Below, one piece after another: positions 1-64,000 of a DNA stretch of 64,000 bases. Made by a program: the position numbers and the translations under genes. Where the stretch lies: contig BJHF01000001.1 in assembly GCA_014191855.1 (NCBI GenBank), positions 186,001 through 250,000 of the forward strand, given 5' to 3'. The stretch's first letter is position 1, and every line of letters starts with the position of its first letter. Origin of the DNA: Deltaproteobacteria bacterium. GTDB lineage: Bacteria > Myxococcota_A > UBA796 > SXON01. The notes beneath the pieces are model-generated. The model ran no database searches. It was not told the origin of the DNA and saw nothing but the letters and a program-made list of their open reading frames with translations.

Positions 1-36
1 CTCACCTCGATCGGCAACGTCATCTGGCCGTTCTGA
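1..36 (+). CDS. C-terminal tail of an upstream gene (partial)
   Basis: The first 36 bases read as 11 codons ending in IGNVIWPF and a TGA stop at 34-36. All eleven sense codons end in G or C, as expected for coding sequence here. The gene begins outside the window and nothing can be said about its function. Confidence 0.5.
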   Translation, partial: LTSIGNVIWPF

Positions 37-52
37 CGTTAGCCTGAGGGGT

Positions 53-1048
53 ATGCGAATCGTCTTCGTGGTTGGGTTGTGGGGATGTGCCCATCCGTAT
101 GACACCCCCGGCGTCCACACCGGCGGCGGGCTCGACGACGTCGAAGACTCGGCGGACACAGCCTTGGATTCGGGCGACACGGGGGGCGACGGTGCGCCGG
201 ACGCGCTGGCCTTCGCGGCCGAAGTAGACGAAGACGAGCTGCTCACGACGATCACCGATCTCGCGGACTTCGGTACGCGGTACACGTTCACGGACGGCGA
301 CGATCTCGCGGCGGAGTACCTGGTGGATCGCTTCGCCGAGCTGGGGCTCGTGGCGGAGTTGGACGCCTTCGACGTGAGCGGCGAGCCCTGCAACAACGTC
401 ATCGCCATCGTCCCCGGCACCGTCACGCCCGACGTCGTGTACGTGTTCTCCGCGCACTACGACAGCACCTCCAACCAGGCCGAGACGCTCGCGCCGGGCG
501 CGGACGACAATGCCTCGGGAGTGGCCGCGGTGCTGGAGGCCGCGCGAATCCTGTCGGTTCACCCCCTCGCTTCGTCCGCATGGTTCGTGCTCACCGCTGC
601 GGAGGAGCAGGGCTCGCTCGGCTCTGCCCACCTCGTGGAGCGGATGATGGACGAGGGGATCGATGCGCGGGGCGTCATCGCCCCCGACATGATGGCCTAC
701 TGGCCGCTCGGGGATGCCGACGCGTTCGACATCCTCGGGGACGAGGCGAGCCAGCCGCTCGTGGAGGACATGGCCGCGGTGGCCGACGCGCTCGGTGTCG
801 CCAACAAAACCTGGATTCAGCACGACTATTGTTACGGCGACGACCACACGAACTACCAGGACGCGGGCTTCCCCGCGATCTCGCCGATGGACTGCGTGGA
901 GGCGCACAACGTTCGCAACTCCGGCGAGGACACCCCGCACTACCACCGCACCACCGACGCCGTGGACACCTTGCACCTCGGCTTTACGGCGGAGGTCGCG
1001 CGGGTGACGACCGCGACGTTTGCGGGGTGGGTGGGGGCCGCACCTTGA
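53..1048 (+). CDS. M28-family zinc aminopeptidase-like lipoprotein
   Basis: 331 aa, predicted secreted lipoprotein and zinc metallopeptidase of the M28 (aminopeptidase Y / glutaminyl cyclase-like) family. The export signal is very short with a lipobox Cys at residue 12, followed by an acidic DSG/DTG linker (about 30-50). Metal and catalytic residues of the family are visible: H135 and D137 in SAHYDS, D151 in GADDNASG, E184/E185 in TAAEEQG, D212 in APDMMAYW, and H298 in PHYHRT. It probably trims peptides at the cell surface. A TAGCCT hexamer lies seven bases before the ATG, so the mRNA may be leaderless. Substrate unknown. Confidence 0.85.
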   Translation: MRIVFVVGLWGCAHPYDTPGVHTGGGLDDVEDSADTALDSGDTGGDGAPDALAFAAEVDEDELLTTITDLADFGTRYTFTDGDDLAAEYLVDRFAELGLVAELDAFDVSGEPCNNVIAIVPGTVTPDVVYVFSAHYDSTSNQAETLAPGADDNASGVAAVLEAARILSVHPLASSAWFVLTAAEEQGSLGSAHLVERMMDEGIDARGVIAPDMMAYWPLGDADAFDILGDEASQPLVEDMAAVADALGVANKTWIQHDYCYGDDHTNYQDAGFPAISPMDCVEAHNVRNSGEDTPHYHRTTDAVDTLHLGFTAEVARVTTATFAGWVGAAP

Positions 1049-1093
1049 CTCGCGCCCAAGACTAAACTAACTTGACTTGGTCATGGAGCCGGC

Positions 1094-1336
1094 GTGCGCA
1101 CCGTCAACGTTCACGAAGCGAAAACGCACCTTTCGCGTCTCCTTGAGCAGGTTGCGGGCGGCGAGTCCTTCGTGATCGCGAAGGCCGGCCATCCGATCGC
1201 GTGCCTGTCCCCGTTGGCAGAGGGCGGCGAGCAACGCGGCATTCTCGGCTGCATGCGCGGCGAGGTGAGCGTCCCCGACGACTTCGACACCATGGGCGCT
1301 GCGGAGCTCGCCATGTTGTTCGGTAGCCCGCCGTGA
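1094..1336 (+). CDS. Phd/YefM-family antitoxin
   Basis: 80 aa from a GTG start. The N-terminus (TVNVHEAKTHLSRLLEQV, then GESFVIAKAGHPIACL) is the typical Phd/YefM fold that binds operator DNA, with an acidic C-terminal tail that would wrap the toxin. It ends with its TGA inside the GTGA overlap with the PIN-domain toxin gene, the usual antitoxin-first order of type II toxin-antitoxin operons. Autorepression by the antitoxin or the complex is expected from the family. No clear operator palindrome was found upstream. Confidence 0.9.
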   Translation: MRTVNVHEAKTHLSRLLEQVAGGESFVIAKAGHPIACLSPLAEGGEQRGILGCMRGEVSVPDDFDTMGAAELAMLFGSPP

Positions 1337-1719
1337 AGGCGCTTCTGGACACGCACATCCTGCTCTGGGCGGCCGAAGATTCCGATCGCTTGCCGCCCGC
1401 GGCCCGCGCCCTCGTGGCCGACCCGCTGAACGAGCTGTGGTTCAGCGCGGCGAGCATTTGGGAGGTGCAGGTCAAAACGGCGCTCGGCAGGCCAGATTTT
1501 CAGGTCGATGCGTTGCAACTGCGCAGGCGCCTGCTGGCGGGGGGCGCCCGCGAGCTCCCCATCAACGGCGGGCACGCCGCCGACCTCGTTCACCTGCCGC
1601 CAATCCACAAGGACCCCTTCGATCGCATGCTCGTGGCGCAGGCCCGAGGTGAGGGGCTCACGCTCGTGACTCACGATGAGGCAGTTGCGGCGTATGGCCG
1701 CGGAATCTTGCGGGTGTGA
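1333..1719 (+). CDS. vapC: VapC-like PIN-domain toxin
   Basis: 128 aa PIN-domain ribonuclease, the toxin partner of the preceding Phd-type antitoxin. The acidic metal-binding residues of the PIN active site are all present: D6 in LLDTHILLW, E44 in SIWEVQVK, D97 in DPFDRMLVAQA and D115 in THDEAV. So the toxin appears intact. The GTG start overlaps the antitoxin stop (GTGA), indicating coupled translation. VapC enzymes typically cleave tRNA or rRNA; the target here cannot be read from sequence. Confidence 0.9.
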   Translation: MKALLDTHILLWAAEDSDRLPPAARALVADPLNELWFSAASIWEVQVKTALGRPDFQVDALQLRRRLLAGGARELPINGGHAADLVHLPPIHKDPFDRMLVAQARGEGLTLVTHDEAVAAYGRGILRV

Positions 1720-1738
1720 GCGCGGAGGCGGCCCCTGC

Positions 1739-2818
1739 CTAGTTCGCCGCCTTCTTCGACCGCTTCAGGTTCCGGATCGCCACGAACTCCCGCTCGGCGA
1801 TCTTCAGGTGGTCGAGCACGATCGTGAGGTTCTTGTCCGCCGGGGTGCCGATCGCGCCCCGCTCCCGGATCACCTCGTCGATGGCGCGGGCAACCTCGTG
1901 CAGGCCCTCGCAGATATCGGCGAGCGGCGCGAGATCGCGCCCCTCACGCGGCTTCCCGGCGTACTCGTTGCGGTATCGCGCGATCCAGGTGTTCGCCTCG
2001 TCGCCGAGCCCGGCCACGAGCTGCGGGGTGGCGGTGTTGGTATACGCCGCCTTGATCTTGGCGAGCTCGTCGCCGTGGTGGCGAATGCGCTCGGCCACCT
2101 TTGCGATGTTGTCGGTGTTCGCCTGGATGGTGAGCCCGGCCGCGCGGGCCGCTTCCATCTCCGCGCGAATGGCTTCGAGCGTTCCGGCGATCCGACGCAA
2201 GAGCGCAGGCCGGCGAGAGACACGGGGGCGCCCCTCAAAGTGGAGGCGGTACAAGGCGAACTGCCGGTTGGCGCAGGCCGCGAGCACCGAGCCGAGATCG
2301 GCGGGGGCACTCCGCTTGCGCGCAGCGGCGATCTCCACGGCTTCGGCCGCGTACAATTTGAGGTTCGCCTCCATCTGCACGATCTGCGCGGCGAGCCGCG
2401 CCTCGTTCAGCTTCGCCGAGAGCGCGCCGGCTTCAGCCGCCCAGCGCGCCTGATCCGCGTGAAGCTCGGCCAGCAGGCCGAGATCGCGGGTGGGGCGGGG
2501 CTGGCCGCCGAACTCGCGGCCGTAGCGGAGGAACGACGCCTCGCTCCACTCCGCGAGGCGCCAGGCGGTGATCGCCTCGGGGCCGCCGGCCTGGATGGTG
2601 CCGATCGCCTCACGCTCGTCGCGGTAGAGCTTGAGGCGCTCCTCCGTTTGCGCGCGAAGCGCCGCGGAGGTGCCGAGGCTGCCGAGGAGCTGGTTTGTTT
2701 CGGAGATGATCGCATCGAGCGCGGCCAGGTCGCGGGTGGCGCGGCTGCGGCCCACAAAACCGCGGCGGTAGCGGTCGTGCAGGGCGTCGGCTTGAGCGGG
2801 CAGGGTGAGGTCGGCCAC
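1739..2818 (-). CDS. Four-repeat alpha-helical protein downstream of glutamine synthetase
   Basis: 359 aa from a GTG at 2818, 28 bases after the glnN stop, so probably co-transcribed with it. I do not recognise the family. The protein consists of four diverged repeats of about 82-92 aa. Each opens with the pattern Y-x3-[FY]-x-G-x-x-R-x3-R (Tyr at 17, 99, 190 and 282; usually RDL at the end), followed by helical sequence. An LKLY submotif recurs at 62-65 and 153-156. No signal peptide or membrane segment; the tail is basic (KRSKK). Upstream in-frame codons overlap glnN and lack coding character, hence this start. A role linked to glutamine synthetase is only suggested by position. Confidence 0.75.
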   Translation of the reverse strand: MADLTLPAQADALHDRYRRGFVGRSRATRDLAALDAIISETNQLLGSLGTSAALRAQTEERLKLYRDEREAIGTIQAGGPEAITAWRLAEWSEASFLRYGREFGGQPRPTRDLGLLAELHADQARWAAEAGALSAKLNEARLAAQIVQMEANLKLYAAEAVEIAAARKRSAPADLGSVLAACANRQFALYRLHFEGRPRVSRRPALLRRIAGTLEAIRAEMEAARAAGLTIQANTDNIAKVAERIRHHGDELAKIKAAYTNTATPQLVAGLGDEANTWIARYRNEYAGKPREGRDLAPLADICEGLHEVARAIDEVIRERGAIGTPADKNLTIVLDHLKIAEREFVAIRNLKRSKKAAN

Positions 2819-2846
2819 GGGTTTCTCGGGAAAAGGGGCGCCGAAG

Positions 2847-4997
<2,151 letters not shown>

Positions 4998-5067
4998 GAC
5001 GAAAACCCCGGGCTGAGTTTCGCGCGCTGGCTAACCGCGCGGCCCCCCCGCCGCACGCCCAAAAGGG

Positions 5068-5078
5068 TAGGGTATCGA
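5068..5078 (+). promoter_or_regulatory. -10-like TAGGGT directly before a start codon
   Basis: TAGGGTATCG at 5068-5077 ends one base before the ATG at 5079. If TAGGGT is the -10 element, transcription would begin at or next to the ATG, giving a leaderless mRNA. The same 10-mer occurs at 36741-36750 in front of the sigma-factor gene. Confidence 0.45.
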
Positions 5079-7076
5079 ATGGTGTTGTTGGTCGGGCTTC
5101 TGGCGTGTGAAACCGAGCCGGCCGACAGCGGGCCGGCGGCGGAGGAAGCGCACTACTGGGATGGCCTGGAGGTGCCGCTCGATCCGTTCCGGCTGATGTT
5201 GGAGGTGCAGGTTGACACGTCGCCGGCGGCGCACCTCGCCTCAATTTCCACGGTTCCCCTGCTGGCGGCCTGGCCGCAACGCGAGGGCGGGGCGGCGCTC
5301 CTGGACGCGCGGTATCGGCTGGCCGACGACTTCTCGTGCCTCGATGCGGCGCCGTTCGTGGACGTGCTCGACGGCGCGGATCGACACGGGCGGTGCGCGG
5401 AGGGACTTGTTGAGCTGGATCGTACGCATCTCGCGAACCGAGAAACGATACTGGCGGTGGTGGATGAGCCCGCGATGTCGCGACTTAGCGTGCTGCTGGA
5501 GGGGGGCCGCGTGCGCAGCGCCAACACCGACTTGTTGACCGGGAACCCGTTCGATTGGCTGCGGCTCTGCGAAGACGAGGTGCTTCTCGCGAGCGACGGC
5601 GTGCCCGCCACGCTGCTCGTCGCGGATGGAGCGGGGGGCTGGTTCGGGGTGGCCGGGAGCTGGCTCGTGCGCTGGGACGGCGCCGGGGCCGTCGTCTCCG
5701 AGCTGCCGCTCCCGGAGGCGAGCGCCGCGCTTGTGGCGTCGGGCGGCCGCGCGTGGGCCTCCTCGCGGACCGGCCTCGTGCGGGATGACGGGATCTTCGC
5801 CGACCTTGTCGGCGTACGCGGGATGGTATCGGACGGCGGAGGGGGAGTTTTCGCGGTCGTGCAGGACGCGGCTCTCGCCGTCGGCGCCGATGGCGCGCTG
5901 GGCGACCCCGTCCCGGTGACCGGCGCGACCGGACCCATCGCCAGGGATGAGCGATCCGGACGGCTTTATGTGGCGGTGGACGAAGGCATCGCGGTAGTGA
6001 GCGGGGGTGCTGAGATCGACCGGTACGCCGTGGAGGGGGTGATCGACGTGGCGGTGAACGGATCGAGCGAGATCTCGGTGCTCGATGCGTCGGGGGCCGT
6101 GCACGTATTTGTCGATGAAACTTCGCTTTCAGGCCCGACCCCGCTCCGCGCGTGGGTCGCCACGTTCATCGAGAACCCCCGGCAGGTCGCCACGATCGTG
6201 GATTGCTCGGGCACCGACGAGGGCATGGTTGAACGCCTCGATCGCGCGATCGCGAACCGCTCGTGGCTGGACGACGTCCCCGCCTCGGTGGCGCTCGCGG
6301 TGTCGCCGGCCTCAGCCGCCCACGCCAAGCGGTGCAAGGTCACGGACGAGCTCGTCGAGGTCACGACGGGGGGCCGGGTTACTCCCGGGGTTCTCTTCCA
6401 CGATCCGCCGGATTGTAGTGATCAACGTTGCCTGGATGCGGGGGTGGCGGCGGATCTGAAGCTCATCACCGAGCTGGGCATCGCCCCGCAGTGGATGTCC
6501 GGCGCGGCGGGATGGGACGCGGGCGGCGACTGGGTATTGGCGTTGGCGGCGCTGGACATGCCTGCCGTGCACGCCTTCGTCGGCCTCACCGCGCTCCCGA
6601 CGATCGGCTACGACGATCCTCGCGCCAAGGACGCCCTCCCGTGGGCCGGCGAGGCCGAAGTGGCCCCCTGGCGGGCCCGAGACGCGACCACCGCCGGCGT
6701 CGACGACCCCGAAGGCGTGCTCGCGCTGCTCCCGGGTAGCACAATGTCGGTGTTCAACCTGGCGGGTTGCCCGGGGCTGCTTCAGGCAGAGTGCCGACTG
6801 CTCGCGCTCGGCGGCGGGGACGCGGTTGCGGAGGACGACCTCGCGGTGGCCGATCTCCTCCTGCATCGGGCCGCCGCCCACCGCAGCGAAAGCGGTGGCG
6901 ACACCTGGTATTTCCACTTGCCGGCCATCGAGGAGTTCGACTACACCGACGGGTGCAGCCACGACGGCGACCGATGGACGGGCGAGGGGTGCGAGGCGGG
7001 CCTGCTCCAGGGCTGGCTGGTGGACGTGCAGGAGCGGCTGGTGATGGCGGAGGTGGTGGCTTGGTCGGCGCCCTGA
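5079..7076 (+). CDS. Large secreted lipoprotein of unknown function
   Basis: 665 aa. The signal is extremely short (MVLLVGLLAC, Cys at 10), followed by an acidic linker (ETEPADSG). The N-terminal two thirds are rich in short beta-like segments and read like a beta-propeller (GAGGWFGVAGSWLVRWDG, GGRAWASSRTGLVRDDG, VDEGIAVVSGG). The C-terminal third contains paired cysteines (DPPDCSDQRCLDAG, DGCSHDGD, GEGCEAG) and aromatic segments, reminiscent of a carbohydrate or peptide-processing domain but not assignable. The frame stays open upstream across glnN, but coding character starts at this ATG. Divergent from glnN; convergent with pgi, with only two bases between the stops. Confidence 0.75.
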   Translation: MVLLVGLLACETEPADSGPAAEEAHYWDGLEVPLDPFRLMLEVQVDTSPAAHLASISTVPLLAAWPQREGGAALLDARYRLADDFSCLDAAPFVDVLDGADRHGRCAEGLVELDRTHLANRETILAVVDEPAMSRLSVLLEGGRVRSANTDLLTGNPFDWLRLCEDEVLLASDGVPATLLVADGAGGWFGVAGSWLVRWDGAGAVVSELPLPEASAALVASGGRAWASSRTGLVRDDGIFADLVGVRGMVSDGGGGVFAVVQDAALAVGADGALGDPVPVTGATGPIARDERSGRLYVAVDEGIAVVSGGAEIDRYAVEGVIDVAVNGSSEISVLDASGAVHVFVDETSLSGPTPLRAWVATFIENPRQVATIVDCSGTDEGMVERLDRAIANRSWLDDVPASVALAVSPASAAHAKRCKVTDELVEVTTGGRVTPGVLFHDPPDCSDQRCLDAGVAADLKLITELGIAPQWMSGAAGWDAGGDWVLALAALDMPAVHAFVGLTALPTIGYDDPRAKDALPWAGEAEVAPWRARDATTAGVDDPEGVLALLPGSTMSVFNLAGCPGLLQAECRLLALGGGDAVAEDDLAVADLLLHRAAAHRSESGGDTWYFHLPAIEEFDYTDGCSHDGDRWTGEGCEAGLLQGWLVDVQERLVMAEVVAWSAP

Positions 7077-7078
7077 GG

Positions 7079-8587
7079 TCACCCGCGTGACGAGAAGATG
7101 TCCTTCTCCGCGGTTTCTCCTGGCGTCACCGCGACTCCTCGCTCGTTGACCGCGAGCCGCCAGAGCAGGTTGTGGGCCGCCGTCAGCGCGGACTCCCCCT
7201 CTGCCCCCGCGCGCGCAGTGAGTTCGGTGGCCGTTCCCGGCCCTTCGGCGAGGGCCGCCAACAGCTTGGGCTTCAGGGTGAGCACGGCCGCCGCCGCCTT
7301 TTTACCGGCTTCCACCCCCGGTTGGTGGTAGGCGTTCACGTTCACGAGCTCGGCGAAGAGGCCGACAGCGCGTTCGTAGAGGGCGATCACCGCCCCGAGC
7401 CGGTAGGCGTCCAGCGTGTGCAGCGTGAGCGTGATCGATGGGTGCCCGGCCTCGCGGAGCGCGCGCCGAGTCCCCAGGTACAACCCCTGGAGTGTGTCTC
7501 CCGCGTCGATCCCGGGCTCCACATCGCAAGCGCCGTACCAGCCGTCGTCGAGCACCTGGATGAAGGTGACGAAGTGGTCGTCGGGGCCATCGCGGAGCTG
7601 CTGCACGTAGGCGTGCTGGTCCGTGGAACCCTTGTTGCCATACACGGTGAGGCCGACGTGCACCTCCTTCCCGTCGCGATCCAGCCGTTTCCCTACCGAC
7701 TCCATCACGAGCTGCTGCAGGTACTTCGAGAGCAAGACGAGACGGTCTCGGTAGGGCAACATCACCATCGCGCGGGTGTTGCGCCCCCCGCCGGAGAGCG
7801 CGTACCACGCCCAGGCGAGGCGAGCGGCTGGGTTTGCTTCGGCGTCTGGAATGCGGGTGAGCGCGTCCAAGGCCGCCGCGCCCTCAAGCAGCCCGTCCAC
7901 GTCGATCCCCTGGAGGAAAGCGGGGAGCAGGCCGACGGCCGACGTCACGCTGGTGCGACCGCCGATCCAGTCCCACATCGGCACGCGTGCGCGCCAGTCG
8001 GCGGCGTCGTTCCAGAGCTGGCTGCCTTCCCCCGTGATGGCGATCGCTTGGGGCGCGAAGGGGAGCTCCGCCCGTTCAAAGGCGGCCTTCGTCTCGATAA
8101 GCGCGTTTCGGGTCTCCGGTGTGCCCCCGCTCTTCGAGATGCAGAGCACGAGCGTTTCACGCAGGTCCAAGGAGCCTAATGTGCGAGCCATCCCGTCCGG
8201 ATCCGTGTTGTCGAGGAACCGGATCGCCATGCGGTCGTCGGGCTCGCCCAGCGCGTCGGCCACGAGCTGCGGGCCCAGCGCCGATCCGCCGATACCAAGT
8301 ACCAGGACCGTTCGCAGCGCCCCTTCCCGATGAATCGCCGCGGCCAGTTCGCGACAGACTTCGCGAATCCGCACGATCTCTTCGCCGTAGCCCTCCGGGG
8401 CGATCCCGGGGGTTCGCAGCCAGTAATGCCCCACTTGCCGTCCCTCGTCTGCGTTTGCCACCGCCCCCGCTTCGAGCCGCGCCATTTCGGCGAATGCCGC
8501 CGAAAAATCTCCCGGCGCCCGGTGCGGTGCATCTCCAAAATCGAGCCACATCCCCACGTCGAGGTGGCGCCACGGATTCGTCGGCAT
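7079..8587 (-). CDS. pgi: Glucose-6-phosphate isomerase
   Basis: 502 aa. Interconverts glucose-6-phosphate and fructose-6-phosphate in glycolysis/gluconeogenesis. Visible signatures: LGIGGSALGPQLV, the phosphate-binding SKSGGTPETRNAL, GGRTSVTSAVG, the catalytic-glutamate region QLVMESVGKRLDRDG, the histidine region GNKGSTDQHAYVQQL, and the lysine region NAYHQPGVEAGK near the C-terminus. Length lies between the short Gram-positive and long enterobacterial forms. A GGAGGG Shine-Dalgarno sequence precedes the ATG. Single gene, convergent with the lipoprotein at 5079 and divergent from the FKBP gene. Confidence 0.95.
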   Translation of the reverse strand: MPTNPWRHLDVGMWLDFGDAPHRAPGDFSAAFAEMARLEAGAVANADEGRQVGHYWLRTPGIAPEGYGEEIVRIREVCRELAAAIHREGALRTVLVLGIGGSALGPQLVADALGEPDDRMAIRFLDNTDPDGMARTLGSLDLRETLVLCISKSGGTPETRNALIETKAAFERAELPFAPQAIAITGEGSQLWNDAADWRARVPMWDWIGGRTSVTSAVGLLPAFLQGIDVDGLLEGAAALDALTRIPDAEANPAARLAWAWYALSGGGRNTRAMVMLPYRDRLVLLSKYLQQLVMESVGKRLDRDGKEVHVGLTVYGNKGSTDQHAYVQQLRDGPDDHFVTFIQVLDDGWYGACDVEPGIDAGDTLQGLYLGTRRALREAGHPSITLTLHTLDAYRLGAVIALYERAVGLFAELVNVNAYHQPGVEAGKKAAAAVLTLKPKLLAALAEGPGTATELTARAGAEGESALTAAHNLLWRLAVNERGVAVTPGETAEKDIFSSRG

Positions 8588-8635
8588 GGTCCCTCCGCGG
8601 CGGAGCGTAGCTCACGCGCAGGTTAGCGGTCGGCG

Positions 8636-9073
8636 ATGGTCACCCTCCTCCTCACCTTCCTCGCCTGCTCCTCGTCCGCCGCGCCGCTCGCGGGGATGGA
8701 TACCACCCACCCCAGCAACACGGGCGGTATCTCAGAGCAGATCTCCCCTTCGGGCGTGCATTACTTCATCTTGCGGGCTGGTGCGGGAGCCTCGCCGCAA
8801 CCAGGCCAGACGGTCGGGGTGCACTACACGGGCTGGCTCGAAAACGGCACCAAGTTCGACTCCTCGGTCGACCGCGGCACGCTGTTCACGTTCGCGGTGG
8901 GCGTGGGCAAGGTGATCAAGGGCTGGGATGAGTCGGTGTTGGCGATGAAGGTGGGGGAGAAGCGGCAGATTCACGTACCGCCCAGCCTCGCGTACGGAGA
9001 TCGCGGCGCAGGCGGGGTGATTCCGCCCGGGGCCACGCTCACGTTCGACGTGGAGCTCGTAGAGCTTCGATAG
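8636..9073 (+). CDS. FKBP-type peptidyl-prolyl isomerase, lipoprotein
   Basis: 145 aa. A short lipoprotein signal (MVTLLLTFLAC, Cys at 11) precedes a complete FKBP domain: VHYTGWLENGTKFDSS, GVGKVIKGWDE, MKVGEKRQIHVPPSLAYGDR and GGVIPPGATLTFDVELVEL. It would speed proline isomerisation during folding of exported proteins in the periplasm or on a membrane. TAGCGG lies six bases before the ATG, consistent with a leaderless transcript. A weak GGCC/GGCC hairpin follows the stop. Confidence 0.93.
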   Translation: MVTLLLTFLACSSSAAPLAGMDTTHPSNTGGISEQISPSGVHYFILRAGAGASPQPGQTVGVHYTGWLENGTKFDSSVDRGTLFTFAVGVGKVIKGWDESVLAMKVGEKRQIHVPPSLAYGDRGAGGVIPPGATLTFDVELVELR

Positions 9074-9265
9074 ATTCTTGGGGCGGAGGCCTCAGGCCGG
9101 AGGGCTGATACTCGAGGCGCCGAGGGCGATCGGGTAGCTCGCGGCGCTTCGCGGCCTCGCGCCGAGCCCGTGGAGGGCTGCAACGGATCGCGGCGGGATC
9201 ACGCGTTTTCGCGTTCCTCCCCGCTTCGCACGGGAGAGTTATCGCGCGTCCGGCCGTTTCGGACC

Positions 9266-9294
9266 TAAAGCCTGAGGTCTAAAGCCTAAAGCCT
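9266..9294 (+). repeat. Three short TAAAGCCT repeats
   Basis: TAAAGCCT occurs at 9266-9273, 9280-9287 and 9287-9294 in the 227-base space between the FKBP and M16 genes. No gene, strong hairpin or promoter was recognised in that space. Confidence 0.4.
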
Positions 9295-9300
9295 CGCCCC

Positions 9301-12291
9301 CTACTTCTTCGCCTCGTCCTTCTTCTTCTTGTCTTCCTTCTCTTCCTTGAGGCCCATCTTCGCGCGGTATTCCTTGCGGTACGCGTCGACGTCTACGACC
9401 TCAACGGTCATGCCGAGCTTGTCGAACTGCGGCTTGATGACGCTGAGCGGACCCACGGCAGTGATGACCTCGTGGCCCACGCACCGGTCGAGCAGCGGCG
9501 GGAAGTCCTTCTGCTGCACATTGCCAATCCGGTCGGCGACCTTGTCGAAGTACTCCATGCCCCAGCCGCGGTTGTTCACGTTGACGAGGCGACTGTACAT
9601 CGCCGCGGTGCTCACCTGTCCCAACACGTAGGCCTGGGCGTTGTTGAACTTCTGCGTGGCGACGATGCGGTCGTCGAGCTTGCCGGCGATCGCCTTCTCG
9701 CCCTGCTCGATGAACACCTTCACGGCGAAGGCCGTGGAGTCGTTCTGTACGGAAACTCCTTGGCCGAAGATGCCGACACCACCCGGCTGGTAGTCGACGT
9801 ACGGGTACGCGCCGTAGGAGGCGCCGGTCTGCTCACGCAGCGCGAGCCAAAGGCCGTCGCTCACGACGTCCGCCATCACCTGCACGGACCACTCGTTCTC
9901 CGGGGTGATGGGCGCGAGCTGGCACTGGTAGCTCACCTGGGTTTGCGTCACGTTGTCCTTGTTGAACAGCAGGATCTGGCGGGCCGGCGGCGGCGGCGGC
10001 GGCGCGTACTCGCGCTTCGGCGGCGTCCAGCCCGCAGGCTCCTTGCCCCAGCCGCCCCACCCGCCGAAGTAGGTCTTGGCCGCGTCACGTGCTTCGTCCA
10101 CCTCGATGTTCCCCACCACGTACATCGTCGCGTTCTTGGGGCGGAGGATGGTGGCAAGGAACGTCTGTGCTTGGGAAACGCCCATCTTGTCGATGGTGTC
10201 CCAATCCTTGTGGGTGAGGAACTCCCCGTACGGGTGGCCGGGGAAGAGCCGCTGGGACTGGAGTCGGCTGGCCGTTTCGTCGGGCTTCTTCATCCACTTC
10301 AGGATGTCGCCTTTGTTTGCCTTCACCCAGTCGATTCGCCCGTCGGTGTCCGCGATCAAGTCGTCCATCCGGTACCGAATGGAGTACGAAGCATCGCGCA
10401 CGTTACCGGCCGAGGCGGCGACGCGGAAGTTGCCCCCGAGACCGCCGAACGCGCGGGTTTCGTAGCCGGCGATCGAGAGTGGATCCACGACGCCGAAGTG
10501 CGGCGTGTCCCACATGGAGGAGCCGAAGATCGACGCAAGCTGCGGCATCCCCGCGCTGTCCGGACCGCCATTGAACGTGAGGCCAACCTGCACCAGCGGC
10601 CCGTTCGTGTGTGGCATGATCACCAGCTTCATGCCGTTCGCCATCGTTTCCTGGACGATCTTCTTGGTGTCTGGCACCACGATCGTCTCCTTGATCTGCT
10701 GCGGACCGACCTCTTCCGGCTTGAACAGCGTCAGCACCGCCTGGTCGCGGCTCTGGCCGCGGTAGGCGCTGTCGCTGCCGTCGATGGTGAGATCTCCATC
10801 TTCAATCGGCTTGATCGCCACGGCCACGGCGCGGTCCCGCTTGAAGTACTTGCCCGCGAAGTCGCGAACCTGGTCGATGGTTACCTTGCCGTTCCACTCG
10901 ATCTGCCGGCTGTAGTACATCGGATCGCCGGTGAAGTGCACGAAGTCGGAGATGGCCGCCGAACGGCCCCCGAAAAGATCCGTGACTTCGTCGACCGACT
11001 GGAACGTCCGCGCCATGCTCGCTTGCGTCGAGTAATTGAAGAAATACTTCTGAAACGAGGCGTAGTTGTCGCCGCGGTCGTACAGCGTGTACACGCCGTT
11101 GAGGGCCCGCTCCACCATCCGGGCCGGGTCTTCATCGCCGATGTCCACCCAGCAGATGCCTGTGGAGCCGTAGCGGCCCGCGTCGAGGAAGCAGCCGATG
11201 TCGGTGTTCTCCTCGGCGGAGCTGCCTTCCTTCTGGTATTCCCAGTCCGGGTAGAGCTCGCGGCGGATGGCGCTGGAGAGCTGCGACACCGCGGCGCTCG
11301 CGACGGCGTCCTGCGAGGTGTACGCAGTGGGGAGGGGCCAACCGATGACGATCGCCGCCTTCTCCACCGCCACGCTGTAGGTCTGAAGGTTGGTGACCTC
11401 GCCCTTCACCTCGATCGGCTGGCTGGGCGTCGGCGGCTCCTTCGGGGCGCCGCTGATCCGGATCTTTGGCGCCACAAGCTGGAAATTCTTGCCCGTGGGA
11501 TCGTCCGGCGCCGCGAGCTGATCGATCGGGAAGGCGTCGTTGAGGTAGTCGGCGGCCTTGGCCATGTCGAAGTCGCCCGCGACGACGAGGGTGGCTTCGG
11601 AGGGGTTGTAGTAGTCGTTTACGTACTTCTGGATGTCGGCCAACGTGATCGCGTTGAGCGAATCGTGCGTGCCGATGGTGAGGTGATGGTAGGGGTGCCC
11701 GACCGGCCACAGCTTGTCGAACAAGAAGCCAAGCGCCGCGGCCCCGCCATTCTCGTAGTTCAGCCGAAGCTCGTTCCGCACAACCTCGCGCTCAACCAGC
11801 ACGTTTTCGTTGGTGACCTTTCGAACCGCCTCGTCCAGTCGGAGTGATTCCAAGCGCAGGAGGGTGGGCAGGAGCGGTGAGCGGGCCACCGTGAGGTAGT
11901 TCGTTCGATCGGCCGCCGTCGTGGCGTTGAATTGGGCGCCGATCTGCTTGATCAGGTCCATGATCTTTGGCGCGTCCGTACCGTCGGCCGCGGGCTGTAC
12001 CGACCGGAACCAGAGGTGCTCAATGAGGTGCGCGATGCCCTCGCGGCCCTCGGGATCGTCCTGGCTGCCATGGTCGATCATCATCGTCAGCGAAACGACC
12101 GGCTGGCTGTGATCCTCTTGGAAGAGAATGCGCATTCCGCTTGGGAACGCGAAGTCGTTCAGGCCGATCTCCACGTTCTTGAGCCGCACCTGCATTGGCG
12201 CTTTGGGGGGCGCATCCGCGACGGCTTCAGTGGCGAGCGCGGCACCGCCGACGAGGAGGGCGGCGGCGAGGACGGGACGGACGAAGCGCAT
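9301..12291 (-). CDS. M16 (pitrilysin/insulinase) family zinc protease, two-domain
   Basis: 996 aa. A classical signal peptide (about 1-26, ending ATEAVADA) exports it to the periplasm. The first M16 half carries the inverted zinc motif HLIEH (H88, E91, H92), with the distal ligand region ENVLVEREVVRNELRL about 75 residues later. The second half (from about residue 560, beginning ETMANGMKLVIMPHTNGPLVQV) has the fold but no HxxEH, the usual pattern of a fused active plus inactive clam-shell peptidase. The C-terminus is a very charged lysine/glutamate tail (about 978-996). Probably degrades peptides or helps envelope quality control. GAGG precedes the ATG. Confidence 0.9.
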   Translation of the reverse strand: MRFVRPVLAAALLVGGAALATEAVADAPPKAPMQVRLKNVEIGLNDFAFPSGMRILFQEDHSQPVVSLTMMIDHGSQDDPEGREGIAHLIEHLWFRSVQPAADGTDAPKIMDLIKQIGAQFNATTAADRTNYLTVARSPLLPTLLRLESLRLDEAVRKVTNENVLVEREVVRNELRLNYENGGAAALGFLFDKLWPVGHPYHHLTIGTHDSLNAITLADIQKYVNDYYNPSEATLVVAGDFDMAKAADYLNDAFPIDQLAAPDDPTGKNFQLVAPKIRISGAPKEPPTPSQPIEVKGEVTNLQTYSVAVEKAAIVIGWPLPTAYTSQDAVASAAVSQLSSAIRRELYPDWEYQKEGSSAEENTDIGCFLDAGRYGSTGICWVDIGDEDPARMVERALNGVYTLYDRGDNYASFQKYFFNYSTQASMARTFQSVDEVTDLFGGRSAAISDFVHFTGDPMYYSRQIEWNGKVTIDQVRDFAGKYFKRDRAVAVAIKPIEDGDLTIDGSDSAYRGQSRDQAVLTLFKPEEVGPQQIKETIVVPDTKKIVQETMANGMKLVIMPHTNGPLVQVGLTFNGGPDSAGMPQLASIFGSSMWDTPHFGVVDPLSIAGYETRAFGGLGGNFRVAASAGNVRDASYSIRYRMDDLIADTDGRIDWVKANKGDILKWMKKPDETASRLQSQRLFPGHPYGEFLTHKDWDTIDKMGVSQAQTFLATILRPKNATMYVVGNIEVDEARDAAKTYFGGWGGWGKEPAGWTPPKREYAPPPPPPARQILLFNKDNVTQTQVSYQCQLAPITPENEWSVQVMADVVSDGLWLALREQTGASYGAYPYVDYQPGGVGIFGQGVSVQNDSTAFAVKVFIEQGEKAIAGKLDDRIVATQKFNNAQAYVLGQVSTAAMYSRLVNVNNRGWGMEYFDKVADRIGNVQQKDFPPLLDRCVGHEVITAVGPLSVIKPQFDKLGMTVEVVDVDAYRKEYRAKMGLKEEKEDKKKKDEAKK

Positions 12292-12348
12292 GACAGAACC
12301 TCACAGTCAGGGACCGCGCATCCTATCGCGAGCCGGCGGGGCCTGCGA

Positions 12349-12360
12349 TAAAGTCTTTGT
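12349..12360 (+). promoter_or_regulatory. -10-like TAAAGT six bases before a GTG start
   Basis: TAAAGT at 12349-12354 is followed by six bases and the GTG at 12361, the spacing expected if transcription starts on or beside the start codon. No -35 hexamer was recognised. Confidence 0.4.
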
Positions 12361-12543
12361 GTGCGTCGGGTCCTGCTGGTGAGCGCGAGCGTCTTGGCGG
12401 TGGCCGTCGCCGGGTTTGTCGCGTGGCGCGCGGCTCGCGAGCCCGCACCGCCGCCGGTCGTTTCTCTGGATGAGCGCCCGTACGAACAGACGAGCGACAA
12501 GGAACGAGAGGACTGGATGCGGAAGCTGGGCTACGTCGACTGA
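12361..12543 (+). CDS. Small single-pass membrane peptide with LGYV tail
   Basis: 60 aa from GTG. Residues 4-21 form one hydrophobic helix after a basic start (MRR), then a proline-rich stretch, then a charged helix ending in RKLGYVD. The same type of ending (a charged helix, then [LM]GY[LV]) closes the anti-sigma-like protein and the small membrane protein at 37283-38688. The third codon positions are strongly GC. It lies 12 bases before the cysteine-repeat gene and probably shares its transcript. Function unknown. Confidence 0.6.
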   Translation: MRRVLLVSASVLAVAVAGFVAWRAAREPAPPPVVSLDERPYEQTSDKEREDWMRKLGYVD

Positions 12544-12555
12544 CCGTTCGGCACG

Positions 12556-13494
12556 ATGGGCTCCCTTCCGTTCTCCTTCCTCGTCGCCGCGTGCCTCGCC
12601 ATGCTGTTGGGCCTGAGGTTCGGCCTGGAGCGAGCGCTCCCGCAGCTCGGAGAAAGGGATGTGTCGGCCAGCGCTTCGGAGAGCGGTCCGGGGATGCAGG
12701 TGCCACCAAAGCCCGAGGGTCTCGGCGCGGCGCCGGGCGAAGGCAGCGGCGACGCCACGGCGTTGACCCCCGCCATGTGTGATGCGATGGCGAGCGAGCT
12801 GCGGGACACGTGTATGCAGGCGCTCTCCCGCCAGATCGCCCTGGCGGATCCAGACGAGGCGATTCGACAATGCGGTCGGATAATCGACGAGGATCTCGCG
12901 TTCGAGTGCCGGGCGGACGTAGCGGAGACCATCGCGATCGTCCACCGGAAGGAGGCCGAGGCGATCTGCGTGAGCATCGTGAGCGTAAAATGGCGCGGGC
13001 AATGCCACTTCGGCGTGGGCCTGGCGCTGGCGGAGACCGACCCGGAGTATGCCATCGCCCGCTGCGAGCATGCGGAGGCGTTTCGAACCTTTTGTCGTCA
13101 CGACGTAGTCGGGGAGATGTCGTTGGTAAACCTGCCGGCAGCCGTGGCGATTTGTGCCCGCGAGGAAGGCGACACGCTCACCCGAAAGACGTGCTGGCAC
13201 GGGATGGGGAAGTATATCGCTCGTCGCGACATTGCCGAGGCCGGCGCGTCGTGTCGGCAGGCCACCGCCGCGTGGCAAGGGCTGTGTTTCCACGGAGTCG
13301 GGTGGGGCGCGGCGGAGCGCGATGTGGGTGCGGCCTTGGTCGGCTGTGCGGCCTTCGGAGAGTACGCCGACAATTGCCGCCACGGCGTGGCCAACCAGTT
13401 GAAGCGCACGGATCCCGAGCGCGAACAGGCTATCTGCGAGTCGCTCCAGAACTCCGAGGCCAGGGCCAAGTGCCTGGCGTTCGTTACCCAGTAA
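12556..13494 (+). CDS. Membrane-anchored protein with eight cysteine-pair repeats
   Basis: 312 aa, family not recognised. One N-terminal membrane helix (about 5-23), a Pro/Gly/Ser linker to about 70, then a repeat array to the end. Sixteen cysteines lie at 75/86, 106/118, 138/150, 170/180, 200/213, 233/244, 264/274 and 294/306. Within a pair the spacing is 10-13; from the second Cys of each pair to the first of the next it is exactly 20 in all seven cases. A [HW]G[VM]-type motif often follows the second Cys (CHFGVG, CWHGMG, CFHGVG, CRHGVA). This suggests a disulfide-stapled helical-hairpin solenoid on the periplasmic side, comparable in principle to cysteine-rich Sel1-like repeats. Nine bases before the ExbB-like gene, so probably its partner. 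Confidence 0.8.
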   Translation: MGSLPFSFLVAACLAMLLGLRFGLERALPQLGERDVSASASESGPGMQVPPKPEGLGAAPGEGSGDATALTPAMCDAMASELRDTCMQALSRQIALADPDEAIRQCGRIIDEDLAFECRADVAETIAIVHRKEAEAICVSIVSVKWRGQCHFGVGLALAETDPEYAIARCEHAEAFRTFCRHDVVGEMSLVNLPAAVAICAREEGDTLTRKTCWHGMGKYIARRDIAEAGASCRQATAAWQGLCFHGVGWGAAERDVGAALVGCAAFGEYADNCRHGVANQLKRTDPEREQAICESLQNSEARAKCLAFVTQ

Positions 13495-13502
13495 GGTCCA
13501 CG

Positions 13503-14105
13503 ATGATTCGCTACCTGCTCGACGCCTTCTCCGGCCCCGCAGCCGTGTTCATGTACGCGCTCCTGGGGATCCTCGCGTTCGCGATCGCCGTGTTCGTGGA
13601 GCGCACCCTCACGCTGATCCGCTGCCGGGTCGATGCGGGTGGTGTCTTGGCGCGAGTCAAGCAGGGCCTCGACTCGGGTTCGCCGCCGGCTCTTGGCGAC
13701 ACGCCGTTGGAATCGGTGGTCGCCGCCGGCCTTGCCGAGGCGGATCCGGAGCTGGGGTGGGATGCGATGCAGGCGGCGGCGGTGGACGCTGAGCAGCGCG
13801 TTCGTCGGCGCATTCCCTATCTCGCGGCCGTGGCCTCGATCGCGACGATGGTGGGGTTGTTCGGCACAGTATATGGGCTCATTCAGGCGTTCGGTGCGCT
13901 GGGGGATGTCGCCGCGGCCGAGCGCGCGGCGCGGCTCTCGGAGGGGAGCAGCACGGCGATGGCGAGCACGGCGTTCGGCCTGTTCGTCGCGATCCCCGCT
14001 CTGGCCGCCCACTCGGCCCTGGATGGTCAGGCCCGCAGCTTGTTGGCCGCGATCGAGGCAACGGCCGGGCGCATCCACGTGCTGCGCCGCTCCCGGGCGC
14101 GCTGA
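13503..14105 (+). CDS. MotA/TolQ/ExbB-like proton channel subunit
   Basis: 200 aa. Three membrane helices in the family arrangement: about 12-33, 105-128 and 153-175, with a cytoplasmic loop between the first two. The signature region IATMVGLFGTVYGLIQAF and the third helix (STAMASTAFGLFVAIPALAAHSALD) match TolQ/ExbB. These proteins form the stator channel that converts proton flow into work together with a TolR/ExbD dimer. Here two ExbD-like genes follow. No TolA or TonB gene is nearby, so the driven partner may be the cysteine-repeat protein just upstream or an unlinked protein. Start chosen at the ATG right after the upstream stop. Confidence 0.88.
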   Translation: MIRYLLDAFSGPAAVFMYALLGILAFAIAVFVERTLTLIRCRVDAGGVLARVKQGLDSGSPPALGDTPLESVVAAGLAEADPELGWDAMQAAAVDAEQRVRRRIPYLAAVASIATMVGLFGTVYGLIQAFGALGDVAAAERAARLSEGSSTAMASTAFGLFVAIPALAAHSALDGQARSLLAAIEATAGRIHVLRRSRAR

Positions 14106-14111
14106 GCGGCG

Positions 14112-14606
14112 ATGCGCCTGTTTCGCGAGAGTCCGACGGAGGAAGCCGATGTTCGGCCTACCTTACTGGGCGTCGTCACGCTGTTGTTCCTCCTGCTCTT
14201 CTTCTTGATGTCCACCTCCTCGGGGCAACGCCTGGGCGTCGTGGATCTTCGGCTCGCAGCCCCGGGAGAAGCCCCGCCGTTGCCGCACAGCGGGCTCGTG
14301 AAGTCGGTGCGCATCGCCCTGGAGCCCGACCGTGTTGTCGTGGAGTTTGATGTCGCGACCACCGACGTCTCCGCAGCCGCGACGACAACGGAGCTGCGCC
14401 GCATCGAGGTGCCGGCCAGGAACGCGGAGCTGGATGTCGGCGCGCTCGTGGCGGCGATGGAGGTGGTGCACGCTATCGACATCGCCCAGTTGGAAGCTGA
14501 GGTTCACCCCGGGCCGGAGGTGACGACCGCGACGTTGCTTGCCGCCCTGGACGCGGTTCGGGGCACAGCGGCCGCTCCGCGCTTCCCGAAGGTGAGCCTC
14601 CGATGA
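14112..14606 (+). CDS. ExbD/TolR-like protein lacking the helix aspartate
   Basis: 164 aa. Short cytoplasmic start, one membrane helix (about 18-36: LLGVVTLLFLLLFFLMSTS) and a periplasmic domain, the layout of ExbD/TolR. In those proteins the helix carries a Pro-x-x-Asp whose Asp relays protons; here the corresponding stretch reads RPTLLGVV, so Gly stands where Asp is expected. The rest of the helix, with the F-L-M-S-T end, is conserved. Six bases after the ExbB-like gene; overlaps the next ExbD-like gene by four bases (ATGA). Probably forms an asymmetric pair with that subunit. Confidence 0.78.
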   Translation: MRLFRESPTEEADVRPTLLGVVTLLFLLLFFLMSTSSGQRLGVVDLRLAAPGEAPPLPHSGLVKSVRIALEPDRVVVEFDVATTDVSAAATTTELRRIEVPARNAELDVGALVAAMEVVHAIDIAQLEAEVHPGPEVTTATLLAALDAVRGTAAAPRFPKVSLR

Positions 14607-15058
14607 AGCGAAGGCGGCTGCTACGCCCGTCGGACGCCGGGGCGAGCCCGGGCCTCGACGTTGGCGCGCTCGCTCCGATGGTCGATATGATGACCTTGTT
14701 GCTGGTGTTTCTGCTGCGAACCTACTCGACCGAACTCGCCCCGGCTCCCCCGAGCGGCACCTTCGCGCTCGCGGCCACGAGCTCGGAGGACGCCCGGGCG
14801 GGCGGCATTGAAATCCTGGTGTCGAACGAGGCGATCTACGTGGATGGGCTGCGGATTGCGGCGTGGGAGTTCGTGGAGGGGGAGGGGGTGATCGATCCGC
14901 TCTACGAGCGCCTGCTTCAGGCCCGGCCGAAACGTCGCGCGGAGGTTCACGCCGACGCTTCTGTGCCTTGGAGGCGACTTTCGCGCGTGCTGGGCACCGC
15001 CCAGGCCGCGGGCGTGGAGCAGCTCGCGGTCGTGGGTGCGTATGGCGGCGCGATGTAG
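14603..15058 (+). CDS. ExbD/TolR-like protein with the helix aspartate
   Basis: 151 aa. A basic cytoplasmic start (MKRRRLLR), a membrane helix with the canonical APMVDMMTLLLVFLL (Asp28 in the Pro-x-x-Asp position) and a periplasmic domain of about 105 aa ending in a segment (VEQLAVVGAYGGAM) like the last strand/helix of ExbD. Overlaps the preceding ExbD-like gene by ATGA. Together the operon encodes one channel subunit and two non-identical ExbD-like subunits, the gene set also seen for the TolQ/TolR-type AglRQS motor of Myxococcus; similarity to that motor is inference only. Confidence 0.82.
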   Translation: MKRRRLLRPSDAGASPGLDVGALAPMVDMMTLLLVFLLRTYSTELAPAPPSGTFALAATSSEDARAGGIEILVSNEAIYVDGLRIAAWEFVEGEGVIDPLYERLLQARPKRRAEVHADASVPWRRLSRVLGTAQAAGVEQLAVVGAYGGAM

Positions 15059-15066
15059 GGAATGTA

Positions 15067-15082
15067 GGTTCCACGTGGAACC
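15067..15082. promoter_or_regulatory. parS-like 16-bp perfect palindrome
   Basis: GGTTCCACGTGGAACC is a perfect palindrome whose inner 14 bases GTTCCACGTGGAAC match the ParB-binding parS core GTTNCACGTGNAAC. Only the outermost pair differs from the common T...A form. It sits in the 100-base gap between the second ExbD-like gene and the ATP-grasp gene. No other copy of this 16-mer was noticed in the window. Confidence 0.65.
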
Positions 15083-15158
15083 CTCGCGGCGCCGCCGGCC
15101 AGGTCCGGTGCCGACGCTGCCGATGCGCGTACGCGAGCCGAACGGATCGGGTTAGCAA

Positions 15159-16373
15159 ATGCCGATGAACGTTCTCTTCCTGGCGCCAAACTACCCCCCG
15201 GAGATGCAGGACTTCACGCGAGGTCTCGCCGAAGTCGGGGCCCGCGTGTACGGCATCGGCGACTCGCCGATCGGCGGTTTGGTACCGAAGGTGCAGCGCT
15301 CGCTCGCGGGGTACCGGCAAGGCCGGCTGCATGATCGCGAAGATACACTGCGGGCGGCCGCCAGCTTCAACGTCAAGTTCGACCGGATCGAGTGCCTGTG
15401 GGAGCCGTTCGTCGAGCTTGCTGCCGATCTGCGAGAAGTCTTCGGTGTGCCCGGCATGTCGCTCGACACCGCGACGGGATTTCGGGACAAGGAGCTGATG
15501 AAACAGCGGGTGGAGGCGGCGGGGCTCCGCGTGCCGCACCATGCCCGAGCCAACACGGCCGACGAAGTGCGGGCGGCGGCGGCCCGGATCGGCTTCCCCA
15601 TCATCGTAAAGCCCATCGCCGGCGCCGGTAGCGCCGACACGTTCCGTTGTGACGATGCGGCATCGCTCGAGGCTGCCCTCCAAAAGACGCAGCACGTCAA
15701 GGAGGTCAGCGTCGAAGAGTTCGTCGATGGCGACGAATTCACGTTTGATACCGTCTGTATCGACGGAGTGCCGGCGTTCACCAACGTCGCCTGGTACCGG
15801 CCGCGGCCGCTGATCGCGCGCACCAACGAGTGGATCAGCCCGCAGGTGGTGGTGCTCAGAAACCCGGAGCAGGCAGAGCTTGCGGGTGGCGTAAAGCTCG
15901 GGTTGTCCGTGCTCAAGGCGCTACAGATGGGCTCGGGCTTCACGCACATGGAGTGGTACCGCAAAGCGAACGGCGAGGTGGTGTTCGGCGAGATCGGCGC
16001 CCGCTCCGCGGGTGGACACCTCGTAGACCAGATGAACTACGCCAACGACATCGACCTGTTTCGGGAATGGGCGCGGGCCGTGGTGTGGAAGTCGTTCGAG
16101 GCACGGGTGATCCGGCGCTTCAACGTGGCAATTGTCTTCAAGCGTGCGCAGGGGCAGGGCCGCATCACGCGCATCGAAGGGCTTGATCGGTTCATGATGC
16201 GCTGCGGTCGCCACGTCGCAACGGAGCAGTTGCTTCGGCCCGGCACGCGGCGTCGTGACTGGAAACAAACGCTGGTCAGCGACGGCTTCGTGGTGATCCG
16301 CCACCCCGATCTCGCCTCCACCCTGGAGATGGCCGACGACTTCGCGACGAACGTGCAGATGTTCGCCGAGTAG
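15159..16373 (+). CDS. ATP-grasp domain carboxylate ligase-like protein
   Basis: 404 aa. An N-terminal Rossmann-like domain (MNVLFLAPNYPPEM) precedes an ATP-grasp fold: MKQRVEAAGLRVPHHA, then RIGFPIIVKPIAGAGSADT (ATP lysine and glycine loop), VSVEEFVDGDEFTFDTV, and the metal-binding GEIGARSAGGHLVDQMN. The family joins a carboxylate to an amine or thiol through an acyl phosphate; substrates cannot be read here. No carrier-protein or amino-acid ligase partner gene lies beside it. ATGs at 15159 and 15165 are both possible starts. Convergent with the TPR gene across a shared hairpin. Confidence 0.82.
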   Translation: MPMNVLFLAPNYPPEMQDFTRGLAEVGARVYGIGDSPIGGLVPKVQRSLAGYRQGRLHDREDTLRAAASFNVKFDRIECLWEPFVELAADLREVFGVPGMSLDTATGFRDKELMKQRVEAAGLRVPHHARANTADEVRAAAARIGFPIIVKPIAGAGSADTFRCDDAASLEAALQKTQHVKEVSVEEFVDGDEFTFDTVCIDGVPAFTNVAWYRPRPLIARTNEWISPQVVVLRNPEQAELAGGVKLGLSVLKALQMGSGFTHMEWYRKANGEVVFGEIGARSAGGHLVDQMNYANDIDLFREWARAVVWKSFEARVIRRFNVAIVFKRAQGQGRITRIEGLDRFMMRCGRHVATEQLLRPGTRRRDWKQTLVSDGFVVIRHPDLASTLEMADDFATNVQMFAE

Positions 16374-16379
16374 CGGCGG

Positions 16380-16401
16380 GGTTCGGTTCGTGAACCGAGC
16401 C
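16380..16401. terminator. Bidirectional hairpin between convergent genes
   Basis: GGTTCGGTT-CGTG-AACCGAGCC can fold into a 9-bp stem (one G-T pair) with a tetraloop. It occupies almost the whole space between the ATP-grasp stop (16373) and the TPR gene stop (16402). There is no T-tract. Confidence 0.5.
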
Positions 16402-18087
16402 TCAGTCCCCGCGCTCCATCTTCTTCACGGCCATCTGCACGTATTTGCGGATGTTCGGGATCTCCGGGTCCAGCGAATAGGCGCGCTGCAGATCCTGGAA
16501 GGCCTGGCGGTAGTTCTTCCGGTAGTAGTGGCTGATTCCGCGCCGGCACCGCGCCATGGCGTGGCTCCCGTCCAGCTCCACCGCTTGATCGTAGAACTCG
16601 ATGGCGCGCCGGTACTCCTTTCGAGCAAAGTACAGGTCACCCATCGCGACGTGCGCATCCGGACGATCCGGATGCAGATCTTCGGCTCGTTGGAAGTCGC
16701 TCATTGCCGAGCTGTAATCCCCGAGCTCGAGGTAGCAGCGCCCCCGCCCGATGTAGGCGTCGCTGCGATCGTGGCGCAGGTCGAGCACGTCGGTGAACGC
16801 CTGGATGGACTTGTGCAGATCGCCTTTGCCGGCGGCCACCACAGCGTCTTCCATGAGCTGGGCGATCCGGCCGTCGTCCCCCGCAGGCTGGATGTTGGGG
16901 GCGGCTGGGGCCTGGGTAACCGAGGGCGACTCGTCGTCTTCCGTGAGGCGAGGCCCCTCGCCAGGATCGGAGGTTCGCCGGGGCTTCAGCGCGCCCGCGA
17001 GTCGGATTCCGCCACCCGGGGCGGCGATGCCGGCACCGAGCAGCGCGTCCTCGTCTTCGTCGCTGGAGGTGGCAAGCTCGTCGTCGCCGGCTGCGGGCCC
17101 GGCCGGGCGAACGGCGGTCGGAACGACCGGACGGCTTGCGCCGATCGATACCGCAGCCGCCCCGGACTGCGCGCTGTCGTCGTCGGCCTCGTCTTCCTCG
17201 GGGGCAGGCGCGATCGCGGCCACGGCTCGCGGACCCGCGGGCGCAAACGCGTAGATTTCCGCTCCCGCCGGGGCGGCGGCCGCTTCCGCTTGCGCGGCGG
17301 CTTCCGCTTGCGCCTCGGCTTCCGCTTGCGCCTCGGCTTCCGCTTGCGCCTCGGCTTCCGCTTGCGCGGCGGCTTCCGCTTGCGCCTCGGCTTCCGCTTG
17401 CGCGGCGGCTTCCGCTTGCGCGGCGGCTTCGGCCTGCGCGGCCGCTTCCGCTTGCGCCGCCTCGTCAGCTTCGCCGGCCTCCAGCAGTTCTGGAGCCTCC
17501 TCCACGACCAGCTCGTCGAGGAGCTCGGTGGCAGGCTCCTCCACCACCGCGGGGATCTCGCTCACCGGCGTGGACTCGTTTGCGCTGACCTCGATCGGAG
17601 GTGCGGCCGGGGGCGGCGCCACCTCCACGACGGCTGGCGGTGCGGGAGCCACCTGCGCCGTCGTAACAGCCGGTTCTGGCGGCGGGGCCGGGGGCTGGCT
17701 GCGCCGCTCCGTGGACCGCGGCGGCGCGGCGGCCGCCGCTTCCCGCTGCCGCCCCACCAGCATGTTTCGCTGCAGGCGGCTGGCGATCGGGGCCGGGCGG
17801 GCCTCCTCTCCGGGGGAGGCGAGCAGGCTCGCGTCTTGCGGCGTGGCGTCGTCGTCCGTACGCTCCAGCGGGGGGCGGGCAAGGCGGCCACGAAGGACGT
17901 TGATACGCCGATCGAGGGTGTCGTGCAGCTCGCCGAGGCGCGTACGCTCGTCGCCGAGGGCGACGCTGACTTGCGTGAGCTGCTGGAAGTCGAGGTGCCG
18001 CGCCGCGAGTTGGAGGAGCGCGGACCGCCCCGCACCGAGGGTGCTGAGCAGCCGCTCCGCGGCCTCGAGCGTGCTGGGTTCGGCCAT
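16402..18087 (-). CDS. TPR protein with low-complexity AQAEA linker
   Basis: 561 aa, cytoplasmic by appearance (no signal or membrane helix). An N-terminal helical region (about 1-75), then a long Pro/Ala/Glu-rich disordered region containing ten AQAEA[AE] hexapeptides (about 209-268), then four to five TPR units near the C-terminus (about 430-555), for example SDAYIGRGRCYLELGDYSSA and PDAHVAMGDLYFARKEYRRA. TPRs suggest a scaffold for protein complexes. It is followed leftward by nothing, and preceded by a coiled-coil gene six bases away whose stop abuts its start, so the two are probably made together. Confidence 0.8.
   Translation of the reverse strand: MAEPSTLEAAERLLSTLGAGRSALLQLAARHLDFQQLTQVSVALGDERTRLGELHDTLDRRINVLRGRLARPPLERTDDDATPQDASLLASPGEEARPAPIASRLQRNMLVGRQREAAAAAPPRSTERRSQPPAPPPEPAVTTAQVAPAPPAVVEVAPPPAAPPIEVSANESTPVSEIPAVVEEPATELLDELVVEEAPELLEAGEADEAAQAEAAAQAEAAAQAEAAAQAEAEAQAEAAAQAEAEAQAEAEAQAEAEAQAEAAAQAEAAAAPAGAEIYAFAPAGPRAVAAIAPAPEEDEADDDSAQSGAAAVSIGASRPVVPTAVRPAGPAAGDDELATSSDEDEDALLGAGIAAPGGGIRLAGALKPRRTSDPGEGPRLTEDDESPSVTQAPAAPNIQPAGDDGRIAQLMEDAVVAAGKGDLHKSIQAFTDVLDLRHDRSDAYIGRGRCYLELGDYSSAMSDFQRAEDLHPDRPDAHVAMGDLYFARKEYRRAIEFYDQAVELDGSHAMARCRRGISHYYRKNYRQAFQDLQRAYSLDPEIPNIRKYVQMAVKKMERGD
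17281..17462 (-). repeat. 18-bp minisatellite inside the TPR gene
   Basis: About ten tandem 18-bp units encoding AQAEAA or AQAEAE. Units differ mainly at the codon pair giving Ala or Glu. The array keeps the reading frame, so copy-number change would lengthen or shorten the linker without frameshift. Confidence 0.85.
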
Positions 18088-18093
18088 GGGGGA

Positions 18094-18600
18094 CTATTCC
18101 TTGGTGCCGAGGCTCAGCGCGGCCATCTGCTGCTTCAATTCTTCCTTGAGCTTCTGCACCTTCGCCACATTGTCCTCAAGCGCCTCCACCTTTCCACGGA
18201 GCGCTTCGGTTTCGCGCCGGGTGGACTCCGCTTCGCTCTCCAGGGTGCGCGCCCGCGCGCGGAGCCGTTCGGCCTCCTCGCCGCCGCCGCGCGCCTCCTG
18301 CTCCATGCGCGCCACCTCGGCCCGGAGCTTCTCGCGCTCGCCCAGGAGGCCGCCGTGGGAGCTGCGTACTTCATCGGCGCGCGCGCGGAGGGCTGCGGTT
18401 TCCCGCTTGAGGTCTCCCGCCTCAGCGGCGAGCGAGTCCTGAAGCTGTTTGTACCGGGAGATCTCCATCTCCGCGGAGACGATCTGGCGCGTCACGCTCT
18501 CGGCGCCGCGCATCGCCGATGCCAGCTCGGTGAGTCGCGACTCCAGGATCCCGTTCAGCTCCTTGGTGAGCTCAGCAATACGCGCGGCGTCGTTCGACAT
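18094..18600 (-). CDS. Coiled-coil protein
   Basis: 168 aa from the ATG at 18600. Nearly the whole chain from about residue 40 to 160 has heptad-type, highly charged helix sequence (for example REKLRAEVARMEQEARGG, LEDNVAKVQKLKEELKQQ). No signal, membrane helix or catalytic motif. Its stop is six bases before the TPR gene start, so the two probably form a structural pair. In-frame sequence continues upstream but overlaps the divergent pseudo-receiver gene and loses coding character. Confidence 0.7.
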   Translation of the reverse strand: MSNDAARIAELTKELNGILESRLTELASAMRGAESVTRQIVSAEMEISRYKQLQDSLAAEAGDLKRETAALRARADEVRSSHGGLLGEREKLRAEVARMEQEARGGGEEAERLRARARTLESEAESTRRETEALRGKVEALEDNVAKVQKLKEELKQQMAALSLGTKE

Positions 18601-18679
18601 GTCGTTCCAGGCTGGTGGCGCACGGTAACGCTCCGGAGCGCCGCACGTCAATCTGCCCGGCGGCGCGCTATTGGAGCGC

Positions 18680-19126
18680 GTGCGTCCACGCCTCTTGCTC
18701 GTCGATTCCGAGGCCGCGTTTCGGCTTCGAGCCATCGGTGCGCTCAGCGATCGTTTCGACGTCACCGTCCCAGGACCGGGAGACGACGTGGTTCGGCTCG
18801 CCCGCGCCGTGCGCCCGGATGTGGGGTGCTTGGCGTGCGGGGGGCGGAGTCGGGTGGAGGCCCTCCGCCTCGCCCGGGTGCTGAAGACGGACGTTCGAAT
18901 CGTGCCTTCGCTCGGGTTCTACACCCGCACCGGAGAGAGCCCCCCCTCCCGTGCGGCGGTGGAGTCGGTGCACGTAGACGGTTTGTTGTCTGGCGCGGAG
19001 GATCCGGCGGCGCTCCTGAGCTTTGCGGAGGCGCTGCTTTCGGGCGCGCGCATCATGCCGGAGCCCTGGCCGCCCCAAGCGCCCGGCCCGGTTCGGAGGT
19101 TGCTCACGCGCCTCCTGGGCCGCTAG
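18680..19126 (+). CDS. Degenerate receiver-like (CheY-fold) protein
   Basis: 148 aa from a GTG (a TTG three codons earlier is possible). The opening PRLLLVDSEAAFRLRAIGAL resembles the first strand and helix of a response-regulator receiver, and the VVRLARAVRPDVGCLACGG segment matches the third strand, but the phosphoacceptor Asp expected after PDVGCL is missing and only one acidic residue remains at the metal site. The T/S and K switch positions are not evident either. It is probably a phosphorylation-independent pseudo-receiver. The last 23 bases overlap the convergent radical SAM gene. Confidence 0.6.
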   Translation: MRPRLLLVDSEAAFRLRAIGALSDRFDVTVPGPGDDVVRLARAVRPDVGCLACGGRSRVEALRLARVLKTDVRIVPSLGFYTRTGESPPSRAAVESVHVDGLLSGAEDPAALLSFAEALLSGARIMPEPWPPQAPGPVRRLLTRLLGR

Positions 19127-20159
19127 GCCGACCGAACAGGGAGACCTGCCGGTGCGCAGGAGGCTCCGGGGCGGAGCGTGACCTGGGAGGAGAAGCCTTC
19201 GTCGGCGGTCGCTCGGAGTATCCGAGCTTCGCCCTCCAGAGCTGGAACAGTGCGCGGGTGGCCTCCCACTCGGCCCCGACCCCCCGGAAGCGGGCGCCGA
19301 AGCGGCTCACGTTGAGGGTTCCTCCACGCATTCTCCTGATCTTCGCGAGCACCCCGGCCGCCCGATCAGGGTACGCCGCCTGCAACCGCTCGCGGAACGT
19401 CGCCTCCACGGCGCCGGGGAGGCGCACGGGCATCAAGTGCGCCCACTGCGCGCCCGCTTGGTGCGCGTTGCGCAGGATCGCCGGGATGTCGCGGTCGTTG
19501 AGACCAGGGATCATCGGCGCGATGTTCACGCCAACGGGCACGCCGGCGCGCGCCAGGGCGGCGATCGCGGCGTATCGACGGGCGGGCGGCGGCGCGCCCG
19601 GCTCGATGGCGCGGCACGCCGCGGGATCGTCGAAGGGGATGGAAACCGTAACTTCGCCGCCGGGACCGGCCGCGAGCGCCGCCAGGAGGTCGGCATCCCG
19701 CTCCACCAGGGCCGACTTCGTGATGACCGAAACCGGGTTCCCGGCGGCGAGGCAGACCGCCAGGCAGGCTCGCGTGAGCCGGAATTGCAGCTCGATGGGC
19801 TGGTAGCAGTCGGTGTTTCCCGAGAAGAGGATGACTTCGGGGCGCCACGAGGGGGCCTGAAGAGCCGCGGCGAGGAGCGCGGGCGCTTCGGTTTTCACCA
19901 GCAATTTCCGGTCGAAGTCGGTGCCGCTGCCGAATCCCAGGTGCTCGTGCGAGGAGCGGGCATAACAGTAGGCGCAGGCATGAAAGCAGCCGCGGTATGG
20001 GTTCACGCTGTACCGAAAAGGTAGGTCCTCGCTGTCGTTTCTTGAGAGAATAGAACGAGAGTCGTCCACATACACCCGCAGCTCGGCGTCGGGCGGGGGC
20101 ACCTCCCAGTCCACCCAGCCGGTGTAGGGGGAGGGCGGGTTGGCGATCGTACGCTGCAC
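19104..20159 (-). CDS. Radical SAM protein of the PA0069/Rv2578c (SPL-like) type
   Basis: 351 aa. The SAM-binding iron-sulfur motif appears in RGCFHACAYCYARSSHEHLGF (C-x3-C-x2-C), preceded by PFRYSVNPYRGC, typical of this family, which is related to spore photoproduct lyase. Later family blocks include FSGNTDCYQPIELQFRLTR, NPVSVITKSALVERDADLL and NIAPMIPGLND. The reaction is unknown. The GTG start at 20159 lies four bases from a LexA-like palindrome, so DNA-damage control is plausible; a GTG 15 codons later would place the operator farther upstream. The C-terminal 30 residues are basic and Pro/Ser-rich. Confidence 0.88.
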   Translation of the reverse strand: MQRTIANPPSPYTGWVDWEVPPPDAELRVYVDDSRSILSRNDSEDLPFRYSVNPYRGCFHACAYCYARSSHEHLGFGSGTDFDRKLLVKTEAPALLAAALQAPSWRPEVILFSGNTDCYQPIELQFRLTRACLAVCLAAGNPVSVITKSALVERDADLLAALAAGPGGEVTVSIPFDDPAACRAIEPGAPPPARRYAAIAALARAGVPVGVNIAPMIPGLNDRDIPAILRNAHQAGAQWAHLMPVRLPGAVEATFRERLQAAYPDRAAGVLAKIRRMRGGTLNVSRFGARFRGVGAEWEATRALFQLWRAKLGYSERPPTKASPPRSRSAPEPPAHRQVSLFGRPSGPGGA

Positions 20160-20162
20160 ACT

Positions 20163-20178
20163 CTGAACATATGTTCAG
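20163..20178. promoter_or_regulatory. LexA-like SOS box
   Basis: CTGAACATATGTTCAG is a perfect 16-bp palindrome in the divergent space between the radical SAM gene (start 20159) and the aldo/keto reductase gene (start 20234). Read with the following C it differs at one position from the Myxococcus LexA consensus CTRHAMRYBYGTTCAGS as I recall it, and contains the GAAC-N4-GTTC core of the Gram-positive SOS box. Confidence 0.65.
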
Positions 20179-20233
20179 CTTTGCCATCGCGCAAGCCCGG
20201 GTCGAATCCTCCCGGGTCGAATAGAAGCCTTGG

Positions 20234-21112
20234 ATGTTGCGACCGCTCGGTGTTTTGGGTCCGTTGCTCCCCGCGGTCGGCTGGGGCGCGATGCCGCTCT
20301 CGGTGCCGCCGCGCCCCACCGAGGTGGAGTCCGGCGCGCTCATCGAGGCCTTTTTGGACCTTGGACTCCGCTTCGTCGATACGGCCGACGTGTACTGCAC
20401 CGACGACGGCGATCTCGGACACAACGAGCGTCTGATCGCTTCGGCCCTGCGTGAACATCCGCGACGGAGCGAAGTGTTCGTGGCCACCAAGGGTGGGCTT
20501 CGGCGGCCAGGAGGGGACTGGGTGGAAGCCGGAAGCCCGCTCGCGCTGCGGCGGGCCTGTGAGGCGAGCTTGCGCGCGCTGGGCGTGGAGCAGTTGGCAT
20601 TATACCAGCTTCATGCACCCGATCCCGCTGTGCCCTTCGCCGACTCGGTAGGGGAGCTGTTTCGGCTGCGGGAGGCGGGAAAGATCGCGCGGGTCGGCCT
20701 GTCGAACGTTTCCGCGGTGCAGCTTGCCGAGGCGTGCGCGCTCGGCCCGGTGGCGTCCGTCCAGAACCGGCTCAATCCGCTGGATCTCTCCGCTGCGGAG
20801 GACGGCGTGCTGGCTGCGTGCGAGCGGCTTGGTGTGGCCTTCATCGCGTATTCTCCAGTTGGGGGGCGGGAAGAGCGGGCAGAGGTGCTCGCGAATCCGG
20901 TGCTCAACGCCATCGGTGCGCGGCTCGGCGTGGGGCCTGGAACCATCGCCTTGTCCTGGATTCTCACGCTTTCTTCCAACTGTTTCGTGATCCCGGGTGC
21001 CAGTCGATTGAGCACCTACCAGGCCAGCGTGGCCGCGATGCACCTTACGTTATCCACTGCCGACGTACACGCGCTCGATACGGAATTTCGCGTTTTTTGG
21101 CGTCAGGTGTGA
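20234..21112 (+). CDS. Aldo/keto reductase
   Basis: 292 aa, (beta/alpha)8-barrel NADPH-dependent oxidoreductase. The catalytic tetrad is visible: D49 and Y54 in FVDTADVY, K86 in VATKGG, H127 in LYQLHAPDP. The coenzyme region GVGPGTIALSWILT and the IPGAS loop are present near the C-terminus. Cytoplasmic. TAGAAG lies six bases before the ATG, as in other genes here with a likely leaderless start. The LexA-like palindrome is 56 bases upstream, so SOS regulation of this gene is also possible. Substrate not predictable. Confidence 0.9.
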   Translation: MLRPLGVLGPLLPAVGWGAMPLSVPPRPTEVESGALIEAFLDLGLRFVDTADVYCTDDGDLGHNERLIASALREHPRRSEVFVATKGGLRRPGGDWVEAGSPLALRRACEASLRALGVEQLALYQLHAPDPAVPFADSVGELFRLREAGKIARVGLSNVSAVQLAEACALGPVASVQNRLNPLDLSAAEDGVLAACERLGVAFIAYSPVGGREERAEVLANPVLNAIGARLGVGPGTIALSWILTLSSNCFVIPGASRLSTYQASVAAMHLTLSTADVHALDTEFRVFWRQV

Positions 21113-21209
21113 GGGCGCCGCTGGCCCTCGTCCCGCTCGCTGGGGTAGGATGTGCCGGGCCGCTTGAGGGTGGCGTACCCTTTCCGCTCGACCCTCCCCG
21201 AGGTCTCCG

Positions 21210-21599
21210 ATGAATCGACCGCTCCGCCGCGTGCTTTGCGTGGACGACGACGCGGACATCCTTGCCGTCGTGTCGCTCGCGTTGCGCACCCTGGGGGGGC
21301 TCACGGTGCTCGTTGCCGGATCGGGTGTCGAAGCGTTGTCGATACTGAAGAAAGAGAAGGTGGATCTTGTGTTGTTGGACGTGATGATGCCTGGCATGGA
21401 CGGGCTCCAAACCCTTGCATCGATCCGGGAAGATCCGCTCACCGCCGGCCTCCCCGTCGTGCTCATGACCGCGCGCGTGCAGCTGTACGAGCAGTCGCGG
21501 CCCCCGCCGGGGGTGCACGCGATCATCGCAAAGCCCTTTGATCCTGTATCCCTCGCCAGCCGCCTCCAAGCGATCTGGGACCGTGTCGAGCCCGGGTGA
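21210..21599 (+). CDS. Single-domain response regulator (CheY-like)
   Basis: 129 aa, a lone receiver domain. Acidic pocket D12-D14 (VDDDAD), phosphoacceptor D57 in LVLLDVMMPGMDG, T87 in VLMTAR and K108 in IIAKPFDP are all present, so it should be phosphorylated by a histidine kinase. No output domain and no adjacent kinase; the ATPase-less PAS/HisKA protein at 57439 is a distant candidate partner only by type. Its TGA overlaps the GTG of the next gene by four bases. Confidence 0.93.
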   Translation: MNRPLRRVLCVDDDADILAVVSLALRTLGGLTVLVAGSGVEALSILKKEKVDLVLLDVMMPGMDGLQTLASIREDPLTAGLPVVLMTARVQLYEQSRPPPGVHAIIAKPFDPVSLASRLQAIWDRVEPG

Positions 21600-23365
21600 C
21601 TGGCCTGCGTGCTGATCGTTCCGGCGGCGGGTGGTGGGCCGCCCTCCTTTGGCACGTGCGGAGGCGGCAGGCCGTATGGCGCGAGGCCGCCGCGCTGGAG
21701 GCTTCGGCCCGCCGGCCGCGAAGCTGGTTCGTCGCGGGGGTCGATGTGCTCGCCGTGGTCGCGCTGCTCTGGATGCCGCTGCTGGCGTGGCGTCGGGAGG
21801 GCGTCGTGTCCGTTCCGGGGAAGCCCTGGTGGATCGTCGAGTCGGACCAGTTCCTCTACGGCCCAGACGCCGCGGCCTGGGCCCAGAATGCGCTGGCGCT
21901 GAACCAGGGGCGGCTGGCCGACCTGGATCCGCATCGTCTCCCCACGTGGACGGTGTTCACCGTCGGGACGATGCGAGTGTTCGACATTGACGTCGCGCTC
22001 GCAGGGCACCTCGTAAACCGCGTGGAGCACGTGCTGCTCGGTCCGGTGATCTACCTGCTGGGGCGGCTGCTGGGCCTCAAAGGCTTCGCGTTCGCCGCCG
22101 CGGCGATTGTGGTCGTCCAGCCCCACTTGTTGGCCTCGGCTTGCCGCTTCGGAGTCGATCCGACGGTCACGCTCATGGTGCCGCTCACGCTGCTGGCGGC
22201 CCGAGTGGCAGGCGGGCGCTGGTGGTTTGCCCCAGCGGCCGGCGTGGTGGCCGGGCTCACGATGGTGTCCCACCTCACGGCGCTGGGATTCCCGCTCTGC
22301 GGGCTGGTGCTGATGGTCGCGAGCGGTCGAGGCTGGTGGCGGCGGCTGGCGGCAGCGCTCCTGTACTGTGGCGCCGTGTACCTCGTGTTTCGATGGGTGT
22401 TCTCGGTATTCCCGATGTTGCCCGAGGCCTTCTTCAAGGACTCGCTCGCGGAGGGCATCACGCCCACAGGGGATGACATCGGGGAGGCGGGCCGCGCCGC
22501 AGCGCGAGAATCGGCGCTCAGCCTTCTGCGGACGAACGCCCCGCTGGCGCTCAACGCAGCGCTGCGCTTCATCGCGATGACCTTTGCGCCCGCGGGCTTG
22601 CCGTGGGCCCTCAGCGTGGCGCTGATCTGGCTCGGGTTCCTCGGGCCGAACGCGGCGCGGCGAGTCCGCCCGCCTTCCGGGAAGGCCGCTTGGCGCCATC
22701 TCTCCCGGCGGGTATTCGGTTCGGTGGCGGAGGGGGTCGCAGTCGCCTCGGCCTGTGCCCCGCTGATCGCGTTCGCAGCGGCGAAGTCGCCTGAACGCTA
22801 CAGCGACAACCTGCTGCCGGTCGCGGCCTTGTTGATGGCTCGCGGGGGGGCCACGCTCGCGGCGGCCGCTGTGCACGCGCTCTCGTTCCTGCGCCCGCTG
22901 TTCTCATTCCGCTGGCGGATCGAGGCCGGGATCGCAGCGATCCTGGCGGTGTGCTGGTCCGCGGGAGAGTGGCGAGAGCCGCACCAGCGCTCGGCCGTTT
23001 TGGCGCCCGCGTTCGAGAAGAACGCGCTCGCGGTGGGTCAAGCGTTGGCAGATCACTTTCCGGCCGGCATCGGAGCTGCGAGCTGCCTGCGAGAGGCGCT
23101 GCCCTACGCGGGGCTGCTCTACTGCCCGAACACGGTCTGCCCGTTCTCCGACAACGAACCTGGGTACCGGCGCTGCGTGGAGATCATCCGGAAGGAGTGC
23201 CCCGGAACGGGCGCCATCCCGCTGATCGTCACCGACGACTTGACCCTCGAACAGTGTCCGGTGAACCGGGTTCATTTTGATGCCTGGGTGGAAACGCGCC
23301 TCGTGCCCGTGGCCTCAGCGGGGGGGAGTCGCATCTACGCGCTCCCGCGCACGGGCGAACTCTGA
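21596..23365 (+). CDS. Multi-pass membrane protein, GT-C glycosyltransferase-like
   Basis: 589 aa with roughly ten membrane helices. A short cytoplasmic start and first helix (about 41-58) are followed by a periplasmic loop with acidic residues (VESDQFLYGPDAAAWAQNAL), as in GT39-type mannosyl/arabinosyl transferases that use lipid-linked sugars, and a C-terminal soluble domain (about 470-589) with several cysteines. The assignment rests on topology and loop character; no exact motif proves it. GTG start inside the response-regulator stop (GTGA) suggests coupled expression. Confidence 0.65.
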   Translation: MTGLRADRSGGGWWAALLWHVRRRQAVWREAAALEASARRPRSWFVAGVDVLAVVALLWMPLLAWRREGVVSVPGKPWWIVESDQFLYGPDAAAWAQNALALNQGRLADLDPHRLPTWTVFTVGTMRVFDIDVALAGHLVNRVEHVLLGPVIYLLGRLLGLKGFAFAAAAIVVVQPHLLASACRFGVDPTVTLMVPLTLLAARVAGGRWWFAPAAGVVAGLTMVSHLTALGFPLCGLVLMVASGRGWWRRLAAALLYCGAVYLVFRWVFSVFPMLPEAFFKDSLAEGITPTGDDIGEAGRAAARESALSLLRTNAPLALNAALRFIAMTFAPAGLPWALSVALIWLGFLGPNAARRVRPPSGKAAWRHLSRRVFGSVAEGVAVASACAPLIAFAAAKSPERYSDNLLPVAALLMARGGATLAAAAVHALSFLRPLFSFRWRIEAGIAAILAVCWSAGEWREPHQRSAVLAPAFEKNALAVGQALADHFPAGIGAASCLREALPYAGLLYCPNTVCPFSDNEPGYRRCVEIIRKECPGTGAIPLIVTDDLTLEQCPVNRVHFDAWVETRLVPVASAGGSRIYALPRTGEL

Positions 23366-23382
23366 GCGGATAGAACGGGCGG

Positions 23383-24726
23383 ATGTCATTGACCGCTGTT
23401 GTCCTGGCCGCCGGGCTGGGAACCCGAATGCGCTCGCCGATCGCCAAGGTGCTTCATCCGCTGCTGGGGCGGCCGATGGCGGGGTGGATCGTCGCGGCCC
23501 TCCAGGAATTGGGCGCGGATGTCGTCGTCGTGGTGCACCACCATGAGGGGGAGGTGCGGGCCGGGCTGGCGCCTTGGATGCCTCGTTTTGTACGGCAGGA
23601 GGCTCCGCGGGGAACTGGGGACGCCGTGGCGGCCGCGCTGTCGGAGCTTCCCGAGCACGGGCCTGTCGTCGTGACCGCAGGAGACACGCCGCTGCTTACG
23701 GCGGCGAGCGTGCGGCGCCTGCTCGCCGCCCACCGCGGCAACGCCACCGTTGCGGCGTTTGAGGCGCGGGATCCGCACGGATACGGCCGGATGGTGCCGG
23801 GCGTGGGCATCGTGGAGGAAGCCGCGTGCACGGAGTCGCAGCGGCGCATCCGCCTCGTCAACAGCGGCCTCTACGTCTTCGAAGCCCAGTATCTGCGCTC
23901 CCGCCTCCCGCTGCTGCAGCCCCACGCCCCGAAAGGGGAGCTGTGGTTGACGGACCTCGTCGACGCGGACTCCCACGTCGTGGCAGACTTCGTGGAAGAG
24001 GAGTTCCTCGGCGTAAACGACAAGGGGGCCTTGGCGGAGGGTCGCGACGTGCTCCGGCGGCGTGTCAACCGTGCGCACGGCGCGGCCGGCGTGGAATTCG
24101 CGGGGCTCAACGATGCTTCGGTGGACGTTTCGGTCACGATGCTGCCCGGCGCCTCCGTGGGCTTCGGAGCCGTGATCACCGGCAAGAGCACCATTGGAGG
24201 GGATGTCGGTCCGGGCTGCGTGGTGCACGACTCGGTGATCCATCCCGGGGCGCGGATCCTGGCGGGATCGGTGAGCGACGGGGCGGAGGTGTTCGCCGGT
24301 GCGATCGTTGGCCCGATGGCGCGGCTCCGGCCCGGCGCGGTCATCCGGCCGGGTGCGCACATCGGCAACTTCGTCGAAGTCAAAAACGCTGTGGTGCACG
24401 AGGGCGCGAAGGCGAACCATCTCGCGTACCTGGGCGACGCGGATGTCGGCGCGGGCGCGAACATCGGCGCCGGCACGATCTTCTGCAACTATGACGGTGT
24501 TCGGAAACATCGCACGGTCATCGGGGCCGGCGCGTTCATCGGCAGCAATAGTGCGCTTGTCGCCCCGATCGCGGTCGGTGCGGGTGCCATCGTCGGAGCG
24601 GGGAGCACGATCACCCAGGATGTGCCCGACGATGCGATCGCCGTGGAGCGGGCGTTGACCAAGCTCACGCCCAACAGCGCGGATCGCCTGCGTCGGCACT
24701 ATCGCAAGGCGGCGGATCGGGGTTAG
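23383..24726 (+). CDS. glmU: Bifunctional GlmU (UDP-GlcNAc synthesis)
   Basis: 447 aa. The N-terminal uridylyltransferase has VVLAAGLGTRMRSPIAKVLH, and the acid/UTP regions QEAPRGTGDAVAAAL and TAGDTPLL. The C-terminal left-handed beta-helix acetyltransferase starts about residue 245 and carries RLRPGAVIRPGAHIGNFVE, KANHLAYLGDADVGAGANIG and TIFCNYDGVRKHRT. It makes UDP-N-acetylglucosamine for peptidoglycan and lipopolysaccharide. TAGAAC stands six bases before the ATG, though GGGCGG could also serve as a ribosome site. Followed by the helicase gene after ten bases. Confidence 0.96.
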   Translation: MSLTAVVLAAGLGTRMRSPIAKVLHPLLGRPMAGWIVAALQELGADVVVVVHHHEGEVRAGLAPWMPRFVRQEAPRGTGDAVAAALSELPEHGPVVVTAGDTPLLTAASVRRLLAAHRGNATVAAFEARDPHGYGRMVPGVGIVEEAACTESQRRIRLVNSGLYVFEAQYLRSRLPLLQPHAPKGELWLTDLVDADSHVVADFVEEEFLGVNDKGALAEGRDVLRRRVNRAHGAAGVEFAGLNDASVDVSVTMLPGASVGFGAVITGKSTIGGDVGPGCVVHDSVIHPGARILAGSVSDGAEVFAGAIVGPMARLRPGAVIRPGAHIGNFVEVKNAVVHEGAKANHLAYLGDADVGAGANIGAGTIFCNYDGVRKHRTVIGAGAFIGSNSALVAPIAVGAGAIVGAGSTITQDVPDDAIAVERALTKLTPNSADRLRRHYRKAADRG

Positions 24727-24736
24727 CCCGAAGGGG

Positions 24737-27085
24737 ATGGGGACGGATGCGCTCACGCAGGGGCTCAACGCCGAGCAGGCGCGGGCTGTGGTTACGCTCG
24801 ATGGGCCGCTGCTGATCCTTGCGGGGGCGGGCTCCGGGAAAACACGGGTTTTGACGAGGCGGATCGCGAAGCTACTGGAGCGCGGCACGGTGGGGGGCGG
24901 CGCGTTCGCACCGTGGCTGCGCCCCTGGAACGTACTGGCCGTCACCTTCACCAACAAGGCGGCCGAGGAGATGCGACGCCGGGTAGAGGAGCTGGTCGGC
25001 GAGTCGGCGCGGCAGGTGTGGGTGTCGACCTTCCACTCCACCTGCGTTCGGGTGCTCCGTCAGGACATCGAGCCGCTCGGCTGGCGTCGCGACTTCGTGA
25101 TCTACGACGACGATGATCAGCTCCGCGTCATCAAGGCGGTTTTGGAGGAGCTGAAGATCAACGTGAAGGAGCTGGCGCCGAACGCGGTGCGAGGCCGGAT
25201 CGACCGGTTCAAGAACGGGATCTCGGCCGGGGAGGTGCTGCCGCGCGCCGATCCCTTCCCCAGGATCCTGGAGCTCTACGAAGCGCGGCTCAAGAAGGCC
25301 AACGCGCTCGACTTCAACGATCTCATCAACAAGGTCGTGCAATTGTGGACGGAGCAGCCGGCGATCCTCGCGCGCTGGCAGGAGCGCTGGAAGTACGTGA
25401 TGGTCGACGAGTACCAGGACACCAACCCGGCCCAGTACTCGTTTCTAAAGTTGCTAACTGCGGAATCAAGAAATCTTGCGGTTGTGGGGGACGACGACCA
25501 GTCCATCTACCGCTTCCGCGGCGCCGACCTGCGGAACATCCTGGAGTTCGAGTCGGATTTTCCGGGCGCCGCGGTCATCAAGTTGGAGCAGAACTACCGA
25601 AGCAAGGGGAATATTCTCAAGGCCGCTGCGGGGGTTGTGCGGAACAACAAGGCGCGGAAGGACAAGACGCTGCGCACGGACGCGGAAGACGGCGAGCCGG
25701 TGCAGCTGGTATTGGCCGACGACGAAACGGCCGAGGCGGATGACGTCGTGAACCGCATGATCCGGATGCGTCGCCCGTGGAGCGAGTATGCGGTGATCTA
25801 CCGCACGAACGCCCAGAGCCGGCAGGTCGAGCAGGCGCTCACCCGAAACCGCATCCCCTACACGCTCGTCGGCGGCCGCAAGTTCTACGATCGCATGGAG
25901 ATCAAGGATATCCTTGCATACCTGCGCCTCGTGAACAATCGAGATGACGACGTGGCGCTGCTCCGGATCGTGAACGTGCCAACCCGAGGCCTCGGGGACA
26001 AGGCGATCGCGGGGCTGAAGCTCGAGGCCACGACGCACGGGATCAGCCTGCGGGCTGCGGCGCGCACCCTCGGCGGCACTGCCGGTCGCGCCGGCACGGG
26101 ATTCGCAACCTTCACCCTCTTGATGGACCGCCTTGAGCGGGCGGCTGAGCTCCAACCGTTGCCGGAACTGGTGCAGTACGTTGCCGAAGAGTCCGGCTAC
26201 CTCGCCATGCTTTTGGCGGATGAGGACGAGGAGGCGAAAAGCCGGGTCGAGAACGTGAACGAACTGGTAAAGAGCGCGGCGGCAGCGCTGGACGAGCCCG
26301 ACGACGACGGCAACCTCGTCGGCCCGGGGCCGATGGCGCTGCGACACTTCCTGGATCGCGCCACGCTCTCTGGGCAGTCGGACGAGCTGCCCGGGGAAGG
26401 CAACGGCTCCGTCACCCTGCTCACCGCCCACCTTGCCAAGGGCCTCGAGTTCCCGGTGGTCTTCGTGATCGGACTCGTCGAGAAGTGTTTTCCGCACGCG
26501 CGTGCCGAGCTTGAGGAGGACATCGAGGAGGAGCGTCGCCTGGCGTACGTGGCCTTCACGCGCGCCCGGGAGCGGCTGTTCGTTACCGCCCCCCGCCGCC
26601 GGCGCAGCCTCGATGGCTGGTTCGACGACACGGTGCTATCCAGGTTCATCGCAGAGATTCCGGAGGCGGCGCTGGCAGGCTTCGACCGCGATCACGGCAA
26701 CATGCCGCGGGCGCGCCCGGGCTTCGGCGCAGGATCCTTGGGCGGCTTCGGCGCGGGCGCCGCCAGGGGTACGCCCGCGTTGCCACCGAGCCGGGGGAGC
26801 GCGCCGTTCTCGCCCTCGCGCTTCTCGCCGAACGCCGCGCCGAAGCCCGTCGTAGCGCCGGCCCGCGCGAATGTACGGCCGCCCGGCCTCCGCACGATGG
26901 TGCCCGACAACCTTGATCGTTTCACGGTTGGCGCGGAAGTGCTGCACCCGATGCTCGGCACGGGTACGATTCAGCAGCGAGATGGAACTCCCGCGAACCC
27001 ACGTCTTACAATACACTTCGCGTCTGGCGGGCCTCGAACCGTGTACGCGGTCACAGCAAGCCTCGAACTGGTCATCCGCCCTTAG
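24737..27085 (+). CDS. uvrD: UvrD/PcrA-type DNA helicase
   Basis: 782 aa superfamily 1A helicase, 3'-5' translocase of nucleotide-excision repair and replication-fork clearance. Motifs in order: Q-motif LNAEQARAVV, Walker A AGAGSGKT, Ia LAVTFTNKAAEEM, II VDEYQDTNPAQ, III GDDDQSIYRFRGA, IV QNYRSKGNI, V LLTAHLAKGLEFPVVF and VI AYVAFTRARERLFV. After a Gly/Pro-rich linker, the C-terminal module (FTVGAEVLHPMLGTGTI) matches the PcrA Tudor-like domain that contacts RNA polymerase. Its TAG is followed closely by the Shine-Dalgarno site of the next gene. Confidence 0.95.
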   Translation: MGTDALTQGLNAEQARAVVTLDGPLLILAGAGSGKTRVLTRRIAKLLERGTVGGGAFAPWLRPWNVLAVTFTNKAAEEMRRRVEELVGESARQVWVSTFHSTCVRVLRQDIEPLGWRRDFVIYDDDDQLRVIKAVLEELKINVKELAPNAVRGRIDRFKNGISAGEVLPRADPFPRILELYEARLKKANALDFNDLINKVVQLWTEQPAILARWQERWKYVMVDEYQDTNPAQYSFLKLLTAESRNLAVVGDDDQSIYRFRGADLRNILEFESDFPGAAVIKLEQNYRSKGNILKAAAGVVRNNKARKDKTLRTDAEDGEPVQLVLADDETAEADDVVNRMIRMRRPWSEYAVIYRTNAQSRQVEQALTRNRIPYTLVGGRKFYDRMEIKDILAYLRLVNNRDDDVALLRIVNVPTRGLGDKAIAGLKLEATTHGISLRAAARTLGGTAGRAGTGFATFTLLMDRLERAAELQPLPELVQYVAEESGYLAMLLADEDEEAKSRVENVNELVKSAAAALDEPDDDGNLVGPGPMALRHFLDRATLSGQSDELPGEGNGSVTLLTAHLAKGLEFPVVFVIGLVEKCFPHARAELEEDIEEERRLAYVAFTRARERLFVTAPRRRRSLDGWFDDTVLSRFIAEIPEAALAGFDRDHGNMPRARPGFGAGSLGGFGAGAARGTPALPPSRGSAPFSPSRFSPNAAPKPVVAPARANVRPPGLRTMVPDNLDRFTVGAEVLHPMLGTGTIQQRDGTPANPRLTIHFASGGPRTVYAVTASLELVIRP

Positions 27086-27097
27086 GAGCACCCCGAC

Positions 27098-28582
27098 TTG
27101 ATCGTCTCATGCGAGTCGTGCAAATCCCGCTACAAGCTGGACGATAGCAAGATCACTGGCCGTGGGGCCAAGATCACGTGCCCCAAGTGCAAACACGTAT
27201 TCGTCGTGCTCGCGCCGCCCTCCCCGCTCACGGAGGCGCCGCGCCCCGCGATGCTGCCGGCCGCGGCGGGAGACAACGAGTGGGAGGACGATGAGCCGAC
27301 CCGCGTCGGGCGGGAGGCGGCGGCGGAGGCCGCGGCGGCGGTCGCCGCGTCCAGGCCGGAGCCACCGGTGCCGGGCGGGCACGAGGTCGTGCGGCCGCGC
27401 GCGAGCTCCGCAGCGGCCGCCCCGGCCGGGCCAACCAAGGAGGAGATCGCCGCCCGCGCTGCCACGCTCGACTTCCGAAAGGTCGGGGTCAGCGCGTGGA
27501 AAGTGAAGGTGCGCATCGGGCTGGTGTACGACTTTTCCGACATCAAGACGCTGCGGAAGTACATTCAGGACGGCCGCGTCACCCCGGCCGACGTGATCAG
27601 TCACGACGGCAAGACCTGGAAGCCGCTCGGCGAAGTTCCCGACCTGGATGGGTTCTTCGTGGAATCCTACGACCGGCTCGCGATCGAGTTCGCGGCGAAG
27701 CCGGCACAACCGAAGGATCCCCAACCTTCCCCGGCAGACCTTGGGAATGTCGCGGCCGCGCTCGCGGCTGCGGCAGCCGCGGAGGTGGACGACGCAGGGA
27801 ATGGCCGCACACCTACCGGGCCCGTGTACAACGATCCGTTCGAGGCCATGAAGCAGCGGCAGCGGGACCGCGCGCCGGTCCGGAAGCCAGCCGAGAAAGC
27901 GAAGGAGTCCGGGGGCGTGAACGGCTCCCTGATCGGTGGCCTGGCGGCGGTCGTCGTGCTCGGAATCGGAGCGTGGTGGTACTTCACCCACCAGGCACCG
28001 GTGGTGGCGCCGCCCAAGGTCCCGGACGTCGTCGCGGTGCCCGACAAGGTGCCGGATGAGAAGCCGGTTTTTCGACCGGTCGAGGCGCCCGTCGAAGCCC
28101 CCAAGGTCGACGACTGCGAGTTCATGATCCAGGGGAAGTGCGCGGTCGCCGTGGGCCCGGGGGGCTCCGGCAAGCCCCCACCCCCGGGGCCGGGTGTTGG
28201 TGGCACGCAGTCCCCGGTGAAGGCGCCGCCGCCCGGCATGGAAACCAAGGTGACGGACGACGAGTCGATCGGCGACGACGCGATGAAGAGCGGCGATTAC
28301 GGCACCGCGGTGATCGCGTACCAGAAGGCGGTCGAGGCGGGAAAGGCTTCAGCCAAGGTGAAGCTCGGCGAGGCACAGTTCCGGTCGGGTGACGACGCGG
28401 GGGGCACCGCCACCCTCACCGCGGCCGCGAAGTCCAGCCCGAAGGCCTACAAGGTCCTGGGGCAACTCAAGGAAGGGGCGGGGGATGCCGCGGGCGCCAA
28501 GCTGGCCTATGCGGAGTATCTCAAGTCCAATCCGAAGGACTCGGCGACGATCAAGGCCAAGCTCGAATCGCTGGGAGGGTAG
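27098..28582 (+). CDS. Zinc-ribbon / GYF-like / TM / TPR protein A (GltJ-like N-terminus)
   Basis: 494 aa from TTG with AGGAG nine bases before it. Domains in order: MJ0042-type zinc ribbon (C5, C8, C28, C31); Ala/Pro linker; GYF-like domain about 130-190 (VRIGLVYDFSDIKTLRKYIQ, DGRVTPADVISHDGKTWKPL); second linker; one membrane helix about 277-297; a periplasmic Pro-rich linker with a Cys pair (DDCEFMIQGKC); and a TPR-like end (DAMKSGDYGTAVIAYQKAVE). This order resembles the regulatory cytoplasmic half of the Myxococcus focal-adhesion protein GltJ, whose ribbon and GYF domains bind polarity and scaffold proteins. Paralogous to the next gene. Confidence 0.75.
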   Translation: MIVSCESCKSRYKLDDSKITGRGAKITCPKCKHVFVVLAPPSPLTEAPRPAMLPAAAGDNEWEDDEPTRVGREAAAEAAAAVAASRPEPPVPGGHEVVRPRASSAAAAPAGPTKEEIAARAATLDFRKVGVSAWKVKVRIGLVYDFSDIKTLRKYIQDGRVTPADVISHDGKTWKPLGEVPDLDGFFVESYDRLAIEFAAKPAQPKDPQPSPADLGNVAAALAAAAAAEVDDAGNGRTPTGPVYNDPFEAMKQRQRDRAPVRKPAEKAKESGGVNGSLIGGLAAVVVLGIGAWWYFTHQAPVVAPPKVPDVVAVPDKVPDEKPVFRPVEAPVEAPKVDDCEFMIQGKCAVAVGPGGSGKPPPPGPGVGGTQSPVKAPPPGMETKVTDDESIGDDAMKSGDYGTAVIAYQKAVEAGKASAKVKLGEAQFRSGDDAGGTATLTAAAKSSPKAYKVLGQLKEGAGDAAGAKLAYAEYLKSNPKDSATIKAKLESLGG

Positions 28583-28583
28583 C

Positions 28584-30413
28584 CTGGAGATTACCTGCCC
28601 GCGGTGCCGCACCCACCATCACGTCGATGCGCCATCCAGCACCCGCACTCGGGCTCGCCCGCTCCGATTCCGCTGTTCGGAGTGCGGAAATACGTTCCCC
28701 GTGCAGGGCGAGGCCAGCGGTGCACTTCCCCCCGCCTTGTTGCCGATCGAGCCGCCCTCTCGCACCGTGCCCGAGGCGCGCTCTGTCCTGGCGGGAGAGC
28801 CGGTCGAGATGCTCCGCGTGGGAGGGGACGTGTACAGCGTCCCCGATCTCGCCACGCTGCAGCGATGGATCCTGGAGGGGCGCGTGTCCCTCGCGGACAA
28901 GGTTTCGCTGCACGGCATGCGGTGGACGCCGGTGGCCGATCGCCCGGACCTGGCAATCTTTTTCACGGCAGCCCAGGCGATGTCCGCGCCGCGCGCCTCG
29001 CCGACGATCTCCCCGCTGCCCTCGCCGATCCCGGCGCAGCCGGGCGGCTTGCCGATGGCCGACGACGAGGAGATCTACGTTCAAGAGTTGGCTTCCGTGG
29101 AGCCGGGTGTCCTGCAAGCCCCAGCCGCAAGCCTTGGTTCCGCCGCGGACGACGCGCCCGAACCCGTGCCAGATGTCCCCACGCCCCCCGCGTTCGTCAT
29201 GTCGAACCCGTCGATCGCGCTCGCGGAATTCGAGCGGGACGACGAACGCACCGTGGCCGATGCCGGCGCGGTGGGCCCGCTTGACGAGCTGCCCGCGGAA
29301 ATGCTCGTTCCGCCGCGGCACGTGAGGGCGACCGACGATCCCGAAACGCTGCTGGAGCTGCCGATGCGGCCGGCCTTCCAGATGGAGGCGCGCTCGTTGG
29401 GCTTCCAGATGGGCCCCGATCCGGACACCCAGGAGGCCCTGATCGAGGAAACGCAGCAAATCGATGTCGCGGCGCCTCCGCCGCAGCCTCTGGTGCCGCC
29501 GCCGCCTCCGCCCCGGGCGGACTTGGCGGACGACTTCATGCTCACCGGGATCCTCCCTTCCGCTTCCCCGACCCTCACCCCGCCGCCCATCGATTTCGGG
29601 CGCGGTCGTACGCCGGTCACCGTTGCGCCGCGTTCGCCGCCCTCCGCGCTGGACGACGAGCCGGACTACGATACCCCGCCGCGCCGAGGCTGGGGGCCTG
29701 AGTGGTTCATCGGTGGCGCGCTGGGGCTCGCGGCGTTGTTGGCGGTTGGGAGCTGGTTGTTCAGCGGCGAGGAGCCCGCCGTAGCGGAGGGTGGTGCGGT
29801 TACGGAGGTCGCGGCGCCCGCGGACGCGCCCGCGCCCCCAGCCGTGCCCGAAGGCCCGCCCGCCGAGGCGGCGCCGATCGAACCTGCGCAGCTCGAAGCG
29901 GAGATCGCAGCCGAGCAGGCTGGCGCCCAAGGCGGGATCGATGCCCAGGTCAAGGCCGACATGGCGCGAGCCCAGGCCGCGGCGAGGGCGGAGGCCGAGG
30001 CTGCGGCGAAGGAAACGGCCGAGAAGGCTGCGGTCTTGAAAGCCAAGGCGCAGGCGGAGGACGCCGCCAGGAAGAAAGCAGAGGCGATGGCGAAGCCCGC
30101 GGCAGCGCCGAAGCCTGAGGCCGCGCCCAAACCGGCGGCGGGCGGCGGGAGCGCGAAGTCGTTGGCCGACCAGGGCTGGAAGGCGATGGACAAGGGCGAC
30201 ACCGAGGGCGCCCACGGGCTCTTCGCGCGGGCGCTCCAGAAGGATCCGAGCTCGGCCTGGGCGCTCTACGGGCGAGGGTACGCCAACGAAAAGTTGGGCG
30301 ACAAGGTGAGCGCCAAGGCGGATTACTGCATGGCCACCGCGAACGCCGGGAGCGACACGGAGCTCACCCGCGAGCTGGCCGGGGGCCTGCGGCGCGTGGG
30401 CGGCGGGTGCTGA
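28584..30413 (+). CDS. Zinc-ribbon / GYF-like / TM / TPR protein B, probable CTG start
   Basis: 609 aa if started at the CTG at 28584. Zinc ribbon (C5, C8, C31, C34), GYF-like domain about 75-125 (LRVGGDVYSVPDLATLQRWI, EGRVSLADKVSLHGMRWTPV), a long Pro/acidic linker, one membrane helix about 374-393, an Ala/Glu/Lys-rich helical linker and a TPR-like C-terminus (DQGWKAMDKGDTEGAHGLFA). Same plan as protein A, so a tandem duplication that has diverged. No ATG, GTG or TTG lies between the previous stop and the first zinc Cys; a GGGAGGG site sits four to five bases before the CTG. Likely translationally coupled to protein A. Confidence 0.75.
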   Translation: MEITCPRCRTHHHVDAPSSTRTRARPLRFRCSECGNTFPVQGEASGALPPALLPIEPPSRTVPEARSVLAGEPVEMLRVGGDVYSVPDLATLQRWILEGRVSLADKVSLHGMRWTPVADRPDLAIFFTAAQAMSAPRASPTISPLPSPIPAQPGGLPMADDEEIYVQELASVEPGVLQAPAASLGSAADDAPEPVPDVPTPPAFVMSNPSIALAEFERDDERTVADAGAVGPLDELPAEMLVPPRHVRATDDPETLLELPMRPAFQMEARSLGFQMGPDPDTQEALIEETQQIDVAAPPPQPLVPPPPPPRADLADDFMLTGILPSASPTLTPPPIDFGRGRTPVTVAPRSPPSALDDEPDYDTPPRRGWGPEWFIGGALGLAALLAVGSWLFSGEEPAVAEGGAVTEVAAPADAPAPPAVPEGPPAEAAPIEPAQLEAEIAAEQAGAQGGIDAQVKADMARAQAAARAEAEAAAKETAEKAAVLKAKAQAEDAARKKAEAMAKPAAAPKPEAAPKPAAGGGSAKSLADQGWKAMDKGDTEGAHGLFARALQKDPSSAWALYGRGYANEKLGDKVSAKADYCMATANAGSDTELTRELAGGLRRVGGGC

Positions 30414-30460
30414 CCCTCCCGGTCGGGCGCTCGTTGCGTTAAGCGGGCGGAGAGGTCGAC

Positions 30461-30775
30461 ATGTCCAACGAGAAGAACGCTTCCGAAGAAGAGTACTTTG
30501 TCCGTATAGAACGTGAAGAGCGCGCGCGGGCGGCTGCAGAGGCCGAGAAGGCGAAGGGCGAGGCCGCGCGGGCGGAGCTCAAGGCGCTGCATCACCAGCG
30601 CTGTGGGAAGTGCGGCGGTGAGCTGAAGCCGCAGGACTTCCGTGGGGTGGAGATCGACATTTGTGAGAGCTGCGGCTCCGTTCTTCTCGATCCGGGGGAG
30701 CTGGAGCAGCTGGCCGGGAAGGATGCGTCGGGCGCCCTCGCCGGGCTGGCCTCGTTGTTCCGCTTCAAGCGCTGA
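30461..30775 (+). CDS. Small TFIIB-type zinc-ribbon protein
   Basis: 104 aa. A charged helical N-terminus (about 8-45) precedes a zinc ribbon of the zf-TFIIB type: RCGKCGGELKP and, after a spacer, IDICESCGSVLLDPGELEQL, giving two CxxC pairs and the LDxGELExL ending typical of the family. Cytoplasmic; partner unknown. GGAGAGG is placed eight bases before the ATG. Same orientation as the two zinc-ribbon/GYF genes but separated by 47 bases. Confidence 0.85.
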   Translation: MSNEKNASEEEYFVRIEREERARAAAEAEKAKGEAARAELKALHHQRCGKCGGELKPQDFRGVEIDICESCGSVLLDPGELEQLAGKDASGALAGLASLFRFKR

Positions 30776-30776
30776 T

Positions 30777-31109
30777 CTACAGGCCGAGCGTGCAGGTGAG
30801 GTAGGTGTCGAGCAGCACGAGGTCGGCCTCGTACACGCCGCCACCGATGGGCATGGTGGCGTCGTCAAGCACGCGTGCGCGAACACGCTCGGCTTGGCGC
30901 ACCACGTCGGCTTCGGTGTCGAAGTCCACGCCCTCCGGGGCCTCGTAACGGTGCTGGGTGTTGTTCACCGAGTGGCACGAAGTGCAGTAGGTGGTGACGA
31001 AGCCGTGTGCGAAGCCGTCCCAACTCACGGAGGGAGCCTCAGCGCAATAGGCGGCATTGGAGTCGAGCTCTTCGCCGGCGCATGCGAGCCAGAGGGTGAG
31101 CAGGATCAT
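30777..31109 (-). CDS. Small CxxCH (haem-binding-like) lipoprotein
   Basis: 110 aa. Very short lipoprotein signal (MILLTLWLAC, Cys at 10), then a single CTSCH motif in FVTTYCTSCHSVNNTQHRYE, and a distal Met (ATMPIGGG) that could be the sixth haem ligand. So a small c-type cytochrome is likely, anchored in the envelope. Last gene of a leftward operon; its ATG overlaps the DUF1501 stop (ATGA), which fixes the start. Confidence 0.8.
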   Translation of the reverse strand: MILLTLWLACAGEELDSNAAYCAEAPSVSWDGFAHGFVTTYCTSCHSVNNTQHRYEAPEGVDFDTEADVVRQAERVRARVLDDATMPIGGGVYEADLVLLDTYLTCTLGL

Positions 31110-32362
31110 GCGAGCAGCGCCGTGATCGGTGCGTCCTCGCCGGGGTCTACGTCGCCGAGGGCCAGGAGCGAAGCGCCGAAGTTGCGGGCGTGGATGCCGG
31201 TCCCGCTGTCGGACACTTCGCCCGTGGCGTAGTCGGCGTTGTCGCCGTAGCCGCTGTCGTCGAAGCCGCCGATCACCTGGCCCCCCCTCACGCCGGCGCC
31301 AAACACCATGGCGCTGGTGTACGTCCAATGGTCGCGCCCGTTCCCGCCGTTGAGCTGCGGCGTTCGGCCCATCTCGGAGAAGAGCACGATTACCGTCTCA
31401 TCTGCGAGGCTCCCACCGTCCACCGCGGTGCGGGAGTCCAGATCGGCGATGCCGAGGGCGAGCAGGTCGAACAGCTCCTCAAAGTGCAAGCCTTGCCGGT
31501 CGTTGTTGGAGTGTGTGTCCCACCCCTCCGAGCACCAGCCTTTGTACTCAATGAGGGCGGTTCGCGCGAGCCCAAGCTGAAACACGTCGAACACCGTGGC
31601 CATGTGGTAGGCCATCTGGTAACAACCCTGGGTGTACGTGCCGATATCGAGGGTGCCGAGGTAGGCGTTCAGCGATTCGGCGTCATCCAGCGCCCCGGCC
31701 GCGGCGGTGGCGATCGCGCTGTCGGGAGCGGCGGCGCCCATCCGTGCGCGGACGTACTGATCAACGAGCGCCGTGCGGGCATCGGACGGCACGGCATAGG
31801 GGCGGTCCGTCTGCGCGAGCGCCTTTCCGCTCAGCAGGTTGGTGAGCTGCCCGTCCTGGCCCACGCGCACGACGCGGCTGGAATACTTCGCAGTGAACGC
31901 CGTGCCACTGAGCACGAAGTAGGGAAGCAGATAGCGGGAAGTGGCTTCGCCGGCGAGGATTGCGCCCCAGTCGTCGGTTTGCCCCTCTGCGCTTCCGGTC
32001 ATCATGATGCGCCTGCACCGCTCATGGGTGATGCTGGGCACCTCGATGCCGTTCACGATCGCCGTTCGCGACGCGTAGCTCTCGAAGAAGGAGCGCACGT
32101 GGGGGCGCGCTTCGTTGTCCACGAACGTGATCCCGCCCACTTCAGCGGCCACGCTGTCGGGCTCCATGTCCACCACGCTTGAGCCGAAGCCGGGTTGGAA
32201 GCAATAGGTGGTGTCCCAGCCGCCGGCACAATGAACGAAGAGGAACCTGCGGTTGTTTCCGGCGACGGCGTCGGCCACGCCGAAGCGGGGGATCATCAAT
32301 CCGGCGGCACCGAGCCCGAGAGCGGCGCGGCGAGTGAGCTCGGGGGGCTTCGCGCGGGGCAT
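31106..32362 (-). CDS. DUF1501 family exported protein
   Basis: 418 aa. The N-terminus has a Tat-type signal (TRRAALGLGAAGLMIPRFG), then the DUF1501 core FLFVHCAGGWDTTYCFQPGF, TFVDNEARPHVRSFFE, IEVPSITHERCRRIMMTG and VIVLFSEMGRTPQLNGGNGR. The family shares the alkaline phosphatase/sulfatase fold but its reaction is not established. It is regularly encoded next to DUF1549/DUF1553-type cytochrome proteins, as here. Flanked by a one-base gap upstream and an ATGA overlap downstream. Confidence 0.88.
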   Translation of the reverse strand: MPRAKPPELTRRAALGLGAAGLMIPRFGVADAVAGNNRRFLFVHCAGGWDTTYCFQPGFGSSVVDMEPDSVAAEVGGITFVDNEARPHVRSFFESYASRTAIVNGIEVPSITHERCRRIMMTGSAEGQTDDWGAILAGEATSRYLLPYFVLSGTAFTAKYSSRVVRVGQDGQLTNLLSGKALAQTDRPYAVPSDARTALVDQYVRARMGAAAPDSAIATAAAGALDDAESLNAYLGTLDIGTYTQGCYQMAYHMATVFDVFQLGLARTALIEYKGWCSEGWDTHSNNDRQGLHFEELFDLLALGIADLDSRTAVDGGSLADETVIVLFSEMGRTPQLNGGNGRDHWTYTSAMVFGAGVRGGQVIGGFDDSGYGDNADYATGEVSDSGTGIHARNFGASLLALGDVDPGEDAPITALLA

Positions 32363-32363
32363 C

Positions 32364-33968
32364 CTAGTAGCTCACATAGGAGGGATCGCGGAGCATCGCC
32401 TCGACGACGCCCTCCCACGCGCTCTCGGCACCTTCGATCGCATAGACGGCCGACCACAATGCGCCGGTTTCGGCGACCCAGGCATCGTCGGCGCGCACCG
32501 CGAAGAGGCGCCAGTGGAGGTGGCGGAGCTGGTCGTCGAAGGCCTCCTCACCGGGGCGGGCTTCGGCGCTCACCGTGAGCACTCCCGGTGCTTCCGCGCC
32601 GAGATCCCGATCGATCAGCACCTCGGCAGCGGCCTCGGCGAAGCGCTTGTTCACCAGCTCCCACGTGAGGCCGGGTGTGGCCTGGGCGCTGGTCACGCTG
32701 TAGCCGTCTACGCCGCCGGCCAGCACGCGGTAGCCGTAGACGTCGTTCTCGAGCGCGTCGTAGTTGAGCTGGCGCCAGTCGAGCCCGGTGAGCTCGTTGA
32801 GGAGGAGGCGCTGTTGGTTCGGCGTGAGCAGCCGCTCGGTGACCTCGCGCTCCCGCGTGGCCTCCGTTGCGTCCTTCGTGAGGCCGCCCGCTCGGTATTG
32901 GTCGGTCTCCAACACGTTCAGGATGAGCCGCTGGGGCGTGGTGCCCTGCGCTTCGAAGTCCACCCACAGCGCGTCGATGGTTTCGTAGTCGGTGAGGTCC
33001 GAGGGACGATGCCAGTATTGTTCCGCGAAGCTCTGGGCGGCGCAGTGGTCGAAGCGCGGGTCGTTGCTGATGTACCAGCCCATGTCCACCAGGCCGCCCG
33101 TTTGGGTGCCGTACCACCCCGGTTCGGTGTCGAGCAGCGCGGGCCCGAGGCGCTCGCGCTCCGGATGGTAGTTCTGCATTTCCCATGGATTATACTGGAT
33201 GGTCCACCAGAAGCCAAACATGCTTGCGGCGATGGGATCGACGGTGGCGTGGCAGGTGACGCAGCCGGGCTCGGATTTAATGGCCTCTTCGGGGTCGAGC
33301 GTGTTGTTCCGCTTGAATTCCACGGGCCGACCGAGGATGTCGGTGCACAGGAGCAGCCGCGAGATCGCCGCTACCCGTCCGCGGCTCTTGTTCGAGATGT
33401 TCGTGACGTAGCGCCAGTAGAAACCGTTGGTGGCCAGCACGCCGGCGGCGGGGCGACCGTCCGTGTATCTGGCCTCCTGCCAGCCCGTTTTTCCTTCCGG
33501 GTAGTCGACCGGCCAGATCGTCGCGAGCAGGTCGTTGCTCATCGTGTAGTCGGCGGTGACCACCTCGCTCCATGGCCGATCCTGGGCGACCACGTGTGAG
33601 ATCAGCCGCAGCGGCTCCTCGCCGACGGAGTGCGAAAAGCGGTCCGCTTCGAACTCCTCAAGCCCGTAGTCGTTGTACCAAACCTCGTACTGGTCGAGGA
33701 CGGTGTGCCAGCGCTCGGCTAGCATCGATACGAGGCGATCCTCGGACGTCTCGCTGTTGAGGTACTCGGCTGCAAACTCGCGAAGGCGCTCGGGGTCGGC
33801 TTCTACGGCGTCGAGGTCGGCCTCGCTAGGTAAGGTGCCCCGAAGGTCGATGGAGATGCGACGGAGCAGCCGCGGCGCGGGCAGGGCGACCAGCTCCACC
33901 GGCGCGGCGACCGCGGCCTCCTCGGCGGTATCGCACGCGGAGAGGAAGAGGGCAAGCGCGGCGATCAC
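32364..33968 (-). CDS. DUF1549-like lipoprotein with CxxCH motif
   Basis: 534 aa from GTG. Lipobox Cys at 12 (FLSAC). The segment LLRRISIDLRGTLPSEADLD matches the start of planctomycete-type cytochrome-associated DUF1549 proteins (RISLDLTGLPP...). A single c-type haem motif CVTCH lies near residue 235-245, followed by VDPIAASMFGFWW. A function in envelope electron transfer or oxidative polymer processing is inferred from family company only. GTGA overlap with the preceding lipoprotein gene; one base before DUF1501. Confidence 0.78.
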   Translation of the reverse strand: MIAALALFLSACDTAEEAAVAAPVELVALPAPRLLRRISIDLRGTLPSEADLDAVEADPERLREFAAEYLNSETSEDRLVSMLAERWHTVLDQYEVWYNDYGLEEFEADRFSHSVGEEPLRLISHVVAQDRPWSEVVTADYTMSNDLLATIWPVDYPEGKTGWQEARYTDGRPAAGVLATNGFYWRYVTNISNKSRGRVAAISRLLLCTDILGRPVEFKRNNTLDPEEAIKSEPGCVTCHATVDPIAASMFGFWWTIQYNPWEMQNYHPERERLGPALLDTEPGWYGTQTGGLVDMGWYISNDPRFDHCAAQSFAEQYWHRPSDLTDYETIDALWVDFEAQGTTPQRLILNVLETDQYRAGGLTKDATEATREREVTERLLTPNQQRLLLNELTGLDWRQLNYDALENDVYGYRVLAGGVDGYSVTSAQATPGLTWELVNKRFAEAAAEVLIDRDLGAEAPGVLTVSAEARPGEEAFDDQLRHLHWRLFAVRADDAWVAETGALWSAVYAIEGAESAWEGVVEAMLRDPSYVSY

Positions 33969-34849
33969 GGGGGCGCCTGCTGTTCGCCCATCAAGGCGAT
34001 CACCTCGTCGAACGAGGATTCGAACGCTGGAGTGACCTCGGCGCAGGCGCGGCCGAGGCTCTGGGTGTTGTCGAACACCACCTCGCCGCAGCTATCGCAC
34101 GTCGTTTCGTCGTAGGTGAGATCGTACCAGTAGCCAGCCTCGTCGCGAACGCCGAGCGTGCCGCCCGGGAGGCCGGGACAGCCCACGTTCATCGTGAAGT
34201 CTTCCATCCCAACAGACTGTTCGCCAACGGTGAAGCCGCCGTTGCCGAGGAGCGTGAAGCTGCCATCTGCGGCGATTTCCCCGGAGAGGTAAGAGCCGGT
34301 GCTCGCCCCGGCCTGCATCCACAGGCTCTCGGCCAGCGGGTAGCCATATGTGCCGAGGATCTCAGCCTCGTAGGTACCCCCGGCCTCCGGCGTGCCGCTC
34401 AGCTCGAGGAGAATTGCCCCGCCGAAGTAGAACTTGTTGCCTTCGGCGTCCATCATCGCGCCATCTGTCTTCATCTCCTGGCGGTAGAGGTCCAAGTTGC
34501 CGTCACGGTCTTCGTCCATCCAGTTCGCCTGGGCGCTCCCGACGCCCTGGTACCAGTACCCCGACGCCGCCGTGCACCCGTCTGGCGGGAAAACCTCCAG
34601 CGCGCCGTGATCCCACTGCCCACCCGGGCACTCGTCGTCGCCATGGGCCATCAGCTCCCGCCAGGTGGCCACCGTAGGCGGCGGCAGGGGGATACCGAAG
34701 CGGACGGCCTCTCGGAGCGCTGAGGCCGCTTCCTCCGCCGTGTATGCCGCCTCCGGATGACGCGGCTCCGACATCTCAGTGCTGCCCGTCGGGCCAGAGT
34801 CCTCTACGCCATCGGCGGTGCAGGCGAGGGCAAGGGCCAGGGTGAACAT
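33965..34849 (-). CDS. Secreted lipoprotein, first gene of the DUF1501 operon
   Basis: 294 aa, family not recognised. Short lipoprotein signal (MFTLALALAC, Cys at 10) and an acidic DSGPTGST linker. The rest is rich in aromatic and Gly residues with a calcium-loop-like DEDRDGNLDLYRQE and a late CDSC pair, suggesting a beta-rich substrate-binding domain. TATACT lies eight bases before the ATG. It overlaps the DUF1549-like gene by four bases, so it is part of the same transcript and probably acts with it at the cell surface. Confidence 0.72.
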   Translation of the reverse strand: MFTLALALACTADGVEDSGPTGSTEMSEPRHPEAAYTAEEAASALREAVRFGIPLPPPTVATWRELMAHGDDECPGGQWDHGALEVFPPDGCTAASGYWYQGVGSAQANWMDEDRDGNLDLYRQEMKTDGAMMDAEGNKFYFGGAILLELSGTPEAGGTYEAEILGTYGYPLAESLWMQAGASTGSYLSGEIAADGSFTLLGNGGFTVGEQSVGMEDFTMNVGCPGLPGGTLGVRDEAGYWYDLTYDETTCDSCGEVVFDNTQSLGRACAEVTPAFESSFDEVIALMGEQQAPP

Positions 34850-34920
34850 CGGGCGCGAGTATAGCTGCGAACCGCCCGGGGTGCGGCGACTCCGATGTCC
34901 GGCGTGCGGGCCGCTCCCGC

Positions 34921-36735
34921 TCAGTAGAGCGCGGCTTCTTCGGTAACCGCGAGGATCTCCTCAAACGTCGTCTCGCCGCGCGCCATTTTTTTGATCGCGT
35001 ACTCGCGCAGCGTGAGCATCCCGTCGTTGAGCGCTTCCCGCTTGATGTCCTGCGACGAGGCCCGCGATTGGATGAGCGTTCGCACACGCGGCGTGATCGG
35101 AAGCACCTCGAAAACGCCGGTTCGTCCCCGATAGCCGGTGCCGCGACACCGCACGCAGCCGCGGCCCCGCTTCACCCGGAGCTGGCGACCCTCCGCCCCG
35201 CGGATGTTGAGCGCGTCGATCTGCTCGTTGGTGAGCGCCTCATCTGCGGCGCAGCCCACGCAGATCTTGCGCACCAAGCGCTGCGCAACGACACCGGTGA
35301 GCACGCCGGACACCAGGAACGGGAACACGCCGAGATCGAGCAGTCGCGACACGGCGCTCGCCGCGTCGTTGGTATGGACCGTGCTGAGCACCAGGTGGCC
35401 GGTGAGCGCGGCTTGTACGGCGTTCTCCGCCGTGTCCGGGTCGCGGATCTCGCCGACCATCACGACGTCCGGATCTTGCCGCAGCACGTTCTTCAGCGCC
35501 GTACCAAAGGTGAAGCCGATCTTCGGCTGCATCGCCATCTGGTTGAACTGCTCCTGCACCATCTCGATGGGATCTTCGAGGGTGCAGATGTTCACGCGTG
35601 GCGACGCGATGTGGTTGAGCGTGGAGTACAGCGTGGTCGTCTTCCCGCTGCCCGTGGGGCCCGTGATGAGCACCATCCCGTTCGGCCGGCGGATCATGTT
35701 CTCGTAGAGCGTGAGCTCCCGCGGAAAAAAACCAAGGTCTGTGAGGGACTGTTTGAGCACCGCCGGGTCGAAGACGCGGATCACCACCTTCTCGCCGAAG
35801 GCTGTGGGCACGGTGCTCACGCGGAGCTCCACTTCGTCCTTCCCGATCTCCGTCTTGAAGCGGCCATCTTGCGGGCGCCGTTTCTCTGCGATGTCGAGCC
35901 GGGCGAGCAGCTTGATGCGAGAGACGACGGCCGGATGTACCGTTCGCGGCATGCGATGGACGACGTGCAGCACGCCATCGATCCGCATTCGCACGAGCGC
36001 ATCCTCGCGTTTCGGCTCGATGTGGATGTCGCTCGCGCGCTGGTCGTAGGCGTAGTTCAGCAGGTACCACACCGCCTGCACGACCGGCTGGTCGTTCGCC
36101 TCCAGCTCGTTCATCCCCGAAACGCGGTAGAGCGCCTCCAGGTTCGCGATGTCCGGCAGGTTGTTCGCCAGCTCGGCCTCGGCCGCCCGCATGGAGCGCC
36201 GGAAGCCGTGGAACTCGGTGATCACCCGCATGATCTCCGACTTCGGGGCCATCACCGGGCGGATCGGCTTCCCCTTGAACTCAGCGAGCTGCTGCAGGAG
36301 GACGGTGTTCCACGGGTCAGTGAGCGCCACCGTCATCAACTGCGGCTTGTCCTCCACCGCAACGACGAGGTTCTTCTCGGCGAACGGACCGCCGAACGCA
36401 TCCACGACCAGGCGAAAATCGAGCTTGAGCGGGTCGATCCGGATGAACCCATGACCAAGATGCCGGGCAACAACCTCGGTGATCGTCTCCTCATCCAGGA
36501 GCACGTCCGGCGCGTCGAGCCGCTTGAACCGGAACGAGGCGATCAGCTCCAGCTCGCTCACGGAGTAGCTCACGCGCTGGCGACCCAGGAGGCGGCGAAG
36601 CTCCGCTCGTCGGTCCAAAAGTAAGTGTCTCGCCTGCTCTTTTCCGCGATTGAGCACGTCCTGCTTCTGGCCCGCGTGCAACAGGCGGTCGACGACGAGC
36701 ATGTCGAGGATCTGGGCGAGCGTCGGAGCCGGCAT
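34921..36735 (-). CDS. GspE/PilB-family secretion or pilus ATPase
   Basis: 604 aa. N-terminal MshEN/T2SSE-N type region (about 1-180), then the hexameric ATPase: Walker A ITGPTGSGKTTTLYSTL, the Asp box QRASDIHIEPKREDALVRMR, Walker B/His box GEIRDPDTAENAVQAALTGH, and a tetracysteine zinc element (CVGC ... CVRCRGTGYRGRTGVFE). It would power type IV pilus or type II secretion assembly at the inner membrane. No other pilus or Gsp gene is nearby, so it is an orphan here. The ATG stands six bases after TACCCT in a 17-base divergent promoter. Confidence 0.92.
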   Translation of the reverse strand: MPAPTLAQILDMLVVDRLLHAGQKQDVLNRGKEQARHLLLDRRAELRRLLGRQRVSYSVSELELIASFRFKRLDAPDVLLDEETITEVVARHLGHGFIRIDPLKLDFRLVVDAFGGPFAEKNLVVAVEDKPQLMTVALTDPWNTVLLQQLAEFKGKPIRPVMAPKSEIMRVITEFHGFRRSMRAAEAELANNLPDIANLEALYRVSGMNELEANDQPVVQAVWYLLNYAYDQRASDIHIEPKREDALVRMRIDGVLHVVHRMPRTVHPAVVSRIKLLARLDIAEKRRPQDGRFKTEIGKDEVELRVSTVPTAFGEKVVIRVFDPAVLKQSLTDLGFFPRELTLYENMIRRPNGMVLITGPTGSGKTTTLYSTLNHIASPRVNICTLEDPIEMVQEQFNQMAMQPKIGFTFGTALKNVLRQDPDVVMVGEIRDPDTAENAVQAALTGHLVLSTVHTNDAASAVSRLLDLGVFPFLVSGVLTGVVAQRLVRKICVGCAADEALTNEQIDALNIRGAEGRQLRVKRGRGCVRCRGTGYRGRTGVFEVLPITPRVRTLIQSRASSQDIKREALNDGMLTLREYAIKKMARGETTFEEILAVTEEAALY

Positions 36736-36752
36736 TCGCGTAGGGTATCGCG
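36736..36752. promoter_or_regulatory. 17-bp divergent promoter with overlapping -10 elements
   Basis: On the plus strand TAGGGT (36741-36746) precedes the TTG at 36753. On the minus strand TACCCT (36747 down to 36742) precedes the ATG at 36735 by six bases. The two -10-like hexamers are almost the same bases read from opposite strands. Confidence 0.45.
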
Positions 36753-37286
36753 TTGGAACCCGCGCCGACTTCGTGCGTGTACACCCCCATGCCCGCCTTG
36801 CGTCTCGCCCTCCCCGAACCCGAGCGCCTCGTCGCCGACCACGGTGGCCTCGTGTGGGCGTTGTGCCGCCGCCTCGATCCGGAGCCGGAGGATGCGTGGC
36901 AAGAAGCCTGGGAGAAGCTGCTTCGGGCGCTGCCCCGCTTCGATCCGGGTGGCACGGCCTCGGTGCGCACCTGGCTGATGACCGTTGTGCACCGCCACCT
37001 GGTGGACCGTCACCGACGCCGAACTGTGCGGGGCGACGTTCTCGAAGCTGACGACGTTGTCGACCCAGGGCCGGGCGCCTCCGCCCGGCTGGGCACCGCC
37101 CAGGACTCCGCCGCTTTGGAGCGGGCGTTGGCGCTGCTGCCCGAGCCGTGGCGCCGGGTCGTGGTGCTCCACCATCTCCACGAGGTGCCGCTTGAGCGGA
37201 TCGCCGCCGAAGAAGGCCTACCCGTCGGCACCGTAAAATCCCGCCTTCACCGAGGCCGCGCTGCGCTTTTGGAGGCGCTGACATGA
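36753..37286 (+). CDS. ECF-type RNA polymerase sigma factor
   Basis: 177 aa from TTG; an ATG at 36789 (165 aa) is a real alternative. Region 2 (LVADHGGLVWALCRRLDPEP, EDAWQEAWEKLLRALPRFDP, VRTWLMTVVHRHLVDRHRRR) binds the -10 element, and region 4 (LLPEPWRRVVVLHHLHEVPL, IAAEEGLPVGTVKSRLHRGR) binds the -35 element. No other domain. The stop overlaps the anti-sigma-like gene by ATGA, the usual arrangement for an extracytoplasmic-signal switch. Confidence 0.92.
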   Translation: MEPAPTSCVYTPMPALRLALPEPERLVADHGGLVWALCRRLDPEPEDAWQEAWEKLLRALPRFDPGGTASVRTWLMTVVHRHLVDRHRRRTVRGDVLEADDVVDPGPGASARLGTAQDSAALERALALLPEPWRRVVVLHHLHEVPLERIAAEEGLPVGTVKSRLHRGRAALLEALT

Positions 37287-38479
37287 ACGACGACGTGAAC
37301 CTCTCCCGCTTGCTGGACGGCGATCTCACACCGCCCGAGGCCGCCGCGCTGCGCGCCCGCCTGGCCGCCGACCCGGCGCTCGCCGCGCGCTTTGCGGCCC
37401 TGCAAAGGACCGTTTCGGCGTTGCAGGGGCTGGAACGGGAGCTCGTCCCACCGGGGATCCCGCGTGCGCTGCAGGCGGCCAAACCCCCGGTCCGGCGTCA
37501 CGTGCCGTTGCTGACTTACGTAGGTTTGCCGATGATGTTGGCGGCCGGACTGCTCTTCGCCCTGCGCTCCCCCCCGGCGCGCACGGTGCTGCTGAGCGGC
37601 GAAACGGTCGTAGACGGGCAGGTGGAGCTGATCGCGGGTGGCTTGCCGGTCACCATCGACGGCCGCGTGCGCGTGATCGTGGAACCTCCGGCGGCGGGTG
37701 TGCGTGAGAGTGGGGCGGAGATCATCAGCATGGATCGTTCGCATCTACTCGCGGCCCTTGGCGGGGCCGTCATCACCGTGACCGTTTACGAAGGGACAGC
37801 GACGTGGACCCCGAGCGCAGAAGCCCCGGCGCGGGTCGTTGCGGTCGGGGAAAGCCAGAGCGTGCAGGTTCCGGGGGGACCGGCCGGGGGGGGAGCGGGC
37901 TCCGGGGCGACGTCCGCGCCGCGCCCGGCCTCGCTCCCCGAAGCGCTCGCTCGCATCGACACGCTGGAGCGCCAACTGGCGGGCGCGCGCCTGCAGGCGG
38001 GGATCAACGCCGGGATCGTGCAAACCCACGAGGGCGTGGCCCAGCCGTGGCCTAAGGACGTGCCGGCGCCGTTTCGGCCGGAAGCGTTCCGTCGCCACCT
38101 CGATGCGGCGTTGGAGGCGAGCCCCGGCGCCTCCGTCGTGGAGGTAGACTGCGACGAATTCCCCTGCATCGCCGTGCTGACAACCTCGGCGCCGGGCGCC
38201 GACTGGGTGAGCGGCCTTGAGGCGGTGCACGAGCGGATGAACGCCGACGGCACCTTCGGCGACGTAGGCGTGATGGGCCTCGCGGCGGCCACCGACGACG
38301 GCGAAGACGCTCGCCGTTACTACGCTTTCGCCATGGCCCCGGGGCCGGTTTCTGAAGAGGGGCGGGCGCGAACGGGCTTCCGCGGGAAGGCGCTGGTGGA
38401 CGAGCTCACCCACGAGGGCCAGGAGGATCGGGAGGCCCTCGAAGTGATGGGCTACCTGTCCCCGACTGGTGAAGAGTGA
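37283..38479 (+). CDS. Anti-sigma-like membrane protein
   Basis: 398 aa. The cytoplasmic N-terminus (NLSRLLDGDLTPPEAAALRA, RLAADPALAARFAALQ) looks like an anti-sigma domain but lacks the HxxxCxxC zinc motif. One membrane helix (about 75-95), then a FecR-like beta-rich periplasmic region (SGETVVDGQVELIAGG, ALGGAVITVTVYEGTATWT) and a C-terminal domain with a Cys pair (VDCDEFPC). It ends with a charged helix and MGYL (389-392). Overlaps the sigma gene (ATGA) and the next small gene (GTGA), so all three are co-expressed. Confidence 0.82.
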   Translation: MNDDVNLSRLLDGDLTPPEAAALRARLAADPALAARFAALQRTVSALQGLERELVPPGIPRALQAAKPPVRRHVPLLTYVGLPMMLAAGLLFALRSPPARTVLLSGETVVDGQVELIAGGLPVTIDGRVRVIVEPPAAGVRESGAEIISMDRSHLLAALGGAVITVTVYEGTATWTPSAEAPARVVAVGESQSVQVPGGPAGGGAGSGATSAPRPASLPEALARIDTLERQLAGARLQAGINAGIVQTHEGVAQPWPKDVPAPFRPEAFRRHLDAALEASPGASVVEVDCDEFPCIAVLTTSAPGADWVSGLEAVHERMNADGTFGDVGVMGLAAATDDGEDARRYYAFAMAPGPVSEEGRARTGFRGKALVDELTHEGQEDREALEVMGYLSPTGEE

Positions 38480-38688
38480 AGCGGCTCGGCATTGCGGGGC
38501 TGGTCGGGGCGCTTTTCCTCGGCGGCGCGGCTTGGTTTGCCAGCCGCTTGGCGGCGCCGACACCGGAAGAACAGGCGTCCGCTCGGGCTGAGCATGCGCG
38601 GAGGCAGGTGGAGGCGCTGGAGAAGCTGGGGTATCTGAGTGCGGGGAGGACGGAGGAGCCGGAGCGGGCCCCGGTCCCCGAGCGCTGA
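38476..38688 (+). CDS. Small single-pass membrane protein with LGYL motif
   Basis: 70 aa from GTG in the stop of the anti-sigma-like gene. Residues 5-22 form a membrane helix, then a charged helix (ARRQVEALEKLGYL) and a short acidic, proline-rich tail. The layout matches the 60-aa protein at 12361: helix, Pro linker, charged helix, LGY[LV]. Function unknown; its position suggests it takes part in the sigma/anti-sigma pathway. Confidence 0.65.
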   Translation: MKRLGIAGLVGALFLGGAAWFASRLAAPTPEEQASARAEHARRQVEALEKLGYLSAGRTEEPERAPVPER

Positions 38689-38708
38689 CTCCGCGCACCG
38701 CCTCCGTG

Positions 38709-38969
38709 CTAGTTGAACTTGAGGTTCTCGCAGTAGCTGTCGGCGTAGTCCCTGAAGGCGAGGCTGCCCCCAGTGCCGGTGCCGGTGACAGACCGCACCG
38801 CGCCGTCGGCGTCGCCGTAGGTGATGGACAACAACTGCTCTGAGGCCGACTCGACCTTGCCGTCGACCGAGGTCCGGCCCACCCGCTCGATCCGGGTCTG
38901 ATTGGTGAGGTTGCTGTCCGCTCGCGGCGTTCGCCCGCCGAGATACTTCCGCAGATGCGAAGGTCGCAC
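38709..38969 (-). CDS. Possible small protein or gene remnant
   Basis: 86 codons from a GTG at 38969. The third positions are strongly G or C (notably the last 60 codons, which end YADSYCENLKFN), unlike a shadow frame, so it is or was coding. No signal or known domain. The first 15 bases overlap the divergent ferredoxin-like gene, which makes this start doubtful; it may be a truncated remnant. Confidence 0.35.
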   Translation of the reverse strand: MRPSHLRKYLGGRTPRADSNLTNQTRIERVGRTSVDGKVESASEQLLSITYGDADGAVRSVTGTGTGGSLAFRDYADSYCENLKFN

Positions 38970-39269
38970 CCCGCGAACGCCGCCGGTGACTGGTACGTTG
39001 AGGATGAGTGCTGCCTCACCTGCGCCGTCCCCGTCACCATCGCGCCGACCCTGTTTCGCTGGGTCCGCTCCGCCGGTGTGGATGGCACCGACACCGAGAG
39101 CTGCGTGGTCGCCCGGCAGCCAAACACGGAGGCCGAGGTCGATCAGATGGTCGAAGTAGCCTACTTCGCCGAGGTCGAGTGTGTTCGCTACAAAGGGATG
39201 GCGGAGAGGGTCAGAGCCAAGCTGCGCAACCGGGCCTCGCACGCGATGGACATCCCGGATCCGGATTGA
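38955..39269 (+). CDS. Ferredoxin-like protein
   Basis: 104 aa. The segment GDWYVEDECCLTCAVPVTIA, followed by a WVRS/ESCVVARQP region and AEVECVRYKG, matches a small ferredoxin family (D-x-C-x3-C-x-x-P...C...RQP...C-x-RY). Cysteines at 19, 20, 23, 50 and 76 could hold one iron-sulfur cluster. The Cys spacing is looser than in a classical 4Fe-4S ferredoxin. It would carry electrons in the cytoplasm; no partner oxidoreductase is adjacent. Confidence 0.7.
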   Translation: MRRSHPANAAGDWYVEDECCLTCAVPVTIAPTLFRWVRSAGVDGTDTESCVVARQPNTEAEVDQMVEVAYFAEVECVRYKGMAERVRAKLRNRASHAMDIPDPD

Positions 39270-39609
39270 TCCGGCGCGGACGGATGCGGGAGCGCGCCCC
39301 GCCTCCGCACCTCCTTTGCGCACCCCGCTCCGCGCTGAGCCGTCGCAGCAAGCCCCCGCGGGATTCTCGGTGTTTGTCTGCCGTCTTCGCCGTCCGCCGA
39401 GCGTTGTGCAGTGCGCTGCTGGGGCGGGTGACGGTGCAGGCCGGCGCCGCCGAGTGGCGCTGCGCCGCGAGCGCGGCGACGGACTGCGCCGGCAGGACCC
39501 AACATCACTCTTGCTCCCGCTGTTCCTCCGGATCTACGCCCGGCCGACCCGAGAATCCCGCGCCCCACGGCGCCGCGTCTTGCACGGCGATCTCACCACC
39601 ACCGCCGAG
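39270..39609. other. 340-bp intergenic stretch, no gene supported
   Basis: Between the ferredoxin-like stop and the J-protein stop. Several frames are open because of high GC, but none has a convincing start, codon pattern or domain. No clear hairpin or RNA gene was recognised. Confidence 0.4.
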
Positions 39610-40830
39610 TCACTCCCCCGGGTTCAACGCACAGAACTGCTCGATCAACTTCCGGGACTCCTCGTCCAGCGTCTTCGGCACCGTGATCCGCACCTCGGCG
39701 TACACGTCGCCCGCCGCGCCCGTGGCGTCCGCCTTGCCTTTCCCCTTGAGTCGGAAGCGGCTTCCGGAGGACGTCCCCGCAGGAATCGAGACGCGCACCC
39801 GCCCCTGGGGTGTGTCCAGCTCGACGCGGCCACCGAGGATCGCCTCGGTGAACGGCACGTCCACGACGATCACATCCTCCGCCCGACTCGGCTCCGAACG
39901 CGGCATCTTCATGCGAGGCGCGGCGCCGACGACGTGGATGGTCGCGACGAGGTCGCCGTAGGGCCCGCCGCCTGCCCCCGCGTGCCCGTGTTTCGGCACA
40001 CGAAGCTCGTCTCCTTCGCGGACGTCCGGCGGTACCCGCAGCTCGTGAAGCTCCTTGATGGAGAGCAGCGAAGCCCCGTCGTCTGCGCGGACGTTGCGGT
40101 CATATTCGACGGTTACGAGGCCGCCGATCCCGAGCAGCGCGCTCGAGAGGTTGACGTTCACCCGTACGTCCTCGCCTGCTTCGGGGTCGGGCCGACGGTG
40201 GCCAGCGTGCGGGGGCGGCGGCGCGGGTCGGCCTCCCCCTTTGGTGGACCAGCCGGAGTCGTTGAAGCCGAACCCGCGTTTGGGTGCGCCGGGTGCTGGC
40301 TCCGAGGGGGCGCCGCCGCCCTCGCCCGCGCCGGGCCAACTGTCGCGAGCGGCCGCCTCCTTGAAGTCTCGGAGGGGATCCCACTGCTTGGCGTTCGTGC
40401 GCGGGCGAGCGCCGGGGCCGGCTCCCGCGGCGGCCGCCTTTGCGGCACCCTTCTTGCCAAACCCAAGGTCAACCCCGCCAAAGTCGTTGAAGATGTCCTC
40501 AAGATCGATGTCGTTGCCGGCCGCCGCCGTAGCCTTGTTGCCGTACCCGCCTCCCGCCGGGCTCCCCGCGTGCTTCCAGTGACTTCCGTAGAACGGGCTG
40601 CTGGAGGAACGACGCTCGTTGCGGCGGTCGTAGGCCGCGCGCTTGGCGGGATCGGCCAGCGCCTCGTAGGCTTCGCGGATGGCTTTGAATTTCTCAGCGG
40701 CTGCCGGGTCTGCGCCCGCCCGATCGGGATGCACCTCATGCGCGAGCTTCCGAAAGGCCGCCTTGATGTCCGCGTCGGACGCCTCCTTGGTGAGGCCGAG
40801 GACGGAGTAGTAGTCGCCGCTGCCGGCCAT
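39610..40830 (-). CDS. J-domain co-chaperone (DnaJ/CbpA-like, no zinc finger)
   Basis: 406 aa. The N-terminal J domain (DYYSVLGLTKEASDADIKAA, FRKLAHEVHPDRAG; HPD motif present) stimulates DnaK ATPase. A long Gly/Ser/Pro linker with no CxxCxGxG zinc repeats follows, then the DnaJ C-terminal substrate domains (VNLSSALLGIGGLVTVEYD, RVPKHGHAGAGGGPYGDLVA, IVVDVPFTEAILGGRVELDT). So it is a CbpA-type rather than classical DnaJ. The ATG at 40830 has GGGAGACGAGG before it; an ATG eight codons upstream has no such site. Divergent from clpX. Confidence 0.88.
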   Translation of the reverse strand: MAGSGDYYSVLGLTKEASDADIKAAFRKLAHEVHPDRAGADPAAAEKFKAIREAYEALADPAKRAAYDRRNERRSSSSPFYGSHWKHAGSPAGGGYGNKATAAAGNDIDLEDIFNDFGGVDLGFGKKGAAKAAAAGAGPGARPRTNAKQWDPLRDFKEAAARDSWPGAGEGGGAPSEPAPGAPKRGFGFNDSGWSTKGGGRPAPPPPHAGHRRPDPEAGEDVRVNVNLSSALLGIGGLVTVEYDRNVRADDGASLLSIKELHELRVPPDVREGDELRVPKHGHAGAGGGPYGDLVATIHVVGAAPRMKMPRSEPSRAEDVIVVDVPFTEAILGGRVELDTPQGRVRVSIPAGTSSGSRFRLKGKGKADATGAAGDVYAEVRITVPKTLDEESRKLIEQFCALNPGE

Positions 40831-40911
40831 GCCTCGTCTCCCAGCGCGCATCATAGCGCACCGCGGGCGGCGACTTCTCCGTCAAGGTGTGCGGATGCAC
40901 GCCGATCCACG

Positions 40912-40941
40912 TTGACGGGGCGATCAAACGACGCTTAGAGT
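40912..40941 (+). promoter_or_regulatory. Sigma-70-like promoter for clpX
   Basis: TTGACG (40912-40917), an 18-base spacer and TAGAGT (40936-40941). Transcription would start near 40948, leaving a leader of about 25 bases that contains the GAGGAG ribosome site before the ATG at 40972. Confidence 0.55.
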
Positions 40942-40971
40942 GTCCGTGCACGCGCCAAGATCGAGGAGCCG

Positions 40972-42237
40972 ATGGCCAAGTATTCAAGCCCCGCGGGGCT
41001 CTCCTGCAGCTTCTGCCACAAACCCCAGCGGGACGTGGAGAAGATCGTAGCCGGTCCGAACGTGTACATCTGCAACGAGTGCATCCGGCTGTGCCTGGAC
41101 ATCATCCGCGAGAACAAGAGCAGCGCGGGAATCAGCTTTGGTACGGGAAAGATTCCGTCGCCCTCGCGCATCAAAAGTTTCCTCGATCAGTACGTGATCG
41201 GCCAGGACAGTGCCAAGAGAAAACTGGCGGTGGCCGTGTATAATCACTACAAACGGCTGGAGGCGAACTCCACGAAGGGCACCAAGGCCGGCGACGAGGT
41301 GGAGGTCCAGAAGTCCAACGTGTTGTTGCTTGGGCCCACCGGCACCGGGAAGACGCTGCTGGCGCAAACGATGGCGCGCCTCCTGGACGTTCCGTTTGTG
41401 GTCGCGGATGCGACGACTCTCACCGAGGCCGGCTACGTCGGCGAGGATGTGGAGAACATCATCCTCAACCTGTTCCACGCATCGGGGAACAGCGTCGAGA
41501 AAACCCAGCGTGGGATTGTATATATCGATGAGGTTGACAAGCTCGCCCGAAAGAGCTTCTCCAGCGCGGTGAGCCGCGATGTGAGCGGGGAGGGCGTACA
41601 GCAGGCGTTGTTGAAGCTCTTGGAAGGCAGCAACTGCAACATCCAAATCAAGGGAAACAAGCGGCTTCCGAACCAGGAGTTCCTGCAGATCGACACCACC
41701 AACATCCTGTTCATCTGCGGCGGCGCCTTTGAAGGCATCGAACGGGTGATCCAGGACCGGATGGGGCGCAAGACGGTGGGCTTCGGGCACGACCGCGGCG
41801 AGGTCGGCGAGAAGACTGAGGCGCTGATGAAGCACGTCCAAACCGAGGATCTGGAGCGTTTCGGGCTCATTCCCGAGTTCATCGGTCGGGTTCCGGTCGT
41901 GGCGTGCATGAACGCGCTCTCGGTGGACGACATGGTTCACGTGCTCACGGAGCCGCGCAACAGCCTCGTGAAGCAGTACCAGAAGCTCTTCAAGTTCGAG
42001 AAGGTGAAGCTGACGTTCACGCCGGAGGCCCTCCGGGCCATCGCGGAGCGGGCCACCACGCGCAAGGCCGGGGCCCGCGGGCTCCGCACGATCATCGAGT
42101 CCGTGATGCTCGAGATCATGTTCGAGCTCCCGAGCCAGGACAACATCAAGGAAGTCGAGATCACGGAAGATGTGGTGACCAAGGGGGCCTCGCCCCGGAT
42201 CGAGCCGATCCGGGAGCCGGCGGCGCCGGGGGCGTAG
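40972..42237 (+). CDS. clpX: ClpX, ATPase subunit of the ClpXP protease
   Basis: 421 aa. N-terminal zinc-binding domain ([17 protein letters not shown] and [14 protein letters not shown]-x2-C...C-x2-C), then the AAA+ unfoldase: Walker [16 protein letters not shown], Walker [12 protein letters not shown], the substrate-gripping pore segment AGYVGEDVE, the sensor/arginine region [19 protein letters not shown], and the C-terminal domain ([20 protein letters not shown]). It unfolds tagged proteins for ClpP; no clpP gene is in the window. The stop overlaps the AlgH start by one base. Confidence 0.97.
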
Positions 42238-42764
42238 TGGAGCCGGGCCTGCTCGTCGCGAGTCCGCAAATGCGCGATCCGAATTTCGAGCGAGCGGTGG
42301 TGCTTTTGGTGCAGCACACCACTCAGGGCGCGCTGGGCCTCGTCGTGAACCGGGAGGCCTCGGTGCGTGTGGGCGACGTGGTGACCCACCTCGACCTGCC
42401 GGGCACGGCGGCGAAGTTGCAGCGGCCGGCGCTGTGGGGAGGTCCCGTGGAGCGAGGCGCAGGCTTCGTGTTGTACAAGGGGCTCTCGCCGGAGGGATGG
42501 GCGGCGGGAAACGTGGCCGTGTCCCCCAGCAAGGAGAGGTTGGCGGCGCTGATCGGCGCCGGCGCGGACTTCCACCTGTGCCTCGGCTACGCGGGCTGGG
42601 GCCCCGGGCAGCTCGACCGGGAGCTTGAGGAAGGGAGCTGGGTATACGTGGATGCCGTGGCGGAGCTGATCTTCGATACCTCCGTCGGAGATCGCTACGA
42701 TCAGGCGCTGGCCCGGCTCGGCGTGCCCGCCGAGATGTTGTGGATGAACCCGATCAGCGAGTGA
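42237..42764 (+). CDS. YqgE/AlgH family protein (DUF179)
   Basis: 175 aa from the GTG in the TAGTG junction with clpX. Family blocks are complete: GLLVASPQMRDPNFERAVVL, HTTQGALGLVVNREAS, LWGGPVERGAGFVLYKG, HLCLGYAGWGPGQLDRELEE, GSWVYVDAVAELIFD, RLGVPAEMLWMNP. The molecular role of the family is not settled. Transcribed with clpX. The next gene starts four bases after its stop. Confidence 0.93.
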   Translation: MEPGLLVASPQMRDPNFERAVVLLVQHTTQGALGLVVNREASVRVGDVVTHLDLPGTAAKLQRPALWGGPVERGAGFVLYKGLSPEGWAAGNVAVSPSKERLAALIGAGADFHLCLGYAGWGPGQLDRELEEGSWVYVDAVAELIFDTSVGDRYDQALARLGVPAEMLWMNPISE

Positions 42765-42768
42765 GCCG

Positions 42769-43365
42769 ATGGTGGTTTCTACGGCGTTCTTGAAGCACGT
42801 TTCAAAGGTCCTGGCCGTCGGGCTCTCGGCGTACTTCGCGCTCTGGGCCTGTGCGCCCGCGGCGAGCATGCGCCCGCCCACGCTCGACCTCGACGCGCCA
42901 CACGAGATCGGCCTCGCGGGGGTGGCGACGACCAACAACGGGGCGACCTTCGCTCCCGATGCGCAGCTTTGGTACGAGCAGCGGGTCGGCAAGAAGTTCT
43001 CGGTTGGCGGCACCCTCTTCGGCGGTGCCACCGGGCTCGTCGGCGTGGGCGCGCTCGGTCGCTGGCACGCCGTGGAGCTGGACCGCTTCCGGCTCGGGGT
43101 GGATTTTGAAGGCGGATTTCTCTACGCCGCCGTCGGCGTGCCGATGGCCTACCGGCTCCTGGGCGATTGGTGGCTGTACACCAGTCCCAGCGCCGGACTG
43201 CGGATGAATGGGCTCGCAAGGCTGCCTGTCGGCACCCAGTTCGGGATCGGCGAGCACGTCCGCATCAGCGTCGAGGGCGGCGTGGACTTCTTCAATTCCA
43301 CCCTCGCTCCCGGCTCCAGCGATGTGGCCTTCGTAGGCGGTTTGGCCGCGGCGGTGCGCTGGTAG
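42769..43365 (+). CDS. Envelope protein, small beta-barrel-like
   Basis: 198 aa. An N-terminal hydrophobic segment with a Cys at 28 (AYFALWACAPAASM) suits a lipoprotein or signal peptide. The rest is made of alternating strands (GATFAPDAQLWYEQRVGKKF, SVGGTLFGGATGLVGVGALG, VELDRFRLGVDFEGGFLYAA) and ends in AVRW, an aromatic terminus typical of outer-membrane barrels. Family not recognised. Follows clpX-algH with a four-base gap; convergent with the Ser/Thr kinase. Confidence 0.65.
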   Translation: MVVSTAFLKHVSKVLAVGLSAYFALWACAPAASMRPPTLDLDAPHEIGLAGVATTNNGATFAPDAQLWYEQRVGKKFSVGGTLFGGATGLVGVGALGRWHAVELDRFRLGVDFEGGFLYAAVGVPMAYRLLGDWWLYTSPSAGLRMNGLARLPVGTQFGIGEHVRISVEGGVDFFNSTLAPGSSDVAFVGGLAAAVRW

Positions 43366-43371
43366 CCACAC

Positions 43372-45216
43372 CTACGTGCGTCGGCCCTTCTCGAGGCGGA
43401 AGCGGATCCAGCTCTTCAGCGCCGCGGGGCCCCAACGCCAGAGGGCCACGCCCAACAGCGCGGCGTTGCTCGCAGAGAGGAAGATCCATCGCAGGGGCGG
43501 GAATGCGGTGCTGCCGACGAAGGCCAGCCCGTAGGTGGCGGCTGCGAGGGCCACCCAAGGCTCCAGCATGATCGCGAAGCAGACGGCGATCACCGCGGCG
43601 ATCAGGGGGAACAATGTGACGATCTGCACGTTGGTGAGGCCGAGCTGGTCTGCGCCCGCGAGCATCAGGAGCTGAACCACCGGGGTGGCGGCGGTGATCT
43701 GGATCACGGCGCGGTTGAGCATCGAGCGGCTCAGGGAGTCGCGGGCCCAGAACCACATCCCAAGGATCACGGCCAGGAGTCCGAGGGTGCCGAGCGCCAC
43801 CCTGGATGTCGGAGCATCGCGATCGAAGAGGTGCGTGGCGAGCGGCACGAGCGTGAGCACGAGGCCGATGACGATGCTCACGAACATGCGGGTGCGGAGG
43901 CCCGCCGCCTCGTCGTGATCGGCGATGAGCTGGGCAGCGCGGGCGCTGCGGGTGGCCTCGATGGAGAGCGCCTTGGAAACCTGCTCGGCGAGCGCGGGCT
44001 CGGGCCGCTTCAGCTCCTGAAGGAGGTCGGCCGCCGCTCGGGCATCCCCTCGCGCGAGGTCCCAACGGATGCGCGCGGTTCGGGCCGCATCGAGGCCGGC
44101 GAGCGCGGCCGCATGCTCGGGTGCGCGGGCGAGCGCCTGCTCGTAGGCCAGTCGGCAGGTCGCGAAAAGCGCGGGCACTTGTGTGGCCGTTGCGTCGCCC
44201 GCGCGTTCGCGTAGGCTCAGCAGCGCGGCCCCCCCGGCCTCGACCAACGCGTCGGCGTCGCGTTCTTCGAGGTAACTCTGTACGAAGCGGCGGAAGCTCT
44301 CCGCCGATTCGGGCCGGGCCGCTGGGTCGAGGGCGAGGGCCTGCATACAGAGGCGCACCAGGCGGGTGGGGGCTTGCGTCGGGACCACGGGAGGCTCGGC
44401 GGCCGCCGCGTCGATCACCTGCTGGGGTTCGTCGCCCGGGTGCGGCGGCGTGTTGGTGAGCACCGCGTAGAGCAGCCCGCCGAGCAGGTACACGTCCGTC
44501 GCGATGCCGAGGGCTGGGCCGTCGGCGCGCGCCATCTCGGGGGCCATGTAATGCGGCGTTCCTGCGAGGCTGTTCTGCTCTGCCGCGAGCGGCAGACGGT
44601 GGGCGGCGCGCTCATCGAGCGCCACGGCGATCCCCCAGTCGAGCACGTAGGTTTCCCCACCCGCGCCGATCATCACGTTGTCGGGCTTCAGATCGCGGTG
44701 GAGCACGCCTCGCCCGTGGGCATGGTGCGTCGTTGCGGCCACCGACATCAAGACCCGCAGGTGCCAGGCCAGCACATCGCGCACGCCGAAGCTGCGTTCA
44801 ACCTGCTCAGGCTGGTTGATCAGCTCCGTCCACGTCCACCCCTCGATGCGACGCATCACGATGTGCGGGCAGCCCTCGTCGTCGGTCACGACGTCGTGGA
44901 CGGGAACGACGCCGGGGTGTTGCAGCGCGCCGGTGACCCAGGCCTCTTGGAGTACGCGGCTGACCGCCGCGGCCGATGATGCGCCGCGAAGTGGAGTTTT
45001 GATCGCCACTTCGCGATCCAACGAAGCCTGATGCGCGCGGCGCACGATGGCGGTGCCGCCGGAGCCGAGCGTATCGAAACACGTGTACGCTCCGTTGAGG
45101 CGCGCCTGGGCAGGCGGGAGCGCGTTGGTCGGGCCGAACGCACCGCGGATCGTCTCACGCGGGTGGCCGGTGAGGCCGGGAGGGGTGGTCGCCGCGGCCG
45201 GTAGGTCCCGGTTCAT
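43372..45216 (-). CDS. Membrane-anchored Ser/Thr protein kinase
   Basis: 614 aa. Kinase domain about 43-300: glycine loop LGSGGTAIV, ATP lysine K73 in VAIKTPL, catalytic loop VLHRDLKPDNVMIG (H173, D175), DWG at 193-195 in place of DFG, APE in HYMAPEMARA. A helical region (about 310-420) with TPR-like character is followed by about six membrane helices to the C-terminus, so the kinase faces the cytoplasm on a polytopic anchor rather than the usual single helix with a sensor. DFG to DWG keeps the metal Asp. TAGGGC lies six bases before the ATG. Confidence 0.9.
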   Translation of the reverse strand: MNRDLPAAATTPPGLTGHPRETIRGAFGPTNALPPAQARLNGAYTCFDTLGSGGTAIVRRAHQASLDREVAIKTPLRGASSAAAVSRVLQEAWVTGALQHPGVVPVHDVVTDDEGCPHIVMRRIEGWTWTELINQPEQVERSFGVRDVLAWHLRVLMSVAATTHHAHGRGVLHRDLKPDNVMIGAGGETYVLDWGIAVALDERAAHRLPLAAEQNSLAGTPHYMAPEMARADGPALGIATDVYLLGGLLYAVLTNTPPHPGDEPQQVIDAAAAEPPVVPTQAPTRLVRLCMQALALDPAARPESAESFRRFVQSYLEERDADALVEAGGAALLSLRERAGDATATQVPALFATCRLAYEQALARAPEHAAALAGLDAARTARIRWDLARGDARAAADLLQELKRPEPALAEQVSKALSIEATRSARAAQLIADHDEAAGLRTRMFVSIVIGLVLTLVPLATHLFDRDAPTSRVALGTLGLLAVILGMWFWARDSLSRSMLNRAVIQITAATPVVQLLMLAGADQLGLTNVQIVTLFPLIAAVIAVCFAIMLEPWVALAAATYGLAFVGSTAFPPLRWIFLSASNAALLGVALWRWGPAALKSWIRFRLEKGRRT

Positions 45217-45235
45217 CGCCGCGCCCTATCGTCGG
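45217..45235. promoter_or_regulatory. 19-bp divergent promoter region
   Basis: On the minus strand TAGGGC (45228 down to 45223) is followed by six bases and the kinase ATG at 45216. On the plus strand TATCGT (45227-45232) precedes the ATG at 45236 by three bases. As at 36736-36752, the -10-like elements for the two directions overlap. Confidence 0.4.
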
Positions 45236-45970
45236 ATGGTATGCTCTGCCCGGATCATGGGCGCCGAAACGCCGAGCCGCGCGAGCCTTGCCAGCTACAC
45301 GGGTGCTGCCCGTGCGGTGGATAGCGCCGCGATCCTTGGCTTTTTCGCTGCGGCTGGCGCGAACGTGTCGCGCGTGTGGGCGCTTGGCATGGAGGCTCTG
45401 GATGGCGCAACGGCCGCGGCGATCTGCCTCGGCTACCTCGCTTCCGACCTCGGGTCGGGCACCGTGCACTGGTTCTTCGACACGTGGCTCTCGGCGCGCA
45501 CGCCGGTGCTCGGGTCGATGTTTGTGCGCCCCTTCCGCGAGCACCACGTGGATCCGAAGGCGATCACCCGGCACGACTTCGTGGAGACGAACGGCAGCAA
45601 TTGCCTGGCCACGGCCCCGGTGCTCCTCGGCGCGCTGCTGCTCGACCCGAGCTCAAGCATCGCCGCCCAGTTTGGCGTCGTGTTCCTCGTCGCGCTTGCC
45701 CTCGGCGTGTTTGCAACCAATCAGCTCCACAAGTGGGCGCACGCGGACGAGGTGCCGCCCGGGGTCCGCTGGCTTCAGTGCATGGGGTTGGTGCTCCGCC
45801 CCGAGCACCACTCGGTGCACCACCGCGCCCCGTTCGCCAGGCACTATTGCATCACCACGGGCTGGATGAATCCGCTGTTGGACGGCCTCGGCTACTTCCG
45901 GAGCCTCGAACGGGCGATCTCGGCGCTTACGCGCGCCGTTCCCCGCGCCGAGGATGCCGCGATCACCTAG
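45236..45970 (+). CDS. carF: CarF/TMEM189-type plasmanylethanolamine desaturase
   Basis: 244 aa membrane enzyme of the family that makes the vinyl-ether bond of plasmalogens (bacterial CarF, animal TMEM189/PEDS1). Diagnostic His motifs are complete: DLGSGTVHWFFDTW, RPFREHHVDPKAITRHDF, ETNGSNC, NQLHKWAH, LRPEHHSVHHRAPF and YCITTGWMNPLLD. In Myxococcus CarF also signals singlet-oxygen/light stress for carotenoid synthesis. ATG at 45236 or 45257. Divergent from the kinase by 19 bases and overlapping truA at the convergent end by four bases. Confidence 0.92.
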   Translation: MVCSARIMGAETPSRASLASYTGAARAVDSAAILGFFAAAGANVSRVWALGMEALDGATAAAICLGYLASDLGSGTVHWFFDTWLSARTPVLGSMFVRPFREHHVDPKAITRHDFVETNGSNCLATAPVLLGALLLDPSSSIAAQFGVVFLVALALGVFATNQLHKWAHADEVPPGVRWLQCMGLVLRPEHHSVHHRAPFARHYCITTGWMNPLLDGLGYFRSLERAISALTRAVPRAEDAAIT

Positions 45971-46755
45971 GCCGGCGCCGCCTCGCTGAATCCCTCGAAA
46001 ATCAGCGACTCCGGGGGGTAATCCACGCTCACCAGGTACAGCCCCTCGGGTCGCGCCGTCCGCCCGGAGCGCTTCGGGTCGCAGGCCGCGAGCGCAGCGG
46101 CCACGTCTTCCGGGGGGCGACGCCGCTCACCAACATCGAGCAGGGTACCGACCATCCGGCGCACCTGGTAGCGCAAGAAGCCGTTGCCATGGAATTCGAG
46201 GTGGTGTTCGCCTCCGCCCACGTCGACATGCGCGGCCCGATCGACGGTTCGAACCGGGGATTTGGCCACGCAGCCGGCGCCGCGGAACGTGGTGAAGTCG
46301 TGCGTGCCGACGAGGGCGGGCATGGCGGCCTCGATGGCGGACCAGTCGAGCGGGCGGAAGCGATGCAGCGCAAACCCGGTCAGGAAGGGGCTTCGATCTG
46401 GGCGATTGTAGACGCGATACCGATAGGTCTTGCCGGTGGCGGTGAAGCGGGCGTGGAACGATTCGGGCATCCGTTCGGCGAGGATGACCGACAGCTCGGG
46501 CGGCAGCGCGGTGTTGAGCCCGCGGCGCAGGTGCACAGGGTCGCGCTCGACATCCACCCGGAAGCTCACCACCTGGCCGAGCGCGTGCACGCCCGCGTCG
46601 GTACGGCCGCTTCCGTGAATAATCACGCGTTCTTTGTCGAAGTGCTGCGCCAACGCCGCTTCGAGCGTGGATTGCACCGTCACCTGGTTGAGCTGAGTCT
46701 GGAACCCCGCGAAGGCGCGACCGTTGTACTCGATCACCAGCCGGTAGGTCGCCAC
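45967..46755 (-). CDS. truA: tRNA pseudouridine synthase A
   Basis: 262 aa. Modifies U38-40 in the tRNA anticodon arm. Conserved blocks: LVIEYNGRAFAGFQTQLNQV, the catalytic-Asp motif GSGRTDAGVHALGQV, LNTALPPELSV, FHARFTATGKTYRYRVYN, HDFTTFRGAGCVAKSPVRTV and FLRYQVRRMVGTLLDVG. Last gene of the long leftward run; starts four bases after the barrel-fusion stop. Confidence 0.96.
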   Translation of the reverse strand: MATYRLVIEYNGRAFAGFQTQLNQVTVQSTLEAALAQHFDKERVIIHGSGRTDAGVHALGQVVSFRVDVERDPVHLRRGLNTALPPELSVILAERMPESFHARFTATGKTYRYRVYNRPDRSPFLTGFALHRFRPLDWSAIEAAMPALVGTHDFTTFRGAGCVAKSPVRTVDRAAHVDVGGGEHHLEFHGNGFLRYQVRRMVGTLLDVGERRRPPEDVAAALAACDPKRSGRTARPEGLYLVSVDYPPESLIFEGFSEAAPA

Positions 46756-46759
46756 CGGC

Positions 46760-49183
46760 TCAGTAGTCGAACTTGAGGCCGACGGTCACATCGGTAGACG
46801 TGAAGTCGAGCGTGTCGGAGCCCAGGCTGTACGTTTGCCGGTATTCCGCCACGATGTAGGTGTCGTTTACGCTTGCCACCGTCTCCAGGCGACTCGCGGC
46901 GCCTTCGTCCAACGCATCAAGGAGCAGGTACAGGCCGGCCCCCCAGTGCCATCCGAGGGTGCCATCCGTCGTGTCCCCCCCGCCGCTCGCGTCGTAGGGC
47001 GAGGTCCAGGTTTCGTTCCAGATCCAGTAGTCCACGCCGGCGCGTGCGAAGGGCACTACAGGTTGTTCCTGCCAGATATCCAGGCGAAGCGTGGTGTCGA
47101 GCGCCAGCGGCACGACGGTGAGCTTGTCGCTGTCAGCGGACGTTTCCCCTGAGGAGGTCGTCTGCCCGCCTTCATCGCTGTAGAGCCCGAAGCCCAGGTC
47201 CACCTCGACAAAGTTGCTGGTCCACCCGATGTCGGTGCGGAGCAGACGGTTGTCGGACTCGCCAAACGCGTCCTTCAGTTCCTCGTTCTCCTGGCTCAGG
47301 AACGTTCCATATCGAACCTCGAAATTCCAGCTTCGCGAGGTGAGGTTGTCCTCGTGGGGCTTCGCTTCGGCGATACCCGGCATGGCGACCGCGCCCAGCA
47401 CCGCGAGGCCCGCGGCGGCGCGTGCCCGGCGGCGAAGCGCGATGACCGCGGCGGCGATGCTACCCATCCAACCTGCGCTCTCCAGCGGGAGCCCGCACCA
47501 TCCCTCGATGCCGAGGCGCTCGGAAACGGAGTAGGTCTCTTCGGGAGTGGCGGCGAACACGTCGGACATGGGGCTCTCCGAATAGGTGCCGTCGTCCGCA
47601 TCGATGGCGCGAGCGGCGACGTAGTAGGTCGTTTTGTTGGTCAAACCGCCGATATAGCAGTCGAAGATGCCGTATTCGTCAGGCTCCTCGGTGAGCTCGC
47701 CGGGATCCTTGTCCGGGCCCACATACGCAGGGCCGCCCGTTTCGTAGTCATCGCTCGCGAACTCCACGGTCGAGAGGTACACCACGTACGACTGCGCAAC
47801 ATCCAGGTCAAACGCTTCGAAGGTGACGCGGATGGACTCGTCGCCGAAGCTCACGGTGCTCGCGTCGATCGTGGGGGCCGGGGCGGGCTCGTTGACGCTG
47901 ACGTATTCGCCGTCGCGACCAAAGTCTGTCGACCCGGAGGGGGTGATCTGGACCTCCACGAGGTACTGCACGTCCGCACCCGTGGTGGGGAGGCTGACGG
48001 TGGCCGTTGTTTCAACCCCGGCCTCTACGCTACCCGAAGCGCCGTCCACGTTCTCGGGGGTTTGCCCCGCCCCGGCGATCTGGTAGTTTACCTGGTAACT
48101 TCCGGCGGTGTCGGAAGTGAAGGTGACGGTGAATTCCTCCTCTGCCGCGACGTCCGTTGCCGAGGTGGCCGTGATCTCCACCCAGGGTCGATCGGTGATG
48201 ACCCAGGTGCCGGCGGACGTGGCGGCGAACCCATACCCGGTCATGCCCACGAGCTCGGTGGCACCGGCCGCCTCGGCGATCTCGCCCAGCTCGTCGCCGA
48301 TGGCCGTGCCGCCCGAGTACGTGAAGATGTGCAGCGCGTCGGCCGCGGCCACCCCGATCCATCCGTCGGAAGCGAGGCCGCCGATCCCCGTGGGCGTGCC
48401 CACGTCGGGCGAGCTGGGCGCTGTGAGGTCGATGTCGCTCGCGTCCCCGCTGAGGTATGCGGTCGAACCGGTGGATCCGGAGTTGGCGAACCAGGTCGTG
48501 GTGCCTCCATCCTCGGTCCAGACGTCTTCGATGGTGAGGTTCCCTTCGTTCTCGGTGCTGCTTGCGGAGGTGCCGGACTCCGTAGAAACGCGGGAGATCT
48601 CGGCGTTTCCGTGGGCCACGTACAAGTAGGTGACGACCAGCTCGCCGTCCTCCGTGTCGCCCGCTTGGTACCGTGCGTCCATGTCCACGAAGCCGTCTGC
48701 AGAGAGGTCGGCCCCCTCGGAATACTTCAGGACGAAGCTGTTGATATCGTAGCCCGTGGCCACCGGGCCCTGGTCTTCGGTGTCGTAGACCGCATACACG
48801 TTGCTGGCATCTGCCGCCAGGCCCAGCGGCGTGCCTTCAAGCGGGTGGACGGCCATGAAAACGGCGCCTTCCCCCTGCTTCAGCGCCCACTGCCCGATCT
48901 GGTTGTCGGAGAGGCCGGCGAACAGCATCGGGGCCGCCTCCGAGCCGCCGATCGCCACGCCGCCTACGGCGGTGGCGCCCCCGTCGATCTCCACGTTGAT
49001 GACGCTCCACGTGCTGGTGTCGAGCACCTGAAGCTCGCCGCCTGTGGTCGTCCATGCGATCCACGCGTCGTTCCCCGCCACCGTGAGGTCGTCCACCGCG
49101 GTGCTGCTCTCCGCGAAGGCAGCGGCATGATCGGGTGCCGCCTGCGCGGCTGAAAAGGTGGCGAACATCCAGAACAACGACAT
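46760..49183 (-). CDS. Secreted propeller/Fn3-like protein fused to an outer-membrane barrel
   Basis: 807 aa, start fixed by the TGATG junction with the Asd-like gene. Signal peptide ends at AQA (about 1-15). Residues about 16-380: repeated beta segments (YLYVAHGNAEISRVS, GYGFAATSAGTWVITDRPWV) like a propeller, then Ig/Fn3-like strands to about 555. Residues 562-589: Cys563, small residues, a hydrophobic helix and RRRARA, which is MYXO-CTERM-like. Residues 586-607 resemble a second signal peptide (ending GIAEA). Residues 608-807 are a beta-barrel of the myxobacterial OMP type ending in LKFDY. It may be two ancestral genes fused in frame, possibly cut at 563 or 607. Confidence 0.72.
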   Translation of the reverse strand: MSLFWMFATFSAAQAAPDHAAAFAESSTAVDDLTVAGNDAWIAWTTTGGELQVLDTSTWSVINVEIDGGATAVGGVAIGGSEAAPMLFAGLSDNQIGQWALKQGEGAVFMAVHPLEGTPLGLAADASNVYAVYDTEDQGPVATGYDINSFVLKYSEGADLSADGFVDMDARYQAGDTEDGELVVTYLYVAHGNAEISRVSTESGTSASSTENEGNLTIEDVWTEDGGTTTWFANSGSTGSTAYLSGDASDIDLTAPSSPDVGTPTGIGGLASDGWIGVAAADALHIFTYSGGTAIGDELGEIAEAAGATELVGMTGYGFAATSAGTWVITDRPWVEITATSATDVAAEEEFTVTFTSDTAGSYQVNYQIAGAGQTPENVDGASGSVEAGVETTATVSLPTTGADVQYLVEVQITPSGSTDFGRDGEYVSVNEPAPAPTIDASTVSFGDESIRVTFEAFDLDVAQSYVVYLSTVEFASDDYETGGPAYVGPDKDPGELTEEPDEYGIFDCYIGGLTNKTTYYVAARAIDADDGTYSESPMSDVFAATPEETYSVSERLGIEGWCGLPLESAGWMGSIAAAVIALRRRARAAAGLAVLGAVAMPGIAEAKPHEDNLTSRSWNFEVRYGTFLSQENEELKDAFGESDNRLLRTDIGWTSNFVEVDLGFGLYSDEGGQTTSSGETSADSDKLTVVPLALDTTLRLDIWQEQPVVPFARAGVDYWIWNETWTSPYDASGGGDTTDGTLGWHWGAGLYLLLDALDEGAASRLETVASVNDTYIVAEYRQTYSLGSDTLDFTSTDVTVGLKFDY

Positions 49184-50190
49184 CACGCCTCCAACTGCGA
49201 GGTGAGCCCGGAACCCACGATCGCCTCGGCCACCGCGACTGGAACGGCCGCGCCGGCCCCCGCGACATTGTCCGCGGCAAGCCAGAGGTGGACGCCTTCG
49301 CCCGTCGGGTCGAGACGCACGCCGCCCCAATAGACCGGGGCCCGACCCATCACCTTGCGTGGCCGGAGCGTGCGCACGCGGGCGGCGGTGGCGAGGCCGG
49401 GCGCATCGCGCAGCGCGGCCTCCACCGCCTCAACGCTGTCGACGCCGCGGATGTACAATGCCGCGGTCATCCCCGAGAACACGGGCTGCGTGGCGATCTG
49501 CACGGCGACGCGGCTCAGGTTCGTGCCCAGGAGCTCGGACACCTCGGCGGCGGTTTGAAGCTCGCGCGCGCTCCACTCACCCGGGTCGGCATCTTCGGGA
49601 AGCGTGTCGAACGCGAGGCCCTCCGCGAAGAGGCGGCGGGGGGGATCCTTCAGGTTGAAGGTGGCGACGACCTGCTCCGAGAGCTCCTCCGTGGCGGCGC
49701 GGCCGTAGGCGTTCGCCGGGAGGTTGATGAGGCCCGTGACGGTGTGCGCCCCGATCGGGAGCAGAGGGCCGAACACGCTGGCGATGAGCCACGCGGGCGC
49801 GGAGGGGGTGCGCGCGCCGCCGGCCCGGGCGAGCTCGAGCTCCGGGATCGGGCGAACCCCGGGAAGGCAGAGCGGCGCGGCGAACACGCCTGCGCATGCG
49901 TTGCCGATGTCGATCACCAAGGAGCCGCGGGAAACGAACGACATCACGGTTCGCAGCGCGACGGCGCTTGGAAGCGCGCTGAACACCAGGCTCGGCGCAG
50001 CGTCCACCGCTTCGGCGATGGGGCGAACGGTCAGGGTTTTCCCTGCGAACTCCACGCTGGTTTGCCGCATGGCGCGGGAGGCATAGACGGAGACCTCGGC
50101 GGTTGCGAGGGTGCTCTCGGCGAGTCGCAACAGCAACGCATCCCCGACGTTGCCCGTGGCGCCGAGGATCGCGATCGTAGGTCCGGTCAT
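49183..50190 (-). CDS. Aspartate-semialdehyde dehydrogenase-like protein without catalytic Cys
   Basis: 335 aa. Has the NADP Rossmann start (IAILGATGNVG, residues 7-16 region), FSALPSAVAL, the dimer-domain blocks GLINLPANAYGRAATEEL and VFSGMTAALYI, and the closing LAADNVAGAGAAVPVAVAEA. Real Asd enzymes have PNCST with a nucleophilic Cys just before the SVFGPLL-like helix; here that place reads APAWLIASVFGPLL. The H/R substrate residues are also altered. It resembles the Asd-related USG-1 type, so enzyme activity is doubtful. Between the YdcH-like gene and the barrel fusion. Confidence 0.8.
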   Translation of the reverse strand: MTGPTIAILGATGNVGDALLLRLAESTLATAEVSVYASRAMRQTSVEFAGKTLTVRPIAEAVDAAPSLVFSALPSAVALRTVMSFVSRGSLVIDIGNACAGVFAAPLCLPGVRPIPELELARAGGARTPSAPAWLIASVFGPLLPIGAHTVTGLINLPANAYGRAATEELSEQVVATFNLKDPPRRLFAEGLAFDTLPEDADPGEWSARELQTAAEVSELLGTNLSRVAVQIATQPVFSGMTAALYIRGVDSVEAVEAALRDAPGLATAARVRTLRPRKVMGRAPVYWGGVRLDPTGEGVHLWLAADNVAGAGAAVPVAVAEAIVGSGLTSQLEA

Positions 50191-50211
50191 ATTCCGCGGG
50201 GACTAACCCGT

Positions 50212-50460
50212 TCAGACGCCCCGGTGTGCATCCAGGATGGCCTGGATGCGCTCCTTGCCGCGCAGCTTCATCCGCTTGATCTTGCCGATCTGGCGACGCT
50301 CGGCCTCAGAAGGATGCCGAACGCCGCTCAAGCGGCCAAGATCCTTCTCGAATGCCTGGTGTCGTCCCCACAAGTGCCTCAATTCGTCGTGACCGACGGC
50401 GAGACTGTGGAGGAGGTCGAGTTCATCACGCTCCATGCACCACTCCAGAGGAGCGCTCAC
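50212..50460 (-). CDS. YdcH/DUF465-like small helical protein
   Basis: 82 aa from a GTG overlapping the tsaB stop (GTGA); an ATG eight codons later is possible. One helical hairpin: LLHSLAVGHDELRHLWGRHQ, AFEKDLGRL, then PSEAERRQIGKIKRMKLRGK, which fits the DUF465 pattern (E..EL..LK..KL..KD.I). Cytoplasmic, function unknown in the family. Translational coupling to tsaB is suggested by the overlap. Confidence 0.75.
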   Translation of the reverse strand: MSAPLEWCMERDELDLLHSLAVGHDELRHLWGRHQAFEKDLGRLSGVRHPSEAERRQIGKIKRMKLRGKERIQAILDAHRGV

Positions 50461-51089
50461 TGTACCAGATTGGGGGGCTGGGCGTCAGGTGCGCGCAGGT
50501 AGAACGGTGCCACGGCGCCGGGATCCAGAAGGGGCAACGTGTGGAGCAGTAGCGCTGCGGCGCGAAGGTGGGCGTCGTCCGCCAAGGATAGCAGCTTCGC
50601 GTTGACGAGCGCCGCGCCGGCCGCACCGACGCCCTCGCCGACGACGACGACATCCGCGAGGTCGAGAGCGGCCGGAGCGATGTCCGCAGGCTCGCCCAGC
50701 GCGCGGGGCGTTTCGCCGGTGGTGTCGAAGGTTTGGGCGTAGAGTCGACCCTTCCTGGCATCGAGCAGCGCGAGAACCCGCGGATGGCCGGGCGCGGCTG
50801 CGGCGCGGAGCGCGAGGGTGGGCACGGCGATCACGGGGAGCACTCGCGCAAGGGCGAGGCCGAGCGCGTGCGCGATGCCGACCCGCAAGCCCGTGAACGC
50901 GCCTGGCCCGGTGACAACGGCCACGGCGTCGAGTGAGCCCAGCGTCGTGAGCGCGCGGGCAAGCGCCGGGGTGAGCCAGGCGTCGGCGCCGGCCTGGATT
51001 CGCTGCGTCTCGGCGAAGACGCAGACCCCCTCCGCGTACGCGGCCACGCCCACGACCCCGGTGGCCGTGTCAATCAGGACTACGCGCAT
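50457..51089 (-). CDS. tsaB: TsaB, t6A tRNA modification factor
   Basis: 210 aa. The ASKHA-type fold begins VVLIDTATGVVGVAAYAEG; family motifs TGPGAFTGLRVGIAHALGLA and ALLDARKGRLYAQTF are intact. It helps TsaD and TsaE attach threonylcarbamoyl to A37 of ANN-decoding tRNAs. The other tsa genes are not in the window. Ten bases overlap the rseP 3' end. Confidence 0.94.
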   Translation of the reverse strand: MRVVLIDTATGVVGVAAYAEGVCVFAETQRIQAGADAWLTPALARALTTLGSLDAVAVVTGPGAFTGLRVGIAHALGLALARVLPVIAVPTLALRAAAAPGHPRVLALLDARKGRLYAQTFDTTGETPRALGEPADIAPAALDLADVVVVGEGVGAAGAALVNAKLLSLADDAHLRAAALLLHTLPLLDPGAVAPFYLRAPDAQPPNLVQ

Positions 51090-52840
51090 TTCGGGGGCGC
51101 TGCCGCCACGGCCGGCGCATCGTCGTCGCGACCGACGATCTTCTGGACGTCCCACACGCTTACCACGAGCAGCAAGGAGACCAGGAACAACAAGCCGACC
51201 TGCTGCAGGCGCTCCCGCACACGCCAGGGGAGGGGCCGGCCTCGTAGCCACTCGGCTGCGTAGGTGACGATCTGACCACCATCGAGCACGGGGATGGGCA
51301 AGAGGTTGATCACGCCGAGGCTCAGGCTGAGCTGGGCGAAGACGCGCGCGGCCACGAACACACCCTGTTCGGCCGCTTTTCGGGCGGTGTTGAAGATCTC
51401 GATCGGGCCGCCGAGGTTCTTGCTTACCGGGGCATCGCCCGTGATGATGAGCCCGATCTGCTGCACCATGAACGTGCCGATGTACCAGGTTTCCTGGCCA
51501 GCGCGCTTGGCCGCGGTCAGCAGGCCGTAGGGCCGGGGCACGTCGAGCGGCGCGAGGAAGTCGCCGCCCGGGCCGAAGCCGATGCGGGGAACGTAGGTGT
51601 ACCGCCCGTAACTGTCGGTGTCCTGCACGACATCCGGCTGCATGGACAGGGTCAGCACTTCGCCAGCGCGTCGCACCTTGAAGTCGATGGGGCGGGCCTT
51701 GCCCTCCTCTGTCGGCTTCCCGTCCACCGTCGCGCCCACCGCCTTGAGCACGTCGAGGAAGGTGTAGATGTCCCGCTCGCCGACCCGGAGCAGGCGATCC
51801 CCCTCCTTCAACCCGAAACACTGGGCCGCGGAAGCGCGGCCGTCGGGCAGGCCCCGGATGTGGCCGATGCTGACCGTGGCGCTGGCCAGGCCCCAGGTGG
51901 CCCAGGTTTCGTCGTCTGCCGGGAAGCGCTCGGGCGCCCAGGTGGGGTCGGGCTGGAGGTTCACGGTGAACGTTGCGCCCGCCAGGTTGCGGGCCTCCAC
52001 GGCGGCGCCCATTTTCCCGTGGAGCTGCCTCGAAACATCGCCCCACGTGCGCACGTCCACGCCATCGACCTTCAGAATCACGTCACCCTGCGCCATGCCA
52101 GCGCGCCAAGCCGGTGAGGCGGGATCGTCGATGATGACCGTGGTGTCCGCTGCGCTATCCCCGAGCCCGAGGGTGGACGCGAAGGTGCCGAGCTCCGCGC
52201 CCGCCTCCGCGGTGAGCGTGAGCGGGAGATCCACGCCGTTGCGCCGCACGACGATCGGGAGAACCTCACCTTCAAAGGTATACAACGCCTCATACACGTC
52301 TACCCAGGTGAGGGTGTCGGTGTCGCCCACCCTCACGATGGAGTCCCCGATCTCCACGCCCGCCTTCTCCGCCGCCGTGTCGTGCTCGACCCGCCCCACT
52401 TCGGCTCGGGGCTGCGGCTCACCCGCCACGAACAACGCCGTGAACACGAATAGCGGCAGGACCAGGTTCGTGACCGGCCCGGCCGCGACGATGAGCAGGC
52501 GTTGCCAGGCCGGCTTGTGGATGAAGGAGCCCTTCGCGTCGATCCAGTCGTCGTCGTCCTGCCCCGAGTCCGCGAACGGGTCAGCGCCGACCCAGCGCAC
52601 ATACCCGCCGATCGGGAGCATCGAAACCCGGTAGTCGGTGCCGCCGATCTTCACGCCGAACAGCCGCTTGCCCACGCCGATGCTGAACACCTTCACCGAC
52701 ACGCCGAACAAGCGAGCGACCACGAAATGCCCGCCTTCGTGCAGTAATACCAGCGTGCCCACCAGCAGCACCATCATCGCGAGGGGCTGGAGGCCGCTGC
52801 TGAGCGACATCCCGAATGGGATGAGCATGCCGAAGCTCAC
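51080..52840 (-). CDS. rseP: RseP-type site-2 zinc protease with three PDZ-like domains
   Basis: 586 aa from GTG in the cdsA stop (GTGA); an ATG four codons later is possible. First membrane helix carries HEGGH (H34, E35, H38); the second metal/active site NLLPIPVLDGG lies near the C-terminus among three further helices. Three PDZ-like domains are visible (EKAGVEIGDSIVRVGDTD, WRAGMAQGDVILKVDGVD, FGLKEGDRLLRVGERD); most homologues have two, and the protein is longer than the 450 aa of E. coli RseP. It cuts membrane-embedded anti-sigma factors and signal peptides, a possible processor for the anti-sigma-like protein at 37283. Confidence 0.94.
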   Translation of the reverse strand: MSFGMLIPFGMSLSSGLQPLAMMVLLVGTLVLLHEGGHFVVARLFGVSVKVFSIGVGKRLFGVKIGGTDYRVSMLPIGGYVRWVGADPFADSGQDDDDWIDAKGSFIHKPAWQRLLIVAAGPVTNLVLPLFVFTALFVAGEPQPRAEVGRVEHDTAAEKAGVEIGDSIVRVGDTDTLTWVDVYEALYTFEGEVLPIVVRRNGVDLPLTLTAEAGAELGTFASTLGLGDSAADTTVIIDDPASPAWRAGMAQGDVILKVDGVDVRTWGDVSRQLHGKMGAAVEARNLAGATFTVNLQPDPTWAPERFPADDETWATWGLASATVSIGHIRGLPDGRASAAQCFGLKEGDRLLRVGERDIYTFLDVLKAVGATVDGKPTEEGKARPIDFKVRRAGEVLTLSMQPDVVQDTDSYGRYTYVPRIGFGPGGDFLAPLDVPRPYGLLTAAKRAGQETWYIGTFMVQQIGLIITGDAPVSKNLGGPIEIFNTARKAAEQGVFVAARVFAQLSLSLGVINLLPIPVLDGGQIVTYAAEWLRGRPLPWRVRERLQQVGLLFLVSLLLVVSVWDVQKIVGRDDDAPAVAAAPPKCA

Positions 52841-53640
52841 GAGGTCCTCACTTGCAGCCACAGCCAGAGGATGGGCGCGGTGAACATCAACGAGTCCACC
52901 CGGTCGAGGATCCCGCCGTGCCCGGGCATGATCCAGCCAGAGTCCTTCACGTCCCAGGCTCGCTTGATGAGGGACTCCGCGAGATCGCCGACGATGCCGG
53001 CAACGTCCAACGCCATCGTGAGCAAGATGCACTCCACCACGCCGAACGGCAGGTGACCGACCTTTGCAAACGCAAAGCCGCCGACCGCGGAGAGCAGCAG
53101 CCCCCCGATGGCGCCTTCCACGGTCTTTTTCGGTGAGATGCGTTCAAAAAGCTTCGTTTTGCCGAAGGCACGCCCGGCGAAGAACGCGCCCGTGTCCCCC
53201 AGCCAGGTGGCCGCGAGCAGGTAGAGGATCATGTAGATGCCGTCGTCTCGCCCGCGCAGCGGAACCAGCGGCGCCATCAAAAGGGGGGCATACACCAGGC
53301 CAACCACGGAGCGCAGCGCTTGGGTACCGGCCCGGCGCACGTCGCGCTCAAGGAACATCGGAACCAGGAGGCCGGCCATGACGGCAACGCCGACGGCGGC
53401 GACGCGCGTCGGCTCCGGGCCGTTGAGCACGGCCAGATGCAGGAGGAGCCCGGCTGGAATCAGGAAGACTCGTGAGCGAAGGCGGGTGCTCGGATCATCC
53501 CGGGTCATCATGATCGCCCACTCGTCCATCGCAACCGCGACGACGAAGGCGATCAGCGCCCCGACCAGCCAGCCGCCCTTGTAGAGGATGGGCAACACGA
53601 TGGCGAGCCCGGTGAGCCCGGAAATGATGCGTGGCCCCAC
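52837..53640 (-). CDS. cdsA: Phosphatidate cytidylyltransferase
   Basis: 267 aa, about seven membrane helices. Makes CDP-diacylglycerol from phosphatidate and CTP for phospholipid synthesis. The C-terminal CDS signature is present: SLIKRAWDVKDSGWIMPGHG with GGILDRVDSLMFTAP after it; the GRAFGKTKLFERISPKKTVE segment also fits. Its first base follows the uppS stop directly. In many proteobacteria dxr comes next; here rseP follows with a four-base overlap. Confidence 0.95.
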   Translation of the reverse strand: MGPRIISGLTGLAIVLPILYKGGWLVGALIAFVVAVAMDEWAIMMTRDDPSTRLRSRVFLIPAGLLLHLAVLNGPEPTRVAAVGVAVMAGLLVPMFLERDVRRAGTQALRSVVGLVYAPLLMAPLVPLRGRDDGIYMILYLLAATWLGDTGAFFAGRAFGKTKLFERISPKKTVEGAIGGLLLSAVGGFAFAKVGHLPFGVVECILLTMALDVAGIVGDLAESLIKRAWDVKDSGWIMPGHGGILDRVDSLMFTAPILWLWLQVRTS

Positions 53641-54363
53641 CTACGATCCCGCCCGAACCTGCACACCCGTCGCGCCAAACCGGCGCTCGCGGCGTCCGAA
53701 GGCCTCGAAGGCCTCGATGAGCTGCGGCTTGCGGAAGTCGGGCCAGAGGGTTTCTGTGACGTAGATCTCGGCATACGCGAGCTGCCACAACATGAAATTG
53801 CTGATCCGCAGCTCACCGCTGGTGCGGATGAGGAGGTCGGGGTCCGGCAGGCCCGCCGTCTGGAGCTCCGCAGCGAACGCGGCTTCGTCGATCTGGTCGG
53901 GGCGAAGGCGCCCCGAGGCTGCTTTTTTGGCGAGGGCCTTGGCCGCCTCCACGATCTCCTGCCGGGAGCCATAGGAGAGGGCCAGCGTGAGCACCATCTG
54001 CTTGTTGTCGCGACTCGCGTGCATCAGCTCCTTGAGCGCCGCGCGCACCGCCAGCGGCAACCTGTCGAGCTGCCCCACCGCGTTGAGACGAATGCCATTG
54101 TCGAGAATCTCCCTACGCTCCTGCGTGAGGTAGCGAGCGAGCAGGCCCATGAGCGCGCCCACCTCGTCTTCCGGGCGCTTCCAGTTCTCGGTGGAGAAGC
54201 TGTAGAGCGTGAGCGCCTTGCAGCCGAGCTCGCGGCACGCCTGCGTGATGTCCCGCACGCTCTCCGCGCCTTCTTCATGCCCGCGAACGCGCGGCCACCC
54301 ACGCGACTCGGCCCATCGGCCATTGCCGTCCATGATGATCGCGACGTGGGTGGGAACCTTCAT
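53641..54363 (-). CDS. uppS: Isoprenyl transferase (undecaprenyl diphosphate synthase)
   Basis: 240 aa. Extends farnesyl diphosphate with cis-isoprene units to the lipid carrier for cell-wall synthesis. Motifs: HVAIIMDGNGRWAESRG (catalytic Asp12), RVRGHEEGAESVRDI, LTLYSFSTENWKRPEDEV, LALSYGSRQEI, and PDPDLLIRTSGELRISNFML with QLAYAEIYVTETLWPDF. Cytoplasmic, membrane-associated. Nine bases after frr. Confidence 0.96.
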   Translation of the reverse strand: MKVPTHVAIIMDGNGRWAESRGWPRVRGHEEGAESVRDITQACRELGCKALTLYSFSTENWKRPEDEVGALMGLLARYLTQERREILDNGIRLNAVGQLDRLPLAVRAALKELMHASRDNKQMVLTLALSYGSRQEIVEAAKALAKKAASGRLRPDQIDEAAFAAELQTAGLPDPDLLIRTSGELRISNFMLWQLAYAEIYVTETLWPDFRKPQLIEAFEAFGRRERRFGATGVQVRAGS

Positions 54364-54372
54364 GGGGCTCGA

Positions 54373-54936
54373 CTAGATGTCGAGGATCTCCTTCTCCTTC
54401 TTGGCGCCCATCTCGTCCACCAGCTTCACGTGCGCGTCGGTGGACTCCTGTAGCTTCTCCAGCAGCTTCTTGAGCTGATCCTCGGTGAGGTCCCCCTCGT
54501 CTTCCGCTTCTTCCAACAAGGCTTTGTAGTCGCGCCGCACGCCGCGCACGCGCACCTTTGCCTCCTCCACGTGCTGCTTCACCACCTTCACGAGCTGTTG
54601 CCGCCGCTCGCCGGTGAGGGCCGGGATGGGGATGCGGATGATGACGCCATCGCTCTGGGGATTGAACCCCATGCCGGCCACGGCGATCGCCCGTTCGATG
54701 TCCTTGATCGTGCCCTTGTCCCACGGGTTGATGATCAAGAGGCGCGCATCCGGCGCCGAGATGCCGCCCAGCTCCTTGAGCGCCATCGTGCTGCCGTACG
54801 AAGCCACCTCAACCTGCACGTGCTCGATGAGCGCAGGCGTGGCCCGACCCGTTCGAACGCCAACCAGCTCGCGCTTGAGCTGGTCCATGCTCTTTGCCAT
54901 GTCGGCGTTGGCTTCCTTGATGTAGTCGTCGCTCAT
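54373..54936 (-). CDS. frr: Ribosome recycling factor
   Basis: 187 aa, the standard length. Helical tRNA-mimic that splits post-termination ribosomes with EF-G. Family blocks: [79 protein letters not shown] and VRRDY. The ATG overlaps the pyrH stop by four bases, so the two are translated together. Confidence 0.96.
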
Positions 54937-55676
54937 GGGGTGACTCCCGCCGCCTTGGGCGTGGTGATGAGGGTGCCCACGCTCTCGCCGAGCACCACGC
55001 GCTTGATGTTCCCGGGAACGCTAAGATCGAACACGATCATCGGCGTGTCGTTCTCCATCGCCAACGCGATGGCTGTGGCGTCGGCCACCTTCAGTCCGCG
55101 CTTGAACGCGTCCATCGGGGCGATCTGCTCGAAGCGGATCGCGTCCGCGAACTTCTTCGGGTCCTTGTCGTACACGCCATCCACCTTGGTGGCCTTGAGG
55201 ATCACCTGGGCGCCGACCTCGGCTGCGCGGAGCGCCGCAGCGGAGTCCGTGGAGAAGTAGGGGTTTCCCGTGCCGGCTGCGAAGATCACCACCCGACCCT
55301 TGGCGAGGTGGGCGATCGCCCGGCGACGGATGTACGGTTCGCACACCTGCTCGATGCGCAGCGCGCTCATCACCCGCGTGTAGCAGCCGCGGCGCTCCAG
55401 GGAGTCCTGCATGGCGAGGGCGTTGATCACCGTTGCCAGCATGCCCATGTAGTCGGCGCTCTCGCGCTCCATCCCCTTTTCGCTGCCGGAAACGCCGCGG
55501 AAGATGTTGCCGCCGCCGATCACCAGCCCGAACTGAACCCCGAGCGCTTTCGCCTCGATGATCTCGTCGGCGAGGCGGCCCAGCATGACCGGGTCGAGTC
55601 CAAAGTCTTTGTCCCCCGCGAGCATCTCGCCGGAGACCTTGAGGAGCACACGCGTATACACAGGTTTGGGAGGCAC
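54933..55676 (-). CDS. pyrH: UMP kinase
   Basis: 247 aa amino-acid-kinase-family enzyme phosphorylating UMP to UDP. Motifs: [73 protein letters not shown] and [16 protein letters not shown]. Lies 41 bases after tsf in the conserved rpsB-tsf-pyrH-frr order. Confidence 0.96.
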
Positions 55677-55717
55677 GGCCGCGGCTTATCGCGGGCGTGC
55701 CCTCCGGGCATGGGGAA

Positions 55718-56368
55718 CTAAGCGATGCCGGAGGCCTTCGCGACCTCGGCCGCAAAGTCGTCCGCGCGCTTGGCGAGGCCTTCGCCCATCACGAACCGCG
55801 AGAAACGCCGGACCTGCAGGTTCTCGCCGATGGTGGAGGCGGTCTCCTTCACGACCTGATCGACCGTCTTGGTGTCGTCCTTGAACCACTTCTGGTCGAG
55901 CAGGCACACCTCCTCGTACCACTTGCTCATGCGGCCAAGCACGATCTTCTCGGCGATCGCCAAGGGCTTCCCCTCCGACATCGTCTTTTCGACCTGGATG
56001 GTCTTCTCGCGCTCGAAGGCTGCCGCCGGCACCTCTTCACGCCGAACGTACTCGGGCTGCGAGGCCGCGATGTGCATCGCGATGTCGCGGGCGAGCTGCT
56101 TGAACCCATCGGTCAACGCCACGAAGTCGGTCTCGCAGTTCAGCTCCACCAGCACGCCGATCTTGCCGCCGGCGTGGATGTAGCAGTCCACTAGACCCTC
56201 GGCGGCCGCGCGGCCAGCTTTCTTCGTGGCCGAGGCGATGCCCTTGGCGCGGAGCCAGTCGATCGCCTTCTGCACGTCGTCGCCCGCTTCGTCCAGCGCC
56301 TTCTTGCAGTCGAGCATGCCTGCGCCGGTGCGCTCCCGCAGCTCTTTGACTTGTCCCATGGTTGCCAT
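55718..56368 (-). CDS. tsf: Elongation factor Ts
   Basis: 216 aa from the ATG at 56368, chosen because GGAG lies six bases upstream; a TTG four codons before and an ATG three codons after are less well placed. Regenerates EF-Tu-GTP. Blocks: VKELRERTGAGMLDCKKALD, KAIDWLRAKGIASA, GVLVELNCETDFVALTDGF, and the EF-Tu-contact TDFVA motif. C-terminal part is shorter than the E. coli factor (283 aa), with the coiled-coil insertion reduced. About 100 bases with a GC-rich inverted repeat separate it from rpsB. Confidence 0.95.
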   Translation of the reverse strand: MATMGQVKELRERTGAGMLDCKKALDEAGDDVQKAIDWLRAKGIASATKKAGRAAAEGLVDCYIHAGGKIGVLVELNCETDFVALTDGFKQLARDIAMHIAASQPEYVRREEVPAAAFEREKTIQVEKTMSEGKPLAIAEKIVLGRMSKWYEEVCLLDQKWFKDDTKTVDQVVKETASTIGENLQVRRFSRFVMGEGLAKRADDFAAEVAKASGIA

Positions 56369-56469
56369 GTTGTGCTCCAATGCGGGAGGGCCTGCGCCCG
56401 CCCGGTACGTGAATCGGTAGAAGAAGGAACGATTCCCGCCCAGGCTGGCCCGAGCGGGGTCGACGCGAG

Positions 56470-57258
56470 CTAGGCCTCGGGGGGCGCCTCGACGGGGGCC
56501 GTGCCGCGACGCACGATCTCCAGTCCGCCATCGGCCTCGCCGTCGGTGAAGCGCGCCGCCACCGCCGCATCGCTGCGACCGGCGTTCACGCCCGCCGCCG
56601 CCGCATCCGCCACCGCCGCCGTGAACAGGCGGATGGACTTGATCGCGTCGTCGTTGCCGGGGATCACGTAGGCGATGCCGTCGGGATCGCAGTTGGTATC
56701 GCAGAGCGCCACGACCGGGATGCCGAGCTTGTTCGCCTCGTCGACCGCGATGTGCTCCTTCTTGGGGTCGATGACGAAGATCGCGCCCGGGAGGCTCTTG
56801 AGATCCTTGATCCCGCCGAGCGACTTCTCCATCTTCTCGATCTGCCGGTTCATCGTGAGCACTTCCTTCTTCGTGAACCCGTCGAACCGGCCGTCGGTGC
56901 GCGACTTGATCAGGAAGTTCAGCCGGTCGATGCTCTTCTTTACGGTTTCCCAGTTGGTGAGCGTGCCGCCGAGCCAGCGCTCGTTGACGTAGAACATGTT
57001 GGAGCGGCGCGCCTCTTCGGCGATGATGTCGCGGGCCGCGCGCTTGGTGCCAACGAACAACACCGTCTGGCCGCGCGCAGCGAGGGACTGGATGAAGCGG
57101 CTGGCTTCAACGAGGCGCGTCGCCGTCTGCTGGATGTCGATGATGTGGACCCCGTTCTTCTGGCCGTAGATGTACGGCTTCATGCGGGGGTGCCAGCGGC
57201 GGGTTTGGTGGCCGAAGTGAACGCCAGCGTCGAGCAGGTCGCGAAGAGAGACAGACAT
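56470..57258 (-). CDS. rpsB: 30S ribosomal protein S2
   Basis: 262 aa. Start at the ATG 57258 with AAGGAAG upstream; sequence before it is not conserved. Blocks: LLDAGVHFGHQTRRWHPRMK, YIYGQKNGVHIIDIQQT, VLFVGTKRAARDIIAEEARR, YVNERWLGGTLTNWETVKKS, LPGAIFVIDPKKEHIAVDEA and PVVALCDTNCDPDGI. A Glu/Ala-rich tail follows. First gene of the leftward translation/envelope cluster. Confidence 0.97.
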   Translation of the reverse strand: MSVSLRDLLDAGVHFGHQTRRWHPRMKPYIYGQKNGVHIIDIQQTATRLVEASRFIQSLAARGQTVLFVGTKRAARDIIAEEARRSNMFYVNERWLGGTLTNWETVKKSIDRLNFLIKSRTDGRFDGFTKKEVLTMNRQIEKMEKSLGGIKDLKSLPGAIFVIDPKKEHIAVDEANKLGIPVVALCDTNCDPDGIAYVIPGNDDAIKSIRLFTAAVADAAAAGVNAGRSDAAVAARFTDGEADGGLEIVRRGTAPVEAPPEA

Positions 57259-57363
57259 GGTGCTTCCTTGAGTTCGTGGTTGAGCGACCGCTGGCGACCC
57301 CACCCGACCGACCGAAATTGGGCGGCACCACGGGGCGGGACGTTCATCCAGCGTGAGTGTCTG

Positions 57364-57383
57364 CCGGGGAACGAGTCCCCCGG
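57364..57383. terminator. Hairpin upstream of rpsB
   Basis: CCGGGGA-ACGAG-TCCCCCGG forms a strong stem with one bulged C and a five-base loop. It lies 56 bases after the PAS/HisKA stop and about 105 bases before rpsB, so it could end the upstream transcript or be part of the rpsB leader. No T-tract. Confidence 0.4.
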
Positions 57384-57438
57384 AAGCCGCCCGCGGTTAG
57401 CTCACTCCGGCGATCTCCGCAAGCCGGGGTCGGGGCGA

Positions 57439-58074
57439 TCAGCTTGTGCTGCGGGTGCCCGTCATCCGAACGAACTCGGTGACGATCCCCCGTAGGCGTT
57501 CCAACTGCTCGTAGGCGCGCTCGAGGCGGGTGCTCACCTTCGCGTCGAGGTTCGGCTGCATCAACGCCAGTTCGATGTTCCCCATCGCCGCCATGAGCGG
57601 CTGGCTGAGGTCGTGTGCGGCTTGCCCGGCCACCGCCACGACGGCTGCCCGCTTTTCGCTGGCGACCACCTGCGTGGCGGCTTCATCGAGGCGGCGAGAA
57701 AGGTCAGATACCTCCCGTACATCCTCAAATACGCCCATCGTGCCGATGATGAGCCCGTCTCCGCCGACGTGCACCCGGGCGTGGATTCGCGCTGGAATCA
57801 CCTCGCCGGAGCGGGTGCGAATCATCACGTCTACCGGGCGCTCCGTCTGGCCCCCCGCATCTCTCGCGGCCCGCAGCACGCGGCGCGCATCCTCGGGACG
57901 GTGGTACACGTCGGAGACGTGGAGCAGACTGCGAAGCTCCAAAAGCGGGTAACCGAGCAGCGCACATGCGGCCGGGTTGGCGTACACCAAGCGCCCGCGC
58001 TTGTCGGCGAACAGCACCGGCTGCGGGAGCAGCTCCAGGAGGGCGTCGAGGGCGAAGGCGGGGTCGCCGAACAT
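57439..58074 (-). CDS. PAS/HisKA protein without an ATPase domain
   Basis: 211 aa. A PAS domain (about 1-120: PQPVLFADKRGRLVYANPAA, DVYHRPEDARRVLRAARDAG, GTMGVFEDVREV) is joined to a histidine-kinase dimerisation helix pair with H154 in GQAAHDLSQPLMAAMGNIEL. The chain stops at SGTRSTS-like residues right where the HATPase domain should begin, so it cannot phosphorylate itself. It may be a phosphotransfer dimer, an anti-kinase, or a truncated kinase. Stop codon and codon use look normal. Fourteen bases after larC, possibly in its operon. Confidence 0.78.
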   Translation of the reverse strand: MFGDPAFALDALLELLPQPVLFADKRGRLVYANPAACALLGYPLLELRSLLHVSDVYHRPEDARRVLRAARDAGGQTERPVDVMIRTRSGEVIPARIHARVHVGGDGLIIGTMGVFEDVREVSDLSRRLDEAATQVVASEKRAAVVAVAGQAAHDLSQPLMAAMGNIELALMQPNLDAKVSTRLERAYEQLERLRGIVTEFVRMTGTRSTS

Positions 58075-58088
58075 GGGTGTAGTATCGC

Positions 58089-59411
58089 TCAGCGGCGTGC
58101 CGAAGACCACGCCGCGAGCGCGGCGCCGATGACCTGGCTCACCGGCAGGTCGTGCTGTGCGGCGATCGCCGCGCATTCCTCGAACTCGGGGGCGGCGTGG
58201 AGCACTTGCCCCTCGCGTTCGCCCAGCTTCACGTTCACCTCGCCCCAGGCGGTGCGAACCCGCTCGAAGCGCCGGCTCAGCACCTCGCGAGCGAGCGTTT
58301 GCCATCGATAGCCCAGCGTGCTCCCATGGCGGAGGAGCGCCTCGCCGACCGCGACGCGGTGGGAGGGGGGCGCGAGGGCGGTGACGAGAAGGGCAGGGCG
58401 ACCCTTCTTCATCAGCACGGGAGTGACGTACGCATCCAGGGCGCCGGCGCGGAGGAGCGCCTCGATCAGGGGGGGCACGGCCTCGGGATGAAGACTGTCC
58501 ACCTCGGCGCGAAGCTCGGCGACGACCGAGGGTGCACCTGCGTTCCCCTCGCCGATCAGCACGCGGACGACATTGGGGTGACTCGCGGGATCCCACGTGC
58601 CGGCCCCGACCCCGGTTTGCAGCACGGTCATCGCGGGAATCGGCCCGGAGGTTGCGAGCGCGCCGACGAGCGCGGCTCCCGTCGGCGTGACGGTTTCTCC
58701 CTGGATGTTTCGCCCCTCGACGGCCAGGCCGCGGAGGCACTCCAGGGTTGCCGGGGCCGGAAGCGGGATCCAACCGTGCTCGCCGAGCGTGTGGCCGGTG
58801 CCAAGCGGGATCGTGCCCACGACGAGCGTGTCGATGCCGAGGCACTCCAGCGCCGCGCACGCGGCCACCATGTCCACGATGGAGTCGACCGCGCCGACCT
58901 CGTGGAAGGTCACCGCCTCGGCGGGCATGCCATGTACGCGCCCCTCCGCGTCGGCGAGACGGGAGAAGGCGGCGATCACCCTGGAACGTACGCGCTCGGC
59001 GAGCGGGGCGGCTTCGAGCAGCGTGCGGATGTCGGCCCACCGGCGGCTCCGGGCGCGCCAAGCGGGGGCGTGCGGCGGCGCCGTGCCGTCGTGAGCCACA
59101 GAAGGTTCGTGGGCGGGCGGGTGGCGATGCTCGTGGCCGTGGCCATGCTCGTGAACGTGCTCGTGGCCGTGCTCGTGATCATGGCTGGGATCATGAGGAG
59201 TGGCGCCGGATTCTCCGGCCAACTCCACGACGAATCGCGTGGCGTGGAACGGGCCGCGCCACACCTTCTCGGTCCGCGCCGTCCAGCCCTCCATCCCCAG
59301 CGTCGCGACCGCCGCCAGCACGTCCGCCTCTGGCGCGCCGGCGTCGATCAGCGCGGCGACGAGCATGTCTCCCGCCAGTCCCCCGACGGGATCGATCCAT
59401 GCCGTCTTCAT
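58089..59411 (-). CDS. larC: LarC, nickel-insertion step of NPN cofactor synthesis
   Basis: 440 aa (DUF111). LarC inserts nickel into the pyridinium-dithiocarboxylate ring made by LarB and LarE, producing the nickel-pincer cofactor of lactate racemase and related enzymes. Start IDPVGGLAGDMLVAALIDAG is diagnostic, followed by VTFHEVGAVDSIVDMV, TPTGAALVGAL and a C-terminal MKKGRPALLVTALAP block. A His-rich insertion at 73-107 contains 14 histidines, a probable metal-loading stretch. ATGA overlap with larB. larE and larA are not in the window. Confidence 0.93.
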   Translation of the reverse strand: MKTAWIDPVGGLAGDMLVAALIDAGAPEADVLAAVATLGMEGWTARTEKVWRGPFHATRFVVELAGESGATPHDPSHDHEHGHEHVHEHGHGHEHRHPPAHEPSVAHDGTAPPHAPAWRARSRRWADIRTLLEAAPLAERVRSRVIAAFSRLADAEGRVHGMPAEAVTFHEVGAVDSIVDMVAACAALECLGIDTLVVGTIPLGTGHTLGEHGWIPLPAPATLECLRGLAVEGRNIQGETVTPTGAALVGALATSGPIPAMTVLQTGVGAGTWDPASHPNVVRVLIGEGNAGAPSVVAELRAEVDSLHPEAVPPLIEALLRAGALDAYVTPVLMKKGRPALLVTALAPPSHRVAVGEALLRHGSTLGYRWQTLAREVLSRRFERVRTAWGEVNVKLGEREGQVLHAAPEFEECAAIAAQHDLPVSQVIGAALAAWSSARR

Positions 59412-60088
59412 CGTGGCACGTTCGGGTGGACCGTGTGGTTGATCCGGGAGGCGGCGTAGGCGGCGCCGAAGCCGTTGTCGATGTTCACCACTGCGATGCC
59501 CGGCGCGCAACTGTTGAGCATGGCCAACAACGCGGCGATGCCGCCGAGCCCCGTGCCGTAGCCCACGCTGGTTGGCACAGCGACGATGGGCAAGCCGACC
59601 AGACCGCCCACCACCGAAGGCAGCGCGCCATCCATCCCGGCCACCACCACGATCACGGAGCAAGCACGCAATTCGTCCGTTCGCCCCAGCACGCGATGCA
59701 GCCCCGCAACGCCGACATCCACGATTTTCAGCACCTCGTTGCCAAGGAGCCGCGCGACGATCGCCACTTCGGCGGCGACGAACTCGTCGCTGGTTCCCGC
59801 GCTTACGACACCGATGAGCCCGCGAGGGGCGGGGGGCGCGCCGAGGTGCAGTACGCGGGCCACGGGATTGTACTCGGGCGCCGGCGTGAGAGACGATTGG
59901 AGGAAGGCGGCTTTCTCCCCGTCCACCCGGGTTGCGAACGCGAAGCCGCTGTGGCCGTGGATCGCCGTCAGCGCATCGCAGATATGCGCCGCGCTCTTGC
60001 CTTCCCCGTAGACCACCTCGGGGTGGCCCATCCGGGCGTGCCGGTCGAGGTCGAGTGTGCTGTGGGCCCGGTGGCCGTCGTGGTCCAT
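59408..60088 (-). CDS. larB: LarB, carboxylase of NPN cofactor synthesis
   Basis: 226 aa, related to AIR carboxylase (PurE). Carboxylates and hydrolyses nicotinic acid adenine dinucleotide as the first step to the nickel-pincer cofactor. Blocks: VVYGEGKSAAHICDALTAIH, VVSAGTSDEFVAAEVAIVAR, VDVGVAGLHRVL, VIVVVAGMDGALPSVVGGLV, PIVAVPTSVGYGTGLGGIAA and VVNIDNGFGAAYAA. The ATG at 60088 follows TAGGCC by six bases, suggesting a leaderless mRNA. Its first 14 codons and promoter are duplicated at 61113. Confidence 0.93.
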   Translation of the reverse strand: MDHDGHRAHSTLDLDRHARMGHPEVVYGEGKSAAHICDALTAIHGHSGFAFATRVDGEKAAFLQSSLTPAPEYNPVARVLHLGAPPAPRGLIGVVSAGTSDEFVAAEVAIVARLLGNEVLKIVDVGVAGLHRVLGRTDELRACSVIVVVAGMDGALPSVVGGLVGLPIVAVPTSVGYGTGLGGIAALLAMLNSCAPGIAVVNIDNGFGAAYAASRINHTVHPNVPR

Positions 60089-60147
60089 GCCGGGGGCCTA
60101 TCTCGCGATGCGGCGGGGGCGATCGGGTTGTGCCTGGCGGCTGCCGC
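60047..60147. repeat. Duplicated divergent promoter region, copy 1 (larB side)
   Basis: About 101 bases spanning the first 14 larB codons and its upstream region align without gaps, at about 82% identity (18 differences counted by eye), to 61113-61213. In this copy the larB -10-like TAGGCC and ATG are intact, while the base matching the S41-protease ATG reads ATC (60122-60124). Confidence 0.75.
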
Positions 60148-60446
60148 CGCCGAGCGAAGGCCGCGAACACGTTGCCTGCGGAGCGCGATGCTGAGCGGCA
60201 AGCGTCTGAGGAAGGCGAATAGGCCCGCAGCATCGCCCGGATCATTTGCCTCCCCGCCGACGGCAAGGGTTGGGGAGGCTGCCCACTCGCGTAGCAGGCC
60301 CCCACGGCGGACTGGCCGTCGTCCTGAGTTTTTGACTCCGATCATCGTGTGTTTCGCGTGCAGGCTTGCCGAGCCAGGCCCGGCGGGTCTACCCTCTCGG
60401 CGTGCCCCCGCCGCCGTCGCGTTCAAGTCTTGCATCCACGGAAGCG
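60148..60446. other. About 300 bp without a recognised gene
   Basis: Between the larB promoter region and the uracil-DNA glycosylase gene. Frames are open on both strands but lack a start, coding pattern or domain. A small GAGT/ACTC stem (GAGTCAAAAACTC on the minus strand) lies near 60330. No RNA gene was recognised. Confidence 0.4.
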
Positions 60447-61037
60447 ATGTCCCAATCCCTGGCCTCGCTCCTCAACGAGATTCGCGCCTGCCGACTCTGC
60501 GAGGCTCACCTGCCGCTGGGCCCGCGCCCCGTGCTGCGGGCAGCTTCGTCGGCCCGGATCCTCATCGCGGGGCAGGCGCCCGGAACGCGGGTGCATGCTT
60601 CGGGGGTACCCTGGCAGGATCCATCGGGCGACCGTTTGCGGGCGTGGCTCGGCCTCAAGCCCGAGGTGTTCTACGACGAGTCGAACGTCGCCATCGTCCC
60701 GATGGGCTTCTGTTACCCGGGTCGTGCGGGAGGGGGCGACGCTCCGCCGCGGCCCGAGTGTGCCCCCGCTTGGCGCCACCGCGTCCTTGCGCACCTGCCC
60801 AACATCCGGATGACCGTCGTCATTGGCGCATATGCCCAGGCTTGGCACCTCGCGGAGCGTCGCAAGGCCACCCTCGGTCAGACGGTTGAGGCCTGGAGGC
60901 AGTATGCCCCCGAGCACTTCCCCCTTCCCCACCCCAGCCCCCGCAATCAGCGGTGGTTGAATGACCGCCCCTGGTTCGAAGCCGAGGTTGTTCCCACGGT
61001 TCAGAGGCGCGTAGAGGAGGTGCTTTCGTCCCCGTGA
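60447..61037 (+). CDS. Uracil-DNA glycosylase family protein
   Basis: 196 aa. Family motifs: N-terminal ACRLCEAHLPLGPRPVL, the motif-1 type ILIAGQAPGTRVHASGVPWQ followed by DPSGDRLRAWLGL, a GFCYPGRAGGGDAPPRPECA block characteristic of this subgroup, and the C-terminal LPHPSPRNQRW. It probably removes uracil or related bases from DNA. The four cysteines (CRLC, GFC, PEC) might bind an iron-sulfur cluster but this is not shown. The gene lies between two copies of a promoter-region repeat. Confidence 0.85.
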   Translation: MSQSLASLLNEIRACRLCEAHLPLGPRPVLRAASSARILIAGQAPGTRVHASGVPWQDPSGDRLRAWLGLKPEVFYDESNVAIVPMGFCYPGRAGGGDAPPRPECAPAWRHRVLAHLPNIRMTVVIGAYAQAWHLAERRKATLGQTVEAWRQYAPEHFPLPHPSPRNQRWLNDRPWFEAEVVPTVQRRVEEVLSSP

Positions 61038-61112
61038 ACGGGGAGCCGGTACGACCGAGAGTCTGCCGCGCTTCGCAGCCTTGGCGGTGCATGTGGGACA
61101 TGGCCCGCCGCG

Positions 61113-61213
61113 GAGGTCGAACGTGCTGCGATCCCCGTGGCCGTCGTAGACCATGCGGGGGGCCCATCTCGCGATACGCTGGTGGCGATGTGGTTGTGGC
61201 TGGCGGCTTCCGC
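61113..61213. repeat. Duplicated divergent promoter region, copy 2 (S41 side)
   Basis: Ungapped counterpart of 60047-60147, offset exactly 1066 bases. In this copy the rightward elements TACGCT and ATG (61188) are intact and used by the S41 protease gene, while the leftward -10-like element reads TGGGCC instead of TAGGCC. A 14-codon larB-like start (MVYDGH, then STFDL) remains on the minus strand without the rest of larB. Confidence 0.75.
61175..61187 (+). promoter_or_regulatory. -10-like TACGCT before the S41 protease start
   Basis: TACGCT at 61175-61180 precedes the ATG at 61188 by seven bases, compatible with a transcript beginning at or near the start codon. It is within copy 2 of the duplicated region. 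Confidence 0.4.
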
Positions 61214-63701
61214 CCTCGCGGGCGACCTGAGCCTGTACAAAGCGACGCTTCGCCTCGTGGACGACCACTATTTGTGGCCCGAGCGCATCGATCACGCCAC
61301 GATGTTTCGGGCGGCGGCCGAGCGCCTGGAGGAGCGGGTGGAGCCCGCGATGGTGTCGGCGAACGAGGCGGTGGCGCGAGTCCAGATCGGAGGTAGAAGC
61401 TGGTCTGTCGAGTTCAAGGGCGATCTGCCTGCGGCGCTGGCACAGCTTGAGGACAGCGTGTTGGCCTCGGGCGCGGTGCTGGACGAGGACCTCGACCTTC
61501 GCGCCGAGCTGCTCAAGGGAGCGCTGTCGAGCCTGGATCGCCACACGGTCGTACTCACCGGGGAGGGGCTCGAGCGCTTCGACGAGCGGCTCAGCGGCAC
61601 GTTGAGCGGGATCGGCGTCACCCTCCGTGCGTCGGCTGCGGGGCTGGTCGTTGCCGCGGTCTACGCCAGCACCCCCGCGGCGCGGGCGGGGCTGCTGGTA
61701 GGGGATCAGGTGCTGCGGGTGGACGGGGTTTCAACCAGCGGAATGACGCCTGCGGACGCGACGTCGCACATCCGGGGGCGCGCGGGCACCACGCTCACGC
61801 TCACGGTGGTGCGCGGCGGGAAGACCTTCGAGCTCGAGATCGAGCGGGCGGAGATCACCATCCCGAACGTCACGGGCGAGGCCGGCCCTCGCGGTGTCGG
61901 CGTGGTGCGCATCGATCACTTCTCCGAACAAACGGTGCCGAACCTCGAGCGGGTGCTCGCCGACCTGCGTGCGAAAGGGCTGCTCGACGTGGGAATGGTC
62001 CTGGATTTGCGGGGAAATACCGGCGGTTCACTGACACAGTCGGCCAAGGCTGCCGACACGTTTCTGGAGGGTGGCCGCATCGTCACCACCTCGGGGCGCG
62101 GGGGGGAGCGGGTGCCGGGACTGGTGCACGCCATCGATGCCCGGAGCGGACCGGCGGTGGGGCCGCCGATGGTGGTCCTCGTGGACCACGAAACCGCCTC
62201 GGGCGCCGAGATCCTCGCCGGCGCGCTGCTGCAGCTCGATCGGGCTGCGCTCCTCGGCGAAACGACCTTCGGCAAAGGCACCGTTCAAACCCTCTATCAG
62301 GTGGCCGAAGGCCTGAAGCTGAAGCTCACTGTCGCCGAGTACACGCTGGCGGAGGATCGTCATGTGAACGAGGTGGGTATCGTGCCGGACATGGCGTTAT
62401 ATCCGGTGAATACGGTGGATGGTCGTTTCTGGTATCCCGACGCTACGCGGCTGCGGCGGCGCCTTGGTCCCACCACGCCGCTCCTGTACTACCCTCAGCT
62501 CCCGGAGTCGGCGGGCGATCGCGATGATGCGCTCGATTTGGCAGCCTCGATCCTAACGTCCGGCACGGTGGCCGATCGCGCGAGCGTCCTGGCGGCGGGG
62601 GCTTCGTTGCTGCCCTCGTTGTCATCGCTGCAGGCCAGCCGCTTGGAGGAGGCGTTCCGGGGGCAGTCCCTGGACTGGCGGCCCGCCGCGCAGCCTCCGG
62701 GCGAGGTGGGCGTGGAGGTCACGATCCCGGCGATCCCCACCGCTCGGGCGGGAGAGCGCACCGAGCTGCGGCTGGTCGTGAACAACCGGGGCGGCGAGCT
62801 CGCGCGCGCGGCGATCCGACTCCGGTCGGTGAACCCGGATTTTGACGATGTCGTCGTGCCGGTGGGGCACCTGGCATCGGGAGAAGAGCGTACGGTTTCG
62901 TTCGCGCTGGCCCCGAGCGTGGACAGCCCGTCGCGACTGGATCGGGTGGTGGGCGTGCTCGAGTGCGACGGCTGCGGGGCCACCCCGGTGCTGGATACCG
63001 TGCTCGGCGTGGAGGGCGTTGCGGCGCCCGCGCTGGAGGTGCTCGCTCAGGTTGCGGACGGGACCGTGCGAATGGAGATCACCAACCGGGGGGGTACGAC
63101 CCTTACCGGCGTTCGCGCCCATGTCCCCTACCCCGACCTCACCGGGGTGGAGCTGGCAGGCGCGGAGGACCGCGCGCTGGTGCTCGTTCCGGGTGCCAAG
63201 GCGGTGGTCACCCAGGCCCTCGCGCTTGCGACCGGATTCAGCTCTTCTACCCTCGGGCTCCGGCTGGAAGTGCGCGCCGATGGGTACCCCGGCCTCGCCC
63301 GATGGGAGCTGCCGCTTCCGGTGGCCGGTGGCGCCGTACACCGCGACGCCCCCGCGGTGGAGGTGACGAGCGCACGGCCGCGGCAATCGCCCGGAACGGC
63401 GGTCGTGCAGGTGCATGCCTTCGACCCGGACGGGCTCGAGCATGTCGTGGTCTTCGCCGGTTCCGAGCGCGTGGACCGCAAGCGGTGGGACGCGAGCGTG
63501 GACTGGCAACAGAAGAAGCTGCTCTATCGGGAGCCGCTCGCGAAGCGTGCGCACCTCTCGGTGGTCGTGCCGGTGCGCGCGGGGAGCAACCGGATCGTCG
63601 TGATCGCCGAGGACAAAGACGGCGTACGAACGAGGCGAGAGCTCTACATCTATGGGGAAGGGGAGGCGCCGACAGACGATGGCGTGGCGTTCGTTCCTTG
63701 A
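61188..63701 (+). CDS. S41 (C-terminal processing) protease with PDZ and CARDB-like domains
   Basis: 837 aa. A short signal peptide (MWLWLAASALAG) exports it. A PDZ domain about 145-225 (GLVVAAVYASTPAARAGLLV, GDQVLRVDGVSTSG) is followed by the S41 core: GMVLDLRGNTGGSLTQSA, DHETASGAEILAGALLQL with nucleophile Ser338, and TTFGKGTVQTLYQV with base Lys363. After about 500, CARDB-like beta domains follow (TELRLVVNNRGGELARAAIR; MEITNRGGTTLTGVRAHV), then a final beta domain, so the protein is about twice the length of a typical CtpA. It probably cuts exported proteins at their C-termini. Confidence 0.92.
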   Translation: MWLWLAASALAGDLSLYKATLRLVDDHYLWPERIDHATMFRAAAERLEERVEPAMVSANEAVARVQIGGRSWSVEFKGDLPAALAQLEDSVLASGAVLDEDLDLRAELLKGALSSLDRHTVVLTGEGLERFDERLSGTLSGIGVTLRASAAGLVVAAVYASTPAARAGLLVGDQVLRVDGVSTSGMTPADATSHIRGRAGTTLTLTVVRGGKTFELEIERAEITIPNVTGEAGPRGVGVVRIDHFSEQTVPNLERVLADLRAKGLLDVGMVLDLRGNTGGSLTQSAKAADTFLEGGRIVTTSGRGGERVPGLVHAIDARSGPAVGPPMVVLVDHETASGAEILAGALLQLDRAALLGETTFGKGTVQTLYQVAEGLKLKLTVAEYTLAEDRHVNEVGIVPDMALYPVNTVDGRFWYPDATRLRRRLGPTTPLLYYPQLPESAGDRDDALDLAASILTSGTVADRASVLAAGASLLPSLSSLQASRLEEAFRGQSLDWRPAAQPPGEVGVEVTIPAIPTARAGERTELRLVVNNRGGELARAAIRLRSVNPDFDDVVVPVGHLASGEERTVSFALAPSVDSPSRLDRVVGVLECDGCGATPVLDTVLGVEGVAAPALEVLAQVADGTVRMEITNRGGTTLTGVRAHVPYPDLTGVELAGAEDRALVLVPGAKAVVTQALALATGFSSSTLGLRLEVRADGYPGLARWELPLPVAGGAVHRDAPAVEVTSARPRQSPGTAVVQVHAFDPDGLEHVVVFAGSERVDRKRWDASVDWQQKKLLYREPLAKRAHLSVVVPVRAGSNRIVVIAEDKDGVRTRRELYIYGEGEAPTDDGVAFVP

Positions 63702-63711
63702 GCGCGCGGCC

Positions 63712-64000
63712 CTACCAGTCGTAGATGCCCACCGCGAGCGCCGATTCACTCGACACCGCCACGATCGCGTTGGTGTCGTCGGCCCAAAGTGCGATTCCGG
63801 TCGCGACTTCATCAGTGTTTACGGTCACGTAGGCGTAGCCGCTACCATCGCTCCCCTTGGCGAGCCGCACCGAGCCATCGTCGTTCACCCACCCGATCAG
63901 GTAGTCGCCATCGGCGAGGAGAATCGCCGAGGCGACTTGCGGCGTGTCGGATGCCTGCCCGACATAGGCCGAGATTCCCATGCCCTCGACGTACACGGCG
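63712..64000 (-). CDS. C-terminal part of a secreted repeat-like protein (incomplete)
   Basis: The frame is open to the right edge; 95 codons to the TAG are visible. Sequence is acidic and beta-rich (ILLADGDYLIGWVNDDGSVR, GSGYAYVTVNTDEVATGIAL, DTNAIVAVSSESALAVGIYD), with about 40-residue spacing between similar blocks, like a WD/propeller-type surface protein. Function unknown; the N-terminus is outside the window. Convergent with the S41 gene. Confidence 0.6.
   Translation of the reverse strand, partial: AVYVEGMGISAYVGQASDTPQVASAILLADGDYLIGWVNDDGSVRLAKGSDGSGYAYVTVNTDEVATGIALWADDTNAIVAVSSESALAVGIYDW

Follow-up and report, generated by a model that had tools for sequence, protein, structure and literature searches.

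Organisation of the locus

The locus raises the question of what an ExbB/ExbD-type motor acts upon when it is encoded beside a membrane-anchored protein with regularly paired cysteines. The window, that is the whole stretch of DNA analysed, comprises 64,000 nt of Deltaproteobacteria bacterium contig BJHF01000001.1 (GCA_014191855.1), positions 186,001-250,000. Five open reading frames are present in the order S, C, ExbB (B), ExbD1 (D1) and ExbD2 (D2), and their features are summarized in Table 1. A scan of 15 ORFs of the window revealed no TonB, in accordance with an earlier sequence-only reading of this DNA, and no vWA domain. The same reading had placed a small membrane peptide beside C; this peptide is real and conserved, since a small membrane frame carrying [LI]GY close to its C-terminus was found directly upstream of C at 25 of 34 loci read by eye (21/21 loci of the same family and 4/13 loci of other families).

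Table 1. Features of the locus; positions are counted from the first nucleotide of the window
Feature	Position	Strand	Remark
S, 60-aa single-membrane-helix peptide, ends ...EDWMRKLGYVD	12361..12543	+	start codon GTG
C, 312 aa, membrane-anchored, cysteines in eight pairs	12556..13494	+	
C residues 4-27, N-terminal membrane helix, without SHLS	12565..12636	+	AlphaFold2 helix H4-27
C residues 47-53 MQVPPKP, D-box-like motif past the membrane helix	12694..12714	+	
C residues 72-311, predicted helical solenoid with the 16 paired cysteines	12769..13488	+	AlphaFold2, helices H72-77 to H300-311
B, ExbB/TolQ-like channel subunit, 200 aa	13503..14105	+	PF01618 E 2.8e-26
D1, ExbD-like subunit without membrane Asp, 164 aa	14112..14606	+	ExbD profile link
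D2, ExbD-like subunit with membrane Asp (residue 28), 151 aa	14603..15058	+	PF02472 E 1.3e-9

Cysteine pairs and predicted fold of protein C

Protein C contains 17 cysteines, of which Cys13 lies inside the membrane helix and the other 16 follow it (75, 86, 106, 118, 138, 150, 170, 180, 200, 213, 233, 244, 264, 274, 294 and 306). The recount agreed with the earlier description of eight pairs, with all seven second-to-first intervals exactly 20 residues long and a within-pair spacing of 10-13. The window protein was aligned with 34 full-length relatives (alignment A2; identity to the window protein 76-36%). The 16 cysteines were invariant across this alignment and the 20-residue interval was exact in 245 of 245 intervals, and therefore the regularity is not a matter of chance. 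The within-pair spacing ranged from 10 to 17 across the 35 full-length proteins, and the 16 cysteines formed complete pairs in all 35.

In the AlphaFold2 model of C alone, a helical solenoid is predicted with confidence (mean pLDDT 90, solenoid mostly 95-98), preceded by the membrane helix and a low-confidence linker, which supports the earlier view of C as a helical-repeat protein. No Pfam or NCBIfam family matched C at E up to 1, so that there was no TonB_C, TolA or Sel1 match; PDB sequences gave no match, and the sole PDB profile match was a dehydrogenase at E 1.5. Foldseek returned generic TPR-like/alpha-solenoid matches only, none below E 0.001 (best E 0.045) and with TM-score of 0.31 or less among the 50 matches listed; rank 13 was taken by a chain from a periplasmic scaffold in the flagellar motor of Campylobacter.

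Disulfides presumably form in C, and the question of which cysteines bond was approached through shorter, three-pair relatives, of which 26/26 with placeable cysteines had three complete pairs. These relatives retain the short spacing (12, 12, 10) while their long interval varies from 14 to 24, and for this reason the short pairs appear likelier disulfides than the 20-residue intervals. In the AlphaFold2 helix list, every 20-residue interval has its midpoint on a helix turn or no more than about two residues from one, and a staple across the long interval would be geometrically possible too. The earlier picture of a stapled rod deduced from regular spacing held in part: a helical repeat is predicted, but the 20-residue regularity, which varies in the three-pair relatives, is probably not what defines the staples.

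When each conserved residue other than cysteine (H182, D183, E187, H215, K219, Y220, R223, H246, W250 and E254) is numbered relative to the second Cys of the pair it belongs to, it falls at +2, +3, +6, +7 or +10, offsets that would be expected for one binding face. The pattern [MILV]-x-[VILM]-P-P-[KR]-P was found after the membrane helix in 35/35 rows of A2; the D-box-like strand is short (MxV) in the window clade, and so loose a match might have arisen by chance. The SHLS pattern was found in 0/35 full-length proteins. The location of C is probably periplasmic.

Cys13 lies in a lipobox-like VAAC, and C was considered as a lipoprotein; this was rejected, as the residue is kept in just 20/36 rows and lies within the membrane helix. 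A phage origin of C was also rejected, phage records giving no match and none of 18 pattern matches in viral contigs encoding a relative. The charges flanking the membrane helix, read by eye, give no clear topology.

Subunits of the motor

The threonines T156 (26/26 rows) and T122 (25/26 rows) of B are taken as the TolQ pore threonines, an equivalence read from motifs rather than from alignment. In 23/26 rows, membrane helix 1 of B lacks Trp throughout its hydrophobic stretch. The rows L082, L084 and L118 carry a Trp near the start of this helix and are among nine rows with Trp at position 36, directly past it. In the cassette of one genome (G032, locus L113), B was not found by tblastn.

The window D1 matched the ExbD family weakly (E 0.032, below the cut-off); 18 of 26 D1 proteins matched ExbD with E values of 0.1 or lower (best 1.5e-8), and an hhalign comparison of the D1 profile with that of D2 aligned the two with a probability of 87% and E 4.5e-6. 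The AlphaFold2 model of D1 had a mean pLDDT of 79.6. Its top Foldseek matches were mainly glucokinase/hexokinase and RuvC entries, none below E 0.001; further down, at rank 35, an entry for ExbD in complex with a D-box (8vgc, target TM-score 0.64) weakly supports an ExbD fold of the model. The proton-carrying membrane Asp is missing from D1 in 37/37 loci, and Asp28 of D2 is present in 25/25 rows (alignment A4). D1 would pair with D2.

The two unequal ExbD subunits had been regarded as a special trait, a claim that had to be given up, as ExbB-ExbD1-ExbD2 sets were also found at 10 further loci, spread over no fewer than eight families in the phylum. The first ExbD has Asn for Asp in 9/10 of these sets. 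The clade-specific parts are C and this D1, not the three-gene set. Ten proteins neighbouring other ExbB/ExbD sets were scanned: four matched TSP3 repeats, TPR, H+-pyrophosphatase and TonB_C (the last below its cut-off) were matched once each, and three proteins gave no match; since these neighbours differ, the motor looks like a module.

Distribution of C and its linkage with the motor

Of 377 genomes of the phylum, 36 encode C. These belong to a single order, and 35 of them also have D1. Among the 71 genomes of the class, 35 carry both, one C only, two D1 only and 33 neither. In families f2, f4, f5 and f6 (20 genomes) the same four classes held 14, 0, 2 and 4 genomes (Fisher p 0.003, a test that ignores tree structure), and counting by genus, again ignoring tree structure, gave 17, 0, 2 and 21. 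The lone genome with C and without D1 is 79% complete. Two genomes have D1 without full-length C; the cassette is at a contig end in G056 and not in G051.

In 27 of 35 testable genomes C and the cassette are neighbours, reading in the same direction in 17 and towards each other in 10; C is unlinked from the cassette in the other 8, and 7 of these still carry D1 elsewhere. The link between C and the motor is real, and both the adjacency and the presence of D1 bear out the earlier claim that C belongs with the ExbB/ExbD set. As to whether repeat proteins of this type stand mostly without ExbB/ExbD neighbours, the outcome was divided: the eight-pair proteins lie mostly beside the motor, whereas no B, D1 or D2 match was found in the locus DNA examined at 27 loci of three-pair relatives.

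An M16 protease gene lies beside C at 20/21 loci of family f1 and 0/14 other named loci (flank lengths differ); it was rejected as a partner, being confined to f1 among the 35 named loci. The upstream genes in other families were a DUF547 gene at 8 loci and an unnamed gene at 6. Of the ATP-grasp and TPR genes that lie downstream in the window, neither was found at any of the 35 named loci.

Proposed mechanism and alternative explanations

It is tentatively proposed that S-C-B-D1-D2 is a motor module with C as the effector in the TonB/TolA slot, docked on ExbD and moved by the motor; the proposal has a reasonable chance of being correct and falls short of being probable. The five proteins would constitute a self-contained module of the inner membrane. 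B, which is probably pentameric, would make with the D1-D2 pair a proton-driven motor of the 5:2 type, whose proton-binding Asp would be supplied by D2 only. C would fill the place held elsewhere by TonB or TolA: the strand-plus-proline MxVPPKP of its flexible linker may dock on the periplasmic ExbD dimer, as the TonB D-box does, the conserved face of its stiff solenoid may bind a peptide or glycan partner belonging to the outer membrane or the cell wall, and the motor would turn or pull the rod. C is read as a TonB/TolA-type effector because of its co-inheritance and adjacency with the motor, the TonB-like layout, the Pro motif in 35/35 proteins, the threonines of B and the conserved face. 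The reading is weakened by the SHLS count of 0/35, the loose short motif, the 8/35 unlinked genomes, the genomes with mismatched C and D1 and the unclear topology charges. A solenoid of this size would probably not bridge the periplasm by itself. That the locus represents an additional class of proton-driven force transducer, with a disulfide-stapled eight-pair rod, D-box-like docking, an ExbD axle with one proton site and S as gate or ligand, is doubtful.

Helical scaffolds surround flagellar stators, and C might likewise be a fixed scaffold or an anchor to the cell wall or a partner which positions or gates the motor, the force leaving through D1/D2 or an unlinked protein. This is rather unlikely. 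The solely generic solenoid matches of C, with the Campylobacter scaffold chain among them, the missing SHLS and the eight unlinked genomes agree with it, but the TonB-like layout with its conserved Pro motif past the membrane helix does not, nor does the locus offer an alternative conserved effector (M16 in f1 only; ATP-grasp and TPR at no named locus). It is improbable that the motor instead drives a canonical TonB or TolA whose gene lies elsewhere in the genome, with C serving the same uptake or envelope system as an accessory. The genome does hold nine TonB_C matches over the cut-off and nine ExbB-family matches; however, another ExbB (C1:260893) has TonB_C at C1:262275 and 262673, about 1-2 kb away, and helix 1 of B mostly lacks the Trp, in a rough comparison with the published site for the TonB/TolA His. 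The nearest TonB_C match is about 62 kb from the cassette.

If C were a redox, metal or ligand sensor, its Cys and His would do chemistry and the proton channel would receive the signal. Such a role would suit the His found without exception at Cys+2 in three successive repeats (182, 215, 246) and the Asp, Glu, Lys and Tyr that are likewise invariant on those helices, yet it is hardly probable, as the complete Cys pairs in all full-length (35/35) and shorter (26/26) relatives fit structural disulfides. A chance neighbourhood of functionally unrelated C and cassette is very improbable: C is unlinked in 8/35 genomes and vertical inheritance in one order inflates co-occurrence, but the adjacency is kept in both gene orientations, D1 is kept in 7/8 unlinked genomes, and C and D1 are jointly absent in 4/20 genomes of families otherwise having both.

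Significance and comparison with known systems

In this one group of uncultured, myxobacteria-like bacteria, the co-inheritance of the motor with an eight-pair cysteine protein points to a novel type of component on which motors of this sort may exert a push or a pull. If C is indeed the effector, a cysteine-paired solenoid would be an added effector type for proton-driven periplasmic motors, and it would suggest that such motors serve in the phylum as a module whose effectors can be exchanged. The loss of Asp from one of two ExbD (all loci here, 9/10 other sets) makes it testable whether two proton sites are needed in a 5:2 motor; a limited literature search revealed no title or abstract opening on an Asp-less ExbD partner.

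TonB-ExbBD and TolA-TolQR share with this locus the motor subunits and an effector made of a membrane helix, linker motif and distal domain. C differs in having neither SHLS nor a TonB_C/TolA domain match, and the motor in having two different ExbD subunits. In the available text, SHLS mediates the contact of TonB/TolA with the motor, and the site receiving their His relies on Ser, Trp and Pro residues that are conserved (PMC12215075); the D-box of TonB is described there as an alternating hydrophobic strand, Pro-flanked, just past the membrane helix, and comprises residues 45-51 in E. coli (PMC10907165, PMC12215075).

In a known system with a vWA effector, a periplasmic protein tethered to the inner membrane is also encoded next to a single TolQ-like gene and a pair of unequal TolR-like genes. 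Like C, this effector consists of a membrane helix, a linker and a C-terminal domain without TolA/TonB homology; it differs in its vWA domain, and many such effectors carry SHLS and its His, whereas C is a cysteine-paired solenoid without SHLS. AglRQS, the gliding and spore-coat motor of Myxococcus xanthus, likewise has one TolQ-like and two TolR-like subunits according to the available text (PMC9389320, PMC3169522, PMC3858216). AglQ and AglS are both said there to carry the Asp, with PF02472 at 6.7e-18 and 3.1e-15 (PMC9389320); D1, lacking the Asp and with PF02472 at only E 0.032, is set apart from AglRQS as far as this published description goes.

The Helicobacter cysteine-rich (Sel1-like) proteins and Csep1P are described, in the available text, as alpha/alpha solenoids with each hairpin closed by a short-spaced Cys pair, the cysteines of a pair being 9 apart in Csep1P (PMC12904459). 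Unlike the Helicobacter Sel1-like proteins, C has no Pfam Sel1 match, its pairs are 10-17 apart, and it is membrane-anchored beside a proton motor.

Gene content and family matches

The module comprises a membrane peptide (S), a cysteine-pair protein (C) and a motor cassette of one ExbB-like protein (B) and two ExbD-like subunits (D1 and D2). In Pfam, B matched PF01618 (E 2.8e-26) and D2 matched PF02472 (E 1.3e-9), the latter match being weak for D1 (E 0.032). No Pfam or NCBIfam family was obtained for C at E up to 1 or for S over the cut-off, and the PDB sequence search with C gave no match.

Features of the window
Feature	Position	Strand	Description
S, C, B, D1, D2	12361-15058		Five adjacent co-directional genes; S 60 aa, C 312 aa
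TPR protein	16402-18087	-	Long low-complexity AQAEAEAQAEAA stretch; outside the module

In 25 of 34 loci S immediately precedes C, as read by eye and by position beside C only; this held for 21/21 loci of family f1 and 4/13 of the other families. A divergent DUF547-type gene lies upstream of C in eight loci (L071, L072, L073, L075, L077, L078, L080, L084), and in L071, L072 and L078 the place of S immediately before C is taken by another short reading frame.

Fold, cysteines and distribution of C

The structure of C alone was predicted using AlphaFold2 (35 sequences; mean pLDDT 90.3). The model showed alternating helices over residues 72-311 with pLDDT mostly 95-98, in accordance with the helical-repeat rod proposed by the sequence-only reading, preceded by a membrane helix at residues 4-27 and by a segment of low confidence at residues 39-62. 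Foldseek with this model returned generic TPR-like and other alpha-solenoids only, with nothing below E 0.001. C contains 17 cysteines, one within the membrane helix and 16 beyond it. The regularity claimed for the latter, with seven intervals of exactly 20 and within-pair spacings of 10-13, was reproduced. The 16 cysteines are invariant in the alignment of the window C with 34 full-length relatives, where the long interval is 20 in 245/245 cases and the two cysteines of a pair stand 10 to 17 apart. The invariant non-Cys residues (His at +2, Gly/Asp at +3, others at +6, +7 and +10) keep fixed offsets after the second Cys of a pair, which suggests that C has one conserved face.

The class-level search matched 37 of 71 genomes. 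The phylum-level profile search matched 40 of 377 sampled genomes, all from the window's own order; it scored the best initial candidates only, so distant members may be missed. One main C was present in 36 of the 40 (35 full-length, one cut at a contig end) and weak partial matches only in four. The named-genome scan gave 35 loci, all from metagenome-assembled genomes; the bins of L051, L064, L065 and L069 are titled Klebsiella pneumoniae or Bifidobacterium breve, titles which look wrong.

Shorter three-pair relatives (L044-L050, L121-L140) form a family that resembles pairs 2-4 of C and occurs in the taxonomic order that carries C. Once the main C genes and a single C fragment were set aside, 54 weak-match places were left; 29 of them, in 27 loci, were examined, and the profile search there gave 30 reading frames; 27 of these have a lipobox-like pattern anywhere in the frame by a loose text test. 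Cysteines were placed through the W...C.[FV] motif in 26 frames, the four frames lacking it being dropped. Three complete pairs were present in 26/26, the first 10-12 apart, the middle always 12 and the third 9-10. Since these relatives keep the short spacing while their between-pair intervals vary from 14 to 24, the sequences make the short-spaced pairs of C the likelier disulfides. Such bonds would resemble the hairpin-internal cysteines of Hcp proteins and Csep1P, which PMC12904459 places 9 apart in Csep1P. Disulfides across the long intervals are possible on the model, in which helix turns likewise lie at the midpoints of these intervals or close to them.

Association of C with the motor cassette

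C had been proposed as a rod that the ExbB/ExbD channel moves or senses, and the co-occurrence check supported the association: the cassette lies beside C in 27 of 36 genomes with C, and D1 is present in 35 of 36. Adjacent genes are co-directional in 16 f1 genomes and G053 and convergent in ten; the adjacency in G054 rests on a D2 fragment at a contig end. No cassette lies beside C in eight genomes (G029-G034, G005, G028), seven of which still carry D1, and in G004 the contig ends. The 71 class genomes comprised 35 with C and D1, one with C only (79% complete), two with D1 only and 33 with neither. In families f2, f4, f5 and f6 (20 genomes) the corresponding counts were 14, 0, 2 and 4 (Fisher p 0.003); these co-occurrence tests treat genomes as independent, and the genomes are in fact related. 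The D1 profile separated cleanly over the 377 genomes, with 37 at E 3e-44 or better and the next match at 4e-14. At the 27 three-pair-relative loci, B, D1 and D2 gave no match within the flanking DNA, which mostly extends about 1.5 kb and is shorter at contig ends.

The ExbD-like subunits

The membrane Asp of D2 is present in 25/25 aligned rows. In D1 the aligned position is occupied by Leu, Phe or Met, and the Asp is missing in all 37 loci; D1 residues 17-35 are free of Asp, Glu, Asn, Gln, Lys and His in 25/26 rows, the exception having His at 34. D1 differs from AglQ and AglS of Myxococcus, both described with Asp (PMC9389320).

Twenty further loci, chosen non-randomly, were analysed: four ExbB loci from the window genome, and 16 places outside the group taken from among the top D1-profile scores. 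Ten of these loci, from eight families, combined B with D1-like and D2-like genes; seven others had D1-like without recognised B or D2, two had B and D2 only and one had none. In printed segments, the 18 D1-like proteins found elsewhere in the phylum, in 17 loci (L141-L156, L159), have Asn (LLPVMNLMVVLIPFLL) at the Asp place in 15, Gly in two and Asp in one (nine Asn and one Asp in the three-gene loci), and D2-like proteins have Asp in 12/12. The window cassette is not alone in having an Asp-less D1.

Possible role of C

The favoured reading takes C as a putative effector in the TonB/TolA slot, with the solenoid as its distal part. C is probably periplasmic, a location resting on the paired cysteines and the motor context because the charges around the helix are ambiguous. 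The TonB D-box (residues 45-51) is described in PMC10907165 and PMC12215075 as a proline-flanked segment just after the membrane helix, which lies as a strand on the periplasmic dimer of ExbD. C could dock through [MILV]-x-[VILM]-P-P-[KR]-P, found in 35/35 proteins (residues 47-53 of the window protein), although the resemblance to the D-box is loose. The D1 model has a membrane helix and a b-b-b-a-b-a-b domain (mean pLDDT 79.6), and its structural matches include an ExbD-D-box complex at rank 35. Two results count against the TonB/TolA-slot reading: the SHLS motif of TonB/TolA membrane helices is absent from C in 35/35, and Trp is absent from the hydrophobic part of B helix 1 in 23/26 rows. 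Any in-membrane contact must therefore differ.

The present system differs in its putative effector, C. Among the top-ranked open-licence PMC papers listed, no title or abstract beginning described a C-like protein next to a motor of this type, and neither did the passages searched of a 2026 review of the Ton and Tol motors (PMC12905483). Among ten scanned proteins neighbouring other ExbB/ExbD sets, TSP3 repeats were matched by four, TPR, H+-pyrophosphatase and TonB_C (below cut-off) by one each, and no family by three. In another set of the window genome (L160, C3:27500-32500), a TPR protein lies directly upstream of ExbB.
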